Positions 1 to 64,000 of a DNA stretch of 64,000 nucleotides are shown in pieces. The stretch is from Thermodesulfobacteriota bacterium (GTDB lineage Bacteria > Desulfobacterota > WTBG01 > CAIYCZ01 > CAIRTM01), in NCBI GenBank assembly GCA_028278025.1, contig JANQFE010000150.1, forward strand, positions 1 through 64,000, given 5' to 3'. Below the pieces are notes generated by a model. The model was not told the DNA's origin, ran no database searches, and saw nothing but the letters and a program-made list of their open reading frames with translations. Positions within the stretch are counted from its first letter, which is position 1, and the number at the start of each line of letters is the position of its first letter. Both the position numbers and the translations under genes were made by a program.

Positions 1-164
1 AAACAAATTATAGCATGCCTTATTTTCTTTTTGTCTCAAATTGTGTTGCTATAGTTCTCTTCTGTTCCTTTTTCCCTCTGTAAACAAAGGCTGTGCTGCG
101 TCGGGACAGGCTCAAGATAATTACTGCTACGCTACATATAATATGCTTTATATATATTTTATAT

Positions 165-1319
165 CTAATTGTATTTACTTTCTTTTTCAACTATTACATT
201 TTCAAAAACCCTCACCATATTTCCGCCCCAAATCTTTTGAATCTGCCCTTCATTGTACCCCCGCTTGACCAACTCAAGTGTAATACTGCCAATTTCACTA
301 ACATCACTACAGCCCTCGACCAGCCCGCCCCCGTCAAAGTCGGAGCCTATGCCTACATGGTCAATCCCCGTAACTTCAGCGATATGATCAATGTGGTCAA
401 CCAGATCTGCAACGGTCGGCATGTCCTGGGGATCCTTTCTGTCGTAGGCTTTAACATAATCGGTAAAGAGGGTAACATTAATAACACCTCCGTTTTCAGC
501 AAGAGCTCTGAGCATGCTGTCATCCATATTGCGGGGATGATCACACACTGCACGGGCATTAGAATGTGATGCAATTACCGGTGATATAGACATTTCGACA
601 ACATCGTAAAAAGCCTCATCGGAAACATGCGAAACATCCACCATCATACCTATCCGGTTCATTTCAGCCACTACCTGCCGGCCAAACTCGCTCAGGCCAC
701 CGTGCTCAGCACCTGCTGAATCATCTGAAGAATCACAAATATGATTATTTTCAATATGGCAAAGGGTAATGTAGCGCGCACCTGAATCATAATACTCCTG
801 AATACGTGTTAGATCTTCACCTATGGGATAACCGTTTTCCATACCAATAAAAATTGCTCGCCGGCCCTGCTCCTCCAGGTTATAGGCATCCTGCGGACTC
901 AATGCCAATGCGGCAAGGTCGGCATTTTTTTCAATGCTTTCATGAATTACATCAAATTGTTCCCGTGCGCTTTCTTGTGCACTTGTATACCCTGAAGGAG
1001 TCAGGGGCCCCTGGCCTACAAAGACCGCAAAGAAAACCGCATCAAGTCCGCCTTCCTTCATGCGGGGAAAGTCAACCTGCACAGCACTCTCATTGAAATC
1101 ATGATCCTCACCTAAGTCATAATCGGGAACAATACTCATGACAAAAGGAGTGTCGACATGAGTATCAACGGTTAAGACCTTTGCGTGAATTTCGGCAGCC
1201 TTTTTCTCCTGTATATTGCCACAGCTGTTGGCCAGCACAAAGCAAACTGTCATCCACAGCGTGCACAATTGTTTAATTACGTGCAGGAATACACTAATTC
1301 TTTTTTGATTGGAATGCAT
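165..1319 (-). CDS. Membrane dipeptidase (peptidase M19), exported
   Basis: Zinc-dependent dipeptidase of the renal dipeptidase family, which hydrolyses dipeptides, including Cys-Gly in animal members. Visible ligand motifs are HxD at residues 54/56 (DTHVDTP), the bridging Glu in GMENG, His in LCHIENN and in DVSHVSD, and Asp in GIGSDFDGG, so the metal centre looks complete. I chose the ATG at 1319 because the protein then begins with a basic, hydrophobic export signal ending at a Cys (ANSC, a weak lipobox). A GTG at 1388 would add 23 residues without signal character. It is the last gene of the minus-strand run starting at 9201 and follows the metallophosphatase-cytochrome directly. Family assignment is firm; the substrate is unknown. 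Confidence 0.9.
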   Translation of the reverse strand: MHSNQKRISVFLHVIKQLCTLWMTVCFVLANSCGNIQEKKAAEIHAKVLTVDTHVDTPFVMSIVPDYDLGEDHDFNESAVQVDFPRMKEGGLDAVFFAVFVGQGPLTPSGYTSAQESAREQFDVIHESIEKNADLAALALSPQDAYNLEEQGRRAIFIGMENGYPIGEDLTRIQEYYDSGARYITLCHIENNHICDSSDDSAGAEHGGLSEFGRQVVAEMNRIGMMVDVSHVSDEAFYDVVEMSISPVIASHSNARAVCDHPRNMDDSMLRALAENGGVINVTLFTDYVKAYDRKDPQDMPTVADLVDHIDHIAEVTGIDHVGIGSDFDGGGLVEGCSDVSEIGSITLELVKRGYNEGQIQKIWGGNMVRVFENVIVEKESKYN

Positions 1320-1389
1320 AGCTCGCTGAGATTTTGTCCTTTGTGACCATCTGGGTGGAAGACAATCGACTGATAACTGCCGCGGCACT

Positions 1390-2727
1390 TTAGTGTTTTA
1401 TTTTTTGATAGTATGTTTCATAATCGAACTGCGGATTTTTTTCAGGGGTATGACAGATGATACAGGTCGTCTCTGCTATTTCACCATACTGTTCAGAGGG
1501 TTTTTCCAGATGCTCTCCTGCAGCACCGTGACACATTTCACACTGCACACCCCCCAAAGCAGGCGTGGCATCCGGACTCATGAAACCACCTATATAACCG
1601 AATCCGGTTACATGGCAGGGAATACATTCCGGGTTGAAGTCCTGATTTTTCTTGGCAAGCGACGTAAAGGCCGCTGCATGATCTGTCACGAGCCAATGCT
1701 CTGCCTGGTCTGCATGGCATCGTTCACATGTCTCGTAGCCGGCATAGTACCATCCCGTTTCAGGTGCTTCCGGTACAATATCAAAAAGCTCCTCTTTGTG
1801 TTCCTTCAAAAGAGCATGATAGGTATCCATCAACAACAACATTTCGCTGTCTTCTTCAATATCCGTATTTAAATAAATTACAGTATTCTCTGCATCAGTT
1901 ATTTTTTTGCTCCGGTCAAGGCTGATGGATAACCTGCCGATGTAGGTTCCTAAGGAGCCTGCTTTTACAATATGCACCCCATTGACCAGTAACGGTTCCT
2001 CTGTTATTTCATCACCATAACCACTGATTATGATATCAATTCCTGTAGTGTTCTGGGCAAGGGCAATTGATTGATCCAATCCCACACTGGCCAGTACAAT
2101 AGTAATGTCAGCCTTCTCCTGCAGGCTTTCAATTTCAGACTGCAGTATAGCCAGTTCATCAAGGACTATAATGTCTTTCTGGTTTACGGCGTTTGATTCC
2201 AGGATAGGTGCTTCATGTTCTTTTGCAATAATACCGGTAAAGCCCACGTGCACATTGTTGATTTTAAGAATTATGCCGGAAACTGCTATGGGCGCATGCG
2301 TATCTTCAAAAACGACATTTGCATTAAGGGTGGTCAGATTAAATAATTGCGTTTTATCAAGCAAAAAATCTACACCAAAAAAAAATTCATGACTGCCCAG
2401 ACTCAACATGTCATAGGACATCATCTGCATAGCCTCCAGGGCAATTTCCGCCTTTATCTGTCCCAGCAAACCGTATGAACCTAAAACATTTCCGGCATCA
2501 ACAATAACGGAATGCTGATCATCTGCTAAAGCAGACTTAATGTAGGTAGCCCGCCGGGCTAACCCGCCTGAAGGCTCTATAGGTCAATCACATGATTCGA
2601 TCTCACCCAATGTATCAGAAGTATATAGAATGGTGAGTTCACGCCAGACCACTTGTTCCGGGGAGCATGAGCATGTCGTAAAGATCAAAATCACACAGGC
2701 AAGTAGTATATATAACAAATTATACAT
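1390..2727 (-). CDS. Predicted selenoprotein: 5'-nucleotidase/SoxB-like metallophosphatase fused to tetraheme cytochrome c
   Basis: A 445-residue exported protein, read through an in-frame UGA at 2584-2586 (residue 48). The N-terminus is a lipoprotein-like signal with Cys residues near 19-21. Next comes the first strand of a UshA/SoxB-type metallophosphatase (LYTSDTLGEIE), then C46-D47-U48 followed by GGLARRA. Relatives of this family, from memory, read C-G-C at this place, so UGA stands for the second Cys. Downstream metal motifs are degenerate (DAGNVLG, GSHEFFFG, ISGYGDE), so phosphatase activity is doubtful. The C-terminal part, from about residue 320, has four CxxCH motifs (CERCH, CIPCH, CEMCH, CIICH). 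The start has AAGG 8 bases upstream and lies 20 bp after the propeller gene. Conservation on both sides of the UGA argues against a pseudogene. A conventional annotation would start at 2469 and lose the N-terminus. Confidence 0.85.
2544..2564 (-). promoter_or_regulatory. Candidate bacterial SECIS hairpin, metallophosphatase gene
   Basis: Starting 19 bases after the UGA at 2584-2586 the transcript can fold a 6-bp perfect stem (UAGCCC with GGGCUA) closed by a 3-base loop GGC, extended by one mismatch and two more pairs. The loop begins 28 bases after the UGA and has G in its first two positions. Both agree with the general model of bacterial SECIS elements as I know it. Folding was done by eye. 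Confidence 0.6.
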
Positions 2728-2747
2728 GTGCGAGACCTTCATCTCAT

Positions 2748-3938
2748 TTATTTTTCCAGCATGGCAAGAACAGCGTTAATCATGATATTCGCCAGCGTGC
2801 GCAATCTGTCATTTCTGTTCAGCACCTGTAGTATAGTGGGATTCAGGTGATAGTACAGTGCTATTAATTTTTGTCCTGCCGGAGTCTTGGTCAGCACACT
2901 ATCCCTCACATGCCGCAACAGGATGAGTTGTTGTTGAGTAATCCCGCAGATTTCCTCTATCACGCAATTCTCCTGCCTGCTTCCTCCAATGCCGTCATAG
3001 TGCAGTATAGTACCGGCACTGCCTACAACAAAAACATTGGTTGCTGAACTGCCCCAGATGCCCACAAGTGGACCCGTGTCTTGAACAAGCATTTCTGACC
3101 AGCGCACACCATCAAAATGAAGCACAGCCCCGCCGCTCAAAGCAGGAATTGTCTCATACTCGGCATCATCGTCAGTAAAACCGCCTACGGCAAACACATC
3201 CGTAGCTGAGCTGCCCCAGGTATTCATAATCCATGCATTTGAACCGCTGCTCATTGTTGTCCATTCTATCCCATCCCAGTGCAATATGATACTGTGATCA
3301 CCAGTGACATAAATATCATCTTCTGAACTGCCCCAGATGCCCCAAAGATTTTCTGAGGCTCCACTTTCCACGGATGACCATGAATCCCCATTACCTTTTA
3401 GAATTGTACCTTTTTTCCCTACAATATAAATATTCTCTGCCGAACTGCCCCAAACGGCATGCAGATCCTGTGTGGTCCCGCTTTGCAGAAGTTCCCATTG
3501 CAACCCATCATAATGAAGAAGAGTACCACGGGTACCAACCGCAAAAACATTCGTTTCAGAACTGCCCCAGACGCCTAACAGCCATTCTTCTGTTCCGCTA
3601 ACCATTGAAGACCAGCCGGTACCGTCATAGAACTGGATAGTACCGCCATGACATACACCGAATACTGCTGAGGCCGAACTGCCCCAGATAGCCGAAAGTC
3701 ACGATGATTTATTGTCCATTGCGGTCCAGGTCCCTTCAGGGTTGCCGTCATAATGCAGTATGGTCCCCAGAATACCTACTGCAAATACGTCACCGGCCGA
3801 ACTGCCCCAAACACCTGCAAGGGACCTTTTCGTACCGCTGTCCATCAGAGTCCAGCCGGCTCGCGCCGCAGGTATACCTACAAACATGAGCATAAGCCAG
3901 CAAAGCATTACTACGTTCATACAATTTCTGTTTATCAT
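2748..3938 (-). CDS. Secreted WGSS-repeat beta-propeller-like protein with one in-frame UGA
   Basis: A 396-codon reading frame with a signal peptide (cleavage near AARAG) and seven repeats of about 45 residues built around WGSS-x5-FAVG-x4-ILHYDG, typical of a secreted propeller. An in-frame UGA at 3699-3701 (codon 80) interrupts repeat 2 and splits the gene into 79- and 285-residue frames. At this position the other repeats have S, W, D or N, never Cys, and the next repeat has Trp, so UGG to UGA by one mutation is plausible. A hairpin follows the UGA, however, and both neighbouring genes use UGA as probable Sec. After the repeats comes a Cys-containing C-terminal module with the signature RDSVLTKTPAGQKLIALYY, shared with the protein at 43427. 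The start has a strong RBS (GGGGAGATTAC). Function unknown; either a pseudogene or a third selenoprotein. Confidence 0.7.
3668..3687 (-). promoter_or_regulatory. Possible SECIS-like hairpin after the UGA of the propeller gene
   Basis: From 12 bases after the UGA the transcript can form a 7-bp stem (CUGGGGC with GCCUCAG, one G-U pair) and a 6-base loop AGUUCG, starting 18 bases after the UGA with G as the second loop base. The same DNA word codes the WGSSA motif in the other repeats that lack a UGA, so part of the stem may be coincidence. Confidence 0.3.
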
Positions 3939-3974
3939 GTAATCTCCCCTTTCATCAGTAATTTTTTTTGCACC

Positions 3975-4820
3975 TTACTCATTACAGGGACCGGGATCTG
4001 ATCCGTAGTTAAAATCATTTCCCTCACTGGACCACTCATCCCATCCTCCCTGGTAGCGGTATACATTAGTATACCCAAGCGCTACTGCCGCCCGGGCAGC
4101 ATCGCCGCTGACGGGTCAGGTAAAACCACCGCAATACATGACGACCTTCGCATCCTTATTAATAACAACTTCAGTAAAGGCGTTTCCCCCGTTGATAAGG
4201 TCATCACCTGAAACAAAAAGGGACGACCATATATTAATTGCCCCCGGTATATGTCCCCCCGGATGTACAGGATGTACACCGGCATAAATTTCAGGGCTGT
4301 AAAGATCAATGAGATACTGTGCATCATCAAACGGGCAATTTGCGGTATGCCATTCCTTGAAGGCTTCGTATGCGATAATATAATACTCTCCATTGCGTTC
4401 CCAGTCGGCAGTCCCGCCGGTATAGCACAAGACATTTCTGTATCCCAGGCGGACAGCTTGTTGAGCAAACTGCATTGCCTCCTCGCTACCGGTACCATAG
4501 GTAATGAGAGTTATCTGTTTATCTGTAACTACACTTGTGAGCGCTTCACCATTAGCTATAAGGTTTCCATCGGTATCTATAAAATCGTTAAAAGCAATAT
4601 TCTGAGCATCCTGTATATACCCGGCAGCCCACTCTTCTTGTTCCCTGACATCAATAATAACGGTTGTCTTCATCGCTTCTTGATCTTCTATATAGGCTTT
4701 TAGTTCTTCATATCCGATAGTGCTTACCCTGAGTGCACAGGCCTGTAAGAAAAAAGCATATATACTGCCTACTATCAGAGACCACCAAAAAACCGTAAAA
4801 TGTAAGCGTGCTGAACTCAT
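3975..4820 (-). CDS. Predicted selenoprotein: tandem rhodanese lipoprotein
   Basis: A 281-residue protein read through UGA at 4116-4118 (residue 235). The N-terminus is a lipoprotein signal with lipobox LQAC. Two rhodanese domains follow. The first (IDVREQEEWAAGYI, near residues 50-130) lacks its active-site Cys (TYGTGSEE), so it is structural. The second contains HPGGHIPGAINI and the active loop YCGGFT-U-PVSGDAA, then LGYTNVYRYQGGWDEW to a TAA at 3975. Relatives, as I recall them, carry Cys where the UGA lies, and rhodanese-related sulfurtransferases are a known class of bacterial selenoproteins. RBS GGAG lies just before the ATG, 12 bp after the aminotransferase gene. Expected role: periplasmic transfer of sulfane sulfur or selenium, or a redox activity of the C-x4-U pair. 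A naive call ends at 4116 and loses 46 conserved residues. Confidence 0.9.
4078..4106 (-). promoter_or_regulatory. Candidate bacterial SECIS hairpin, rhodanese gene
   Basis: Beginning 10 bases after the UGA at 4116-4118, the transcript can pair over 12 positions with a single A-G mismatch and two G-U pairs, closed by the 5-base loop CGGGC. The loop starts 22 bases after the UGA and has G in its second position. This is the longest of the three hairpins and fits the expected geometry for a Sec insertion element. Folding was done by eye. Confidence 0.65.
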
Positions 4821-4832
4821 TTTTTTCTCCGT

Positions 4833-6230
4833 TTATAAATCAGCTGCAATGTCCTGAATAGCATCAAAGGTTGTATCTATTTCAGAAAAATTATTATATA
4901 CATGCGTTGAGATTCGCAGTGCGCGCATGTCGTTACTGTCAGTAAGCTTATCCTGAAAACCCACTGTCCTGGTTATTATATTTTGTTCAATAAGACTGTA
5001 AAACAACGTGCTGATATTGTCTCCGGTGGTCCCATACAGCTCATCAAACGGGTTGAACGAAACAAGTCCGGTTGACAGTTCTTCATCAAGTGGTGATATT
5101 ATTTTCTCAGCGCCCCAGGTATTGATAATTTTTTCTTTTGTATAGTTCTGCAGGGCCAGCACTCGGGCTTCTATCCTGTCTTTGCCAATTGCATTTTGAA
5201 GATCAATTGCATCCATCACGGCTGCATAGGCGGGGGTACATTGCTGTCCTCTGGTTTGAAAGTAACCCAGAGTTACTTTACGTTCCGGCGAGCCATACAC
5301 TTCTGTAGCAGTGGGCCATACGTACTCCTGCATGTCCTTGCGCATATACAAAACACCGGTTCCCGGAGGTGCACAGAGCCATTTATGAGGAGAAGTAGCA
5401 TAGAAATCACAATCAAAGTCATGCAGATTAATATCTATCATTCCAATGGCATGGGCACCATCGACAACCGTTATGATATCGTGTTCACGTGCCAGTCGGC
5501 ATATCTCCTTAACCGGCATGCGCAGGCCCGTGGTATAATTTATATGGCAAAAGCTGATTACCTTTGTCTGGGGAGTTATGGCTTTTTCAAACGCATGCAG
5601 TATTTCATCCTTGTTGTGAGCAGGTGTGGGCAGTTCCACGAAACTGAGCGTTACATTCTTGCGGTCCCTGATAAAATACCAGCAGGAATTATAGGGTCTA
5701 AAATGCTGGGTAGTGAGCACTTCGTCTCCTTCATGCAGCTCCAGACCACTGGAAACAAAACCAAGACCTTCGGTAGTGTTCGTAGTCATAAGGATTTCAT
5801 CTGTGTCGGCACCCACAAACTCGGCAACCTTTGCCCGAATCTCACCCATCCCCATGCAGCAACGGTCATCATACAGTAGCATCTCCATAGGGTTCTCAGC
5901 AAACCGCTTGAAATCTTCCTCCACCTTGGAAAGAACTATTTTGGACATTGATCCTTCTGTGCCCGTGTTCAGGTAAATAAGATCTTTGTTTAATGAGAAT
6001 TGTTCCTTAACGTACCTCCAGTAGAGTTCCTCACGCAGGCTGCCGGAAGACTCTGAAAGAAAGCGCAATACATCACGTGCTTCTGCCCTGCTGAGGAATG
6101 CTTCAGGCAAAACAAACGTTGACAGCCCCCCTACCGTTGCGGTGCTGAAAGCCTTTAAGAAATTTCTTCGGTTAAAAAAAGTAGATGGCTCTTTATTGTT
6201 TTTTATGTCGCTGCTTTCAAAGCTTTTCAT
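4833..6230 (-). CDS. Tat-exported class V aminotransferase (isopenicillin-N-epimerase/EgtE-like)
   Basis: PLP-dependent class V aminotransferase-fold enzyme preceded by a twin-arginine signal (NRRNFLKAF followed by a hydrophobic stretch), so it should act outside the cytoplasm, which is unusual for a PLP enzyme. Core motifs are TTNTTEG, VDGAHAIG (Asp contacting the cofactor nitrogen) and SPHKWL (Schiff-base Lys). The C-terminus reads RISTHVYNNFSEID, as in epimerase/C-S lyase-type members; the catalytic Cys loop of cysteine desulfurases and selenocysteine lyases is not apparent. The ATG at 6230 has AGGG 8 bases upstream; an in-frame GTG at 6245 is less likely. It precedes the Sec-rhodanese by 12 bp, suggesting an exported sulfur- or selenium-amino-acid pathway, which is an inference. 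Substrate unknown. Confidence 0.88.
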   Translation of the reverse strand: MKSFESSDIKNNKEPSTFFNRRNFLKAFSTATVGGLSTFVLPEAFLSRAEARDVLRFLSESSGSLREELYWRYVKEQFSLNKDLIYLNTGTEGSMSKIVLSKVEEDFKRFAENPMEMLLYDDRCCMGMGEIRAKVAEFVGADTDEILMTTNTTEGLGFVSSGLELHEGDEVLTTQHFRPYNSCWYFIRDRKNVTLSFVELPTPAHNKDEILHAFEKAITPQTKVISFCHINYTTGLRMPVKEICRLAREHDIITVVDGAHAIGMIDINLHDFDCDFYATSPHKWLCAPPGTGVLYMRKDMQEYVWPTATEVYGSPERKVTLGYFQTRGQQCTPAYAAVMDAIDLQNAIGKDRIEARVLALQNYTKEKIINTWGAEKIISPLDEELSTGLVSFNPFDELYGTTGDNISTLFYSLIEQNIITRTVGFQDKLTDSNDMRALRISTHVYNNFSEIDTTFDAIQDIAADL

Positions 6231-6328
6231 AAGTATGGCCCTCACTGTAGATAGTTACCCCCAAGTCGTTGTGTTGATACACCTCTTAACAGTGCCCATA
6301 TATAATGGCAGTATAGCTGTTTTTCATT

Positions 6329-8194
6329 CTATTCCTCCAGATATAGTTCATCAGCTACGTCTTTCAATCCCAGTTCGCCGAGCTTTTCCCGCGTAGGCCA
6401 GCCGGTTTTTTTATCAAAACCCGATTCTTCGTAATATTCATCAAGCATGCCATCAAAATCATTGATTCGCCGTCCATCATATTTGCCGCCCTTAATCGGC
6501 TCGTTCAGGATTCGCTGGGGAAGCGTGTCATCCTTGCGGTCAAACCCCTCGCGGGCATTAAAAGCCCGTTGAATACAGATTGTGCGCTCTCCTATTTTCA
6601 GATACTCTTTGATATCGATCTTACGACCTGTTATGGCAGCAAATCCTTCCAGCGTCTGATGGACATCCGGAATATTGAACAGGGCCGGGTAAAGGCAGAC
6701 GCCGATACAATTGGAAGCAACGGTGAACTCTTTGTAAGGCTTGTACCATTGGGCAATCCCTTTTTCTGCTGCCGGATCAGGTTTTTCCTTCAGCCCGGTT
6801 ACATCGCTGAAAATGACCCCCATGTCCATAGGAAAGGCCCAGGGCCGCACGACGGTTGCACCGCGCTCGGCCGTGGCTGCAGTCAAAGCTGAAGCCTTGT
6901 TTTGTCGCCACTCATCCCCATCAAGTTCCATGCCCTTGACATGAAATGCATATTCATCGGTGCCTTGGCCCACTATTTCTGCCGCCCGTTTGACCCCCTC
7001 GGCCAGAACATCACCGAAACCTTTCCTAAAAATCATCATTTCCATCATACGAACGCATCCGGGGCCGTCACCCCACGTCAGCGCTAGACCGCCGGTATCT
7101 TTCGTGCTCAACAAACCTTTTTCCTGGCATTCCATGATCCAAGCGGCCAATTCAGAGGCCGAATTGACACAAACCCCGTTTTTGTTGCACAGCTCGGAAA
7201 TTTTTGCGATGGCATTAACATCCGTTATGCCGCACTTCCAGCCCCAGTTCCAGTAGGCCTCTGCCATAGGACCGCTGAATTCCGTGCCTTTAAATTCCCC
7301 TTCTTTTATTCGGTACTCTACGCCGCACCCGATGGGACAGGCATAGCAGGCCCGTGACCCGACATGCAAATTTTTACGTATGTTTTCTATATACAGCTTT
7401 TCATCGGTCCAGCCCCCTTCCTGAAAATGCTTGTGACCGAAATCCTGCACTTCAAATACGGTTTGATTAAAAGCAGCCGAACTCCCGTGTTTCAACATTT
7501 GTATCGGTGGAGCCGCTTGCATGGTTTTATTTATCTGCTTACATAAGGCTTTTAAACGCTCAGGATCTTTAACCGCTACACGGCCGCTTGAGCGGATAAC
7601 AATGGCTTTTAAGTTTTTTGACCCCATGACAGCCCCGCTTCCGCCTTTACCGGCAAAGCGGGTATGGTTGCCTATGCAGGCAAGCCGTACCCGGTTTTCA
7701 CCGGCCGGGCCAATGGAGATGACTTGAATCCGGGAGTCGCCGATTTCGTTTTCCAGGGCCTCCTGCAATTCCTGGATATTCATACCCCAAAGGTGACCGG
7801 CATCCCGTATTTCAATGCTGTTATCATCAATCATAATATAAACCGGCTTTGGGGCACTGCCGTTAACGGCAATCAGCTCATATCCGGCCATGCGCATATG
7901 TGCCCCCCAATGCCCGCCCATATTGGACATGGATATGGTGCCTGTCTCTGGAGATTTAAAGACAACGGTTCCCCGCGGTCCGGCTGGAAAAGCAGTACCG
8001 TTTAGCGGTGCGCTGGCAAAAACAATTGCATTATTGGGACCCAGCGGATCGGCCTTAGGCGGTACCATGTCCCAGATCAGCCGTGTGCCGATCCCTTCGC
8101 CGCCCATGTAGTCGCGTTCAAGTTCTTCAGGTACGGGCATACTGCTGATTTCTGCGGAGCTTAAATGTATTTTTATCATTTTCAGCTTGTTCAT
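6329..8194 (-). CDS. aor: Aldehyde:ferredoxin oxidoreductase (tungsten enzyme)
   Basis: Oxidises aldehydes to carboxylic acids (or the reverse) with ferredoxin, using a bis-pterin tungsten cofactor and one [4Fe-4S] cluster in the cytoplasm. About 621 residues, normal for the family. Seen here: the N-terminal GGEGIGTRL, the pterin-binding stretch GPAGENRVRLACIGNH and the following GKGGSGAVMGSKNLKAI, cluster ligands CYACPIGC, and CIGVC near the C-terminus. The ATG at 8194 was preferred (GAGAAG upstream); GTG 8200 and ATG 8179 are alternatives. It lies 26 bp after the small ferredoxin gene, its likely electron partner, and FdhD is upstream in the same run. The aldehyde substrate cannot be told from the sequence. 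Confidence 0.93.
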   Translation of the reverse strand: MNKLKMIKIHLSSAEISSMPVPEELERDYMGGEGIGTRLIWDMVPPKADPLGPNNAIVFASAPLNGTAFPAGPRGTVVFKSPETGTISMSNMGGHWGAHMRMAGYELIAVNGSAPKPVYIMIDDNSIEIRDAGHLWGMNIQELQEALENEIGDSRIQVISIGPAGENRVRLACIGNHTRFAGKGGSGAVMGSKNLKAIVIRSSGRVAVKDPERLKALCKQINKTMQAAPPIQMLKHGSSAAFNQTVFEVQDFGHKHFQEGGWTDEKLYIENIRKNLHVGSRACYACPIGCGVEYRIKEGEFKGTEFSGPMAEAYWNWGWKCGITDVNAIAKISELCNKNGVCVNSASELAAWIMECQEKGLLSTKDTGGLALTWGDGPGCVRMMEMMIFRKGFGDVLAEGVKRAAEIVGQGTDEYAFHVKGMELDGDEWRQNKASALTAATAERGATVVRPWAFPMDMGVIFSDVTGLKEKPDPAAEKGIAQWYKPYKEFTVASNCIGVCLYPALFNIPDVHQTLEGFAAITGRKIDIKEYLKIGERTICIQRAFNAREGFDRKDDTLPQRILNEPIKGGKYDGRRINDFDGMLDEYYEESGFDKKTGWPTREKLGELGLKDVADELYLEE

Positions 8195-8220
8195 GTGCAC
8201 ACTTCTCTATAAAAATTGGA

Positions 8221-8388
8221 TTAGACGGATATAGCCACTGCCGGGCACATGTCAATACAGGCAGTGCATTCCCGACAGTGCTCCTCATATACAACTGCCT
8301 TTTCTGCCAATTCAAGGGCCCCGCTGCTGCAGACATCACTGCAGCACCCGCAGCCCACACATAGATCCTGATTTATAGTTATGGACAT
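8221..8388 (-). CDS. Small 2x[4Fe-4S] ferredoxin
   Basis: A 55-residue ferredoxin with two cluster motifs, CVGCGCCSDVC (residues 10-20) and CRECTACIDMC followed by Pro (38-49), the classic bacterial-type arrangement. It starts at the ATG at 8386-8388 and ends at TAA 8221-8223. It sits between FdhD (18 bp upstream) and the aldehyde oxidoreductase (26 bp downstream), so it is probably the oxidoreductase's electron carrier or a small subunit of it. The first motif has an additional Cys (CGCC) beyond the usual four. Confidence 0.9.
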   Translation of the reverse strand: MSITINQDLCVGCGCCSDVCSSGALELAEKAVVYEEHCRECTACIDMCPAVAISV

Positions 8389-8406
8389 TAGACAACTCCT
8401 TGTGTT

Positions 8407-9201
8407 TTATAAAACAATCCGGCTTTCGTGTGCATAAATAGTAAAACTGCCCCCACGGGCAAAGCCTATTACAGTAACCCCCATGTCCCGGGCCATAAGA
8501 ACGGTCTGATGGGTAGGCACCCCCCGGGAAAGTACAATTGGAATGTTGCTTCGCTTTGCTTTTTGTAGAATTTCTGAAGATATTCTGCCGGTACACAATA
8601 GAAGAGATCTGCTAAAATCAACGGCATTAATCAATCCGTAACCAATAACCTTGTCAACGGCATTGTGTCTGCCGATGTCATCTATATGTAATTGGGGCAA
8701 CCCCCGGCTGAGGCTGAGTGCCGCTGTGTGTACTCCATGCGTACTTTTGTAGAGCGGTGAGCATGTCAAAAGCCATTTGGCGCATCGTGCCAAAAAATCT
8801 TTTCCAACCGAAAAATCAGATTCAAGCGGGTGGCGGGATGCAAGCGCTATGATATTGGAATACATAACACCCTTACCACACCCGCTGGTATAAATCCTCT
8901 TTCCAAGCAGTTCAATATCTATTTCAGTAGCGATCTTGACGTCAAGCTGCCATTTTTCAGTATCACAATGAAAATCAACAATATCACCGGAACTGTTAAT
9001 CACACCAATGGAATAAAAATACCCTACGGCAAACTCCTTGAGATAGGTCGGTGTACACATAATAGTGGCAACTTCTTTGCCGTTCACAATCAATGTGCAG
9101 GGTACTTCGGTGGCTACGGGCTGCAGAAGTTCTTCCCGCTTTTTATCTGAAATCTTGATGACATTAAAATCTAAATAACCTTCAAGTTTTTCGGAACTCA
9201 T
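8407..9201 (-). CDS. fdhD: FdhD family sulfurtransferase
   Basis: Accessory protein that sulfurates the molybdenum/tungsten-pterin cofactor of formate dehydrogenases, passing sulfur from a cysteine desulfurase. Family features seen: VNGKEVATIMCTP near residue 45, the Cys loop YTSGCGKGVMY near 110, DIGRHNAVDKVIG near 180 and TGRISSEILQKA near 205. The ATG at 9201 is used; a TTG at 9204 directly precedes it. No formate dehydrogenase is present in the window. The close grouping with aldehyde:ferredoxin oxidoreductase raises the possibility that it serves that enzyme's cofactor, or a formate dehydrogenase elsewhere. Confidence 0.93.
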   Translation of the reverse strand: MSSEKLEGYLDFNVIKISDKKREELLQPVATEVPCTLIVNGKEVATIMCTPTYLKEFAVGYFYSIGVINSSGDIVDFHCDTEKWQLDVKIATEIDIELLGKRIYTSGCGKGVMYSNIIALASRHPLESDFSVGKDFLARCAKWLLTCSPLYKSTHGVHTAALSLSRGLPQLHIDDIGRHNAVDKVIGYGLINAVDFSRSLLLCTGRISSEILQKAKRSNIPIVLSRGVPTHQTVLMARDMGVTVIGFARGGSFTIYAHESRIVL

Positions 9202-9278
9202 CAAAAAACCTGTTTTATTTTTCTTAAACCAACTGTGTAAGCTACTACATCTTCACATTTGAATTTGTCAGTTCATCG

Positions 9279-9392
9279 GTGAGGGTCGTTGGTTTTGGGC
9301 AGCAAGGGCGGTGCGAACAATTGTCTATATTATAAAAGACGATCGTTCAAGCGAGCACATAGCCCGCTGCAATCAAAACCAACGACCCTCAC
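9279..9392. repeat. 114-bp element bounded by a perfect 19-bp inverted repeat
   Basis: The arms at 9279-9297 and 9374-9392 are exact reverse complements of each other (GTGAGGGTCGTTGGTTTTG). The interior contains a decayed version of the 9450-9563 repeat: GGGCGGTGCGA near 9306 and AGCGAGCACATAGCC near 9351 are shared. The structure is that of a small non-autonomous mobile or palindromic element. It carries no gene. Confidence 0.75.
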
Positions 9393-9449
9393 TAAATCAT
9401 ACCCACAAATTCAATTGTGACGCTGTACTAAAGCATTTCACTTTTTTCT

Positions 9450-9563
9450 ATAGCACTTGAGCACTGCAAAGGCTGCTGTGGTAAGAGCATCTGCGGCGGT
9501 GCGAGCGATGGACAATATAGTAACTTCCGGATATCCCAGCGAGCACATAGCCGCAGGTGGCCG
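9450..9563. repeat. Dispersed repeat, copy 1
   Basis: About 102 bases from 9450 closely match 23098-23199, with roughly eight differences counted by eye, including the shared words GCAAAGGCTGCTGTGGTAAG and CAGCGAGCACATAGCC. Flanking AGCATTT (near 9433) and AAATGCT (near 9626) are inverted with respect to each other, so the full unit may be about 200 bp. A short plus-strand open frame runs through it (9457-9738) but is not conserved as protein in copy 2. A non-coding mobile element or structured RNA would both fit. Confidence 0.65.
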
Positions 9564-9668
9564 AACTGCATCAGCCTTTACAGCCTCAACCATGAGGCTA
9601 CACTTTTTTGCAAAATGCTCTAAAAGCGGTTTAGGTCACACTGAAAAATTTCCGTTAAAAAAAATTAA

Positions 9669-10940
9669 TCAACCCATATCACTCAGTGATACCTGGCTAT
9701 TATTTATTTTTTCATACAACTTCGGCCGCTCAGATTGAATCGTTTCCCGGTGCCTAAGAATTGCACCCCACATTACTTCTGGAGATTTATACTGATTGTA
9801 GGTCCCTTCCAGAACTTCATCTTCAATAAGTGCAAAGAGATAGTCAAGCTCATCATCGTCATATGTTGGTACAAGCACAAACCCCTGGGCAACCCGCATA
9901 ACATCTTGCCCGAAAAATTCAAATGAATCCTGCCACCAGCGTGTGTATTCCTGAAAACCTTCGTCACCGTCGAAAGCTTTTGCAACTGCATGCCCGGCAT
10001 GATAGCCGCACATCAAAGCCCCCTGGGTCTCAACCTCAACATAAGCAGCCGCATCACCAATTACCAGCGTGTTGCCGCGCCAGGGTACTCTCATGGGGGA
10101 AAAGGCATTAAGTGTACAGCCGACTTTTTTTACCAGCCTGGCATGCTTGAATGCAGAAGCAAGGGCTCCTTTGCCAGTAACATTTTCAAATATGCGGGGC
10201 GGCGGGTAGTTTTTACTGCCTGTCAGGATAACATACGCAATAGTATCGTTTTCAATGGAAGGTCCGATCATAATGGGTGCAAGCCCCTGGTAGGAGCGAC
10301 CGAAATATGTTTTTAGTGCGTTGTGTTCAAATCCCTCTATGCCTTCCATGTAATACATAATACACAACGCTGTATTTAAAAGCTGACGATGTTTGTTGAG
10401 ACCTAAAACCTCTGAGATCGGACTGTTTGCGCCATCAGCAACAATCAGCTTTTGTGCTTTAAGGTGTGTATGTACACCCTTGCTGCTAAGCCCGAGTTCT
10501 ACCCCGCCGGTGCTGTCGTCGGCATCATATACAACTGTCCCGGGCATAAAGTCGACCCCGGCCTGCTCACACTCCTGCCAAAGCCCCTGCAGCAATTGTC
10601 CTTTATCAAATTTAATTACAATAGGCCGGCCGTCATCATGGGCGAAATGAATCGTATGCCCTCCGGGTGACAGGTAATACTTATCGGTTATATCAAACTG
10701 TGGTCCATTGTAATTAACGGCAAAGGCATTTTTGGTAAAAACAACTCTACCCTGCTCAATGCGCAGCGTTTCGCTGCCATAATTTTCATCCATAATAAAC
10801 TGTTCACAGCAAGCCCGGGTAATCCTGGAAACATCCAACCTTTTTTCAAGTACTGCCACCTTAAGGCCCAGCTGTGCCGCAGTTTTAGCAGCCATTAGTC
10901 CGGCCGGGCCGGCACCTACTATTGCAACATCAGCATACAT
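9669..10940 (-). CDS. FAD-dependent oxidoreductase, geranylgeranyl-reductase family
   Basis: Flavoprotein with an N-terminal dinucleotide-binding motif (VGAGPAGLMAAKTAA, residues 9-23) and the second FAD motif VIGDAAAYVEV near residue 300, as in the geranylgeranyl reductase/halogenase-like group that reduces or oxidises lipids, quinone-like or aromatic substrates. The region between (PMRVPWRGN) agrees. The ATG at 10940 has AAAGGA upstream; TTG at 10943 precedes it. It lies 61 bp downstream of a TetR-family gene on the same strand and is probably in the same transcript and controlled by it. There is no ferredoxin or partner subunit alongside. Substrate unknown. Confidence 0.85.
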   Translation of the reverse strand: MYADVAIVGAGPAGLMAAKTAAQLGLKVAVLEKRLDVSRITRACCEQFIMDENYGSETLRIEQGRVVFTKNAFAVNYNGPQFDITDKYYLSPGGHTIHFAHDDGRPIVIKFDKGQLLQGLWQECEQAGVDFMPGTVVYDADDSTGGVELGLSSKGVHTHLKAQKLIVADGANSPISEVLGLNKHRQLLNTALCIMYYMEGIEGFEHNALKTYFGRSYQGLAPIMIGPSIENDTIAYVILTGSKNYPPPRIFENVTGKGALASAFKHARLVKKVGCTLNAFSPMRVPWRGNTLVIGDAAAYVEVETQGALMCGYHAGHAVAKAFDGDEGFQEYTRWWQDSFEFFGQDVMRVAQGFVLVPTYDDDELDYLFALIEDEVLEGTYNQYKSPEVMWGAILRHRETIQSERPKLYEKINNSQVSLSDMG

Positions 10941-11001
10941 CAATTTTTTCCTTTGAAAATTTGTAAAAAAACGTATGGTAGTGAATACAATACAGGGGTA
11001 C

Positions 11002-11619
11002 TTAGTGAGCCTGCTTTTTTAATCCACGCAAAATATGCGCTATATTAAACGAGTGTTGATCTGCAAGATCATATCCGGCATCCAATGAAAAAAATACATT
11101 AAAGGCACCCATGGTGATTAACACCATGCTGCGTGCTACTTTTTCAGCATCTGTTTGTATAAATGTACCGGCTTCAATGCCACTTGCAACAATATTTTTG
11201 ACCCTCTCAACCTGTTCTTTGTAATAGGTGGTCATCACTTTTCTGATTTCCGGTTTGCGGACGCTTATTGATATAAATTCTTGTGAAAACTTTATAAAAT
11301 CAGTACCTTCCTTTAAAACTTGGTTTGCAGTTTCAACAAACATTCTCAATCGCTCTTCCGGCCCTGAGACTGTCTTGGCAAAGTGAGGGATCTGTTCATA
11401 ATAGCGCTTATTCATGTAATGAAACAGTTCAATAAAAAGCTTATCTTTAGACTTAAAATGATAATATAATCCGCGTTTGGTCATGCTGGCCCTTTCGGCA
11501 ATCATGTCCATCGAGGTTCCGTAGTAGCCGTTTTCATTAAAACATGCTACCGCTGCATCAAAAATGACTTCTTTGCGATTTTCTTTTTTCCCCAACGTCT
11601 TTTTGGCTACCTGGTTCAT
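11002..11619 (-). CDS. TetR/AcrR family transcriptional regulator
   Basis: A 205-residue regulator with a typical TetR helix-turn-helix at residues 15-60 (VIFDAAVACFNENGYYGTS and MTKRGLYYHFKSKDKL) and a ligand-binding C-terminal domain of FadR/AcrR type. The ATG at 11619 is preceded by AGGAG. A perfect 14-bp palindrome lies 30 bases upstream, which suggests autoregulation. The downstream oxidoreductase gene is probably part of its regulon. The ligand may be an acyl-CoA or hydrophobic compound, by family analogy only. Confidence 0.92.
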   Translation of the reverse strand: MNQVAKKTLGKKENRKEVIFDAAVACFNENGYYGTSMDMIAERASMTKRGLYYHFKSKDKLFIELFHYMNKRYYEQIPHFAKTVSGPEERLRMFVETANQVLKEGTDFIKFSQEFISISVRKPEIRKVMTTYYKEQVERVKNIVASGIEAGTFIQTDAEKVARSMVLITMGAFNVFFSLDAGYDLADQHSFNIAHILRGLKKQAH

Positions 11620-11648
11620 CAAAATCTCCTATGTTTGTTACTTATCTA

Positions 11649-11662
11649 GTAAGTATACTTAC
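11649..11662. promoter_or_regulatory. Palindromic operator candidate for the TetR regulator
   Basis: GTAAGTATACTTAC is a perfect 14-bp palindrome, 30 bp upstream of the TetR-family start codon. Size and position are typical for a TetR autoregulatory operator. Only one copy was noticed in this region. Confidence 0.55.
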
Positions 11663-11931
11663 AGAAGAAACAAAGTCAAGAAAAAATAATATCACTTGAA
11701 AATCTAATAAAAATTTAAACACCACAGTTAGGCAAAATTTGCCTCCAAACAGCTTTTAAGGTGTTATTTTTTTAACATTCCTGTCAGGATTCTTACGATT
11801 AACTACCGTCCTGTAAAGATTCTTTTGACTACCAGATACATTGATCGTATTCAATTTTATAATCATTTGATTTAACTTGTCTTTTTTTGTGCTACGGACG
11901 GGACCGTTTTCGCGAAAAAGTATTTTCTTTC

Positions 11932-11946
11932 TGGCATGCTATCTGC
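11932..11946 (+). promoter_or_regulatory. Sigma-54 (-24/-12) promoter for the MotA/MotB-like pair
   Basis: TGGCATGCTATCTGC has GG and GC dinucleotides separated by exactly 10 bases, the invariant spacing of RpoN promoters, and matches TGGCA-N-TGC well. It lies 32 bp upstream of the ATG at 11978 and excludes the longer open frame starting at 11936 as the true protein start. Confidence 0.6.
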
Positions 11947-11977
11947 AAAAATCTTAATTAAACTACAGGAGTCTAGT

Positions 11978-12781
11978 ATGCGACTAATTGTCTTTCTGAC
12001 ATGCTTTATTGGAATTATCTTTTTTTCTTCCACTATTGGCGAAATCTATTATGGAATAGCCTCGAACCTGCTCAGTATCTGCTTTGTGCTGGGAGGAACT
12101 CTCCTGGCAACTTTGATTTCTTTTCCTCTGGAAAAGATCAAGCGTATAAACGATATTGTACAAAAAGCCTTCCGGGCCAAAAAATTCGATTATGTTGAAA
12201 ATACCAGGCTGGTCATACGCATTGTACGGGAATATAAAAGGCGCGGATTTAAATCACTGGAGGCCGCCTCCCGGGAAGCTCGGAACTGGTATCTGGAGCT
12301 TGGCCTGCAATTGATTGCCGACAAATGCGAATGGGCCCAGATTAAGGCAACCATAGAAAAAGAGTTTGTTTTCGACAATATGGAAAGTGACAGCACCCAG
12401 CGTATACTGCACTCCATGTCAAAATATGCACCGGCTTTCGGCCTTGCCGGAACCATAATTGGATTGATGAGAGTTTTTCCGCAATTGTCACAGCCGGAAA
12501 ATATCGGAAGTGCAATTTCTCTGGCACTGCTGACAACACTCTACGGTGTTCTGCTTTCTAACCTCGTTTTTTTACCGCTTGCTCACAAGCTGAGAGACAA
12601 TGTTGCAGATGATGAAATTGCCTACAGATATATTACTGAGGCTCTGAAATGTATTCATGAACAGGAATATTCAATAATTATCGAGCAGAGGCTTTCCGCA
12701 CTCATGCCGAAACATGAGTTAATGCGCTATAATGCTGAAAAAGCCGACCCGACGCATATTCGCATGGCGGAAAACAGCTAA
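11978..12781 (+). CDS. motA: MotA/TolQ/ExbB-like proton channel protein
   Basis: A 267-residue membrane protein of the MotA type: two N-terminal membrane helices (residues 1-45), a charged cytoplasmic segment with VRIVREYKRRGFKSLE and AKKFDY, then the paired helices with the family motif YAPAFGLAGTIIGL near 160 and ISLALLTTLYGVLLSN near 190. It should form a proton-conducting stator with the MotB-like product encoded 10 bp downstream. The start at 11978 has AGGAG at good spacing and follows the sigma-54 promoter. No other flagellar gene is nearby, so a non-flagellar use (gliding, envelope or filament energisation) is possible. Confidence 0.88.
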   Translation: MRLIVFLTCFIGIIFFSSTIGEIYYGIASNLLSICFVLGGTLLATLISFPLEKIKRINDIVQKAFRAKKFDYVENTRLVIRIVREYKRRGFKSLEAASREARNWYLELGLQLIADKCEWAQIKATIEKEFVFDNMESDSTQRILHSMSKYAPAFGLAGTIIGLMRVFPQLSQPENIGSAISLALLTTLYGVLLSNLVFLPLAHKLRDNVADDEIAYRYITEALKCIHEQEYSIIIEQRLSALMPKHELMRYNAEKADPTHIRMAENS

Positions 12782-12791
12782 AAGGTGCAAT

Positions 12792-13487
12792 ATGAATACG
12801 TTACCGGCAGGCTTTACAAAAAAAAGTGATGCAGATATATGTGATGTAGAATCACTGCTCACAAAGAGAAACCGCGACAGGGAAAAAGACAGGAATAGCG
12901 AAAATGCCTCGTGGCTGATCACCTTCGCAGACCTGATGACTATTCTGCTCGTTTTTTCTTTTGTTATGTTTATCACAAACTACCGGGAAAAAAGCGGCAG
13001 GGCTGAATTTGCCGCAAACCGACCTTTGGATCAATCCGCTTCTTTGATATCGGTTGTGCATGCCGACACTGCAAAAAATTTCGAAGAGTTGAGTGTTCCT
13101 GTACACGTGTATAAAGATAGTGCACCTGCGGCACGTTCTACTGATAGTGAACGCATAATTATGAAAAAAAACGTCAGCTTTACACAGGATACACTACTGC
13201 AGCAGTCTTCCAAAGCAACCCTCAGAACAATTGCACACCTGTCCGGCAAAAATCCGTCATCCAAAATTATCGTGACAACTGACTTGAGGGGTTCGTCAGG
13301 GCTACCGGTAAAAAAAGCATTGCAGGTAGTACATTATCTTGTAGAAAATTGTTCTGTTGCCAGAAAAAACATATACCTGCAATCCCCTCAGCCTGCCCCT
13401 GCTGCCCACCATGCTTCACATAATATAAATACATCTGTAGAAAGACCCCTAGAGGTTAAGCTGATCAAAGCCTTCTGGTGGTTATAA
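12792..13487 (+). CDS. motB: MotB-like stator protein with atypical periplasmic domain
   Basis: A 231-residue partner of the preceding channel protein. Residues 36-60 hold the MotB plug/helix signature ASWLITFADLMTILLVF, with the proton-carrying Asp of the FADLMT motif. The periplasmic part is shorter than in ordinary MotB, and the OmpA-like peptidoglycan-binding region is only faintly visible (IIVTTDLRGSSGLPVKKAL near 160), with a His/Ala/Pro-rich tail. The ATG at 12792 has AAAGG upstream. Anchoring to the wall may be altered or lost, which would matter if the pair drives something other than a flagellum. Confidence 0.82.
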   Translation: MNTLPAGFTKKSDADICDVESLLTKRNRDREKDRNSENASWLITFADLMTILLVFSFVMFITNYREKSGRAEFAANRPLDQSASLISVVHADTAKNFEELSVPVHVYKDSAPAARSTDSERIIMKKNVSFTQDTLLQQSSKATLRTIAHLSGKNPSSKIIVTTDLRGSSGLPVKKALQVVHYLVENCSVARKNIYLQSPQPAPAAHHASHNINTSVERPLEVKLIKAFWWL

Positions 13488-13651
13488 TCACCCCATTTGA
13501 CTGCCTTTACGCTACCCACCAGTATGTTTACAAAAATATATTGCGTCTGTGCAATAAATACTATAAATAATAAATGTCATGGGCATGCTTGGGCTATAAT
13601 CAGCGGGTCAGCCCGAAGATGTTGATCTCATACCTCAAAAAGGGGGACGGT

Positions 13652-13831
13652 ATGGACGGAAAAGATCACATATGCACGGGAGAGCATAGTGGACATATCT
13701 GTGTTCTGGCAAATCAGGATAAGTTTGAGGATATCAAAGAACTGACAAGAAACCCGAAACATGTTTGTTTTAACTGTGGCCGGGTTGCAGATTCTGAAAA
13801 AAACCTTTGTAATCCCATGCCATTAGACTGA
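13652..13831 (+). CDS. Small Cys-rich protein with a zinc-ribbon-like CxxCG motif
   Basis: A 59-residue protein beginning at the ATG at 13652, which has an AGGGGGA ribosome site; the frame runs further upstream without a good start. The C-terminal half reads CFNCGRVADSEKNLC followed by NPMPL, and Cys also occurs at residues 8 and 17. The arrangement suggests a single metal site. I believe short proteins with this ending occur in related anaerobes, but I know no function. It stands alone between the MotB-like gene and the kinase-like gene. Confidence 0.7.
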   Translation: MDGKDHICTGEHSGHICVLANQDKFEDIKELTRNPKHVCFNCGRVADSEKNLCNPMPLD

Positions 13832-13908
13832 ATGTGTGATTTTTGACTCACTGAAGCACCTATATAGTCATATTATGTAAAAGTTGTTCATAGGGAGATA
13901 CTTTTGTT

Positions 13909-14622
13909 ATGCCAGTTGTTCAGATTCCTGAAAAATTAATTGAAAAGGCGATCTCAAGATACGCTGCTGAGATTAGGAAAACAAAGCAGAAAGTCTCTGA
14001 ACCACCCAAAAAAATTATTACTATATCACGACAGCTGGGTACCGGCGGCAGGAAGATAGCAGAAACGCTGGGTAAGAAGCTTGCTTGTACGGTGTGGGGT
14101 CGCGAGATTCTCGATGTGCTTGCAAGTCAGTCAGACTGGAATTATCAGTCCCGTATGTTTGAAGCTCTTGATGAAAAAACCCAAAACGCCATAGAGGGTG
14201 TTATAGGTGACTTTTTCGGTCGTGTGGATAAACATGCCTATTTTTATCTGTTGCCAAGAGCAGTTTACGTCATTGCCCAAAGCAACGCAATTATTCTCGG
14301 CAGAGGCTCGTACCTGCTGCTGCCCAATTCATTCAGAGTTCATATTAAGGCATCCTTTGAGACCCGGGTAAAGAACATGACGACGTATGAAGGTCATACC
14401 GAGAAGGAGGCAAGGGCTCTTTTGAAAAAAATCGATAAAACCCGCGATAGCTTTATCAAAGATTTGGCTAATCGATTACATATAAAAGATTATCATAATG
14501 CCTTCGACCTGGAAATCAACACCGACCGCATTGACGTAAAGAATGCTGCCGCTACAATACTGCACGGATTTTCGCTCTATTATTTTGATTTAAAGAAAAA
14601 GAAAAAAAATATTTATGGTTAA
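13909..14622 (+). CDS. Cytidylate kinase-like family protein
   Basis: A 237-residue P-loop kinase related to cytidylate kinase. The nucleotide-binding loop is ITISRQLGTGGRKIAETLG near residues 42-60, followed by the WGREIL region, GRGSYLLL near 130 and a lid-like part rich in Lys/Arg. Proteins of this family are widespread in anaerobic bacteria and their substrate is generally not established. RBS AGGGAGA upstream. A strong terminator follows directly after the stop. Standalone transcription unit. Confidence 0.85.
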   Translation: MPVVQIPEKLIEKAISRYAAEIRKTKQKVSEPPKKIITISRQLGTGGRKIAETLGKKLACTVWGREILDVLASQSDWNYQSRMFEALDEKTQNAIEGVIGDFFGRVDKHAYFYLLPRAVYVIAQSNAIILGRGSYLLLPNSFRVHIKASFETRVKNMTTYEGHTEKEARALLKKIDKTRDSFIKDLANRLHIKDYHNAFDLEINTDRIDVKNAAATILHGFSLYYFDLKKKKKNIYG

Positions 14623-14623
14623 T

Positions 14624-14656
14624 AAAACCCCAGGTCACATGTGACCTAGGGTTTTT
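14624..14656. terminator. Bidirectional rho-independent terminator
   Basis: AAAACCC-C-AGGTCAC-AT-GTGACCT-A-GGGTTTT forms a 14-pair hairpin with one opposed C/A, flanked by A-rich and T-rich tracts on both sides. It lies between the stop of the kinase-like gene and the stop of the opposite-strand lsrF, so it can terminate both. Confidence 0.88.
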
Positions 14657-14684
14657 AAAATCTGTATTTTTTAAATACGCAGAA

Positions 14685-15599
14685 TTATTTCTTCTTGCGC
14701 CCTTTGGTCGTCTTTTTCTTCCCCTTATTTTTCAGCTCAAGAAACAGCTCATAAGCCTGTTTGGGTTTAAGGTTATTATGCACCACGCCCCGCACCGCCT
14801 GAATCATGGCTTCCGGTGCTTCGGACTGAAAAATATTGCGGCCCATGTCAACACCCGCCGCACCTTCCTGAACAGCACGGTACGACATTGTGAGGGCATC
14901 AAGCTCCGGGATTTTCCTCCCGCCCGCCATAACCAGCGGCACCGGACACGAAGCAGCAACCGTATCAAAGCCGTCACTAATATAGTAGGTCTTGACATAG
15001 TGGGCGCCAAGCTCGGCACAGATGCGACAGGCCAGCCTGAAGTAGCGAGCATCGCGTTTCATATCTTTACCCACGGCAGTTACTGCCAAGATCGGTATGC
15101 CGTAACGGGTTCCCATGTCAACCAGGCGGGTCATGTTGTTGATTGACTTGGTCTCGTATTCACCCCCGATAAATACCTGCACTGCCAGTGCAGCTACATT
15201 CAGTCGGACGGCATCTTCCATGTCAACGGCAATCTCTTCATTTGAGAGCTCTTTCAGAACACTGGGACCGCCGCTGGCCCGCAGCACAATGCCGCCCTGA
15301 AATGAAGGCGGAATGGTGGTGCGCAGGATACCTCTTGTGAGCATCAGCGTGTCTGCATAGGGGGCCAGGGGTAAAATCGTCACATCTATGCGTTCAAGCC
15401 CTGTCGTGGGACCCTGGAAATAGCCGTGATCGATTGCCAACATTACCGTGCGTCCCGAATCGGGATTAAATATGCGGGAGAGCCGGTTTTTCATCCCCCA
15501 GTCAAGCGCATTGGAACCTTTCACGAAAAAACCTTCTTCTTTTGTCGGAATATCTAAAAAATAATCCTTTCCTTCCTTATCTGCTTCAGGCATTCTCAT
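14685..15599 (-). CDS. lsrF: 3-hydroxy-5-phosphonooxypentane-2,4-dione thiolase (LsrF-type)
   Basis: Class I (Schiff base) aldolase-fold enzyme of the LsrF type, which in enterics cleaves the phosphorylated autoinducer-2 breakdown product with coenzyme A. The sequence keeps close LsrF features: [36 protein letters not shown], the region VKTYY holding the catalytic Lys, [10 protein letters not shown] and [12 protein letters not shown] Lys-rich tail of about 15 residues is added at the C-terminus. No lsrACDBK or lsrG genes are near, so the substrate may differ (related DeoC/LacD aldolases also act in aromatic amino-acid synthesis). It is preceded by an alcohol dehydrogenase gene on the same strand with a 110-bp gap. 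Confidence 0.88.
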
Positions 15600-15709
15600 C
15601 TCCTTCTTAAAAAAATAGTGTTTATTTTTGTTTGCACATCAGCCATCAGCTTTTCAGCTTTTCAGCTTTTTTTATCCTTGAACCCTCGAGTCCTTTCCTC
15701 TCTTTTCCT

Positions 15710-16753
15710 TCATTCCTGCGGTCTTACAATGACCTTGATTGAGGCATCTCCCTTTTCTACAAGCTGAAATCCCTCCACCGTATCAGCCAGCCCGAAACGG
15801 TGTGTTATCATATCACTGACTTGGACACGCTTTGAACGTATCAGCTCAATGGCTCTTACACAGTCAGACGGTGCGCCTGCATATGTGGTAGTCAGTGTAA
15901 TATCCCTCCTCCAGAAAAGCTCATTAAGAGCAAGAGGTATAGTCACACCATCCATAGTTGGGGCAAAAAACAGTATCGTACCGCCGGCTTCAACGGTTTG
16001 CAGTGCCTGCTCTATGGCTTGCACTGCGCCGGTACACACGATAACCGTATCGGCACCATAACCGTTATTCTTTTCACGGAAAAAAGCAGCAATATCCTGT
16101 CCGGCCTCCAGGACATAATCGGCCCCAAACTTTTGGGCTGCATCAAGCCGGTACCGGCTCACGTCAGTTGCGATAATAAGACCCGCGCCAAGTGCCCGTG
16201 CGAGGTTGATGTGGAGCACTCCCGAGATGCCGCTGCCGAGCACCAAAACAGTCTGGGCCGGTTTTAAACCCATAACCTCCTGACCGCGAAGCACACAGGC
16301 AAGCGGCTCAACAAAGGTTGCCTCATCATAGCTCATCTCATCGGGAAGTTTCCAGGTGCCGTGATCAACATTAATTACAGGCAAACGTACATATTCACAA
16401 AACCCGCCCGGTTCAAAATGGGTGCCGGAGAGCAGTGTCTTGCACACGGTTTCATGCCCGACAACACAATAGTGACAGGTGAAACAGGGCACATGGTGAG
16501 TGGCCGCAATACGATCACCGGTTGTGAATGCTTCTACGCCTTCGCCCGCCTCAATAATCTCACCGGCAATTTCATGCCCAAGCACCAGAGGAGCCTTGTG
16601 GATGCGGTACCATTCCATCACATCACTGCCGCAGATACCGCTGGCATGAATTTTTGCTACCAGTTCACCCGGCCCGGCTGACGGGGTCGGCATTCCCTCA
16701 AGACGGATATCTTTATTATTATAATACATTGCAACGCGCATAGTAGATTCCAT
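15710..16753 (-). CDS. Zinc-dependent medium-chain alcohol dehydrogenase
   Basis: A 347-residue sorbitol/threonine-dehydrogenase-like enzyme. Catalytic zinc ligands are visible in GICGSD and in GHEIAGEI. The structural-zinc lobe reads CFTCHYCVVGHETVC, with four Cys. The NAD(P) fold shows VLVLGSGISGVLH. It oxidises a polyol or secondary alcohol, substrate unknown. Start at the ATG at 16753; a second ATG at 16741 is possible, and neither has a strong RBS. It is probably cotranscribed with lsrF downstream, suggesting a short sugar-phosphate or polyol pathway. Confidence 0.92.
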   Translation of the reverse strand: MESTMRVAMYYNNKDIRLEGMPTPSAGPGELVAKIHASGICGSDVMEWYRIHKAPLVLGHEIAGEIIEAGEGVEAFTTGDRIAATHHVPCFTCHYCVVGHETVCKTLLSGTHFEPGGFCEYVRLPVINVDHGTWKLPDEMSYDEATFVEPLACVLRGQEVMGLKPAQTVLVLGSGISGVLHINLARALGAGLIIATDVSRYRLDAAQKFGADYVLEAGQDIAAFFREKNNGYGADTVIVCTGAVQAIEQALQTVEAGGTILFFAPTMDGVTIPLALNELFWRRDITLTTTYAGAPSDCVRAIELIRSKRVQVSDMITHRFGLADTVEGFQLVEKGDASIKVIVRPQE

Positions 16754-16997
16754 TTGATATACAGCTAAACGGCTATCTGGTGATTAGTTTCTTGTGATAT
16801 ATAATAGGAGAATAGTATAGAAATATCAAGCTGTTATGTCAAGAAAATTGATGAAAGCTTATCTTTTAAGTATGCAGCAGGATTTGTCCTGCACATTGTG
16901 GAAGTTTGCCGTAAAAAAAAGCAAAACTAATCTTTCAAACTCTTACGCTAAATACTCTTTAGGCTACTACACATAACATCACGGTATGCTTACCAGC

Positions 16998-18149
16998 CTA
17001 TTTTTCTACAGCAATCTCTTTGTAGACTTTTCCCAATCTATTTATGCTATTAAAAATTAATGCTGAAGTCATTGTCGCCGTTGCAACCGCATCAATATCA
17101 GGGTCAAAAGAAAGCTTTTGTTCCAGTGATCTGCCCAACAGTTTTTCTTTAATAAAGCTGGAGTCGCTTTCTTCCCATTCAACATTTGTAGCCTTGGTAA
17201 GATACACCGAGGTAAAATCTGTAATAATACCCTTGTTATCGAAAGTTATAATAAAATGCACTCCATGGCAAACATCACAAACAGGTTTTCTGTGTATCAG
17301 TTTCGAATAAAGCAGTGCTTTGCTGTTGTTGCCGGTTCTATACCCCTGGTATATATAGTCACCATCTGATAACCGTATTCTTTTTAGATCTACTATTTTT
17401 TGATATCCTGAGAAGCGGGCACCATTAAGCATGCTCTTCTCTACCAAGCGTCTGACCTCACCCCTGGAAAGATCCAGAAAAAGTTTCCTGTCTTCAGTAT
17501 TTGATGCTGTATACCCCGTATCAACTTTCTGTTCGCCACTGTCGGCGGGAATTCTCCGTAAGGCAAAGTCTATCTGCGTAAGCAGTTGTTCTGAAGAACT
17601 GTAAAGCCCTTTGTGAGATAATGCAACAATCATTTTATCACTGCATTTTCTAATAAGCAGTGTAAAGGGCGTACCTCCGGGATATCCGATTAAATCATAT
17701 GAAGTGAACTCAGGATCGGGCATCATGGGGAAAGGTATGTCTTTCTTTTGCTTAAATCGTGCAACCTCATTTTTGTTGTTTCCCACGGCAATACCGAATA
17801 TTTTGACCCTGTCTTTCATTTTATCGTTTTGAACAATGGTTTTGTACACCTGGTTCGTCAACAACACCTGTGCCTGGCAGGAAACACAGTGTGCATTCAA
17901 AAATTCCACAACAATAAGTTCAGCTTTAATATCCTGCACAGAAATATTCTTATCAGGAAGAGGTGTTACATTATTTTGTATAATACCAAGATAGGTTAAA
18001 TCATCCGATGTCAGTTGTTTATTCAAAGCCAAAGGAGGGAACTGTTCTCCGGGACTAATTACTTGTTTTGAAAACATTGCATAAACAGCACCGTAACATA
18101 TTGCTATACTTACAGTAATTTTAATAATGGATAACAGATTTTTGATCAT
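16998..18149 (-). CDS. Thioredoxin-like (TlpA/redoxin) protein fused to FMN-binding domain with a CxxCH
   Basis: A 383-residue membrane-anchored periplasmic protein. One N-terminal helix (residues 5-25) is followed by a TlpA-type thioredoxin domain with the redox pair CVSCQ near residue 89 and the cis-Pro region GGTPFTLLI near 185. The C-terminal domain, from about 215, resembles FMN-binding domains of the RnfG/NqrC type: it ends DAVATATMTSALIF, close to their S/TGATxTS flavin-attachment motif. Inside it lies CDVCHG, a potential heme c site. Such a fusion could pass electrons between thiols and flavin or heme. It stands alone and is divergent from the CcsA-like gene. Family calls are by motif, the function is inferred. 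Confidence 0.75.
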   Translation of the reverse strand: MIKNLLSIIKITVSIAICYGAVYAMFSKQVISPGEQFPPLALNKQLTSDDLTYLGIIQNNVTPLPDKNISVQDIKAELIVVEFLNAHCVSCQAQVLLTNQVYKTIVQNDKMKDRVKIFGIAVGNNKNEVARFKQKKDIPFPMMPDPEFTSYDLIGYPGGTPFTLLIRKCSDKMIVALSHKGLYSSSEQLLTQIDFALRRIPADSGEQKVDTGYTASNTEDRKLFLDLSRGEVRRLVEKSMLNGARFSGYQKIVDLKRIRLSDGDYIYQGYRTGNNSKALLYSKLIHRKPVCDVCHGVHFIITFDNKGIITDFTSVYLTKATNVEWEESDSSFIKEKLLGRSLEQKLSFDPDIDAVATATMTSALIFNSINRLGKVYKEIAVEK

Positions 18150-18446
18150 AGTATGAATATTCCATTTATTATTACAGGATTATTGATCGGCAATCCACCG
18201 GTTGCAAAGTACATCGATGAATTTCCTGCACCTAAGATCATCCTTTTATATTGCTATATTTATTGTTACCCTTTTTTTTCAACTTTATAAAAAATATCAA
18301 TTATTTGCAAGCCTGTTTATCATATCATGATTAAATATTGTCTTAACGAAATGCACAGATTATGCTATTCTAAAAAAACAAAATTTGTTTCATGACATGT
18401 ATCAACTGGTCTGCTAATATCTATTTACAATAAAGCTCTAGAGGCT

Positions 18447-19277
18447 ATGCTTATCCAGGCCCTGAATATACCCATTGTGCTGCTGTATTTGCTTGCTGCT
18501 GTTACCTATACAGCTTACTTTATAACTCAAAAACAGAATTTAAAAAATGTGCCGACGCTTGTGCTTCTGGCAAGCATTTGCTTTCACTGCGTTTATATCA
18601 TTTTCCTGGCAAAAGCATTAGGCCGTTTCCCAATATTTACTGTTTTTGAAGTTTTAACAAGCGCTACTTTTTTATTTGCATTTGTTTATCTGATTCTGGA
18701 ATTTTTCATAAAAGACAAATCCATGGGAGTCCTTATCATTCCCATCCTCCTCATCTTTCAATTTATTGCAATAACCGGTATTGATACTATACCAAAAGCC
18801 CTGCCCCCTCAGCTTGAGCAATTATCGAGAGTTACATTTGGCATACATATCATTTTTATGATGCTGGCCTATTCAGGTTTTGCGGTTGCATTCATAGCAA
18901 GTGCTATGCACCTGTTGCTTGCAAGAGAAATACACCAGAAACGTCTGGGCTTCTTCTTCTCTCGCATACCCTCGCTTGAACTACTTAACCGTCTCAATGC
19001 CTCTGCAGCCTCCCTCGGCTTTATTTTTGCAACAGCAGGAATGCTTTGCGGGTTTTTGATGGCTACACAATACTGGGGCAATCCAATGCCGCCGGATCCC
19101 AAGTTTATTTCATTTTTCCTGACCTGGGTATTATACCTTTTTCACCTTTTAGCCCGCCGCAAACTTGGCTGGCATGGTGAACGCGCTGCATGGCTCTCTG
19201 TTATCGGTTTTTTATGGGTGACGGTAAATCTATTTGTTGTATCTCTATTCCTTACAAAACTTCATTTATATGTATAA
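18447..19277 (+). CDS. CcsA/HemX-type integral membrane protein (cytochrome c biogenesis)
   Basis: A 276-residue protein with about eight membrane helices, like the CcsA/HemX family that handles heme for cytochrome c assembly or influences HemA. Near the C-terminus, TQYWGNPMPPDPKFISFFLTW corresponds to the conserved W-rich loop followed by DPK of this family, but the tryptophan signature is degenerate, nearer to HemX than to a true CcsA. His residues in helices (FGIHIIFMML, LYLFHLL) could ligate heme. The next gene, starting 3 bp after the stop, is a HemA-derived regulator, mirroring the common hemX-hemA order. Confidence 0.85.
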   Translation: MLIQALNIPIVLLYLLAAVTYTAYFITQKQNLKNVPTLVLLASICFHCVYIIFLAKALGRFPIFTVFEVLTSATFLFAFVYLILEFFIKDKSMGVLIIPILLIFQFIAITGIDTIPKALPPQLEQLSRVTFGIHIIFMMLAYSGFAVAFIASAMHLLLAREIHQKRLGFFFSRIPSLELLNRLNASAASLGFIFATAGMLCGFLMATQYWGNPMPPDPKFISFFLTWVLYLFHLLARRKLGWHGERAAWLSVIGFLWVTVNLFVVSLFLTKLHLYV

Positions 19278-19280
19278 TCT

Positions 19281-21248
19281 ATGCAGATATATGCCATAGG
19301 CTTACACAAGAACAATATCACTAATGACACCTGGGAACAGGCACCTGCAAACCCTCAGGCGATAAAAAGCTGCTGCCGGACTCTCTCCTCCTTTAACATT
19401 AGCAAAGAATCACTGCTCGTAATATCCTGTCATTCAATTGAAATTTTTGCTTTGCTTGAAGGTGACATCAATAAACAAAAAGAAATACTTAAAAAATTTC
19501 TCGCTAAAATGCTAAACCTCGAAGAGTCGGAGCAAAATGTTTATTTTCATAATCTGGAAGGCCCTGAAGCAGTCCGCCATTTTCTTAACCTGGCTCTGGG
19601 TGTTGAGCCGATTGCTTATGAATCAGAAAATGACTTCCTTGAATGTGCCAGCAAGGGTATCACCCTTGCTAATGAATTCGGCAATGCTGACTTTGTGCTG
19701 AACCGCCTCTACCAGACCGCAATATTACTGGCGGCTAAAGTTGAACAATCCGGAATATCTTTTGATCATGCCTCGATCTATCAACAGATTGAGGATTTGA
19801 TGAAAAAAATATTCGGATCACTTGAATCAATCGCTATACTTCTGGTTGGTACTAATGCGCTGAGTGCTCCCCTGCTCAACTCCCTACAAAGCAAACCACT
19901 GAAAGATGTCTTTTATATTATGTCTACATCCGAATATGGTACCGAATTTATTGCCTTATCTGAAAAGCAGATTGTCCCGCCCCATGAGCTTAATGACAAA
20001 CTTGCACGAGTTCAGGTTGTTTTGCGGATGAATCAGGATTCTTCAGAATATTTCACATCGGACAATCTTCATAATATTATGGCTCAGAGAAAAAATCAGC
20101 CGCTGCTGATTGCTAACCTTGATACAACTATTATTCCAGAAGCCTTGCTCAATAGAATATATAACCTTTTTGTATATGATCTAAATGATTTTCAAAATTT
20201 TGAAACTGTTTCACAATCCGCTAATAAACGTACAAAAGACTTAATTGAAAATGAGTTAAAAGATTTTTTTTCTTGGTTTTATTCAAAAGAACACTACCGT
20301 TTCGGTGATATCATCGGTAAAAGCAGGCTCATTGAAGGGGTTCTTGAACTGATTGCCCGCATATCACAAACAAACATTACGGTACTCATCCAGGGGGAGA
20401 GCGGTACCGGCAAAGAACTTGTTGCAAAAGCAATTCATGAAAACAGTCCGCGCAGTAAAAAACCCTTTGTTACTGTTAACTGCGGGGCTCTGCCGGAAAC
20501 ACTGCTTGAAAGTGAACTTTTCGGTTATGAGCGCGGTGCATTCACCGGTGCACATGATTCAAAAAGAGGTCTCCTTGAAGAGGCTGATGGCGGTACGTTG
20601 ATGCTTGATGAAATTGGTGATACTTCACCTGCTTTTCAGGTAAAACTGCTCAGGGTTCTGCAGGAAGGTGAAATGCGTCGTGTCGGCAGCACTCGTTCCC
20701 AGCACATTGACGTTCGTATTATAGCTGCAACAAACAAGCAGCTTGACGGGCTTGTGGCCAAGGGTAATTTCCGCAAAGATCTGTATTACCGGCTTAAAGT
20801 CGTCAATATTGACCTGCCTGCGCTGCGCGACCGCAGGGAAGATATTCTTTTACTTGCCCGGCACTTTATTGCGCACTATTCTGACAAAATGAAAAAACGT
20901 GTAACCGGACTTGATAACAGCGCCAGTGACATAATTATGCAATACAACTGGCCGGGTAATGTTCGTGAGCTGGAAAATGCTATTGAGCATGCAGTGGCTC
21001 TTTCTATCGGTCACACAATCCTGCCGGAGGATCTTCCTACGCATTTACATAGAAAAGAAGAGCACGAAGTTATACCAGAAAATGGCCGCGTGATTACGCT
21101 CAAGGAGATGGAAAAGCAGTATATCACAAAAGCTCTGCAGCATTACAGGTGGGACTATGACCTGGTTGCGCGGGCGCTGGAAATCGGCAGGACTACCTTA
21201 TGGCGCAAGATGAAGGAGTACGAGATAGAAAAACCTTCCGAGCACTGA
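19281..21248 (+). CDS. Glutamyl-tRNA-reductase-like domain fused to sigma-54 activator (AAA+ and Fis HTH)
   Basis: A 655-residue regulator of unusual make-up. Residues 1-335 align along their whole length with HemA: the catalytic-loop position reads ISCHSIEIF (Cys50 and Glu54 kept; the Asn and Arg of the STCNRTE motif lost), the NADPH-domain start is SIAILLVGTNALSAPLL, and the dimerisation region keeps QRKNQPLLIANLD and FFSWF. Residues 340-575 are a complete sigma-54 activator domain: Walker A GESGTGKE near 371, the sigma-54 contact loop GAFTGA near 418, Walker B MLDEIGD. The end is a Fis-type HTH (VARALEIGRTTLWRKMKEY). The N-terminus probably no longer makes glutamate-semialdehyde and may sense heme, glutamyl-tRNA or a nucleotide. 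Cotranscribed with the CcsA/HemX-like gene. Domain calls are firm, the signal is inference. Confidence 0.9.
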   Translation: MQIYAIGLHKNNITNDTWEQAPANPQAIKSCCRTLSSFNISKESLLVISCHSIEIFALLEGDINKQKEILKKFLAKMLNLEESEQNVYFHNLEGPEAVRHFLNLALGVEPIAYESENDFLECASKGITLANEFGNADFVLNRLYQTAILLAAKVEQSGISFDHASIYQQIEDLMKKIFGSLESIAILLVGTNALSAPLLNSLQSKPLKDVFYIMSTSEYGTEFIALSEKQIVPPHELNDKLARVQVVLRMNQDSSEYFTSDNLHNIMAQRKNQPLLIANLDTTIIPEALLNRIYNLFVYDLNDFQNFETVSQSANKRTKDLIENELKDFFSWFYSKEHYRFGDIIGKSRLIEGVLELIARISQTNITVLIQGESGTGKELVAKAIHENSPRSKKPFVTVNCGALPETLLESELFGYERGAFTGAHDSKRGLLEEADGGTLMLDEIGDTSPAFQVKLLRVLQEGEMRRVGSTRSQHIDVRIIAATNKQLDGLVAKGNFRKDLYYRLKVVNIDLPALRDRREDILLLARHFIAHYSDKMKKRVTGLDNSASDIIMQYNWPGNVRELENAIEHAVALSIGHTILPEDLPTHLHRKEEHEVIPENGRVITLKEMEKQYITKALQHYRWDYDLVARALEIGRTTLWRKMKEYEIEKPSEH

Positions 21249-21251
21249 CCT

Positions 21252-21791
21252 TCAATTCTTTATAGCTTCAATTTTTGCTATTTCGTTTCTAATTCGCCCG
21301 GCCAGCGGACTTTCCGGTGCTATCTCAAGAAATTTGTTCCAGGATGCAAGCGCTCCCTGATAATCTTTCATATCATAAGCAAGTACAATTCCCCTGTTAA
21401 TCAGGGCGTTGTGGTGATGGGGCTGATAAGAAAGGCCCTTTTCGAATTCTTCTATGGCTCTTTGCGGCTGACCGATCCGCCGGTAACAGGTACCCATATC
21501 GGTACGCACGTTCACATTATCAGGGGTAATATCCAGCGCTTTTTGATATGCATCGATTGCTTCCGGGTAGCGCCCGCTATCCATACACTGATTGCCGTGA
21601 ACAATGAGTGCATTTAAATCATTGGTTGCCGGCAGTGTGTTTTGGGAATGTATGTGGTCAGGCTGTTTTACTGCTGCCGGTGTTGAAGGGTTCTGTTTTA
21701 AAGCGTCCGGTGTTTCGGGTGAGGTGCCCTCCTTGCAGCCCAGGCACATTATTGCAATACAAAATGCACATAAAAAAAGGTGCTTACTCAT
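21252..21791 (-). CDS. TPR-repeat lipoprotein
   Basis: A 179-residue lipoprotein: the signal ends at MCLGC (lipobox, Cys near residue 19), then comes a Pro/Asn-rich linker and about three tetratricopeptide units (NVNVRTDMGTCYRRIGQPQRA, NALINRGIVLAYDMKDYQGA) from residue 65. TPRs usually hold protein complexes together. RBS GGAGCGAGCGGT precedes the ATG. It converges with the HemA-like regulator gene, the two stops being only a few bases apart, so no separate terminator fits between. Partner unknown. Confidence 0.82.
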   Translation of the reverse strand: MSKHLFLCAFCIAIMCLGCKEGTSPETPDALKQNPSTPAAVKQPDHIHSQNTLPATNDLNALIVHGNQCMDSGRYPEAIDAYQKALDITPDNVNVRTDMGTCYRRIGQPQRAIEEFEKGLSYQPHHHNALINRGIVLAYDMKDYQGALASWNKFLEIAPESPLAGRIRNEIAKIEAIKN

Positions 21792-21980
21792 ACCGCTCGC
21801 TCCTCAAAGAAATATAACTGTGTTTTGGATATAACGTTGACAACCACCTAAGAGTTACTGTATTACATACCCCTGTTTTGTCAAACTAAAAATTACGGGT
21901 ATCCTGCTATAATAACCCGCACGTATAGATTCTGCACTTTGATTGTTTGATATGAAAGTGAAATGTATGCAGTGAGCAGC

Positions 21981-22658
21981 CTATACGGTATAGACCATAT
22001 AAGCGCCGTAGAAAAGCACAACAAGAGTGGCATATTCTGCTGCCATAGAGGATAGTTCCTTATGCAGAATATGCAGCGGAACCGTAGCGATAAAAAGCCC
22101 ACCATACAAAAGGGTCCATACAGCAAGCTCTGATTGCAGCCCCTCAAAAATTGATATCAGGGCTATCACCAGCGAAAGCAGTAACACTACTCTTCTGATT
22201 ATAAAGGCAACAGATGTGAACCTGTCATTTCTGTCAAGTTTATAGGTGAGCACGCCATCCTTTTCAGCAAGATTATATTTTGTAAAAAGGAAAAGGGCGC
22301 CCGTAATAAGGGAAAAAACCAAAAGGTAGCCGTAATAGCTTACCAGCGTGCTGCTCATTGCAGGTGCGGACAGCCTGTTTAAAATAAAAACTGCAGATAA
22401 GGGTGTAAAAATGATACCGAAATTAAGCAGGCTGAAACGGGTCTTAGTGAAAAACAAAAGTGTTTTTTTGTTTCTCGTATATGTTCCCAGATGTGCTCCT
22501 AAAAAATCATAGCCCGTACCGAGAATAACAAGGCTCAACAGTAAGACCCCGTCGGCTTTTACTTTGATTTCAAGTAAAAAGCCTGCCAGAGCTAATAGGA
22601 ACGTGAGACAAATTAAAGAAACAACAATCTTTTTGCGTAACTGTGCGCTTTGTGTCAT
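21981..22658 (-). CDS. Polytopic membrane protein of unknown family
   Basis: A 225-residue protein with about seven predicted membrane helices and short loops. I recognise no family motif. The start has GGAG 8 bases upstream, and a short inverted repeat (AGTTAC/GTAACT) covers the upstream region near 22662-22680. It is on the minus strand between the TPR lipoprotein and a gene-free repeat region. Topology alone does not suggest a transport or enzymatic role. Confidence 0.7.
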   Translation of the reverse strand: MTQSAQLRKKIVVSLICLTFLLALAGFLLEIKVKADGVLLLSLVILGTGYDFLGAHLGTYTRNKKTLLFFTKTRFSLLNFGIIFTPLSAVFILNRLSAPAMSSTLVSYYGYLLVFSLITGALFLFTKYNLAEKDGVLTYKLDRNDRFTSVAFIIRRVVLLLSLVIALISIFEGLQSELAVWTLLYGGLFIATVPLHILHKELSSMAAEYATLVVLFYGAYMVYTV

Positions 22659-22680
22659 TGGTAGTTACTCCATTGTAACT

Positions 22681-23097
22681 GGTTATATAATATATAACAA
22701 ACACAGTTGTTTTCATCCGTAATATAGTTTATCAATATCTTTGTATACATCCGTTTGAAAGATATAAAGCCATGCTGTTTATTCTTAACACAGTCATCGG
22801 GAGTGCACTCACCTTCGGATTTTTGTAGTTTGTCATCTATACGGTATATTTAACGCTATAACCATATCTATCAAATTTAATGCCATATAAATAAAATTAT
22901 AATATATAATAATTTATGGCATTTTATTGCGGTTTGACATCCCCTGAAAACTTTTAATTTTCATTTTGAAAAATAAATTTCATAATGAAAAAATCAAGCG
23001 TTAAGTTCTTGATAAAACATTCAAATCAGTAATTCTATTTTTGAAATACAAGGCAGTTATTGATCATTATTATACTAGAGCAGTTCCCTGTTCTCCA
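22681..23097. other. AT-rich intergenic DNA with one long inverted repeat
   Basis: No gene was recognised. The stretch is very AT-rich. A perfect 9-bp inverted repeat (AATGCCATA / TATGGCATT) at 22879-22887 and 22915-22923 encloses 27 bases of A/T. It could be a hairpin or a binding site; there is no T-tract next to it that would make it an ordinary terminator. Confidence 0.5.
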
Positions 23098-23232
23098 TAG
23101 CCCTTGAGCGCTGCAAAGGCTGCTGTGGTAAGAACAGCTGCGGCAGTGCGAGCGATGGACGATATGGTAACTTCCGGATATTCCAGCGAGCACATAGCCT
23201 GGAGCAAACAACCCGAGCCGCAGGTTGACCGC
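23098..23232. repeat. Dispersed repeat, copy 2
   Basis: Matches 9450-9551 over about 102 bases with few differences, on the same strand. After AGCACATAGCC this copy has an extra segment (GGAGCAAACAACCCGAG) before GCCGCAGGT resumes the similarity. No conserved reading frame. See copy 1. Confidence 0.65.
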
Positions 23233-23333
23233 TAATAGTCATGAATAATGCGGGCTAGATGTACGAGTAACGCGAGAAACAACTTGGGTGGTAAAAAAAG
23301 GGGCTGTGAAGGTGTTGAAAAAGTAATTTACTC

Positions 23334-23428
23334 GGGGCTGTTCAAAAATGTCCAAAACGTAAGGCGCGCAAAATCATGTGGAATGAGGTCCGTCACGGCG
23401 GGACTGACGGGCGTTTTTCAGCAGCCCC
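23334..23428. repeat. Palindromic REP/MITE-like element
   Basis: Starts GGGGCTGTTCAAAAATG and ends with the near reverse complement CGTTTTTCAGCAGCCCC, giving imperfect 17-bp terminal inverted repeats around a 60-bp GC-rich centre with its own dyads (GTCCGTCACGGCGGGAC). Palindromes opening with GGGGCTGTTGAAAAACG are, from memory, common dispersed elements in deltaproteobacterial genomes. Does not code for protein. Confidence 0.65.
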
Positions 23429-23485
23429 GCTGTATAATCAATCACTACATAAATATTGGGGGGATTTGTGTAAAAAAAACTTTTT

Positions 23486-24253
23486 TTAGGATGATGAAAT
23501 TTTAAAATAAAGAATTTTATCTCTGCGAATTCGCTCTACTTTATACAATGTTTCCTGTTCGAGCCTCTTACTTAATCTGGACAACTGAAGCCGTAAAGCT
23601 GCCAGATCATTAATATCAATATCTTTTGTCTTTACTGCCTCCAAAAGTTCATTATAGTTTTTCTCTCCCTGGGACAGTATCTTGTAGAGCTCATATTGTT
23701 TAAGATTTAAAACATCCGCAACATTCTCACTTTGCTTTTTCTTTTTTTCTTTTTCAAGTATCAAAGCCGGGTTGCTTTTAATTTCAGCCAACTCCTTTTG
23801 TAATCTTATTATCTGACGATCTTTCTCTTCCAATTGATAATACAGCTCTTTAATTTCATTATTGCTGGCCGGTTCTGTTTCTTGGCCTTTAGAGCCGAGT
23901 TTTTCGATATACGAAATTATCCTGTCAAGATCAAGCGGCTTTGAAAAAATCGCATTTGCCCCGGCTTTTTTGGCCTGTTCAACAAGGTCATGCATAGTAT
24001 AGGCAGTTATCATCAGAACATCCGTTTCGGGAGACAACCTTTTGATCTTCTTTAAAAGCTCAACTCCATTCATGCCGGGCATTTTTATATCTGAAAACAC
24101 AATATCAAATGTCTTCTTTTTAATAAGCTCCATTGCATCAGGCCCGTTGTTAAGAGCAACCACTTCAAAGCCCTTGTCTGAAAGAATATAGTTCATAGTT
24201 TTCAGCATGCCGGCGTCGTCATCAACTAGTAGAATATTTACTGGTTTTTCCAT
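23486..24253 (-). CDS. Response regulator with C-terminal winged-helix-like tail
   Basis: A 255-residue regulator. Residues 1-120 form a receiver domain with the acidic pair near 11-12 (LLVDDD), the phosphorylated Asp in FSDIKMPGMNG near 54, Thr in MITAYT and Lys in FSKPLD. A coiled coil (about 130-170) follows, then a basic tail of about 80 residues (LNLKQYELYKILSQG, LRLQLSRLSKRL) that looks like a small winged helix, not one of the standard output domains. It lies 3 bp downstream of the kinase gene, so the two form a two-component pair. Target genes unknown. Confidence 0.9.
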   Translation of the reverse strand: MEKPVNILLVDDDAGMLKTMNYILSDKGFEVVALNNGPDAMELIKKKTFDIVFSDIKMPGMNGVELLKKIKRLSPETDVLMITAYTMHDLVEQAKKAGANAIFSKPLDLDRIISYIEKLGSKGQETEPASNNEIKELYYQLEEKDRQIIRLQKELAEIKSNPALILEKEKKKKQSENVADVLNLKQYELYKILSQGEKNYNELLEAVKTKDIDINDLAALRLQLSRLSKRLEQETLYKVERIRRDKILYFKISSS

Positions 24254-24256
24254 AAG

Positions 24257-26443
24257 TTATTGCAACTCCCTGAATCTCAAATAAAATGTGGTTCCTTTGC
24301 CCTCTTCACTCTCAAACGTGAGGGTTCCCCCGTTGGCCTCCGCCATGTTCTTGGATACAGCCAGTCCTAAACCGATACCTTTTGCCTTGGTAGTAAAAAG
24401 CGGTTCGAAAATTTTATCCATATTTTGTTCAGGTATCCCGCAGCCGTCATCAGCAAATACCACCTCAGCACTGTGATCCGCTACTCGCGTTGAAACAGTC
24501 AGCGTACCCCCATCTTCCATAGACTGCACAGCGTTTGAAACAAGATTAATTAATATCTGGGAAACCTGTGTGGGATCAACAGATAGCCGGGATATACCTT
24601 CAGCAAAATATGTCATTACCGAGATATTATCAGGAATTAAAGACTTTGACAATACTTCCCTTACCAGTTTATTTATTTCAACATCTGTGCGAATGGGCAT
24701 CCTGTCCCGAGTATAATCAAGCAGATCCGAAATAATCTTATTAGCTGTACTAATCTCCTGGTTGATTATATTAACGTTTTCTTTGATGGCATCATCAGCA
24801 TAGCCCTTCAGCTTCATTGTGAAAAAATAAATAGCATTTTTAATCACACCCAGGGGGTTGCGGAGCTCATGACTGACACTGCTTGCCAGTTCTCCAAGCA
24901 CAGCAAACTTTTCTTTACGAACCAGCTCTGCATGAGCCTTTTTAAGTGCTTTGGTTCTCTGTTCCACTTTGATTTCAAGGTTGTTTCGTGCTTCTTCAAG
25001 CTCAATAGCATATTTTTGCAGGTCCTGTTCAGCCTTCTTTCGTCTGGTAATATCTCTGTCGGCACCGCGAAATCCTAAAAGTTTCCCCTGTTTCGATAAA
25101 AGGGGAGCCCCATTTGTTTCCAATACAATGGGAACACCGTTTTTATGAAGGCTTATCCTCTCAAGATTCGTAAAAGGCTGTCTGTTGTCTGCGATCGTTT
25201 GTAATGCTGTTTTAAGTTTTGTGATACTGTCATCTGGCATGACATCAAAAATAGTTTTTCCCAGAAGTTCATCAGGAGTATAACCCAGAATCCGTTCAGC
25301 TGTCGGACTTACATAGATAAACTGGTAATCTGAATCAATTTCCCATATTACATCACTTATGGTTTCAACTATCCCTCTCAATTTTTGCTCGGACAGCGTC
25401 AGCTCTTCTGTGCGGTGTTTTACCATAGCATCCAGTTCTATATTCCAGCGGTTAATACCATAAATAATGATGAATGATGTTAAAGCAACGGCAATCAATA
25501 AAATAAGGGCCGCCAGAGCAAATTGAACTGAAAAAGGTTTTAACATGTTGCTAAGCACTTCTTCAGGTGTCTCAATAATCATGGACCAGGTCTGATCAAT
25601 GACTTTTATGGGGTATGATACAGCGGTAGTCCTTATCCCATCCGGTGATATGTAATCTCCTTTAAATACCTTTCCTGCTTTAACCTCATCAAAAAAACGC
25701 TTGAACGCCGGATCGATATTTTTTTCCTGGGAAGTAATTTTGCCTGATCGTAGCTTTTTGGGATCGCATAAAATATTGCCACCTGAATCAATCACGCAAG
25801 ATTGCCATTCCGATGTTTCTATAGGGAAAAATCCTTTTATTAATTCATCAACCTTGACAATAAACGTCACTGCGCCGATAAATTCAGCAGTATGAGAAAA
25901 AACCGGCATAGCGATAGTTATTCCTTTCTGTTCCGTATCAAATTCCTTAAACTTTACAAATTCAAATACCGTCTCACTTCTCTTTAAAACCTTTACTTTT
26001 TTGAAAAATTCCCTGAATGAAAAGTTTGCACCCTCAAGCTGGGGGGCCTTTACTGCAATTCTAATAACCCCACGGGCATCCAAAAGACCTATATCACTAA
26101 CATCAAGTTCCTGCAGATAAGTAAATTTGTCTTTAATTATTCTTCTGCTTTCCGGCAGATTAAAATCCTTTATATAATGGCTCCGTGAAAGGTATTCCAG
26201 TTCCTTTATTAAAAACTTCACATTCTGCTCAATGCTTACAGCGGTCTGCTTAGCCACGACTATCTGCTGGTTTGCAAACTGTTCCTTTATCATTGTTAAG
26301 GCATCGTTATATGTCCGGTAAATAACGATAGCCAGGCCGATTACTGCAACAAAATATACAAACGGAAAAATAACCTTGAAGTTTTTTTGAATCTTGCTTT
26401 TTAAAAAAGCTCTCAGCGGGTTTAGCTTGATATGAAAATTCAT
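24257..26443 (-). CDS. Sensor histidine kinase (Cache, PAS)
   Basis: A 728-residue membrane kinase: a helix at about 25-45, a periplasmic double-Cache sensor domain up to about 300, a second helix (LAALILLIAVALTSFII), a PAS domain (SDVIWEIDSDYQFIYVSP to DITRRKKAEQ, about 355-475), a coiled coil, the phosphoacceptor box SHELRNPLGVIKNA near 520, and a HATPase domain with DDGCGIP, GIGLGLAVSKNMAEANGG. It should phosphorylate the response regulator encoded right behind it. The domain set resembles kinases sensing small carboxylates or redox compounds; the ligand is not evident. Confidence 0.93.
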   Translation of the reverse strand: MNFHIKLNPLRAFLKSKIQKNFKVIFPFVYFVAVIGLAIVIYRTYNDALTMIKEQFANQQIVVAKQTAVSIEQNVKFLIKELEYLSRSHYIKDFNLPESRRIIKDKFTYLQELDVSDIGLLDARGVIRIAVKAPQLEGANFSFREFFKKVKVLKRSETVFEFVKFKEFDTEQKGITIAMPVFSHTAEFIGAVTFIVKVDELIKGFFPIETSEWQSCVIDSGGNILCDPKKLRSGKITSQEKNIDPAFKRFFDEVKAGKVFKGDYISPDGIRTTAVSYPIKVIDQTWSMIIETPEEVLSNMLKPFSVQFALAALILLIAVALTSFIIIYGINRWNIELDAMVKHRTEELTLSEQKLRGIVETISDVIWEIDSDYQFIYVSPTAERILGYTPDELLGKTIFDVMPDDSITKLKTALQTIADNRQPFTNLERISLHKNGVPIVLETNGAPLLSKQGKLLGFRGADRDITRRKKAEQDLQKYAIELEEARNNLEIKVEQRTKALKKAHAELVRKEKFAVLGELASSVSHELRNPLGVIKNAIYFFTMKLKGYADDAIKENVNIINQEISTANKIISDLLDYTRDRMPIRTDVEINKLVREVLSKSLIPDNISVMTYFAEGISRLSVDPTQVSQILINLVSNAVQSMEDGGTLTVSTRVADHSAEVVFADDGCGIPEQNMDKIFEPLFTTKAKGIGLGLAVSKNMAEANGGTLTFESEEGKGTTFYLRFRELQ

Positions 26444-26647
26444 AACAAATTAATTGCTATATAAGTGTACTGTATCAATACTGTGTTGTAAAAGAAGGTA
26501 CCCTTATTGAAGAACATGCTTAGCATGCTAAATTTTATTATCTCTTAAAGGGCCATTTTTGTCAATACTTGATAGAATCTGTACTGCTGAAGTAGCCGTT
26601 CTACTAATTACTACATATTGTCGATTATGTAATTCGTTTCAATAGAT

Positions 26648-26677
26648 TTGACACATTAGTTGTTTTTTTGGTACTAT
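26648..26677 (+). promoter_or_regulatory. Sigma-70-type promoter for the sensor kinase gene at 26730
   Basis: TTGACA (26648-26653), an 18-base spacer and TACTAT (26672-26677) lie about 50 bp upstream of the kinase ATG. The -35 box is a perfect consensus match, the -10 box has one mismatch. The region 26444-26729 separates two divergent kinase genes. Confidence 0.5.
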
Positions 26678-26729
26678 GAGTAAATAGAAATATTATTTCA
26701 AATAGCTATAATACAAAAAAATATAAAAA

Positions 26730-28868
26730 ATGCCTGATTTAGAAAAAGAATACTTAAGAATCAGGGTTCGCATACTGGTGCCGGTTGTCATTGCTCTTAC
26801 GACAATCCTTGCAGTCTCCCTCTACAGCATCTACTGGCTTCAGCAACACAACATGTATGAGGATATAGAACATGAGATTAAAGAGGTTGAATCTCTATTC
26901 CCTACCTTTTTAAAGAACGAAAGTAATCTGCTTGCCGCTCAGCTTGACAATATTAAAAACAATAAAGATCTACAAGAGGCCTGGGCCGCCAAGGATAGAA
27001 AACTATTACTTCAATATGCCCTGCCGCCTTTCCAGTATCTAAAATCCAGCACTGACATTACACACTTTTATTTCATTAATATTGATAGATCCTGCTTTCT
27101 ACGCGTTCATAATCCTCCCCGTCATAGCGACATCCTTGACCGGTTCACTCTGTTCCAGGCAATACGCCAGGGTGAACCGGCCAGAGGAATAGAACTGGGA
27201 CCTTTTGGTACTTTTACCCTGCGTGTTGTGATTCCCTGGATAATCAACGGGAAACTTACAGGGTATCTTGAGCTAGGCAAGGAGGTTGACCATCTTGCCC
27301 CGGAACTTGAAAAAATACTCGGTGTAAAACTCTTCTTTACCATTGAAAAGAAGTATCTAGACCGTGAAAAATGGGAAGAAGGCTTGAAAATGATGGGTCA
27401 TTCCGGACGCTGGGACCAATTCAAAGACTTTGTTATTATATATAAGCCTCTCGATAAAATCCCGTCTGATCTTTCCAACATCTTTACATCTTCTGAACAA
27501 ATAAATGATGAATTAATTTTTGATTCTACCCTTGATGATATCGAATATCGCGGCGGATTCCTTTCCCTTCTTGATGCCGGCAGTCGGCATGTCGGTAATA
27601 TTATAATTCTCAATAATATAACTGACGAAAAAGCCTCAGCACGCACCTCGCTGATTACACAACTGATTATCTTCTCTATGGTCGCTGTTCTATTATTTAT
27701 CATTTTCTATACCTATATAAGCCGCATCGAGAACACTCTTATAAAAGCAAGCGATAATCTGCAACTGGAAATACAAGAACGCACAAATGCTGAAAATGCC
27801 CTGAGGGAAAGCGAGGAACGGTACCGTGCTATCGCCGAATCTACTCCAGATGCAATTATAACAACCAATAGTGCAACAAAAATACTATTGTGGAATAAAG
27901 CAGCCGAATCAATTTTTGGGTATACACAAAATGAAATAATCGGCAAGTCATCAAAAATACTTGTTCCTGAACGGGTACGGGAACTTGAAAAGCTCGGGGT
28001 AGAGCGGTCGGCAAAAACCGGCATTTCTGCTGTACTGGGAAAGACTGTTGAATCTGTCGGATTAAGAAAAGACGGCAGCGAGTTCCCAACAGAGGTTTCT
28101 CTTTCAAGCTGGTCATCCGGTGGTGAGGCATACTATGCGGCTATCATCCGGGACATAACCGAACGCAAAAAAGCCGAAGATGAGCTGGCAGCTACCCGTG
28201 ATGCGCTTTTTCGCAAAGAAAAACTGGCCGTGCTGGGACAACTGGCCGGAGGTCTTGGGCATGAACTGCGCAAGCCCCTTGCGGTAATAAAGAATGCCTG
28301 CTATTTTCTCAAATCAAAAAAAAGCATTATCACCGATAATGCTGTGAAAGACAACATAGATATCATTAATGCTGAAATTGAGCTGTGCAATACCATTATC
28401 TCTGATATCCTTGATTTTTCCCGTGTTAAAAAACCGGTAATGCAGCAAATAGGCCTTAACAAACTGCTCACCGATGCGTTATCCCGCATAATACTGCCGA
28501 GAAACATACATTTGGAAACTAATTTTACAAAAGATATAGAATCTGTTTTATGTGACCCTCTCCAAATCTCCCAGCTGTTTAATAATCTTATAGATAATGC
28601 CGTGCAGGCAATGCCTGACGGCGGGTCTCTTAAGATATATACTCACAAAAAAAACAATGCTATTGAAGTCGTTGTAGCCGATGACGGCTGCGGTATCCCC
28701 TCAGATAGACTTTCCCGGATTTTCGAGCCCCTGGTAACCGGCAAAGAAAGCGGTGTGGGCTTGGGACTGGCGATCTGCAAAAAGCTGGCTGAAGTAAATC
28801 ATGCAACCATTCTTGTTGAAAGTTCCGAAGGTAAGGGAAGTACTTTTACGTTAAGATTTGATATATAA
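26730..28868 (+). CDS. Sensor histidine kinase with large periplasmic domain and PAS
   Basis: A 712-residue kinase: membrane helix at 13-35, a periplasmic double-Cache-like domain (FYFINIDRSCFLRVHNPP, GKLTGYLELGKEVDHL) to about 300, helix near 310-332, a PAS domain (YRAIAESTPDAIITTNS to RDITERKKAEDEL, about 360-490), the phosphoacceptor GHELRKPLAVIKNACYFL near 510 and HATPase motifs DDGCGIPSD and GVGLGLAICKKLAEVN. The acceptor box has K where most kinases have N (HELRKP). The C-terminal half resembles the kinase encoded divergently at 24257, so the two are paralogs. No response regulator is adjacent on this strand. Confidence 0.92.
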   Translation: MPDLEKEYLRIRVRILVPVVIALTTILAVSLYSIYWLQQHNMYEDIEHEIKEVESLFPTFLKNESNLLAAQLDNIKNNKDLQEAWAAKDRKLLLQYALPPFQYLKSSTDITHFYFINIDRSCFLRVHNPPRHSDILDRFTLFQAIRQGEPARGIELGPFGTFTLRVVIPWIINGKLTGYLELGKEVDHLAPELEKILGVKLFFTIEKKYLDREKWEEGLKMMGHSGRWDQFKDFVIIYKPLDKIPSDLSNIFTSSEQINDELIFDSTLDDIEYRGGFLSLLDAGSRHVGNIIILNNITDEKASARTSLITQLIIFSMVAVLLFIIFYTYISRIENTLIKASDNLQLEIQERTNAENALRESEERYRAIAESTPDAIITTNSATKILLWNKAAESIFGYTQNEIIGKSSKILVPERVRELEKLGVERSAKTGISAVLGKTVESVGLRKDGSEFPTEVSLSSWSSGGEAYYAAIIRDITERKKAEDELAATRDALFRKEKLAVLGQLAGGLGHELRKPLAVIKNACYFLKSKKSIITDNAVKDNIDIINAEIELCNTIISDILDFSRVKKPVMQQIGLNKLLTDALSRIILPRNIHLETNFTKDIESVLCDPLQISQLFNNLIDNAVQAMPDGGSLKIYTHKKNNAIEVVVADDGCGIPSDRLSRIFEPLVTGKESGVGLGLAICKKLAEVNHATILVESSEGKGSTFTLRFDI

Positions 28869-28929
28869 ATATTTTTTTTATTAGGCCACTGCAGCGCTGC
28901 TGCACCATGTACAGACAAAAGGAATTTCC

Positions 28930-29253
28930 ATGAAAAATGGAATAAAAAATTGCTGGGAATACATGGAATGCGGCCGGGAACCGGACGGCAGGCATGCCGG
29001 AGATCAAGGTGTCTGTCCGGCAGCCATAGAACAAAGACTTGATGGTATCAATAGCGGAAAGAATGCCGGCCGCATATGCTGGCTGGTTGCGGGAACCTTC
29101 TGTCACGGAGAAACGCAAGGAACCTTTGCTCGAAAATTTTTCAATTGTAATCTCTGTTCCTTTTTTCAACAAGTCTCAAAAGATGAAGGGGCGAATTTGA
29201 TCTTAGAGACTGAATATCTGGATGAAGACTATAAAAAAAGCAGCAATACCTGA
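28930..29253 (+). CDS. Two-CW domain Cys-rich protein
   Basis: A 107-residue protein with the pattern NCWEYMECGREPDG at the start, VCPAA near 35 and a second ICW (RICWLVAGTFC) near 57, then NCNLCSFF. The two CW motifs with about eight Cys suggest a metal- or cluster-binding module. Small proteins of this kind are found in deltaproteobacteria, often next to signalling genes. It starts 61 bp after the kinase and may be cotranscribed. It has no export signal. Function unknown. Confidence 0.85.
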   Translation: MKNGIKNCWEYMECGREPDGRHAGDQGVCPAAIEQRLDGINSGKNAGRICWLVAGTFCHGETQGTFARKFFNCNLCSFFQQVSKDEGANLILETEYLDEDYKKSSNT

Positions 29254-29412
29254 TTCCTTTTTTTATTTATACCCTTTGGTTAATCTATTTCCTGCAATGG
29301 TAATGGATTTTTCTGGTGTTTAATGTTTTATTCAAAACAAACACTCTTTTTTGTTCTAACTTCCCCAACCCCGGCAGCATTATAACTGCCTGAGCTATTG
29401 AATCAAATAGTT

Positions 29413-31368
29413 TCACCTGTGGGGATCGTGACAGGCGCTGCACTCCGAGCCGTCTACCCCGTGGTGACTGTCAGGTGCTTCATCTAGTGATTCTAAACCC
29501 TGCTGCCTGAAACTTATTACTCTCCCGCCAATAGTAACCTCGGCACAATTGGTATCATCATCATTTCCAGGGCCCCAGTCATAACCATCCCATGATTGTC
29601 CGTGCCCATGACAGGTCTGACAGCCGTTGCAGTATGAATGCCAGTCATAGGCGCCCAGCCAGTTGGCATGACACTTAATGCACAGGCTCGCGCTGCTGCC
29701 CCAGTCAACCTCGGTACCGTTTATCGCAACAACCACACTGCCGGCAGTGCCGTAGGTATCCCAGGGAGGTCCGGTCCAGAGAGCACCAGGCCGCACGCCA
29801 TCATCAACAAAGGGGGTACCGTCAACAAAGTCGCGTATCATATAGGGGTTGCCCAGCGTATTGGTTGGGGTATAGGAACCATGTGAATCGTGACAGACCG
29901 TGCAGTCAAGCTCATATCCCGGGGCACCTGAGTAGCCTTCCCATCCGCGCTTGGAGTCCAGTCCATGGGGAGAGAATGTCCAGGTATAGTCAACATGCCA
30001 CACTTCATCAATGTGATTATAGGCGGTGCAGTTGTCAGGATCTATGCCCCGCATGGCAATTGAAGGCCCTGAAACATCGGGACCGATTCCCCCGGAAGGG
30101 AATCCCGGATCTTCCGGACCGATACCGCCGTAATGACAGCTCAGGCAGAAATCATTTATGACACCTGTCCAGGCCTGGGTCGTGTCGGCAGGATTGGCAA
30201 CAGGTGTATCCGCAGATGCGTTATGTGCACCATGACAGTTCAGACACTCTATCTTGGCCCCGCTCCAGGCCTGATCACCATCACTGATATCATGGTGACT
30301 GTTAACTTTACGCAGGGTGCCTTCATTACCAAAGCAGAAATCACCATACCACTCATCCCACTGCAGCGTACCGAGAAAACGGGTTGCTACATCTGGCGGT
30401 GAGTTACCGTTGCCGAACGGATCGAAAGGAGATGCGAGCCGCTGTGCGCCGTCATCATCATGACAGTTTGCACAGAAATCAGATAGATCAGGATCAGAGT
30501 TTAATTCATCCGCGTTAACAAAGCTGTAAATACTTCCGTCATCCGGATCTATAAGCTCTACGATACCGTCCATATGCGGTCCGACTCTGTGACAAACGCT
30601 GCAGGCGCTGTCAACGTCGGCACCATAGTGGGCGTGAAGCCCGGCATTGCCTTCAGGAAATTCTCCCGCTACGCCTCGTCGGCCGCCAACCGGCACACCG
30701 TCACCATTGTCCTGTACGGCACTGTGACATCCCGTGCAGCTCCCACCCCCGCCAGAGGGCAGAAAACCGCTTTGATGGGCATGGCAACCCGTACAGTTAG
30801 TACCAATAAAGTGCGAATAATCTCCTGTGCCATCATTAGTATGATAGTTTGTCTGGGTATGGCAGGCCTGACACACGCCGTTATAGGGCGGATTCCCGTC
30901 TGCGAAGGCAAAGTGCTCCGGGGTTTGCTGAAAAACAACCGGATTCAATACATCAGGCACAAAATCTGTTGATACTGCACTGCGAATCAGCTTCAGGTTA
31001 TAATCCGTTATGCCGGTGTGAGAATCAAAACTCTCCGAGCGGGCATGAGGATCATGACAGGTACTACAGTCTATGATGGTGCTGTTGTCATTGACCCCGT
31101 GATTGCCGATCTGGCTCATTGCTGCGGCCACCCCGGTGGGGTTATGGCAGGTCTTGCACAGCGCTTCCTGCTCCGCACCCCGCGGTACCGGCTCTATGCC
31201 AAAGTCCTGGGGCAACATATAGTGACACTGCAAACACTCCTCATCGTCAAAGGGATCGGTTACATGCGGCGGTTCAAAGTTAAACCTCGGCTGAGCCCAT
31301 ACACTCACCGGGACCAGCACTACCACAATGTTCACATATAGTATCAACAATATCCTGTTTTTTTTCAT
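29413..31368 (-). CDS. Exported 14-heme cytochrome c
   Basis: A 651-residue secreted protein with a signal peptide (cleavage near VWAQ) and 14 CxxCH motifs counted by eye, the first ECLQCH near residue 42 and the last CSACHDPHR at the very C-terminus. Hemes 1-5 lie in a region of about 200 residues nearly duplicated in the 1189-residue cytochrome at 32922. Between motifs are Gly/Asp-rich loops. A ribosome site GGGG precedes the ATG. It lies 22 bp downstream of the propeller gene, so both belong to one operon. Likely role: electron transfer in the periplasm or at the cell surface; the acceptor cannot be told. Confidence 0.92.
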   Translation of the reverse strand: MKKNRILLILYVNIVVVLVPVSVWAQPRFNFEPPHVTDPFDDEECLQCHYMLPQDFGIEPVPRGAEQEALCKTCHNPTGVAAAMSQIGNHGVNDNSTIIDCSTCHDPHARSESFDSHTGITDYNLKLIRSAVSTDFVPDVLNPVVFQQTPEHFAFADGNPPYNGVCQACHTQTNYHTNDGTGDYSHFIGTNCTGCHAHQSGFLPSGGGGSCTGCHSAVQDNGDGVPVGGRRGVAGEFPEGNAGLHAHYGADVDSACSVCHRVGPHMDGIVELIDPDDGSIYSFVNADELNSDPDLSDFCANCHDDDGAQRLASPFDPFGNGNSPPDVATRFLGTLQWDEWYGDFCFGNEGTLRKVNSHHDISDGDQAWSGAKIECLNCHGAHNASADTPVANPADTTQAWTGVINDFCLSCHYGGIGPEDPGFPSGGIGPDVSGPSIAMRGIDPDNCTAYNHIDEVWHVDYTWTFSPHGLDSKRGWEGYSGAPGYELDCTVCHDSHGSYTPTNTLGNPYMIRDFVDGTPFVDDGVRPGALWTGPPWDTYGTAGSVVVAINGTEVDWGSSASLCIKCHANWLGAYDWHSYCNGCQTCHGHGQSWDGYDWGPGNDDDTNCAEVTIGGRVISFRQQGLESLDEAPDSHHGVDGSECSACHDPHR

Positions 31369-31390
31369 ATTGTATCCCCTTCCCCGTCAA

Positions 31391-32821
31391 TTATGGAACG
31401 GGCATATACCCTACCGGCTGTATGTAGTACACATCTGAATAGGTCGTCTGTCCCAGACAGTCTGTGACCGTCATCCGGAATTCAAAGGGCCCCTGCCCCG
31501 CCATTGCCAGGGTGAGGTGAAAAATAACCGTATCCCACGCACCCAAATGCATTACGGTAACATCAGTTGATTCTATCCACTCTGTTTGACCATAGCCCCG
31601 GTACTGCCAGGTGCCGGTCGGCAGGTCGCTGCAGCACACCTTATCCTCAACATAGGCCAGCCCGCCTGACCAGATGCCCGCCATTACTTCTGAAGGAGCA
31701 CCGGAATCCTGCGACATCCAGATCCAGCCCAGAGGTGAATCTACAGACCTGACCGGACCAAAGTCAATCTGCGGTGGCTGGTCATCATTATTGTTACACG
31801 CGTCACAAGCATCTCCGATACCGTCTGCGTCAACATCTGCCTGGTCGGAATTGGCAACATCCGGACAGTTGTCAACATCCCCGCACACCCCGTCACCATC
31901 TATATCGTTATCAGGGTCATTGGGGCAGATCGGATAATCCATAGTGTAAATTATTTCTACCCGCTGATTGCCGCTGTTGGCAACAACCACCTCGGCCAGC
32001 GGTGTTACAAGCATGTCAAGGGGTACATTGAGATCTCCCGGCCCCGTACCAAAGCTGCCGTAGCTGTCTATAAAACTGCCGTTCTGGACATCAAGAATCT
32101 GTACCCTGTTGGCATAGCTGTCAAGAGCGTGCAGCCGTCCAATCCCGTCTATTGCTATGCTTTGCAGTTTCTTGAACTTGCCCTGCCAATCGGCCTGATC
32201 AACCAGCATTTCACCGTAGGTGCGTAAAAAATTTCCCTGAAGATCAAATACCTGCACCCGGGCATTGCCCTGGTCAGCCACGTAGAGCTCACCGTCCTTT
32301 ACCGCCACCGATACCGGAAAACTGAACTGCCCGTTGCCCGAGCCGGACGAGCCGACATTGCTGACCCACTGACCGTTTGCATCATACACCCGCACCGTAT
32401 TGTCCACACTGTCCGCAACGTAGAGGGTCCCGGAACCGTCCACTGCCAACTCGTTAGGCATCTGTACGCCCCCGGCACCAATCACCGATATCAGGTCCCC
32501 GGCAGGACTATACACCTCTACATTATCCCGACCGTTATTGCCCACATATATATTCCCCTGAGGGCCCACTGCCACACCCAGCGGACTGTCAAGGCCTTTA
32601 AGCTCACCGGTCAGGTTCAATTCCGCATCATACACAAACACTGAGCCCACCAGCGCATCACTGACATATATCGGAGTGCCGGTGGCCTGGGCCGCCCGGG
32701 TCGGATAGGTGTTGCTGTGGATTACCGTTAAATCTCCTGCCAGACAGACTGCAGACTGCAGTAACACTATAACCACTATTGCCTGACAGACACCAGCAGC
32801 CGTTATTCTTTGTTTGTTCAT
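31391..32821 (-). CDS. Secreted NHL-repeat propeller with thrombospondin type 3 calcium repeats
   Basis: About 476 residues with a signal peptide (AVCLAGD). Residues 35-290 form a six-bladed NHL propeller: repeated units such as DSPLGVAVGPQGNIYVGNNG and GTLYVADSVDNTVRVYD. Then comes a thrombospondin type 3 stretch rich in Asp (DPDNDIDGDGVCGD, DADGIGDACD) that should bind calcium, and a C-terminal Ig-like part. The ATG at 32821 has AGGTG upstream; an ATG at 32833 is also in frame. Encoded between two multiheme cytochromes, it is probably a surface protein that holds or shields them. Confidence 0.88.
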   Translation of the reverse strand: MNKQRITAAGVCQAIVVIVLLQSAVCLAGDLTVIHSNTYPTRAAQATGTPIYVSDALVGSVFVYDAELNLTGELKGLDSPLGVAVGPQGNIYVGNNGRDNVEVYSPAGDLISVIGAGGVQMPNELAVDGSGTLYVADSVDNTVRVYDANGQWVSNVGSSGSGNGQFSFPVSVAVKDGELYVADQGNARVQVFDLQGNFLRTYGEMLVDQADWQGKFKKLQSIAIDGIGRLHALDSYANRVQILDVQNGSFIDSYGSFGTGPGDLNVPLDMLVTPLAEVVVANSGNQRVEIIYTMDYPICPNDPDNDIDGDGVCGDVDNCPDVANSDQADVDADGIGDACDACNNNDDQPPQIDFGPVRSVDSPLGWIWMSQDSGAPSEVMAGIWSGGLAYVEDKVCCSDLPTGTWQYRGYGQTEWIESTDVTVMHLGAWDTVIFHLTLAMAGQGPFEFRMTVTDCLGQTTYSDVYYIQPVGYMPVP

Positions 32822-32921
32822 TTTACACCTCATCAGATAGTAGATAGTAAATAAGGTTTTTGGGGTTTTTGCTTTATTACTTCATGCTTTATTTGTCAAA
32901 AAGTATTGTTGTATTACACTT

Positions 32922-35900
32922 TTATTCTACTCTGGTATTGTATTCCTCTAGGTACTGGTTATGTTCCGGATCGTCAGGGTAGTTCTCCACTGCAGGGTCA
33001 TAGGGAAAACCGCTCATTGCCTCAAAGGGCAAAGGCTCGACTGTATGCGGTACATCCACCTTGGCATCCTTGTAATACCCATCGGTATACATCATGAATT
33101 TTCGTGTTGTACCCGGTGCCTGAGGACCGGCAAGGCTGAACCTGAGATCAATCTCATCACCCTTTCCATAGATAACAAACATGTCATCTGTCTGAGAAAG
33201 CAGGGATGTGACATCACCAAAACGGGTATAGTTTCCGGGAAAATACTCGTGAATGTGATTGGGATCATTCTCCCTGTAAAGATAGTTGTAAATCTCGTCG
33301 AAAACATGTTCTTTATCGCTCAGGCCGTATGAGCGCAGCTCTGCTGATACAAGCGGTACTTCGGTCAGGCTGACAATCTCGTCCTCGGTGATATCAAATC
33401 GCACAGAATCAATCAAAGTCTTAAACAGAAAGGTCAGTCTTACTTTGTATACATTCGTCTGAAAGATATCTGAAATATCGAGAGCAAAGGCTCGCTTAAA
33501 TTCAGGTGGTTTGGGCAGCTCGGCTATTGTCTTATCCACCGAAACCCACTGGCCGCCTGCCTCAAGCACCTCAAGCTTGGTGCGCGGTCCGAACTGGGAT
33601 GATCTTTCTACACCCTCAGGGCTGTCCGGGAACATGCTCACTCCGTCTATGATCAGTTTAATCTGAGGTGCTGCTGAAAGATCCCCAAGGTCGATCTCAA
33701 GGGTTTGATAAACAAAATCTATGTTGCGGTCTTCATTAAGTATGAGGTATTCACCGTCTGAACTGCCCAGCTCAACAGACACATCCGCGCCAGTATTAAC
33801 ATGGGTAATGGCAAGCGGTCGCTGCAGAACCTGGGAAGCGGTATGCAGCACATCCTGAAGATCGTTAAGTGTACCGCCAAATCCGGGCTTTTCGCCGTAG
33901 ATGCTGCGGTTCATGGGTATGTCTATTACATAGAGCTTGAGCTCATCAAGATAATCGGTTTCAAAGCGCTCTTCGACAAGCCGCATCTGGTAGTGCCCGT
34001 CTTTTTCTACCGGGTTTGTTTCAAGGACATAGTAGTCGTTCGGATTAGGGGTAAAATAGCCGAAGCTGCCTTTGGCAGCCAGTTTCCCGGCCCCGTAAAG
34101 ATCTGTCTGAAAATTAAATTTTTCTCCATCCCATACATACAGAAAAGGACAGCTTCCGCTTGGGTTCCATACCTGGAAATTATCTACAAAAGACCAGGTA
34201 GACTCTTTTATCGTGTCAAGCGCGTTCCGGGTCTTGACCCGCCACCAGTAGGGCGCATAGTATTGCGGTTGAAAAGTCCAGCTTACGGCAGTTATCCAGC
34301 CGGAAGTAAAGTTAGGTGATGCCATCAGGGCCTGGTCATCTACTTCAACGTAATACTCAACAGGATCCTCAAAGGTAACCGGATTCCATTCCAGCGAAAT
34401 TGGCGGAATCGGTACTATCGTCGGCGTTATATCGGGCTCAGGTATCAGCACCGGTGCGAGCGGAGTGCCGGGAATATTAATAGTAAAAGCTTCAATTGGC
34501 GACCAGTCGGATATTAGTCCGGGCCGGGCCAGATCGCGGGCTCTGACTCTCCAGTACCAGGCGCGCGATGTATCCAGGGTTACTGTCCAGCTTGTTGTCG
34601 GGTCCCAGTTGAGTATGAACGACGGGCTGCTCATATCAACGTTGATGCTGATCTCCGCGTAGTACTGTGTTTGCCCGCCGGATGGAGGTGCAACCGGGTT
34701 CCACTCCAGCGTGACAGCAACAGCCGTCTCAGAATCAACATCGCCCTCAGATACTAAAACAGGTGCCGAAGGGACAAGCAGCGCGAACGAGGGGTCAGAA
34801 TCGGGCAGGGCATTTGTCGACATGCCGGGGTGACAGTTGTAGCAGGCATTGTTCGGGCCGTGACAGTCATAGCAGTAGAGCCGCCCCCCCTCCCAGACCG
34901 CCCCGGTGTGACACGCGCTGGTACAAGTTCCGTATCCGTTGGCAGGTGCTCCGCCCGTGGTGTATCCACGCCCGACATCAATGTTGTAATCGGCATGGGT
35001 ATTATTAGAATGACACTGGTTACAGCTCCAGCCGTAGTTGCCGGTATGGTAATTAACACTGTAAAAATGTTCGTCATGATTACCCGTGCTTGGCGGATCA
35101 CCGTGACATGCATCGCAGTCAAGTGCTGCGCCGCCCCATGTGGGTGTCGTATAGCTGGTCGGCCCGCCCATACCATCGCTGCTCTGCACATTGCTGTGAC
35201 AATAGAGATTGGAACACTGCCCGTAGCTATCAAGCATGGTGGAAGTACCATCGTAGGCAGCTCCTGCAACTACAGGGTCAGAAGAAAAATTCAGGTTTGA
35301 TTGACCGTTAACGTGATCATCAGGATATGTTGAATGACACACATCACATTGGATATTTAATTCTGTGCTTGACGTATGAACTTCATGGCTGCCCAGTACG
35401 GACGCATTATCACTGGTTGCCAGGTGACAGTCGCCGCAGGCAAGCGTCCCACCCCACTGCGGGGTAGTATTATTGCCGCTGCCCCAATCAGTTCCGTCAG
35501 ACAGTGTGCCGTGGCAGTAGAGATTATCACAGGTCATTGTACCGCCCGTGGTGACGGTCGTATTGTTGGTTGCTTCGTAGCTGTAGGGTGCATCCAGTAT
35601 CTGTCCGTCATAGGTGGCCCCGGTACCGTCCTGCCCGAAAGCATTAAAGCCCATCTGGATTTGGTTGTTACCTGAAATCGGGCTTTGCGGCATGCCGCCG
35701 AAATGGCAGGTTTCACAGGGATAGTTATAGCCGGAAGCAGTTGCGTGCGTAGCGTGATCACCGGCAGTCTGTGATCCTGTCGGCAGCGGAAGATTTACAA
35801 TACCGTCCGGGCCGCCCAATGTATCCTGCGTTGGTGGAAACCCGTGGCAGGCTGAGCATGCCCCTGCGCCAAACAAAAATCCCTCTTCATGCACATGACA

Positions 35901-36491
35901 TGATGTACAGTCGTTTCCATAATAATGTTCATGGTCGACAGTGCCGTCATTTGTGTGGTGGTTGGTTGCAGTATGACAGCTCTGGCAGACCCCGTTGTAG
36001 GGACTGTTGCCTTCATCAAACGCAAAGTGATCTGGCCTCTGTTGAAAAATAACCGGGTTTAATACATCCGGTATAAATTCTGTTGAAATTGCGCTGCGAA
36101 TCAGCTTCAGGTTATAAGCGGTTAGTCCAGAATGGGAGTCAAAACTCTCCTGGCGAGCATGAGGGTCATGACAAGTGCTGCAGTCAATGATGGTACTGTT
36201 ATCATTAACCCTGTGATTTCCCACATTGCTCATTGATGCCGCCACCCCGGTAGGGTTATGGCAGGTCTTACACAACGCCTCCTGCTCCGCACCCCGTGCC
36301 AGCGGTACTATACCGAAATTATGAGGCTCCATATAGTGGCACTGCAGGCATTCTGCATCATTCCAGGGATCAGTTACATGCGGCGGTTCAAAATTGAACA
36401 TCGGCTGGGCAAACACACTACCGAGAACCAAAATCATTAAAACGCCAAAAAGTGTAGCAGTAAAAGTGATAAACTTGCCGGATTTTTTCAT
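32922..36491 (-). CDS. Very large multiheme cytochrome c with CxxxxCH motifs and FnIII-like domains
   Basis: An 1189-residue exported protein. The N-terminal 205 residues are nearly identical in plan to the 14-heme neighbour. By eye there are 13 CxxCH motifs plus two CxxxxCH (CDNLYCH, CSNLYCH) and one CxxxCH (CTSACH), all before residue 570. The CxxxxCH-then-CxxCH pairs match the repeat named from Geobacter sulfurreducens. From about 580 follow two fibronectin-III-like domains (ARAWYWRVRARDLA, YAPYWWRVKTRN) and a heme-free C-terminal domain (GSCPFLYVWDGEKFNFQTD) of about 400 residues. A strong GGGGG ribosome site precedes the start. Probably a cell-surface cytochrome. Confidence 0.93.
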   Translation of the reverse strand: MKKSGKFITFTATLFGVLMILVLGSVFAQPMFNFEPPHVTDPWNDAECLQCHYMEPHNFGIVPLARGAEQEALCKTCHNPTGVAASMSNVGNHRVNDNSTIIDCSTCHDPHARQESFDSHSGLTAYNLKLIRSAISTEFIPDVLNPVIFQQRPDHFAFDEGNSPYNGVCQSCHTATNHHTNDGTVDHEHYYGNDCTSCHVHEEGFLFGAGACSACHGFPPTQDTLGGPDGIVNLPLPTGSQTAGDHATHATASGYNYPCETCHFGGMPQSPISGNNQIQMGFNAFGQDGTGATYDGQILDAPYSYEATNNTTVTTGGTMTCDNLYCHGTLSDGTDWGSGNNTTPQWGGTLACGDCHLATSDNASVLGSHEVHTSSTELNIQCDVCHSTYPDDHVNGQSNLNFSSDPVVAGAAYDGTSTMLDSYGQCSNLYCHSNVQSSDGMGGPTSYTTPTWGGAALDCDACHGDPPSTGNHDEHFYSVNYHTGNYGWSCNQCHSNNTHADYNIDVGRGYTTGGAPANGYGTCTSACHTGAVWEGGRLYCYDCHGPNNACYNCHPGMSTNALPDSDPSFALLVPSAPVLVSEGDVDSETAVAVTLEWNPVAPPSGGQTQYYAEISINVDMSSPSFILNWDPTTSWTVTLDTSRAWYWRVRARDLARPGLISDWSPIEAFTINIPGTPLAPVLIPEPDITPTIVPIPPISLEWNPVTFEDPVEYYVEVDDQALMASPNFTSGWITAVSWTFQPQYYAPYWWRVKTRNALDTIKESTWSFVDNFQVWNPSGSCPFLYVWDGEKFNFQTDLYGAGKLAAKGSFGYFTPNPNDYYVLETNPVEKDGHYQMRLVEERFETDYLDELKLYVIDIPMNRSIYGEKPGFGGTLNDLQDVLHTASQVLQRPLAITHVNTGADVSVELGSSDGEYLILNEDRNIDFVYQTLEIDLGDLSAAPQIKLIIDGVSMFPDSPEGVERSSQFGPRTKLEVLEAGGQWVSVDKTIAELPKPPEFKRAFALDISDIFQTNVYKVRLTFLFKTLIDSVRFDITEDEIVSLTEVPLVSAELRSYGLSDKEHVFDEIYNYLYRENDPNHIHEYFPGNYTRFGDVTSLLSQTDDMFVIYGKGDEIDLRFSLAGPQAPGTTRKFMMYTDGYYKDAKVDVPHTVEPLPFEAMSGFPYDPAVENYPDDPEHNQYLEEYNTRVE

Positions 36492-36632
36492 GCAGCACCC
36501 CCATGTTAGAATATACTTGTATATATTATAAAATCATATACCTAATTGTCAAGCTATATCTATCATTCGTAATGATACCTATCTCATTATTTTGAAATAA
36601 AATTTTTTCTACGATGATATATATCTTTTTGC

Positions 36633-36661
36633 TTGACATATATTAACATGGATGGTATTTT
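36633..36661 (+). promoter_or_regulatory. Sigma-70-type promoter of the pentaheme cytochrome
   Basis: TTGACA at 36633-36638, a 17-base spacer and TATTTT at 36656-36661, 46 bp upstream of the ATG. Ideal spacing and a consensus -35 box. Confidence 0.55.
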
Positions 36662-36706
36662 ATAAATAAAATACACATAAAAACCCGGGGGATATAATAA
36701 AAAACT

Positions 36707-37342
36707 ATGAGAAAGATTGTAACTATCTGTTTAATCTTTTCTTTTATGCTCTCAGGCTATATCATTACTCCGGCATATGCCGCATCAGGGATTGCCGGCA
36801 CCGCTCATGATTTTACTGATGAGGGCTGGGATCCGCCAACATACGGCAATCAGGTTCTGGGACTCTGTGAAGCCTGTCATATTCCCCATAACGCTGATAC
36901 GACAACCGAGGCACCCCTCTGGAATCATGAGATAACGGTACAAAACTACCAGCCCTATACAAGCCAGTCACTTAAAGCAACCCCGGAACAGCCGGGCCTG
37001 TACTCGCTGCTGTGCCTTTCATGTCATGACGGTACTGTTGCGGTAGATTCCTATGGTAATATGGATGGATCTGTCTTCATCTCTGACTATGACGGCAGCT
37101 ATGTTTTCGGAAACGATCTGACCGGTGACCACCCGGTAGGGATTCAGTGGACACACAAAGAGCCGGCCAATTGCGCCAACTGCCATTTTGCCCACAGCGG
37201 CAGGACCCAATTACCCTTTTATGACGGTAAAGTCGAGTGTGCCACCTGCCATGATCCCCACAACAAGGGTGATATAGACTTTAATTTCCTTCGCATCACA
37301 GACGTTGACTCTGAAATCTGCTTATTCTGCCACGATAAATAG
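36707..37342 (+). CDS. Exported pentaheme cytochrome c
   Basis: A 211-residue protein with a signal peptide (TPAYAAS) and five CxxCH motifs: CEACH, CLSCH, CANCH, CATCH and CLFCH at the extreme C-terminus. The spacing suits doubled-CxxCH repeats (CxxCH...HP-G...CANCHFAH...CATCHDPH). Monocistronic, divergent from the 1189-residue cytochrome, with its own promoter and a good terminator. Likely a periplasmic electron carrier linking to the cytochromes encoded divergently. Confidence 0.9.
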   Translation: MRKIVTICLIFSFMLSGYIITPAYAASGIAGTAHDFTDEGWDPPTYGNQVLGLCEACHIPHNADTTTEAPLWNHEITVQNYQPYTSQSLKATPEQPGLYSLLCLSCHDGTVAVDSYGNMDGSVFISDYDGSYVFGNDLTGDHPVGIQWTHKEPANCANCHFAHSGRTQLPFYDGKVECATCHDPHNKGDIDFNFLRITDVDSEICLFCHDK

Positions 37343-37411
37343 ACTGGCGTTACAGACAATAAGCTAATAACGTTTACAATAATCCCTCGCAACATACAGC
37401 TTCAAACCCTA

Positions 37412-37447
37412 AAAAAGGTGAAGACAAACAAGACTTCACCTTTTTGC
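37412..37447 (+). terminator. Rho-independent terminator after the pentaheme cytochrome
   Basis: Arms AAAAAGGTGAAG and CTTCACCTTTTT (12 bp, perfect) around a 10-base loop, ending in a T-run. Confidence 0.85.
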
Positions 37448-37810
37448 TTTTTATACTTTGTTTGCCCGTACCCATCTCTATTATTAAACCTGCCACTATC
37501 TCCCGATTGCTTTGATCTGCCTCCGCCGTCAATTATTCGTAATAATCAAGCATGTTAAAAACTGCAGTGTGTCATCATGCAATATAGTTTTCTTTGACAG
37601 CTTACTATGTTTTTTATTTGTGTATCTCTAATTTTGATACAATAATGGCATTGTCTCAAAAAAACGCTGTTTTTCAGTTAGTTAATCTTGCGTGAAGCTC
37701 TGATAACTTATATTTTCCAAAGCACCAGCATCTTTTGACTTGTACAATATGGTTTGCTATATTTTTAAGGAGTTCATACAAAGCCGTTATACAAACAGAT
37801 TTTTTTAGTT
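37448..37810. other. Intergenic region without recognisable features
   Basis: About 360 bases of AT-rich DNA between the terminator and the next membrane-protein gene. I see no reading frame of note, repeat or clear promoter. Confidence 0.5.
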
Positions 37811-39682
37811 ATGACCTTAAAGGACAAAAAAAATAAATCTTTTCCGACCAGGGTAACTCCTGAGTTTTTAACCTGTACCATTCTCATCGTAATAGTATTT
37901 TCCATATATTTTCAGGTGCAAAACCATGAATTTGTTAATTTTGATGATGATTCATATGTAACCGCCAATCCTTATGTCCAGGACGGGCTGAGTATCAATA
38001 GCCTGGCATGGTCCTTTACGTTTAACAAGTTTGATGGTCACTGGCACCCGCTCACCTGGCAATCACACATGCTGGATTATGAAATTGCCGGGCTCAGCTC
38101 TGCCTGGCATCACATGACAAATGTGTTTATTCACCTGCTTAATGCGCTGCTGCTGTTCTTTGTGCTCAAAAAAATTACCGGCGGAATATGGCAAAGTGCC
38201 TTTGTTGCTGCCCTTTTTGCAGCTCACCCCCTTAATGTCGAATCGGTTGCCTGGGTTGCCGAACGAAAAAATGTTCTAAGCACCTTTTTCTGGATACTTA
38301 CAATCGGGTGTTATGCCGGTTACAGCAAACGTCCGGGGGCAGGCCGCTATGCAGCCTGCCTTGGGGTCTACCTGCTGGGGCTCATGGCAAAGCCTATGCT
38401 GGTTACCCTTCCCTTTGTGTTGCTTCTTTTGGACTATTGGCCCCTGGGACGCCTGCGTATTGGACAATTTTTCAGAAACAGCTCATCACCGAACGGTTTG
38501 CCTGCTTTTCGTCTGATCCTGGAAAAAATTCCTTTTTTTATACTGGCGGGGGCTTCCTGCGTGGTTACCTACATTGCAATGCAGCGCGATGGTATTCTGG
38601 GTACTTTTGAGCAGTATTCACTAGGGGGCCGGATATCAAACGCGCTGGTAACCTATGTTGTGTATCTGGTTAAAATGATCTGGCCTTCCGGCCTGGCGGT
38701 CATCTATCCCCATCCCGGTTTCATCCCCCTGTGGCAGGCCGCAGGTGCTTTTCTGGTGCTCTTAATTATGTGCTTTACAGCGTTTCTAACTATCAGAAGC
38801 CGCCCCTATATAGTTGTGGGATGGCTGTGGTACCTGGGAACCCTTGTTCCGGTTATCGGCCTGGTGCAGGTGGGACTTGTCTCGCGCGCTGACCGGCACA
38901 CCTATGTACCGCTTATCGGGATTTTTATTGTGGTTGCATGGTTTAGTGCAGACCTCTCTGCACAATGGCGTTACCGCAAAAAAGTTCTTTCCGCGGTTTC
39001 AGCTATAGTACTTATCTTCCTGATGACGGTTGCGTGGATGCAGGTGGACCGCTGGTCAAATAGCGTCTCCCTCTGGCAGCATGTCTTAAGCGTAACGGAA
39101 AGAAACCATGTTGCCCATAACTGTTTGGGAGTTGCTCTTGCGCAGCAAGGCAGCATAACTGAAGCAAGCACCCATTTTCGCGAAGTGCTTAAAATCAAGC
39201 CTGATAAGGATGTAACCCATAACAACCTTGGAAAAATCCTGACCATGCAGGGAAAAAATGACGAGGCTATGCAGCACTTTACTGAGGCACTCAGGATAAA
39301 CCCCGGCAATATCAACGCCCGCAATAATCTTGCCATTGCCCTAGCCGGTCAGGGTAAAACCGCTGAGGCTATAAACCATTTTAAAACAGCGCTGCAGATA
39401 GAGCCTGATAACGCTGAAACCCACAACAATCTTGGTATTGCACTGTCAATGCAGGGCACATTATCCGAGGCTGTTATGCATTATACTGAAGCACTGCGGA
39501 TAAATCCCGGCTACGCTGAAGCGCACTACAATCTGGGAGTTGATCTTGCAGCCCTGGGCCGCATTGAGGAAGCCATAGTCCACTACAGGGAAGCTTTAAT
39601 AATCAGACCCGATTATATCAAGGCACGTAAAAGTTTAGGGGAAGCCCTGGCTGCCCAAAAGCGCATTAACCGGACTCCCTGA
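37811..39682 (+). CDS. GT-C-like polytopic membrane protein with C-terminal TPR repeats
   Basis: A 623-residue protein. An N-terminal helix is followed by an acidic first loop (NFDDDSYVTANPYV) typical of GT-C glycosyltransferases that use lipid-linked sugars, then about ten further helices to residue 415. The C-terminal 200 residues are about five tetratricopeptide units (GKNDEAMQHFTEALRINPGN and similar). Proteins of this plan occur widely in anaerobes and are usually annotated only as TPR proteins. Together with the next two genes it suggests glycosylation of exported proteins or envelope sugars; the donor and acceptor are unknown. Confidence 0.82.
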   Translation: MTLKDKKNKSFPTRVTPEFLTCTILIVIVFSIYFQVQNHEFVNFDDDSYVTANPYVQDGLSINSLAWSFTFNKFDGHWHPLTWQSHMLDYEIAGLSSAWHHMTNVFIHLLNALLLFFVLKKITGGIWQSAFVAALFAAHPLNVESVAWVAERKNVLSTFFWILTIGCYAGYSKRPGAGRYAACLGVYLLGLMAKPMLVTLPFVLLLLDYWPLGRLRIGQFFRNSSSPNGLPAFRLILEKIPFFILAGASCVVTYIAMQRDGILGTFEQYSLGGRISNALVTYVVYLVKMIWPSGLAVIYPHPGFIPLWQAAGAFLVLLIMCFTAFLTIRSRPYIVVGWLWYLGTLVPVIGLVQVGLVSRADRHTYVPLIGIFIVVAWFSADLSAQWRYRKKVLSAVSAIVLIFLMTVAWMQVDRWSNSVSLWQHVLSVTERNHVAHNCLGVALAQQGSITEASTHFREVLKIKPDKDVTHNNLGKILTMQGKNDEAMQHFTEALRINPGNINARNNLAIALAGQGKTAEAINHFKTALQIEPDNAETHNNLGIALSMQGTLSEAVMHYTEALRINPGYAEAHYNLGVDLAALGRIEEAIVHYREALIIRPDYIKARKSLGEALAAQKRINRTP

Positions 39683-39726
39683 AATAGAAAATACATCTGA
39701 CGAGTGCTAAGCTACAGCTTTTCTTA

Positions 39727-41307
39727 ATGATCATGAATAATAAGGCAAAAACTTCTCCGTTTATGATCACAATTCCTGTTGCGGGAATCATCATTGGAAT
39801 AGTCATAGCCGGCTGGGGGTTTTATAATAACAGGGATTTTTATCATGATGATGCATATATCTCTCTGCGCTATGCATATAATCTTATTAACGGCCACGGC
39901 ATAACATGGAACCCCGGCGAATATGTTGAAGGCTATACAAATTTTCTTCATCTGGCATGTATAGGTATGCTGGGCGCCTGCGGCATTGAACTTGTGCCGG
40001 CTTCGCAGCTAATAAATATTGCAGCGTTTCTTGCTTTGAATGTTTTTTTAGTGTTCTATTTTTATTCAAGAACGCTTGCAGGGCGGGCTCTGACACTGCT
40101 TCCGGCTATTCTTACACTTACTGCTTTCCCGCTTATTGTATGGTGTCTGGGCGGCCTGGAAGGCCCCCTGTTTACTCTTTTTTGCACCCTGGGAGTATGT
40201 TTCTTTGCTGACCGGCCCGAAACAAAAAGTTATCCTCGATATCTGGCATGCAGCGGCCTGTTTTTTGCAATGGCCTGCATGACACGACCTGATGGTATTA
40301 TATTCTTCAGCATCAGCCTGCTGTTTTTGGCCATAGGTAGGAACACCGGCAAGATAAAGTTTCTCATGTTTTTTACGGTGCCCTTTGTATCCGTTTACGC
40401 ATCATACTTTGTATGGAGACTGCTGTATTATAAAACATTGCTGCCAAATACTTTCTATGCCAAGGCTACTGATTTGACACCGGCAAAACTGCTGAACGGA
40501 CTCAACTATATGTGGGACTATATGACAGTGCCCCCCTTTTTATTTTTCCTTCTGTTGCCGGTGCTTGTCTACACACTGTACCAAAAATCTTTTAAAAGAC
40601 CCTGTCTGTATATTCTTGTGTGCATTCTTTCATACCTTCTGTTTATCGTTTATGTGGGTGGCGACCACATGCAGGTATTCAGATTCATGCTGCCCGTCAT
40701 CCCTCTGTGCGGCATCCTTTTATACTTGACTATCAACACCGTTGCTGCAAATTCAAAACGATCTCTCCTTTTTATTGTATATGCTTTCATCCTATCCTGC
40801 AGTGGCCTGCAGTGCACGTATAATGATCTGAATCCCCGCAAGCCTGATCCTGCCGCATACCTTGGAGCCCTGGCAGGAAAATATATTGCTGCTACATGGC
40901 CGCAAAATTCATTAATTGCACTTAACACAGCCGGTTCAACGCCCTTTTACGCAACCCACAACACCTATATTGACATGCTGGGGTTAAATGACAGGCATAT
41001 TGCCAGGCGTAAAATCAGTCAGTATATCCTGCCCTGGCAAAAGGTTCCCGGTCATGCAAAGGGTGATGGAAGCTATGTGTTGGATAGAAAACCTGATTAC
41101 ATAATTATAGGTGGCGCGCAGGGTGATATAATCGGCCGCCCCTGGTTCCTATCGGACTGGGAAATAGCTCAAGACCCCCGGTTTTATAAAAACTATCGGT
41201 TCCATTATGTCATTCTCAGCAATCAGGAAAATGGTTTTCATAAAAGGGGCTATTATTTCCAATATTATCAGCGTATCAAGGACGAAAACAACAAAACAGC
41301 AGATTGA
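39727..41307 (+). CDS. GT-C-like membrane glycosyltransferase
   Basis: A 526-residue polytopic protein with about ten membrane helices. The first periplasmic loop reads FYHDDAYISLRYAYNL followed by GEYVEGYTNFL, a signature of a large family of putative lipid-linked-sugar transferases (DDAY with a following GY-T). A soluble C-terminal domain of about 130 residues follows (from LNTAGSTPFYA). It lies 44 bp after the previous gene and probably shares its transcript. Sugar specificity cannot be inferred. Confidence 0.8.
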   Translation: MIMNNKAKTSPFMITIPVAGIIIGIVIAGWGFYNNRDFYHDDAYISLRYAYNLINGHGITWNPGEYVEGYTNFLHLACIGMLGACGIELVPASQLINIAAFLALNVFLVFYFYSRTLAGRALTLLPAILTLTAFPLIVWCLGGLEGPLFTLFCTLGVCFFADRPETKSYPRYLACSGLFFAMACMTRPDGIIFFSISLLFLAIGRNTGKIKFLMFFTVPFVSVYASYFVWRLLYYKTLLPNTFYAKATDLTPAKLLNGLNYMWDYMTVPPFLFFLLLPVLVYTLYQKSFKRPCLYILVCILSYLLFIVYVGGDHMQVFRFMLPVIPLCGILLYLTINTVAANSKRSLLFIVYAFILSCSGLQCTYNDLNPRKPDPAAYLGALAGKYIAATWPQNSLIALNTAGSTPFYATHNTYIDMLGLNDRHIARRKISQYILPWQKVPGHAKGDGSYVLDRKPDYIIIGGAQGDIIGRPWFLSDWEIAQDPRFYKNYRFHYVILSNQENGFHKRGYYFQYYQRIKDENNKTAD

Positions 41308-41444
41308 AAACATTACATAATCTATCGGCATGTCATCTTGTGATATCGGATCGGGCGTATCCCGGTAATCACACCTGTTTATACCAACCGCTTTTTTACC
41401 TTACCCAATACAATCAGTAGCCTATTGTAACCGGAAATGCTGTC

Positions 41445-43058
41445 TTACGATGTGCGCTTGTATATACCCCACAGCCCCATAGAAAAAGGCAGGGACTCCA
41501 CTTTTCGTGAAGATATCAAAGAATAGTGTTCTGAGAGCTGATCCTTGAGGAAATGATTCCACATATTAAATAAATATATTTCTTCAATAATATAATCGAT
41601 ATTTTTTTTATCGAGATAATCTTCCAATGTTTTATTCTTTAAATGCACATAGACCTCTTCATTGATGACCCCATCCAGATTAACCACCCGGCTGCCCAGC
41701 CAATAGCTTAAACAGCCGGATTGAAAAGCACCGATTTTAGAGTTATGAGGGATGACGTCTGATACAAAAGAATATGCAGAAAAATATCTTGGTGGAAACA
41801 ATTTTGTAAATTGCCCATAATATTGATTAGCAAAATAAAAAGCATACGGAACAAATAATATGACACATAAGACAGTGCTCACCCGGCGCGTTACTTTAAA
41901 TTTAGACATAACCCGTTGAAACGTTATGGCAGGAAGTAAAAGCAGCAATGCATATACGGGATAAAAATATCTATACAGATGCCAAAAGCCGCCAATAACA
42001 TTAAGATATGCGATAATGATGATCAATTGGAAAAGTAATACTACACCGCATGTGCTGCGCAGCTGCCGGTCTCGTATTACACAAAAAAGACCGGCCAGGT
42101 ATAGTACTGATATAAAAATCAGCCATAACAGATTGTCCAGAATTTGTGCCAGCGGCAGGTAGACAAAAAACTCCTTCTTAAAATAATAAAACATCATCGA
42201 AAAGAAGCCGTCATGGTTGGGATGGGTGAAATTGAAAAAGATACTGGTAATTTGATTAACTGCTTTTCCGCTTACAGGCATAATACTGCCTGTTTGAGTA
42301 TACGTAAAAAACAACCATGGTGATGCCACTGCTACGGCGGTTGTGCTGCAGATCAATATATTACGCATACGCAGAAAACCTTCATGTCGCAGATCTTTTA
42401 TGGCAAGCCATGCCTGGTCACAAGCTATTGCGATTCCCAGTATTGCAAGGTCGACACGGGCCCAAAAACCAACCCCTAATAAAAGACCGATCGAAAGCCA
42501 AAAACGAGGCTCTTTTGTATCATTTTGTTTGATAGTCCAATAGTAATACAGAGTAAACACAAGCATAAAAAAAGAAAGAGTGGTTTCCATACCGTTAAGG
42601 ACCTGATTCATGACATATGGTGACCAGATCCACACAGATGCAAAAAATGCAGCAATGGACCGCGATGAAACCCTGCATAAAAGACGATATAAAAAAATAT
42701 GGGCAGCAAATGCGATGAAAACATTCAATGTAAGGCAAAGATGAATGGAGAGCTCGAGCTGATTGCCATAAAGGTAAAAAACAGGCGTGTACAGGAATGC
42801 AATCAACGGGTTAAAACCACTGCTTAACGCAAGTGCGGCGGCCCTGCCTGATAACCAATCGGCAATATCACGGGCAATGGTAAAATAAAAATAGGAATCA
42901 TCAAACAGGGGGCCGTTACCATAAACAAGAGGGAACCCTTCAAGAGTTTGGACGGGCTGCCAGGCAATGAATAAATGAAAAACAAGGGAACCTGACACAG
43001 ATAACAGGAAAACCAGATCTGTTTTGATCACTTGTGCTGCAGTTATGAAACACTTCAT
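41445..43058 (-). CDS. GT-C-like membrane glycosyltransferase
   Basis: A 537-residue polytopic protein, convergent to the previous gene. The first loop has LFDDSYFYFTIARDIADWLSG-like acidic residues (DDSY) as in GT-C enzymes, followed by about ten helices and a C-terminal soluble part (LGSRVVNLDGVINEEVY). It is related in plan to the gene at 39727, but I could not align them fully. Probably transfers a sugar from a polyprenyl phosphate on the outer face of the inner membrane. Confidence 0.78.
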   Translation of the reverse strand: MKCFITAAQVIKTDLVFLLSVSGSLVFHLFIAWQPVQTLEGFPLVYGNGPLFDDSYFYFTIARDIADWLSGRAAALALSSGFNPLIAFLYTPVFYLYGNQLELSIHLCLTLNVFIAFAAHIFLYRLLCRVSSRSIAAFFASVWIWSPYVMNQVLNGMETTLSFFMLVFTLYYYWTIKQNDTKEPRFWLSIGLLLGVGFWARVDLAILGIAIACDQAWLAIKDLRHEGFLRMRNILICSTTAVAVASPWLFFTYTQTGSIMPVSGKAVNQITSIFFNFTHPNHDGFFSMMFYYFKKEFFVYLPLAQILDNLLWLIFISVLYLAGLFCVIRDRQLRSTCGVVLLFQLIIIIAYLNVIGGFWHLYRYFYPVYALLLLLPAITFQRVMSKFKVTRRVSTVLCVILFVPYAFYFANQYYGQFTKLFPPRYFSAYSFVSDVIPHNSKIGAFQSGCLSYWLGSRVVNLDGVINEEVYVHLKNKTLEDYLDKKNIDYIIEEIYLFNMWNHFLKDQLSEHYSLISSRKVESLPFSMGLWGIYKRTS

Positions 43059-43426
43059 CGAGTCTCTTGCCGGAGATCAACAAAAAAGTATGTCTTCATC
43101 CTGTAACAGCCTGAGTACATAGGGACGGTTGTTTGATGCACCCGAATGTTTTTGTTACCCATTTATGGTAAGTCGATTTTACAATAATAAATAGTATGAG
43201 ATAAAGTTTATTATATGTCAAGCGCTGCAGCAGTTTAATTGGTATGTACAAAAATTTTCATTTAAAATTATTTGACAACCCAGTTTTTTGTTTCTATAAT
43301 TTTATTAGAATAAAGAGTAACAATTCCGCATTTTTTCCTCAAAATTATCATAAAAACAATCCCATAAGTTCGTGGAATTACTGCGTCCGGCTATCAATGG
43401 GTGAACACTCGGTAGAGATGTATACA
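43059..43426. other. Intergenic region between divergent genes
   Basis: About 370 bases, AT-rich. The open frame of the next gene extends back into it to 43244, but the extension lacks a signal peptide and RBS. No clear promoter or repeat. Confidence 0.45.
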
Positions 43427-44296
43427 ATGAATGCTAAACTAGAAAACACTATGAAGATGACTTTTACTAATTTTTTAATAATCCTACTATTGCTTATATC
43501 TCATACGCAGGCTTACAGCCAGCAAAGTGACTTTTCTGTTGAGCCGGCTGATTGCTTTATAGAAATAATCTGCCCTTCCTGCGAACCTGATTCATTTCCG
43601 ACAACCCAGACCTCAAGAACCGAGCAGGCAACCCGTGAAACATTTAATCATATTATTGCATCCGCTTCTTTCAGTCCCCAGTCGGCCGGTGATTATATTT
43701 CCGGTGACGGTATCTACTGCTATGGCGGTTCCTATGATTGGGCTGATGAGGATGATCCCGGCACCTATTATTTTCATAAGACCTGGGATGTATGCCAGGA
43801 CGGCAACTGGTATATTGAGTCCGAAGGGGATGTCTATGGTACAATTCCGGAAGATGATCAGTCCGGCACCTGGGATGTTGTATGTAATGACACCTCGGAT
43901 ACAACCACTACGGTTACACCTGATAACACAACCTCTACTACAACCACTTCCCCTGCTGGCAATGCAACCTCTTCCACAACCAGCATACCTGACAATGAAA
44001 CATCTAGCACATCAACGACGATACCGGATAATGATACAACCATAACCACCACCACTGTACCGTGCCCTGCTGTTGTGCTCTATGGTGAAGGATCTGAAGA
44101 GGTAGAGCTTGTAAGGGAATTTCGCGATACTTTTTTATGCACTACCCCGGAAGGACAGGTTATCATCAGCCTGTATTATACGTGGAGTGCCGAAATAATA
44201 CATTTAATTGAAAGCAATAAGAACTTAAAAAAAATTGCAGAAATTATCATTAAAAATACATTATGTTTTTTTTATGTATCTGAACTATGCAAATAG
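43427..44296 (+). CDS. Secreted Thr-rich protein with regularly spaced N-x-T sites
   Basis: About 290 residues; the start is uncertain (ATG 43427, or 43451, which gives a compact signal peptide ending HTQAYSQ). The first half is a Cys-containing domain (CFIEIICPSCEPDS, GDYISGDGIYCYGGSYDW). The middle is a Thr/Ser linker in which P-x-N-x-T/S recurs about every 12 residues (N-T-T, N-A-T, N-E-T, N-D-T). The C-terminal module (REFRDTFLCTTPEGQ, then IISLYY) is shared with the propeller protein at 2748. Likely surface-exposed and possibly glycosylated by the neighbouring membrane transferases; function unknown. Confidence 0.72.
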   Translation: MNAKLENTMKMTFTNFLIILLLLISHTQAYSQQSDFSVEPADCFIEIICPSCEPDSFPTTQTSRTEQATRETFNHIIASASFSPQSAGDYISGDGIYCYGGSYDWADEDDPGTYYFHKTWDVCQDGNWYIESEGDVYGTIPEDDQSGTWDVVCNDTSDTTTTVTPDNTTSTTTTSPAGNATSSTTSIPDNETSSTSTTIPDNDTTITTTTVPCPAVVLYGEGSEEVELVREFRDTFLCTTPEGQVIISLYYTWSAEIIHLIESNKNLKKIAEIIIKNTLCFFYVSELCK

Positions 44297-44334
44297 TCAC
44301 GGGTATTATAAGTTGAAAAATTAAAGGAGCTATT

Positions 44335-44694
44335 ATGAAATTTTTTATGCACAGCAAAGAATATTTTAAGGGTTATGAGCGGGGTGTTAGAAACAAACTG
44401 GATGCCGTATCCTTATTTGAATACATTAATCCTGTCAGCGTGCTCAACACCTCTGTGCAGGACATGCGTGATCGAGAAATAGGATACAGGGAGGGCTTAA
44501 AGGAACGTGACAATTTAAAATGTGCATATAATTCTGGTTATTATCGTGGTATCCAGGGTAAAAATTTTTCCAGGAGCTTAACATATTATATAAGTCCCGG
44601 CAATTTGCTATTACCTGCTGGAGAAGAAAATGAAGCAATCAGAAACGGTTTTGAAACAGGCCAACTGGATCGTGACCATTTACATTTTGAATAG
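44335..44694 (+). CDS. Small hydrophilic protein of unknown family
   Basis: A 119-residue protein without export signal, preceded by AAAGGAG at good spacing. It is rich in Tyr, Arg and Glu with a loose internal repetition of F/YxxGYxxG (YFKGYERGVRNKL, REIGYREGLKERD, YNSGYYRGIQGK, RNGFETGQLDRD), perhaps four turns of a helical repeat. Not recognised. It follows the Thr-rich protein by 38 bp. Confidence 0.7.
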   Translation: MKFFMHSKEYFKGYERGVRNKLDAVSLFEYINPVSVLNTSVQDMRDREIGYREGLKERDNLKCAYNSGYYRGIQGKNFSRSLTYYISPGNLLLPAGEENEAIRNGFETGQLDRDHLHFE

Positions 44695-44855
44695 GCGCTT
44701 CTCTGAAATTCCGTTTGCCATAAACAGTAAGCATTGTTTTTGCATTTACTGATAAACTAAATACATAATGTCTGGGATGTTCGTCAACCCATCCCAAGTT
44801 CTGTTAAATTACATCTTGCAACTCTGGGAAGGCCCGGCATTTCCGGATAACAGAT

Positions 44856-44882
44856 ACCCCCAAATTTTTTTTGGGGGTTTTT
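44856..44882 (+). terminator. Rho-independent terminator
   Basis: ACCCCCAAA and TTTGGGGGT form a 9-bp perfect stem followed by a T-run, on the plus strand between 44694 and the convergent gene ending at 44895. Confidence 0.75.
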
Positions 44883-44894
44883 GAAATTGCTTAC

Positions 44895-45398
44895 TTATTC
44901 TTTGGGATTGACTGTCCTATATTCATAGATGAGCAAGTCTATTTCGTTAATGAGATGTTTTCGTATTGTTTCAACCATCTTAGCCTGGGAAATTATTCCT
45001 GTCTTGCTCTCGGACCACGTAGAAGCATGGCAGCTCACTTCCGGTTTTCTTATCAGCACAACTACGTCCAGTAAATCAATCCTCAAGTTGTAAACAAATT
45101 GCTTACTGTTCTCTAAGCATAGTGTGTCAAGTTTAACATATATGCCCGTATTGCTGCTGTCTGAAACTTCTATTCCGGCAGTCTTAAATTGAAATTCAAC
45201 ATCTGTTTTCAAAATCTCTTCTGCAAGCCCTGCTTTTTTTGCTTCAGGTGCTAATGCTGCAACAAATACACGAAAGCTTGCAATTTCCCGCAGAAGCTCC
45301 TTTTTGTCTCCAAAAAAATGGGCTCTCCCCGAAGCCGTACAAAAAAATAGTAACAGGAACACACCTGTAAATACACAATAGCTTACAGCCTTTTTCAT
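44895..45398 (-). CDS. Secreted protein of unknown function
   Basis: A 167-residue exported protein (signal peptide to ASGRA) with a GGAGGAG ribosome site. The mature part is soluble, mixed alpha/beta, with two Cys (VSCHAS and TLCLEN). No family recognised. Own transcription unit, convergent with the preceding genes. Confidence 0.7.
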   Translation of the reverse strand: MKKAVSYCVFTGVFLLLFFCTASGRAHFFGDKKELLREIASFRVFVAALAPEAKKAGLAEEILKTDVEFQFKTAGIEVSDSSNTGIYVKLDTLCLENSKQFVYNLRIDLLDVVVLIRKPEVSCHASTWSESKTGIISQAKMVETIRKHLINEIDLLIYEYRTVNPKE

Positions 45399-45640
45399 AG
45401 GGTCTCCTCCCTTATACAGACTTCTTTCTATTTTTTCTTTAGCAATTGATCTACAATAAGTAAAGCTAAAATTTTCAGCACACTATAGAGGTTATAATCT
45501 AATCTGTATTCACATACATCTATAATATGATCCTGTGAATCTGTTACAGCAAAAAATATGCTGAAGTGCCTTCATCCCTTGACTGATCATCATTTTTGCC
45601 CAATAATTAAATATACTGATTCAGCTAGCCCAGGCAATAT

Positions 45641-46495
45641 ATGCAAAATAATCCAATAATTATTTTCCTTACCGCACTGTTTGTTTTTTTATTTTTTCAT
45701 CCTGGATGTGAGACGCAGGATCCTGACAATGCAACTACAACAATATCCTCAACAACCTCTACGTCAGCCGGCGAAAGTGACGCAGGTATCGATCTAGTGA
45801 TGGTAAACATTCCCGGGGGCATGTTTGCTATGGGCTGTTCCGTTAGTGATCTGGAATGCAGCATAGATGAATCACCCCGTCATTCAGTTACACTTTCTGC
45901 TTTCCAGATATCAGCATATGAGATGACGCAGGCCCAGTGGGAAAATCTGATGGGATATAACCCGAGCACATTTTCTGCTTGTCCTGACTGCCCGGTCGAG
46001 ACGGTATCATGGGATACAATCCAGGAATTTATTGAAACACTAAACCAGCAGACCGGCATGCTGTACCGCTTACCCTTTGAAGCTGAATGGGAGTATGCTG
46101 CCCGGGCAGGCTCGGGCACAAAATGGTATTGCGGAGACGATCAAAGCTGTCTGAATGATTCCGCCTGGTATTTCGACACACTGAGCGGCCACAATTTTCA
46201 ACCCCAGCCGGCCGGTCTCAAAACCCCTAATGCCTGGGGACTGTATGATATGACCGGAAATGTTTGGGAGTGGTGTCAGGACTGGTATGATGCCGATTAT
46301 TATACTCATAGTCCAGATACAGATCCTAAGGGGCCAGCCACCGGTCTGTACCGTGTAATACGCGGCGGCGACTGGGAAAGCACTGCCAGAGAATGCCGGG
46401 TGTCAAATCGTTCCATGGGCGACATTTCACTCAGCTCTGATCATATCGGCTTTCGGCTGGTTTTAGATAATAGTGCTACCCGGACGATACATTAA
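45641..46495 (+). CDS. FGE-sulfatase/SUMF1-domain lipoprotein
   Basis: A 284-residue lipoprotein: lipobox-like HPGC near residue 25, a short Thr-rich linker (with DPDNATT) and then a formylglycine-generating-enzyme-type domain: GGMFAMG, YEMTQAQWENLMG, YRLPFEAEWEYAARAG, MTGNVWEWCQDWY, VIRGGDWES and GFRLV. Only some members of this fold modify sulfatases; many bacterial secreted ones have other or unknown roles, and no sulfatase is near. The linker resembles that of the Thr-rich protein at 43427. Confidence 0.9.
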   Translation: MQNNPIIIFLTALFVFLFFHPGCETQDPDNATTTISSTTSTSAGESDAGIDLVMVNIPGGMFAMGCSVSDLECSIDESPRHSVTLSAFQISAYEMTQAQWENLMGYNPSTFSACPDCPVETVSWDTIQEFIETLNQQTGMLYRLPFEAEWEYAARAGSGTKWYCGDDQSCLNDSAWYFDTLSGHNFQPQPAGLKTPNAWGLYDMTGNVWEWCQDWYDADYYTHSPDTDPKGPATGLYRVIRGGDWESTARECRVSNRSMGDISLSSDHIGFRLVLDNSATRTIH

Positions 46496-46607
46496 AAGAT
46501 TGTTTTACCTTTTGAAGTTTTCATTTATGCACCAACGATCAGTTGGCTGGTGGTTGGATTTCTGCTGGTTAAAACTGTAATACAATAAAAAATATAAGGG
46601 GTCACTT

Positions 46608-47020
46608 TTGAAAGCAAAAAAATCTATGTAAAAATCGCTCTTGGCATAACGGCGCTGGGAGTTTTAACTGCTCAATGTGCATGGATGTCAAATCAGAAAG
46701 CAGCTGAAACCAGAAAAATGTTCACTGTTTCCGGTTTTTACGTCCAGCGTGTAGAAACACCGGAAAAAATCAAATGGCTCAAAGCATTTCCTCAGCGAAA
46801 AATTATTCCTCACATTGTTGACGGTAATGCCCACTACGTTTATGCAGACGCGGATTCCTGTCAATGCTTTTATACCGGTGATGAGCATGCATATCAGCGC
46901 TACCGGGAGCTTACATCGCAGCAAAAACGTGCTGTTGTTCCTGAAAGCACCAAGCCAGGCACGTACATACGCAGGCCAGCAAGATGCCAGCTGTGTGGTC
47001 CGTTAAGTACGGCAAAATAA
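46608..47020 (+). CDS. Small putative lipoprotein, reading frame joined at an A7 run
   Basis: The intact frame from ATG 46685 gives 111 residues ending RRPARCQLCGPLSTAK. Upstream in the same frame is a lipoprotein-like signal (YVKIALGITALGVLTAQC) without a start codon. A TTG at 46608 with RBS AAGGGG codes MKAK and enters this frame only by a -1 shift in the run of seven A at 46616-46622 (GCA-AAA-AAA-T, a classical slippery heptamer). So the gene is either frameshifted by an indel, uses -1 slippage, or contains an assembly error. Mature part unknown, with CQCFYTG and CQLCG motifs. Confidence 0.55.
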
Positions 47021-47422
47021 CAATTCTACACTAATTTTTCTTCTTTCTTTCATCACGGTACCCTTTATTGATGTTTACAATTATAATATATTAAAAACCC
47101 ACATGATGTAATCACAACACAACTTACCACGTCATGCTAAACTCTGGCCGTGAGTTATTCTGAACATCTTTTCGGTAATAGCTGCGTTTTCGGCAGAATG
47201 CATGTTATACAGTTGTCTGTGTATGCTCAGTAAAACTATAAAAGTTTTATTGCATTAGTTGTCAGAATTGCTTTTTATAATGTAATTACGATTAGTTAGC
47301 TTGTGAAATCAATATTGCAGATGGCAGGGAATTGCAAACTGCTTGAAGATATTAATCCAGTCCTCATTACTAATTTAATACCGAGGGGATTATAGGAAAG
47401 GTAGAAACTTTATGCTGTTATT
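47021..47422. other. Intergenic region without recognisable gene
   Basis: About 400 bases. The only structure seen is a weak A/T hairpin TAAAACT-ATAAA-AGTTTTA at 47231-47249. No promoter or repeat stands out. Confidence 0.45.
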
Positions 47423-47836
47423 TTATTCCTGCAGTCCTTGAAAAACCATTGGGTATAAATCCTGATACTCAACTAAAACAGCCCCCGTACCGAAAACAAA
47501 TGGCCCCACATTCACTCCAAGCATAACAAATGTAATATCACCATTCCATAAGCCAATGGCTTCATCTACAGCAAAATATATCGCCAAAAAACCGTTTCCA
47601 ATGACTACATAATATCCATTCCCTTGAAATCCTTCCAGTGTAAATCCTACCCTTTCAGTGAAGCTGACCCGGGCATTAAAAACTTCAACAGGAGTATAAA
47701 AGAAAACATTAAAGGTATTGTTTGGTAGCAAATTAATTTCACTATCATGTTTTTCAACTGCTCCAGCAACCCCGTTATATAGTAGCAACATAAAACATGT
47801 GAAACTTAATAACAGTACAACTTTCCGAATTCTCAT
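47423..47836 (-). CDS. Secreted protein of unknown function
   Basis: A 137-residue exported protein (signal to GVAGAVE) with a GGAGG ribosome site. The mature part is hydrophobic, rich in Gly, Phe and Val and predicted mostly beta, without Cys. No family recognised. Single-gene unit. Confidence 0.68.
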   Translation of the reverse strand: MRIRKVVLLLSFTCFMLLLYNGVAGAVEKHDSEINLLPNNTFNVFFYTPVEVFNARVSFTERVGFTLEGFQGNGYYVVIGNGFLAIYFAVDEAIGLWNGDITFVMLGVNVGPFVFGTGAVLVEYQDLYPMVFQGLQE

Positions 47837-48009
47837 TGTATATCCTCCATGGTATCAGCCTATCAGTATTATTTTTCTATTGGTATCCCCATTTTTACGT
47901 TTCAAATATCATTGTATTATTATCTATTAATATATTTGTTTTTTATTTATATAATATCATATCTCTGCAAATTACTCAAATTATTTCTATAATTAATATA
48001 TCGTTAGCA

Positions 48010-48038
48010 TTGACATAAAAATAAGCCTGTGTTATATA
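48010..48038 (+). promoter_or_regulatory. Sigma-70-type promoter of the tetraheme cytochrome gene
   Basis: TTGACA at 48010-48015, a 17-base spacer and TATATA at 48033-48038, about 70 bp upstream of the ATG at 48110. Confidence 0.5.
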
Positions 48039-48109
48039 TCACAAAATTTGAAACAATATAAAACTGAGGTTATTAATTGGGTTAATTCAAAATCAAGTAA
48101 GGAGGTACA

Positions 48110-48583
48110 ATGCAACGTTTAATTCTCTTGCTATCATGTGTAGTTATTCTTTCACTGCCGATATATGTCCAGGCAGAAACAGCAGCAACATACGTCGGAG
48201 CAAAAAAATGTAAAACATGCCATATTAAAATTCATAAAACCTGGAAGCAAACAAAACATGCCACCACATTTGATCGGTTAAATGAGCAGGAAAAAAAGGA
48301 TCCCTCTTGCATTGAATGTCATGCCACCAACAAAGACCCAAACCTTCCCGGCATTCACTGTGAAGGCTGCCACGGTCCCGGCAGCCTTTTTACTAAAGCA
48401 AAAATCATGAACAAGAAAAAGTATAAAGCCGACCCGGAAAAACAGCGCAAGCTGGCTCTGGAAGCAGGCCTGATCCTTGCACCTGATGAGAATAACTGCA
48501 AGCAGTGCCACAATGAAAAAAGCCCGCACTATCAGGGCTTTGATTTCAAAGCCCGCTATGAGGAGATTAAGCACAAAAAATAA
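48110..48583 (+). CDS. Exported tetraheme cytochrome c (c554-like)
   Basis: A 157-residue periplasmic protein, signal peptide to VQAE, with four CxxCH: CKTCHIKIHKTW near 37, CIECH near 70, CEGCHGPG near 87 and CKQCHNEKSPHY near 132. The sequence YVGAKKCKTCH with a distant KHA and CEGCHGPGS is typical of the cytochrome c554/NrfA-like small cytochromes. The same core appears in the C-terminal domain of the selenoprotein at 1390. RBS AAGGAGG. Monocistronic with a strong terminator. Confidence 0.92.
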   Translation: MQRLILLLSCVVILSLPIYVQAETAATYVGAKKCKTCHIKIHKTWKQTKHATTFDRLNEQEKKDPSCIECHATNKDPNLPGIHCEGCHGPGSLFTKAKIMNKKKYKADPEKQRKLALEAGLILAPDENNCKQCHNEKSPHYQGFDFKARYEEIKHKK

Positions 48584-48627
48584 TTTTTCTATCCCGGTTC
48601 CACAAAACTCAATGATTGTATCTATCC

Positions 48628-48660
48628 AGGCGTTTGCTTCACCAAGCAAACGCCTTTTTA
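48628..48660 (+). terminator. Rho-independent terminator after the tetraheme cytochrome
   Basis: AGGCGTTTGCTT-CACC-AAGCAAACGCCT is a 12-bp perfect hairpin followed by a T-run; its end overlaps the stop codon of the convergent gene. Confidence 0.9.
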
Positions 48661-49422
48661 TTCTACTACAACTACAGCATCTTCAATGATAACATCATAA
48701 GAATAACCCGCACCGAAATCTTTTCCAACAGACAGCACACCGCTTGCCAGGATGGTGTCTCCAACTTTGGCTGTAGCTGTGGTGGTGATGGTAAGATCAT
48801 TGGTGCCGGTTGTCCCGGTTCCGTCCTGCAAATGAATCCAGTTTTTTCCCATAATCATAGCACTATATTTGACTACTTTTCCGCGCACCTTGACATCGTT
48901 GCCGGCAAGCGCTTCCTTTTCGGCATACACCTCGGCAACCGTTTTACCATCGTGAGGTTTTACAATCCCGGAAAAATCCATATCTTTTGAAGCAGTTACA
49001 ACGGGCTTGCTCATGCCGCCCGGCATTTTTGCTGCAGGCCGCTTTGCAGTAGCCGGCGCAGTGCCGCCTGCCGTTATACCGGAAACAAAATAGACAATAT
49101 CAAATGTCCGGTCCAGGGTTTTGCTTTGAAAATTTTTCATAGGTGCTCCCATGGGCACGCTAACCTCATCACCTACCTGTACTGGAAACTCCGGTGCTGC
49201 AGCCCAAATTTTTTCTTTGCCTGTATCAACCTGGACATAGGTGTAACCGGCTGTGCTCATTGTCTCAACAACCTTGCCGGTCCAACCGGCCTGGGCCGTC
49301 TGCATTACGGTCGGCTGTCCCGAGCCGGTATCGGGGATATTTTTTGAAGTTTCCCCGTTGCAGCCGCACGTCATTGTTAAAACCATTACTGTTGTCAAAA
49401 ACGCATTCATGCTTTTTGCCAT
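48658..49422 (-). CDS. Lipoprotein with OB-fold domains
   Basis: About 254 residues from the ATG at 49422; an upstream ATG at 49458 would spoil the lipoprotein signal MTCGC. The C-terminal half has the OB-fold pattern GNDVKVRGKVVKYSAMIMGKNWIHLQDGTG as in exported nucleic-acid-binding-fold proteins of geobacteria; the N-terminal half has a second, similar module (GKVVETMSTAGYTYVQVDTG). The linker is Thr/Ala/Pro/Lys-rich. Exported OB-fold proteins of this kind are often encoded near cytochromes. Ligand unknown. Confidence 0.8.
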   Translation of the reverse strand: MAKSMNAFLTTVMVLTMTCGCNGETSKNIPDTGSGQPTVMQTAQAGWTGKVVETMSTAGYTYVQVDTGKEKIWAAAPEFPVQVGDEVSVPMGAPMKNFQSKTLDRTFDIVYFVSGITAGGTAPATAKRPAAKMPGGMSKPVVTASKDMDFSGIVKPHDGKTVAEVYAEKEALAGNDVKVRGKVVKYSAMIMGKNWIHLQDGTGTTGTNDLTITTTATAKVGDTILASGVLSVGKDFGAGYSYDVIIEDAVVVVE

Positions 49423-49527
49423 AATCATTCCTCCTGTGATTGTTGCCATAGAGCCCATACCCTTCTGAGCCTACTATGTAAAACTAATTATTCCAAAATG
49501 TTTATTGCCTGCCTTGTGTGTCCAGTG

Positions 49528-50691
49528 TTACTCTAACGGCACTTCCTGCTGTTGTAATAAAAAAAAGCTACCTTTTTTCAGGGTAAGCATTGCAAACGCC
49601 CTGTGGTCAAGCCCTCCATGATCATCCGGCGAAAAATTATAAACACCACTGACGCCTGTAAAATTTTTTTGCTGTTCTATATAATCCCTGATCTTGGAAC
49701 GTTCCGGACCGACCTCTCTCAGGGCGGCTATAATAAGGTTGGCTGCATCAAAAGCATAACCGCCGTATATGCTCACAGGCATCCTGAATTTTGCTTCATA
49801 TTCCCTTCTGTATGTTCTAAGCATTTTCCTCTGGGGATGATCCTTGGGCAAATCATCAGCAACCAGCAGCCGGCCGCCGGGGAGCATGACGCCATCGGCT
49901 TCCTGTCCCGCAGCATGTGCATATTTTATATGCCCAAACCCATGGCTGAGAAAAAAAGGTGTTTTCAGCCCCATCTGCCTGCTGGCGGTAATTACATTTA
50001 TCTGTGCAGGTATGATCGACCAGTTGATAATCACCTGGGGATTTTTTCTGTTAAGCTTTTTAAGTTGGGAAGTCATATCGGTATCGTCGGAATCGTAGGT
50101 TTTATCGGCTATAATGCTTATTCCCATTTCATGGGCAAGCCGTTTCAGGTGATACCTGCCGGCTTTGCCGAACCCGGTAGTGCATGATATGATTGCCACC
50201 CGATCCAGATTAATTGTATGTAAAGTTTCATATATTTTCCTGGCTGCGTCTGCATCATCAGGCGCGACTTTATAAACCCATTGGCGCACGGGGTCAACAA
50301 TAGCTTCAGCAGGAGCGCATGATATCATGCAAATTTTTTGCTCCTCGGCAACAGGAACAGCAGCCAGGGAACTGCCGCTCCGGGAAGGTCCGATGATGGC
50401 AGAAACGTTATATTTTGCAATGAGCCGATAAATAGCCGTAACAGCTTTTAATTCCTGTCCAAGTGTGTTTTCAACATGGATCTCCAGCCGGCGGCCGTTA
50501 ATACCACCTTCAGCATTAACCTGCTCTTCTATCATCTTTACGGTATTTTGCTGTGGTTCACCCATCCATGATGCCGGTCCGCTCAAAGCAAAAATCGCAC
50601 CGATTTTGTAGGACTCTTCCTGTGCATATACCTGAGAAACAAGCAATAACACAATAATTCCAGACGTCACTGAACGTATAGTTCTTTTCAT
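49528..50691 (-). CDS. Periplasmic branched-chain amino-acid-type binding protein (LivJ-like), orphan
   Basis: A 387-residue type I periplasmic binding protein with signal peptide (SQVYAQEE) and family motifs YKIGAIFALSGPASWMGEPQ, GPSRSGSSLAA and GGYAFDAANLI. No ABC permease or ATPase gene is near, so it may serve a transporter elsewhere or act as a sensor. The coding frame may begin at GTG 50703, which overlaps the previous stop by 4 bases; ATG 50691 gives the normal signal peptide. Last gene of the long cytochrome operon. Confidence 0.88.
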   Translation of the reverse strand: MKRTIRSVTSGIIVLLLVSQVYAQEESYKIGAIFALSGPASWMGEPQQNTVKMIEEQVNAEGGINGRRLEIHVENTLGQELKAVTAIYRLIAKYNVSAIIGPSRSGSSLAAVPVAEEQKICMISCAPAEAIVDPVRQWVYKVAPDDADAARKIYETLHTINLDRVAIISCTTGFGKAGRYHLKRLAHEMGISIIADKTYDSDDTDMTSQLKKLNRKNPQVIINWSIIPAQINVITASRQMGLKTPFFLSHGFGHIKYAHAAGQEADGVMLPGGRLLVADDLPKDHPQRKMLRTYRREYEAKFRMPVSIYGGYAFDAANLIIAALREVGPERSKIRDYIEQQKNFTGVSGVYNFSPDDHGGLDHRAFAMLTLKKGSFFLLQQQEVPLE

Positions 50692-50699
50692 ACTTATGC

Positions 50700-52340
50700 T
50701 CACATATCACCCAGCCATGCAACCAGATTCTTGCCTAAAAGCAGGTTTTCTTCACTGAGAAACTGGTTCTGAAATATGGCATCGTCGCCAAATATGATAA
50801 AGCGCCCGCGGCCGTATTCGCCGGCAACCACGACACCAAAAGACTGCACAGCATCTCCGCTTCCCAGTATTTTATCTCTGTTAAGATCTACCCAGGCGGC
50901 CGGGCTGGTGCGCACAACCACCCTGGCGTTACTGCCGTTGTTTTTTAGGGCCCATGCACCAAACACGTTGAATGCTGTAAGCCCTTTTGTCAGCCTGTGC
51001 GGTTCCATGCGGGTAACTGAAAAATCAGACGGCCGACCCTGTAGATTGTTTTCTCTTTCTGTAATAACACCGTTTGACACAACAACTCCGAGCTTGTACA
51101 GCAAACCTGATACAGGAAAAGGTACATGCAGCATAACACACAGCCTGCCGCCTTGAGATACGTAGTTAGTAATTGCATCGATTTCATCGGATGTAAATGG
51201 TTTAAAGGGCCCGGATATAAGCAGAACATCTGTATCAGCTAAAAGTTCGTATGAGATGGCCTGTTTGCTCAGCCGCACAAAAAAGCCCTGTTCCTGAAAA
51301 AGGCTGGAAAGCCTGGTAAGGTCAAGCGGCTTATTGCCCTCAATGATGAATCGCTGTCCGTGCCCCTGCTCAAAAACAACCGTACGTTCCTTTTTACTGC
51401 TGTCTGGCTCCACTATATCAGCATCCTGCTCCTGCCACCATGTCTCAAGCCAAAGAAAATCAGCATCTTCAAGAGTGGCATTTTTTCTGGTCAGGAAACC
51501 GGTTTTGGGGAGTATCACTTTGGATTGATAGCCATCATGCTTGCGAACCTGTTCAGGCATCCCCCTTTTCCAGGAATGTCCGTCACCGGCCAGTACCACA
51601 ACAGTATGCTGCGGGTTTGTGTTTAAAAAAGTGATCAGGGGCCGTGACATGGCATAATCCCACACTATTTGTGCTTCGCAAAAATTTTTGAATATAGTGT
51701 CCGTATCCCCATGTCCCCTAAAGACCTTTCTAATAAATCTTTCATATTCAGGATCAACGTTGCAGCTGAGCCCTGCAAACTGCTGTAACTGTTCCCTGCT
51801 CAACGATTGCAAGCCCTGTCGTGATACTTGGTTAATAATCTTACGGGAAATGTTAAGAGCGATCAGGGGAATACGATTTTCACGTGCAAAGAAAAAAATC
51901 TCCCTGTAAAAAGACCAGTCTATTTTCCAATTGTCATTAAATATTTTCTTGAAATCATCATCAGCCAGATCCCCCGCCACCCATTGATCCAGATACATCT
52001 GGCTTTCAACCCGAAACATTTCCAGGCCTATTGCCACCCGGGCGCCTGCATCATGAAGACTTTCTATAAAGCGCGCCTGGTATGTGTGATGCTGTTTAAT
52101 ATCATGTACCTCACCTATAAAAATCAGTTTTTCCTGCTTTAATTCAAGAATTATCTGTGCAAGATCCGTTAATGAATTATCTGACAGCCTCAAGATCCTA
52201 TCTGCACCGCAAGCTGCAGACTTCAACAGGGTTAAAGAACATATCATTACAATGACAAGGGCCGGGACAATCCACCACCGGCGCCTTGCGGCTGCAGGAC
52301 AAACACAATGAGAAAAATTCTGCGCAAGTAAACGGTTCAT
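50700..52340 (-). CDS. ChaN-like heme-binding lipoprotein fused to GATase-like domain
   Basis: A 546-residue protein with an N-terminal membrane signal. Residues 50-290 form a ChaN domain: LIFIGEVHDIKQHHTYQARF, IGLEMFRVESQ and VVLAGDGHSWKRGMPEQV hold the His/Glu/Tyr positions conserved in the family, whose Campylobacter member binds heme. Residues 340-545 resemble a DUF4350/glutamine-amidotransferase-like fold (TDVLLISGPFKPFTSDEIDAI, GRFIIFGDDAIF). ATGA overlap with the preceding 22-heme cytochrome gene shows translational coupling. It may supply, guard or recycle heme for the cytochromes. Confidence 0.85.
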   Translation of the reverse strand: MNRLLAQNFSHCVCPAAARRRWWIVPALVIVMICSLTLLKSAACGADRILRLSDNSLTDLAQIILELKQEKLIFIGEVHDIKQHHTYQARFIESLHDAGARVAIGLEMFRVESQMYLDQWVAGDLADDDFKKIFNDNWKIDWSFYREIFFFARENRIPLIALNISRKIINQVSRQGLQSLSREQLQQFAGLSCNVDPEYERFIRKVFRGHGDTDTIFKNFCEAQIVWDYAMSRPLITFLNTNPQHTVVVLAGDGHSWKRGMPEQVRKHDGYQSKVILPKTGFLTRKNATLEDADFLWLETWWQEQDADIVEPDSSKKERTVVFEQGHGQRFIIEGNKPLDLTRLSSLFQEQGFFVRLSKQAISYELLADTDVLLISGPFKPFTSDEIDAITNYVSQGGRLCVMLHVPFPVSGLLYKLGVVVSNGVITERENNLQGRPSDFSVTRMEPHRLTKGLTAFNVFGAWALKNNGSNARVVVRTSPAAWVDLNRDKILGSGDAVQSFGVVVAGEYGRGRFIIFGDDAIFQNQFLSEENLLLGKNLVAWLGDM

Positions 52341-54934
52341 TTTTTGTTCTTTTCCCCCGGCAACCGGATCCCCATTTTCTTTGGTCTTGACATGCGATAA
52401 TTCTCAAGCGGTTGATTTAACCGTAACAGATGCTCATACTGTGCGGAATGAGGATCATGACAATAGGAACAGGCCTTTTGATCAAATGTCTGATGTATAT
52501 TAAGGGGCTCGTCTGAAGCACTGTAGAGCACATCCTGCATTAACAAATGGCAATCTGCGCATGTTGCCAGATCTATGGTACCTATTTCCTGTTTATGCCC
52601 GGGGCTGTGACAAAAATCACATTCACGTCCCCTGAGATCTTTATTGGACTGTAAATACTGCATAAACACCGTATGGGGTTCCTGTGGTACCTGCTCCTCT
52701 GGCTTCTGTTTGTCTTTTTCAAAATCGGTTTGCTGCAGTGCTTTTTTAAGTTTCTTTTCTTTTTCCTGCTCTTCGGCTGTTGCCCCGGTATCCTCTTCAT
52801 CCGCCGGAGCAGCTATTTTTTCAAAAGGTATCGGCGTTTTACTTCTCAGCTGCGGATGGCATGAGCGGCAGAGCCTTTCCTCATTGCTTATAAGCAGCTT
52901 TCGATATGCAGAGGAATGCGACCGGTGACATAAATAACAGTTCTCAAGGACAGATTTCTCGTGAGCATATCTTTGTTCAATGATTTCTGTTGTATGGCAT
53001 CCTGACTTAAAACAGAAAGCGAGTGCTGATGGTTTTTTGCGCACCTGGGGATCAAAAACATGGCATAATTTGCATTTTTTTTCGTCCATCGGTTTGTGCG
53101 ATGACTGAATGCTTTTTTGTACCGCAAACAGGTTCCTGGTAAAAAAGGTCTGTTGGTCGGTTTCCTGATGTTTTTTATCCCCGTGACATGATATGCACAG
53201 CTCATACCCCTTTCTGAGCCGCACAAACGATTCAACGCCGGCGCCTGTCCGTACAGCCTTGCGCTGTATCACTCCCTTTTCATGCGGGTTATGGCAGGTG
53301 CCGCAAAAAATATTTGAACCATCCAGCGGCAGCTCGACCCCCAGTTCTTTCGATTGCGCTGCCAGTGATTCCAGCATAGTATCGTTTAGCGCTACCAGGT
53401 GATCAGCCCTGGCCGGATGCGCTGATTTTTTCTCAGCATGGCAGTTAATACAGTATAATCTCAGCTCACCTTTGAAGGTAACGTCTTCCTTGCTCTTCAC
53501 GCTCTGTGCATCCGGAACGGAGCCGTGACAAAAACGGCAGCTGTTTTCGATAATATTGCCCTGCGCATCAATTTGCTTGTGAGGGGTGGCCTGTCGGTAG
53601 TCACTTTCTATATGACAGACGAAACAGAAAGTACTGAGGGTTTCATAGGGAGCACCCCTGAGAAAAACGGAGTTGGTATGCTGTTTAGCAGGATCAGCTT
53701 TCATCTGCATAATAACATCATGACAGGTTGTGCAGGTCAGCTTTCCATCCTGCAGAGGCCAGTCGTGCGGAAAGTTGGTCCGCATTTCTTCCTTAAGGAT
53801 TACTTCTACAGGATGAATTTCAGATCCGGCTTCCCCGGATTCATGACAGCTGTTGCAGAGCTGTATAATATCATTCTCATATTTTAATTCAGCCTTTGTC
53901 TTCACAGGTTGATCTTCAAGATGACATACATTGCAAAGAGTTCCTGACCAATGCGGATTTATAATTTTTCCTTTAAATGCGGCAGCCGCCACCTGTTTCT
54001 TTATGCGCGGGTCCTTATGGCACATAACACACAGATCATACCCGCCGCTCATCCTGAGAAAATACTTTTCACCGGCGCCGTACTGGACTTCTTTTCTCTG
54101 GATAATCCCCTCCTGATGCGGGTTATGGCATGTGCCGCAAAATATTTTTTCACCATCAAGCGGGAGCTCAATGCTGTGTTTTGATGATTGTGCCGTAACA
54201 TATTCCTTCATCTCCTTAGAAAGCAATACAAGATGATCGGCTTTTTCAGGATGCGCAAACTCATGCTTGGTATGACACGGAGTACAGTTATATGCCAGTT
54301 CGCTTTTAAATGATACAGCACCTATGCTTTCAGCCAGGTGGGGATCAGGCAGAGATTGATGGCAGAAAAGACAGCTGTTTTCAATAATGTTACCATGTTC
54401 ATCAAGCTGCTGGTGAGGATTTTCTTTCAGGTATTGATCCTCCTGGTGACATAAAAAACAGAAATCCATGAGCCGCTCATATGGGGCCCCTCTCACAAAT
54501 TTCGGATTGATGCTTTGAGCCGTAGCATTATCATCCATTTGAATCAGAGCATCATGACAGGTCAGACAGCTGACTTTCCCGTTCTCAAGCGGAAAATCCT
54601 GCGGGAATAATGCCAGCAGGTCATCCTGCGGTATTACATTCACCGGATGAATATCTGCTCTGGCAAAGGTTGTCATGTGACATCTATTGCAGAGCTTAAT
54701 CGAATCACCTTCAAACTGCAGCTGTGCATCTTTTTCCCGGGGGTCTTGTTCTGTATGGCATTCCTGACAAAACTTTCCGGTCCAATGAGGATTTACAGCG
54801 GTGTGCGGAATTTCCTCGGCTGCGCTGTAATAATAATTCCCGTTGAGATAATACAACCCTGACAATATAAGGAAATATACAGCGGTATATATTACACTGT
54901 TTTTTAGCTTGAAATTCATACGTTCCAACATCAT
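52337..54934 (-). CDS. Membrane-anchored 22-heme cytochrome c
   Basis: An 865-residue protein with one N-terminal helix and, counted by eye, 22 CxxCH plus one CxxxxCH (CFKSGCH). Residues about 45-315 and 330-600 are a tandem duplication: in each, FCQECH/LCNVCH, a CHD-xx-QM motif, FCFxCHxE, SCxFCH, CHTKHE/CHAEKK and FCGTCHNPH occur in the same order. A Lys/Glu-rich linker near 690-740 (no heme) separates the last four motifs. The start is either ATG 54934 or 54919. The ATGA overlap couples it to the ChaN-like gene. Confidence 0.93.
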   Translation of the reverse strand: MMLERMNFKLKNSVIYTAVYFLILSGLYYLNGNYYYSAAEEIPHTAVNPHWTGKFCQECHTEQDPREKDAQLQFEGDSIKLCNRCHMTTFARADIHPVNVIPQDDLLALFPQDFPLENGKVSCLTCHDALIQMDDNATAQSINPKFVRGAPYERLMDFCFLCHQEDQYLKENPHQQLDEHGNIIENSCLFCHQSLPDPHLAESIGAVSFKSELAYNCTPCHTKHEFAHPEKADHLVLLSKEMKEYVTAQSSKHSIELPLDGEKIFCGTCHNPHQEGIIQRKEVQYGAGEKYFLRMSGGYDLCVMCHKDPRIKKQVAAAAFKGKIINPHWSGTLCNVCHLEDQPVKTKAELKYENDIIQLCNSCHESGEAGSEIHPVEVILKEEMRTNFPHDWPLQDGKLTCTTCHDVIMQMKADPAKQHTNSVFLRGAPYETLSTFCFVCHIESDYRQATPHKQIDAQGNIIENSCRFCHGSVPDAQSVKSKEDVTFKGELRLYCINCHAEKKSAHPARADHLVALNDTMLESLAAQSKELGVELPLDGSNIFCGTCHNPHEKGVIQRKAVRTGAGVESFVRLRKGYELCISCHGDKKHQETDQQTFFTRNLFAVQKSIQSSHKPMDEKKCKLCHVFDPQVRKKPSALAFCFKSGCHTTEIIEQRYAHEKSVLENCYLCHRSHSSAYRKLLISNEERLCRSCHPQLRSKTPIPFEKIAAPADEEDTGATAEEQEKEKKLKKALQQTDFEKDKQKPEEQVPQEPHTVFMQYLQSNKDLRGRECDFCHSPGHKQEIGTIDLATCADCHLLMQDVLYSASDEPLNIHQTFDQKACSYCHDPHSAQYEHLLRLNQPLENYRMSRPKKMGIRLPGEKNKK

Positions 54935-55033
54935 TCACTATACGCTTCAATAAAAAACCTGAGGCAGAGCAGCACGCAGTACCTTTTAAAACATAACCAG
55001 CTGCGCTCTTATCGCCAATTACTTCGTGGAGAA

Positions 55034-57082
55034 TTATTTGAAAGAGAATGAAGGCTCTGTTTTTTCCCTTCCTATATCACGATGGAAATACTGGTACATA
55101 ATCAGGCTGTCCCGGCCATGGCAGCGGGAACAAAACTGTACATCAAGGCCGGGACGTAAAAAGCTGTTTGCAACATTTCCTTCAACATTCCTGCCGGGGC
55201 CCTGTGCTTGACGATAAGGCTCCCACTGATGCGGGTTGTGACATGTTACACAAACTATATTTCCCGTATCAATAATTTCTCCGTCATCCGAATAGAGCGG
55301 GAAATCATCATCTTCAAACCTGGTTGGTCTGTCATCAGATAATTCGAGGGTAAGCTCACGGCCGGGCACCAGGAAATCTTTTGGATGAAGTCCGTATTTT
55401 GGTATTTTTTCTGCACCAATGCTGTCCGGGGCATGGCATCCGGTACAAAGCATTGTCATGACATTATAATCTGATGAATAGGTTTGATTCCACCACTGCA
55501 ATTTTGCCGGGCCCCGAGGCGCAGCCCATAACAGTTTCTGCTGCTGGTCCTGATGCACGCTGTGGCACGGGCTGCACACACCTCCCTGAGATACCGTAAT
55601 CCCCTGAGCATTTACAAAATCCGGTGCTATCAGGGTTAAATCATGATCGGTGTTTTTAACCAGGCCCTGCCGGGGGTGGCACTGCATGCAGACACCGGAG
55701 GCCCCCTGTTCTGAAAAACGCAGATACTTTCCCTGCTGTGTGCCCTTATTGTCAGGATCGTCAAACATGGGGTATGGGTCATGAAAATTGTGACAGGTGG
55801 CACACCTTATTTTTCCGTCAGGGTTTTCACCGCGGATATCATCAAAAAGGGGCAGTACCCCCGGGGCAGTCTTGGCAGTCATCGTAATATCTATTGGATG
55901 AGAAAATTCCTTGGGCATTACTTTTTCGGCGGCTCCTCCCGGCTGATGACAGCTGTTGCAGTATTCACCCGGTCTGCCGCTGATCTGTGCAGATGTACGG
56001 GCCCACATAAGCTTACCGGCACCATGATGCACTAAGTGGCACGGAGAGCAGGGGCCCAGATCAGAGGCTTTTTGGCCTTTGATGTTCAACTCCTCGGGAT
56101 CGACTATAGTGCGGTAATGGCTGGAAGACGCAATGTTCTTATGATCACCATGACACTCAATGCAGAGAGAATCATTACTGTTTCGCTCAACAAGAAGCGC
56201 CTGCTTGTCGGCAGCAGCATGAGGAATATGGCATGTGCGGCACACCAACTCCCCGCCAGTTCCCAGCACTACTTCCTGACCGTTGTTCCATTTCTTTGGT
56301 ATTTTGGGAATTTTGCCGGGAGTTAAATCATAGGGATGTGAGTTCTGATGGTGGGCTTCATCGCCGGTCAGCCCCGGTTTTTTGGTATGGCAGGCCTCAC
56401 AGAGCACTGAGCGTGTTTTTGGATCTTCCACCGTAAGGACCAGAAAGCGGTTATTTACTCCCCCATGGGGACTATGGCAGGTCTCACATATTATCTGGTT
56501 CGGCATGTCCGTTCCGAGCCTGCCCCCCGCATCAAGCACCTGTTGCGGAACATCTTGGGCTGAGATATCAGTGGGGTGATTTCCGTCAGCCTTCCCGCCT
56601 GTTTTAGTAATATGGCACTGCTTGCAAAAAGAAGAATTTATATTGGGAGCACGCAAAAAGAAGCCCCCGATTTTACCCTCTTCTTTAGTAGTCGCATGAG
56701 GTGTATGACAGGTTGAGCACGTCATTCTGCCGAACTGGTCAAGGGGGAACGTTGCTGGAATCCGCACACGTTTTGAAGGAATGTTTCCCACCCTGTGGCC
56801 GGGATCATTGCAGATCCGGTCACGAGAGTCCATAACCGAGCCGTCATGACACGATAGACACATCTCCTGACTGCCCACAACTTTCTTTTCCTGCAAAGGA
56901 GCAATGGGAGTACTTCTATGCTCGACAAAAAAAGCAAATACCCAGCGATAATGGCAGATGGCACACTGCTTGGCGCTGTCCGCCTGCCTCGGACGGGGAT
57001 GTTCTGGCTGGGCAGACACCTTCAGCACCGGCACACACTGCAGTATAAGTGCAAAGAGAATATATCTAAGTAAATATTTCAT
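55034..57082 (-). CDS. Periplasmic 16-heme cytochrome c, paralog A
   Basis: A 682-residue exported protein (signal to KVSAQPE) with 16 CxxCH motifs: CAICHYRWV at residue 41 to CSRCHGRDS near 655. It aligns over its whole length with the cytochrome at 60734, with motif order and spacer sequences (QVICETCHSPHGG, GPCSPCHLVHHGAGK, KYGLHPKD) preserved. It lies 5 bp after the cytochrome b/c fusion gene and upstream of the 22-heme gene. Probably receives electrons from the fusion protein. Confidence 0.94.
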   Translation of the reverse strand: MKYLLRYILFALILQCVPVLKVSAQPEHPRPRQADSAKQCAICHYRWVFAFFVEHRSTPIAPLQEKKVVGSQEMCLSCHDGSVMDSRDRICNDPGHRVGNIPSKRVRIPATFPLDQFGRMTCSTCHTPHATTKEEGKIGGFFLRAPNINSSFCKQCHITKTGGKADGNHPTDISAQDVPQQVLDAGGRLGTDMPNQIICETCHSPHGGVNNRFLVLTVEDPKTRSVLCEACHTKKPGLTGDEAHHQNSHPYDLTPGKIPKIPKKWNNGQEVVLGTGGELVCRTCHIPHAAADKQALLVERNSNDSLCIECHGDHKNIASSSHYRTIVDPEELNIKGQKASDLGPCSPCHLVHHGAGKLMWARTSAQISGRPGEYCNSCHQPGGAAEKVMPKEFSHPIDITMTAKTAPGVLPLFDDIRGENPDGKIRCATCHNFHDPYPMFDDPDNKGTQQGKYLRFSEQGASGVCMQCHPRQGLVKNTDHDLTLIAPDFVNAQGITVSQGGVCSPCHSVHQDQQQKLLWAAPRGPAKLQWWNQTYSSDYNVMTMLCTGCHAPDSIGAEKIPKYGLHPKDFLVPGRELTLELSDDRPTRFEDDDFPLYSDDGEIIDTGNIVCVTCHNPHQWEPYRQAQGPGRNVEGNVANSFLRPGLDVQFCSRCHGRDSLIMYQYFHRDIGREKTEPSFSFK

Positions 57083-57087
57083 GGTCC

Positions 57088-59757
57088 TTAAAATTTTTCA
57101 TTAAAAAATTCAGGAAAATAAAACGTTTCATAATTACTGAACATTCCGCTTACTTCCAGTTTCTCGAGCTGGTTTACACGGGTATCATCAAAGCCAAGCT
57201 CCCTGAAATCAATAATACCGTCAGGTGCATGACATTGGGTGCAACGGACAAACGCTTCCATTTCAGTTGTTTTATGCAGCTTATGCCACTGCTGCATATA
57301 CTCATGATCAATACCGACTTTAATATCAACCTCAACCGGCTCCTCGGAGAGTAACGGCTGCCATTGCCCGTTAATGTTTTTAAATGGTGTCAGCTTTGAA
57401 TAATGGTCATCAGTCTGGACAAACAGGCCCGTAGCTGGATCTATCTCCGTGCCGTACGGTTTGCCCTGGGGCTTAAATTTAGTGGGATTAACCCAGCCGA
57501 ATTTAATTTTCTGGCCTTCTTCTACTTTCAGGTGGCACGAATGGCAGGTTAAAAATTCCGTATGCAGATTCATCAATGCTTTTGCCTTCGACTTTTTTCC
57601 ATGCGGATAGGGTGAATGACAGGTAATACAGGATGATTTTTCCGCCCAGGCCTCCAGATTAATATCCTCGGTAGTCAAATGAAAATGTTTATGTTTCTGC
57701 TGCCGTTCCTGGTCCTTAATGCGCAGCGTCTGGTAAGACAAAGTCAGGTTCTTTTCGGTTGCCGGCTCTTTTTTTCTTTCAAATTGAACTTTAAAGGTTA
57801 AATATCCGCTGACACTTGCTGACGTGAGCATAACCACGGCAAACACTATGACGGCCTCAAGAATTGATCGTTTCTTTTGTGATGCAGGCACTGCACTAAC
57901 AGGTCCCCGCAGCAGTTTTTCTTCTTCGGGATCAGCCACGCCTTCCTTCACCTGGCGCTCGTATTCGAGGAAGTGCTCCTCTATCTGATGATCTTTATTA
58001 ATCATACCGTTCCAGAAGGTCCACTGAACAGGAAACCTGCCGGGGGCCATATGCACATTATACATATGCCACAGGGTAATAACCAAAAATGCAAGCACGG
58101 ATTCCTCTGCGTGCATCAGCCTTAAAATATTGACTGAAATTTTTGGAAAGGGCAGATACTGGACCATGAATTCCGGGAATAGCAGGCAGCATCCGGACAG
58201 GGTCAGCACCGAACAGCCCCAGATCATTGCCAGATAATGGACTTTCTGTTTGTACATAAACTTTTCCATTTTAGGCCTGGTTCTCTCCAGCCCGAGAAAA
58301 TAGCGTAAATCAAAATAAAGATCCTTAACGTCTCTTAACAACGGGAACTGTGTACGGCGGATATCAAAGGTCCCGTTTGCAAGCCGTTTAAGACTGCCGA
58401 AAATAAGCACAATAATATGATAGGCACAGTCCAGGGTGAAAATAATGGCATTGATACGATGTATCTTGCGCGTCACATCTATTCCGCCCATCAGATCAAT
58501 TACCTTATGAGAAAGTTCAGCATTGTGAAAAAACAGGGGCAGCCCGGTTGCAACCGCTACAGTAAATGCAAGAGCCATTATTATATGATTAAGCACAATA
58601 TGGATAGAATAACGTGGATAATCGCCCTTGGGGTTGAATGTTACATGACGGTGCAGATTGGGGATCGTCGGTTTTGCTGTACCGTCTGTTTGCGGTTTTT
58701 GGGCCAAGGGCTGCGGTTTTCTGAGCCAGCGGAAAAAACGCGCGTCCTTGTTGCGCAGGCGTCCGTAGGTCTCAACTCCCATAAGCGTGAAAAGGAAGAA
58801 AAGCGTAATAAACATGACAGCTTCCATAATGATTTCAACAACACGGATCTCAGGGCCTTTATCTTTATGTTTACTCAGATGGCTGTCAACCGCAGAAATT
58901 TTGGGACTGGCCCCGGGATGACATTCGCCTGTCTGGCAGGTCTGGTAGCGGTTGTCAGGATGAATTGAGGATTGAGGATCTTGCGGGGGACGGATATCAT
59001 GAATGCTTTCCGAAGCATGACAGCTGATACAGTGAGCCGTATCATCACCACCGAATTGCAGTATACGATAATGAATGGTTTCTTTATATGTTTCAACCGC
59101 CTCTGCCTGCGGCCCTGTAAACCCCATTACATTATGAAAATCTTTATCAGCATGACAGCTGGCACACAGTTCAACGATCTCCATAGCCGGTCTGCTTGTC
59201 TTGTGCTTGAAACGGTGGGATATGTGCATAAACACGCTTTCCATCCCTTTTTCCGTATGACAATTAAGACAGCGCTTCAGGACTTTTTCTGAAGGCACTT
59301 CTTCAGGCAGGACATACAGATCATTTAAGTGACAGTATTTACAGTCAGGCTTTAAGGCGGCTTTTTCCGGGGAATCATCCGGTTTGACGCCATGAATACT
59401 TTTTTGCAGATTGGCGGCTACAGCCTGATGTGAAAAATTTTGTCCGGTCATATTCTTAAATTTGTCAATGTGGCAGGTCTTATTACAGTTAACCTTTTCG
59501 GTCTCGCCGTGAGGCACTTTGGTAATATCGCTGTGGCAGCCTACACAGGTAACATCCCGATGAATTGATTGGTGAAAAACTTCAGTGTCAACATAATAAT
59601 TTTGAAGAGTACCCTCATCATCATAGACCCGGAGCCTGCGGTATTTATGACAAAAAAGACAGTTCTGCGGATCGCTGGCAAACAAAAGGGTACTGCAGAT
59701 ATGCAGGCCGAGCAAGCATGTAATAATACAGATCCATATGGTTTTCTTGTTTAACAT
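57088..59757 (-). CDS. Cytochrome b / multiheme c fusion (CbcL-like quinol:cytochrome oxidoreductase)
   Basis: An 889-residue inner-membrane protein. The N-terminal periplasmic part (25-290) has CLFCH, CVGCH, CKYCH, CLNCH, CASCH and CISCH plus CNKTCH (CxxxCH) and CQTGECH (CxxxxCH). About six membrane helices follow (310-650); four carry His in b-type positions (HIVLNHIIM, CAYHIIVL, RLMHAEES, LWHMYNVH) as in cytochrome b561/FdnI-type quinone-reactive subunits. The periplasmic C-terminus has CITCH, CHSCH and CTQCH. So up to eleven c hemes and probably two b hemes. The layout recalls CbcL of Geobacter, which oxidises menaquinol. Encoded between a propeller and a 16-heme cytochrome. Confidence 0.92.
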   Translation of the reverse strand: MLNKKTIWICIITCLLGLHICSTLLFASDPQNCLFCHKYRRLRVYDDEGTLQNYYVDTEVFHQSIHRDVTCVGCHSDITKVPHGETEKVNCNKTCHIDKFKNMTGQNFSHQAVAANLQKSIHGVKPDDSPEKAALKPDCKYCHLNDLYVLPEEVPSEKVLKRCLNCHTEKGMESVFMHISHRFKHKTSRPAMEIVELCASCHADKDFHNVMGFTGPQAEAVETYKETIHYRILQFGGDDTAHCISCHASESIHDIRPPQDPQSSIHPDNRYQTCQTGECHPGASPKISAVDSHLSKHKDKGPEIRVVEIIMEAVMFITLFFLFTLMGVETYGRLRNKDARFFRWLRKPQPLAQKPQTDGTAKPTIPNLHRHVTFNPKGDYPRYSIHIVLNHIIMALAFTVAVATGLPLFFHNAELSHKVIDLMGGIDVTRKIHRINAIIFTLDCAYHIIVLIFGSLKRLANGTFDIRRTQFPLLRDVKDLYFDLRYFLGLERTRPKMEKFMYKQKVHYLAMIWGCSVLTLSGCCLLFPEFMVQYLPFPKISVNILRLMHAEESVLAFLVITLWHMYNVHMAPGRFPVQWTFWNGMINKDHQIEEHFLEYERQVKEGVADPEEEKLLRGPVSAVPASQKKRSILEAVIVFAVVMLTSASVSGYLTFKVQFERKKEPATEKNLTLSYQTLRIKDQERQQKHKHFHLTTEDINLEAWAEKSSCITCHSPYPHGKKSKAKALMNLHTEFLTCHSCHLKVEEGQKIKFGWVNPTKFKPQGKPYGTEIDPATGLFVQTDDHYSKLTPFKNINGQWQPLLSEEPVEVDIKVGIDHEYMQQWHKLHKTTEMEAFVRCTQCHAPDGIIDFRELGFDDTRVNQLEKLEVSGMFSNYETFYFPEFFNEKF

Positions 59758-59773
59758 TAAAAACTCCTGTTTC

Positions 59774-60718
59774 TTAGTCAGTTATTATTTGGTAAACTTG
59801 CACCTGGTTTGCCAGCATCTCCACGACATAGAGCCGTTGGCGCCCATCAATGGTTATGCCAACCGGTGTTTGCCATTTAATTACTTTACCATCTTCATCT
59901 GCGGCCACTGCTTTAAAGTAGCCATAGCGGTTGAAAACCTGAATAACGCCAAGGTAGCTGTCGCTTACAAAAATATTATTGTCCCTATCAACACAGGCAC
60001 CTTTGGGACGATAGAGCTGTCCCAGGTCAACGCCCCATTCTCCGATTGAGGTGAGTGCTTCGCCCTTGGGGCTCCAAATCTGCACTCTGGTATTGAGCAC
60101 ATCAACAACAATTACAGATGTGTCTTTGCCCAGGGCAATTAAGAAAGGGTGGTTGAACATTTGCATGCCATCTCCCAGGGAGCCCCAGGTGTCTTTTTGT
60201 TTGAAGTTTTTCAGGGAATAAACCAGGATATGGTGATTATCATTATCAACCACGTACAGACGTTTACGCTTGTCATCAACAACCAGGTCTACCGGATCAC
60301 TGGGCAGTTCTTTTTTGCCGGCTGTTACGGGAAAGCTGTCTATAAATGCACCGTTGGGAGAAAACAGCTGCACCCTGCGGTTACGGCTGTCAGCCACATA
60401 TACGCGTCCCTGCCGGTCCGTAGTGATCCCGAGAGGAGCATTAAAGCGTCCCTTTGCAGTGCCCGCGCCGCCAAAGCTGGAAAGAAACACCCCGTCCTCA
60501 TCAAATATTTTCACCCTGTTATTTACTCCGTCAAGGACGTAAATACGGAAATCCTCTCCGACAGCTACATCACTTGGCTGCAAAAAATTATGTGTGATAG
60601 TGAAAAGCTGCCTTAGCGGGATTGTCTCAAATGCATGGCTGCCCCCCGAATGCAACAGTATACATACTATTACGATAAAAGCACTCAGACATGCCGGGCT
60701 TCTGTTAAACGTTCCCAT
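59774..60718 (-). CDS. Exported NHL-repeat propeller, paralog A
   Basis: A 314-residue protein with a signal peptide (GGSHAFE) and six NHL blades such as FNAPLGITTDRQGRVYVAD and LYRPKGACVDRDNNIFVSD. It is closely related to the propeller at 62780. It carries no Cys in the mature blades, so it binds no c heme. Located between the two cytochrome blocks, with 16-bp gaps on both sides. Likely a structural partner of the 16-heme cytochromes. Confidence 0.92.
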   Translation of the reverse strand: MGTFNRSPACLSAFIVIVCILLHSGGSHAFETIPLRQLFTITHNFLQPSDVAVGEDFRIYVLDGVNNRVKIFDEDGVFLSSFGGAGTAKGRFNAPLGITTDRQGRVYVADSRNRRVQLFSPNGAFIDSFPVTAGKKELPSDPVDLVVDDKRKRLYVVDNDNHHILVYSLKNFKQKDTWGSLGDGMQMFNHPFLIALGKDTSVIVVDVLNTRVQIWSPKGEALTSIGEWGVDLGQLYRPKGACVDRDNNIFVSDSYLGVIQVFNRYGYFKAVAADEDGKVIKWQTPVGITIDGRQRLYVVEMLANQVQVYQIITD

Positions 60719-60733
60719 AGTTTTCCCTGCGTT

Positions 60734-62719
60734 CTAATCCTTCTCTTTTTCTCTGCTGATTTTGCTGTGGTAATATTTGAATTTTATAAGTCCGTCTTGT
60801 TTATGACATCGTGCACATAAATCTATGTGCAGATCAGCCCGCAAGAAACTGGTAGTTGCATTGCCCTCAACATTTACGCCCGGTCCTGGTCCATCCCTGT
60901 GGTGATCCCACCGATGCGGGTTGTGACAGGTAGAGCAGGCAATATTACCGCGCTCTGAAATTTCTCCTTCATCGGTATAAAAAGGAAATTCATGTTTCAC
61001 CAGATCAAAGTATGTTATGGGCTGATCTGCCTGGCTGTCTTCTCGTGGGTGAAGGCCGTATTTTGGAATATGTTGTTCTGCAACACCTCCGGGTATATGA
61101 CACCCGGTACACATCATGGTCATAATATCATTTTCGGCAGCATATGATGTATTCCACCACTTCAGGGTGGCCGGTCCCAGCGGTGCCGACCACAGGTATT
61201 TTTGGTGGCTGGCATTATGGGCGACATGGCAGGGGCTGCATACCCCGCCTTGCTGCGGCAACTGTCCGGAAACATTTATAAAATCAGGGGCAGTTATGCG
61301 CAGGTCATGATCGGTTCCCACTACAGATCCGTGCCGCGGATGACAATCGATGCAAATCCCGGAAGCACCCTCGCGTGATAAACGCAGGTACTTGCCATGT
61401 TTGACCCCCTGCTTTACCAGATCATCATAAAAGGGCAAAGGATTATGAATATCATGACAGGTATCACAGCGGATTTTCATTTTGGACCGGAAGAAACGTT
61501 TTGCAGAAAAAGTAATGTCCATAGGGTGGGAAAAATCCCTCGGCATAATCTTCTCCGCGGGGCCACCCGGGCCATGACAATTAATACAAAACTCACCTGC
61601 TGATCCGTCGATCTTTTGTGTGCGGGCCCACATCATTTCACCGGCACCATCGTGCACAATATGGCAGGGTGAACACGGGCCCGTGTGTGCAGCCTTTTGC
61701 CCCTTGATATTTTTTTCATCGGGGGCAAAAGTTTTTATATCATGTTTGGAACCTGAAATTTCTCTTTTTTCCGCATGGCATTGCAGACAAAGTGAGTCCT
61801 TGTAGTTGCGTTCTGCAAGCAGTTTTTTATTGTCAACCGCATTATGCGGGCTGTGACAGGTCCTGCAGATAAGTTCGCCCCTGCTGCCAAGGACTAATTT
61901 TTCGCCATGGGCCCACTGCGGCGGCATCCTGGTAGTCTTCGGCTTTATATTAACCGGATGGCTGTAACGGTCCGAAGCAGCAGGCCTGGGCATGGCCGGG
62001 CCTTTCCCATGACAGGTTATACATAAAATTGATCTTGTTGTATCTTCTGTGGTCAATACAAGAAACTTATTGTTTTTTCCGCCGTGCGCTATATGACATG
62101 TTTCACAAATGACCTGGTTGCGTATGGCTGTCCCGAAACGGCCACCGCCTTTTAAAATCTCAGATGGTCTTCTGTCAGCGCTCACATCAATTGAGTGGTT
62201 ACCCTGTTTGCTCCCGCCCAGTTTATTGGTGTGACACATTTTGCAAAAATCCGAATTCTTGTTTGAGCCTCTTATGAAAAGTTCAATCTCGTCTGCAGCT
62301 TCATTGCTGCTTGGAAGCGCATGCGGCGTATGGCACGTAGCGCATTGCATTTTCCCGTCATAATCAAGTGGAAACTCCTCAGGAATGATTACATTTTTTG
62401 AGGGTACTATGCCTGACCGGTGGCCGGGTCCGTGAAAAACCGAGTTTCTCGAATCAGCAATCGAACCGTCATGACAGGAAAGACACATTTCCGGGCTGGC
62501 AACTTTTTTCTCTTTTGGAAAGGGCAGAAGCTCTCCATCCCGGTTTTCAGAAAAAAAAGCATTTACCCACTGCAAATGACAAATAGCACATTTTTTTGCC
62601 GAATCAGGCTTGTTCGGATGAAGCATCTGCGCTTGCGCAGCAGTTACCGCTAAGCAGCTACTGCAGATTATGTAAAAAGCAGTAATTATTTTTTCATACA
62701 TGCGACTGCTCAGGCTCAT
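60734..62719 (-). CDS. Periplasmic 16-heme cytochrome c, paralog B
   Basis: About 661 residues from the ATG at 62719, which has AAGG upstream and gives a proper signal peptide (TAAQAQM); an ATG at 62761 is also in frame. Sixteen CxxCH motifs by eye, from KCAICHLQWV to CARCHKQDG, in the same order as paralog A at 55034. Shared spacers include GPCSPCHIVHDGAGEMMWAR and MTMMCTGCH. It lies between two NHL propeller genes, as a duplicate of the propeller/cytochrome pair. Confidence 0.94.
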   Translation of the reverse strand: MSLSSRMYEKIITAFYIICSSCLAVTAAQAQMLHPNKPDSAKKCAICHLQWVNAFFSENRDGELLPFPKEKKVASPEMCLSCHDGSIADSRNSVFHGPGHRSGIVPSKNVIIPEEFPLDYDGKMQCATCHTPHALPSSNEAADEIELFIRGSNKNSDFCKMCHTNKLGGSKQGNHSIDVSADRRPSEILKGGGRFGTAIRNQVICETCHIAHGGKNNKFLVLTTEDTTRSILCITCHGKGPAMPRPAASDRYSHPVNIKPKTTRMPPQWAHGEKLVLGSRGELICRTCHSPHNAVDNKKLLAERNYKDSLCLQCHAEKREISGSKHDIKTFAPDEKNIKGQKAAHTGPCSPCHIVHDGAGEMMWARTQKIDGSAGEFCINCHGPGGPAEKIMPRDFSHPMDITFSAKRFFRSKMKIRCDTCHDIHNPLPFYDDLVKQGVKHGKYLRLSREGASGICIDCHPRHGSVVGTDHDLRITAPDFINVSGQLPQQGGVCSPCHVAHNASHQKYLWSAPLGPATLKWWNTSYAAENDIMTMMCTGCHIPGGVAEQHIPKYGLHPREDSQADQPITYFDLVKHEFPFYTDEGEISERGNIACSTCHNPHRWDHHRDGPGPGVNVEGNATTSFLRADLHIDLCARCHKQDGLIKFKYYHSKISREKEKD

Positions 62720-62779
62720 TATAATCCTTCCATCCAAACAAATTCGTATCTTAATGCACATGTCATGAGGATCGTAGCC

Positions 62780-63709
62780 TCAGTTGAGTATTTGAAAAAC
62801 TCTTGCCCTGTTTAAGGTCATCTCAATAACATAGATATGCAAATCATTGTCCACCACAATACCGGAGGGTGTGTTAAATCGCAGCAACTCTTTTTTCTCG
62901 TTACCCAGCACTCCCAAGAATTTTCGGAATCTTTCAAAAACCTGAACAACCCCAAGATAACTGTCGCTGACATAAATACGATTATTTTTATCAATTGCAA
63001 TGCCCTTGGGACGGTAGAACTGCCCCCGATCAACACCCCACTTGCCGATCACCGACATGGTTCGGCCTTCGGCATTCAGTGCCTGAACGCGCGTATTCAA
63101 AACATCAACAACATAGAGAGTGGACTGGTTATCTGTGGCGGCCAGGAAGGGATATTGAAACTCTCCCGGTTTCTCACCTCGTTCACCCCATTTTTCCAAC
63201 AGCTTGGATCCGTCTTTTGTATAAACAAGAATTCGGTGATTGTCATTATCAACAACATAGCAGCGGTTCATAGCATCATCCAGCGCGATATCTGTTGGAT
63301 CTGCCGGCAGCGGGCTTTTTTTCGTATCAACCGGAAATTCAAATGTAAAGTGCCCCTCCGGGTCAAAAACCTGTATCAGATGATTGCCGGAATCTGCAAT
63401 ATAGACCGCACCATTATTGTCAACATCAATTCCGATCGGATTATTAAAGGTGCCTCTGCCGTTTCCGCGGGTGCCGAATGAGGATTTGTAGTTACCCTTT
63501 CTATCAAAAATGACAACCCTGCTGTTGACACCATCAAGGACATAAACACGTCCTTTTGTACCCACAGCAATATCACTTGGATGTAAAAAATCAGCCTCTA
63601 TATCAAAAAGATGGCGGGTCTGTATGACAGGGACATCATCACCACAGCATATCTGGATACTAACCGGTATAAATATAAATAAAAGTAGAAATGTTTTTAT
63701 GGTACGCAT
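62780..63709 (-). CDS. Exported NHL-repeat propeller, paralog B
   Basis: A 309-residue protein with a signal peptide and six NHL blades (FNNPIGIDVDNNGAVYIAD, FYRPKGIAIDKNNRIYVSD). Strongly similar to paralog A along the whole length. It opens the part of the operon visible here, 18 bp before the paralog B cytochrome coding frame in its longer form, and follows a cytochrome gene cut by the window edge. Confidence 0.92.
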   Translation of the reverse strand: MRTIKTFLLLFIFIPVSIQICCGDDVPVIQTRHLFDIEADFLHPSDIAVGTKGRVYVLDGVNSRVVIFDRKGNYKSSFGTRGNGRGTFNNPIGIDVDNNGAVYIADSGNHLIQVFDPEGHFTFEFPVDTKKSPLPADPTDIALDDAMNRCYVVDNDNHRILVYTKDGSKLLEKWGERGEKPGEFQYPFLAATDNQSTLYVVDVLNTRVQALNAEGRTMSVIGKWGVDRGQFYRPKGIAIDKNNRIYVSDSYLGVVQVFERFRKFLGVLGNEKKELLRFNTPSGIVVDNDLHIYVIEMTLNRARVFQILN

Positions 63710-63778
63710 ACTGTTCCCATTATAATATGTATACTATTTTTTAATCGCCAGAGATGCCTGCATCTTCTGTGCAGCACA

Positions 63779-64000
63779 TTATTTGGTTTTACCCGGCTCC
63801 AAAAAAGCCGGCGTATAGAACTGTTCATATTCGTTAATCATCTTTGTTATTTGATCGTTGGCCACCTGGCTGATCCTGCGCTCAGGAAAGCCGACCTTTT
63901 CCAGTGGTAGAAATGGATTCCTGCGGTTATGGCACTCACCGCAGGCAACCGGCTTTTCAGATATATTTTCATGAATAAGCTTTACGATACTCTTTTTTTC
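63779..64000 (-). CDS. C-terminal part of a cytochrome c gene (5' end outside the window)
   Basis: An open minus-strand frame runs from the window edge to a TAA at 63779-63781 and encodes 73 residues, including one heme motif ACGECHNRRNPF and a tail LEKVGFPERRISQVA. The rest lies beyond 64000. The position upstream of the propeller/cytochrome operon suggests it belongs to the same unit. Number of hemes unknown. Confidence 0.8.
   Translation of the reverse strand, partial: EKKSIVKLIHENISEKPVACGECHNRRNPFLPLEKVGFPERRISQVANDQITKMINEYEQFYTPAFLEPGKTK

Follow-up and report, generated by a model that had tools for sequence, protein, structure and literature searches.

A putative selenoprotein gene joining an UshA-like domain to a tetraheme cytochrome, and its UGA-containing neighbours, in a Thermodesulfobacteriota genome

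Organisation of the locus

The window analysed here, a stretch of 64,000 nucleotides from a Thermodesulfobacteriota bacterium, contains exactly three genes that carry a single internal TGA and have no overlapping gene, and these three lie side by side. They code for an UshA-like protein, for a WGSS beta-propeller (scan frame 2748-3974) and for a double-rhodanese protein (scan frame 3975-4832), the last two being located upstream of the UshA-like gene.

The UshA-like gene is carried by the minus strand (1390-2742) and, with TGA translated as selenocysteine (Sec, U), codes for a protein of 450 amino acids. A plus-strand reading of 1390-2727 was rejected, the gene being absent from that strand. 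The in-frame UGA (2584-2586) is codon 48 when counted from the ATG at 2727, within a C-D-U motif, as a sequence-only reading of this DNA had stated, and codon 53 when counted from an upstream ATG at 2742. It gives the only U of the product, in the context ESCDUPIEPSGGLARRATYIKS. Without read-through, the listed open reading frame begins only at 2469. The read-through translation and the homologues described by the NCBIfam model NF041198 agree with the same earlier reading that family sequence flanks the UGA on both sides.

The N-terminal part of the protein is an UshA-like pseudo-phosphatase domain. The C-terminal part (about 1393-1740, minus strand) is a cytochrome c554-like domain with four CxxCH motifs, CERCH, CIPCH, CEMCH and CIICH, and the Pfam Cytochrome_C554 model matches residues 338-406 with an E-value of 1.6e-16. 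The matches to NF041198 and to Cytochrome_C554 uphold the proposal that one selenoprotein joins an UshA/SoxB-like domain to a tetraheme domain. An AlphaFold model made from four sequences had a pLDDT of 46, too poor for use. Elsewhere in the same genome, contig C121 carries a truncated heme-domain copy of the protein (L022:1228-1746, minus strand), apparently a pseudogene fragment.

The adjacent propeller gene (2748-3938, minus strand) codes for seven WGSS repeats with a CFI-box C-terminus. Its single in-frame UGA (3699-3701, minus strand) is found in the sequence KSSULSAIWGSSASAVFGVC. An orthologue, 45-46% identical, is present in genome G014, from the same class and a different family (L063:5037-6176, minus strand), where it also adjoins an UshA-like Sec gene. 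This orthologue has a TGA at the same column (SPULSGIWGSSPSDVFGVC), followed 16 residues on by the same unique cysteine. Sec and unique cysteine are both absent from three other aligned members of the WGSS repeat family. A confident model of the window's propeller protein (pLDDT 80) shows successive beta-strand repeats, as expected of this fold; U80 opens one strand and C96 closes the following one.

The third gene (3977-4820, minus strand) codes for a double-rhodanese protein, predicted to be exported, with an in-frame UGA (4116-4118, minus strand) in the sequence YCGGFTUPVSGD. A homologue found in a member of the UshA-like family (L074, 37% identical) has a cysteine at the UGA column, the pair thus being C-x4-U/C.

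Other genes were noted besides. An AOR-like (aldehyde:ferredoxin oxidoreductase-like) gene, recognised by eye in the translation, lies upstream of the Sec cluster (6329-8200, minus strand), as also in G014 (L063:7955-8998). In genome G002, the frame upstream of a Cys-form UshA-like gene (L054:4833-6317, minus strand) starts with a fragment resembling the N-terminus of AOR (MKRDKMIVVNLSTRTRGVQAMREDLERDYMGGEG), as though the AOR gene had been deleted into the frame. Farther along the window, a large run of multiheme cytochrome genes, with NHL-type propeller genes in between, extends from 29413 to 63709; one of the cytochrome genes (57088-59757) has a cytochrome b-like membrane part. This run is reminiscent of a gene cluster for respiration or for electron transfer to the cell exterior.

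Decoding of the UGA codons

Several lines of evidence strongly support the reading of UGA 2584-2586 as selenocysteine. The first is the alternation of Sec and Cys at this column among homologues. NF041198 matches with an E-value of 1e-30 or below were found in 61 of 117 relatives' genomes. A large share of them have exactly one TGA and, of those read out, the vast majority place it within a CxU motif. The motif is mostly C-G-U, and S-G-U in three. A few heme-less relatives show C-x-x-U-like variants at the Sec site, and others have C-G-C. The nearest relatives of the window protein are L055 (52% identical, C-G-U), L063 (44%, C-G-U) and L054 (43%, C-G-C). The statement in the sequence-only reading that relatives have C-G-C at this site holds for L054 and others; it fails for L055, L063 and L113, a member from Candidatus Eisenbacteria with C-G-U. 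Among those read in a scan of named genomes with the UshA alignment, the new members were L113 and Cys forms only. The protein of the nearest relative (L055:290-2179) also carries an extra C-terminal calcium-binding extension, thrombospondin type 3-like and dockerin-like.

In a tree of 33 sequences, the window protein, L055, L063 and L054 form one well-supported group. The whole tree requires five Sec/Cys changes, at least two of which are forced by well-supported branches, many deep branches being weak and several rows long.

Second, the decoding machinery, on whose presence the original proposal depended, is encoded in the same genome: a tRNA-Sec with the anticodon TCA (UCA in the RNA) scores 72.7 bits and SelB 375 bits. 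SelB was above the cut-off in six of seven genomes checked.

Third, the 6-bp hairpin with a GGC loop that had been seen downstream of the UGA is indeed present (UAGCCC-GGC-GGGCUA), about 20-25 nucleotides after the UGA. With flanking pairs, this putative bacterial SECIS element covers about 2540-2568 on the minus strand. In the four Sec members that have this type of hairpin (window, L055, L063 and L113), 24 of 24 hairpin cells are paired, two pairs show compensatory changes, and sliding the register abolishes the pairing. In five Cys members, only 37% of the corresponding cells pair, with no both-side changes. A shuffle test of the pairing gave 52/500, a weak result with only four sequences. 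The energy of the hairpin was compared with synonymous recodings for all three UGA genes; in the UshA-like gene the difference is not significant (p 0.057). A scan of the window with Rfam at gathering thresholds gave zero matches. Many other Sec members carry in its place a loop with the sequence GGUCU, that of the Escherichia coli fdhF SECIS, about nine bases upstream of the GGC-loop position. These alignments suggest that SECIS elements of two shapes may serve the family.

For the neighbouring genes, the evidence differs from case to case. The Cys at the UGA column of its homologue makes the rhodanese a likely selenoprotein. As for the propeller, paralogous repeats sometimes have a tryptophan at the UGA column; an origin of the codon by TGG-to-TGA mutation is nevertheless disfavoured by its conservation in two diverged genera and by the unique cysteine, which argue for Sec. 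Neither the propeller nor its CFI-box or repeat family was found in a 2026 selenoprotein inventory, no selenoprotein family match was found in NCBIfam, and no literature on a bacterial propeller selenoprotein was found. The propeller motif was not found either in nine loci of the named-genome scan (L113-L120, L125). A DNA pattern for the Sec-propeller, run against 395 genomes of the phylum, matched in 14; beyond the window's own site, these matches appear to be chance ones. The WGSS propeller is thus a candidate for an undescribed selenoprotein, represented by two sequences only. If its UGA does code for Sec, selenocysteine would be extended to a repeat-propeller scaffold.

Loss of the metal site and possible function

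The phosphatase metal site, described as degenerate from the sequence, retains two of eight ligand columns, the D of DxH and the H of GNHE. These columns read DLNSHSYD in the window protein versus DHDNHHHH when intact, and do not make up the two-metal set of UshA/SoxB metallohydrolases. In L019, an ordinary UshA homologue that this genome also encodes, all eight ligands are intact. The GNH[DE] motif has lost its Asn in 32 of 32 homologues, and DxH its His in 31 of 32, so the degeneration belongs to the whole family and not to the window gene alone. In that respect, the name "UshA-like" misleads about function. Some relatives, among them L113 and L029, retain several ligands, and residual metal binding is therefore conceivable for the family.

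The CxU sits in the loop directly after the first ligand strand, that of the former DxH, and the old active-site region thus appears to bear a selenol/thiol redox site. Together with the general redox use of Sec near Cys and with the fusion to a tetraheme domain, this position leads us to infer a selenol/thiol redox protein wired to hemes. SelB and tRNA-Sec would decode the UGA at the hairpin just downstream. The product would be exported, as predicted from an N-terminal hydrophobic helix and from the c-type hemes. Its N-terminal domain has the calcineurin-type 5'-nucleotidase/SoxB fold, with most metal ligands gone. Most probably, the CxU would carry out two-electron thiol/selenol chemistry on a substrate in the periplasm, possibly a sulfane-sulfur, disulfide or oxyanion species, and the c554-like domain would carry electrons to or from it. 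Sulfur chemistry is the first guess for the substrate because a probable Sec-rhodanese adjoins. The earlier suggestion that the domain has become a redox enzyme is plausible and fits the family-wide loss of ligands beside the CxU. Taken as a whole, we hold this explanation, from a NF041198 selenoprotein decoded through SelB and the hairpin to a pseudo-phosphatase fold acting as a CxU-heme redox protein, to be highly probable.

An alternative, unlikely in our estimation though to be reckoned with, is a Sec protein without redox catalysis, whose CxU would be a ligand or binding site for a metal(loid) in heme delivery, efflux or sensing, the hemes being structural. The fold derives from a metal-binding enzyme, part of the ligand set is kept in some relatives, and hemes are absent from several family members, all of which speak for such a role. 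However, according to a review, the homologues of most predicted selenoproteins that contain Cys/Sec motifs are thiol-based oxidoreductases (PMC9312934), and electron transfer is the likelier role for a protein fused to a c554-like tetraheme domain. A genuine phosphatase or a hydrolase of the SoxB type, with Sec and hemes present by accident, would account for the sequence match to 5'-nucleotidases and SoxB, but with only the two ligand columns left we consider it very improbable.

The remaining alternatives concern the codon itself. The assembly is fragmented (170 contigs) and the genome contains the truncated heme-domain homologue L022, as would suit a UGA produced by faulty sequencing or by nonsense mutation, the gene being then a pseudogene or coding for a shorter protein starting downstream. 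Against this stand the presence of the UGA at the same column in many independent genomes, a frame that is otherwise open and conserved, a hairpin that covaries and the Sec machinery, which together leave it scarcely credible. Reassignment of UGA to a standard residue (Trp or Gly), which three adjacent genes with in-frame UGA and the Trp in paralogous propeller repeats might evoke, can be practically dismissed: UGA is the stop of eight of the 20 solid open reading frames of the window and Trp is encoded by TGG 164 times, so that UGA is not reassigned and would be recoded as Sec, a single internal UGA occurs in only three genes of the 64 kb, and the aligned residue is Cys in the UshA-like and rhodanese homologues.

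With UGA 2584-2586 read as Sec, the locus would, on balance, be a cassette of three exported selenoproteins, the UshA-like protein with C-D-U, the rhodanese with C-x4-U and an undescribed propeller with Sec in its second repeat, perhaps forming a periplasmic sulfur redox module near the AOR-like gene; we favour this view with some reserve. Should the propeller UGA indeed be Sec, the rhodanese, multiheme and aldehyde oxidoreductase-like context would offer a route to the function of UshA-like selenoproteins.

Relationships with known families

The sequence-only reading knew of no described selenoprotein joining an UshA/SoxB-like domain to a tetraheme cytochrome, and proposed a new selenoprotein family. 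Neither idea survives comparison with NF041198, "UshA-like (seleno)protein" (UshA_like_PCGU). The window protein scores 282.3 bits with this model, a small margin above the curated cut-off of 275. Positions 351-519 of the profile cover the heme domain and align to 1417-1890 of the window; the heme part corresponds to the final third of the profile, so that the UshA-like/heme fusion is already described by the model. UshA-like CxU selenoproteins, assigned to COG0737, were reported as early as 2008 in the Global Ocean Sampling survey (PMC2398784), and UshA-like selenoproteins also appear in reviews and inventories of 2022 and 2026 (PMC9312934, PMC13188914).

The other known systems are more distant. 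TsoB (NF045694) is listed with a UxxxxU motif (PMC13188914), whereas the rhodanese of the window has C-x4-U and scores 79 bits, far below the cut-off of 805; with NF041203, a model of rhodanese selenoproteins, it scores 62.4 bits, below the cut-off of 115. The rhodanese is nevertheless a relative of both families. The SoxB thiosulfohydrolase and the UshA 5'-nucleotidase belong to the same fold family as the UshA-like protein and show some sequence likeness to it, but in the window protein the metal ligands are largely lost and the scores are far below the cut-offs. The cytochrome c554 family (PF13435) is recognised through the four CxxCH and the significant Pfam match; in contrast, the c554-like domain of the window is fused to a Sec domain, and the whole-protein model NF043010 is far below its cut-off. 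UshA-like (seleno)protein family 2 (NF049981), listed with a CxxU motif (PMC13188914), has a related fold; the window protein, at 53.2 bits, is below its cut-off of 140. The selenoproteins of the ocean survey share the COG0737 domain and the CxU of the window protein, and Cys forms are known; unlike in the window protein, fused hemes are not mentioned in the part of that report consulted (PMC2398784).

The closest system is NF041198 itself, which has the same architecture, an UshA-like domain followed by a C-terminal heme region, and the same CxU position. Two traits of the family are found in the window protein: the C-x-[U/C] ahead of GGLAR, as C-D-U followed by GGLARR, and the C-terminal multiheme region, with four CxxCH. 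The differences are a C-D-U motif instead of P-C-G-U, a shorter inter-domain spacer, profile positions 277-350 being skipped, and a hairpin with a GGC tri-loop farther downstream than the GGUCU loop of many members. By these sequence comparisons, the window protein is a new divergent member of this catalogued selenoprotein family, and its gene adds a further divergent member to a family that is known and functionally uncharacterised.
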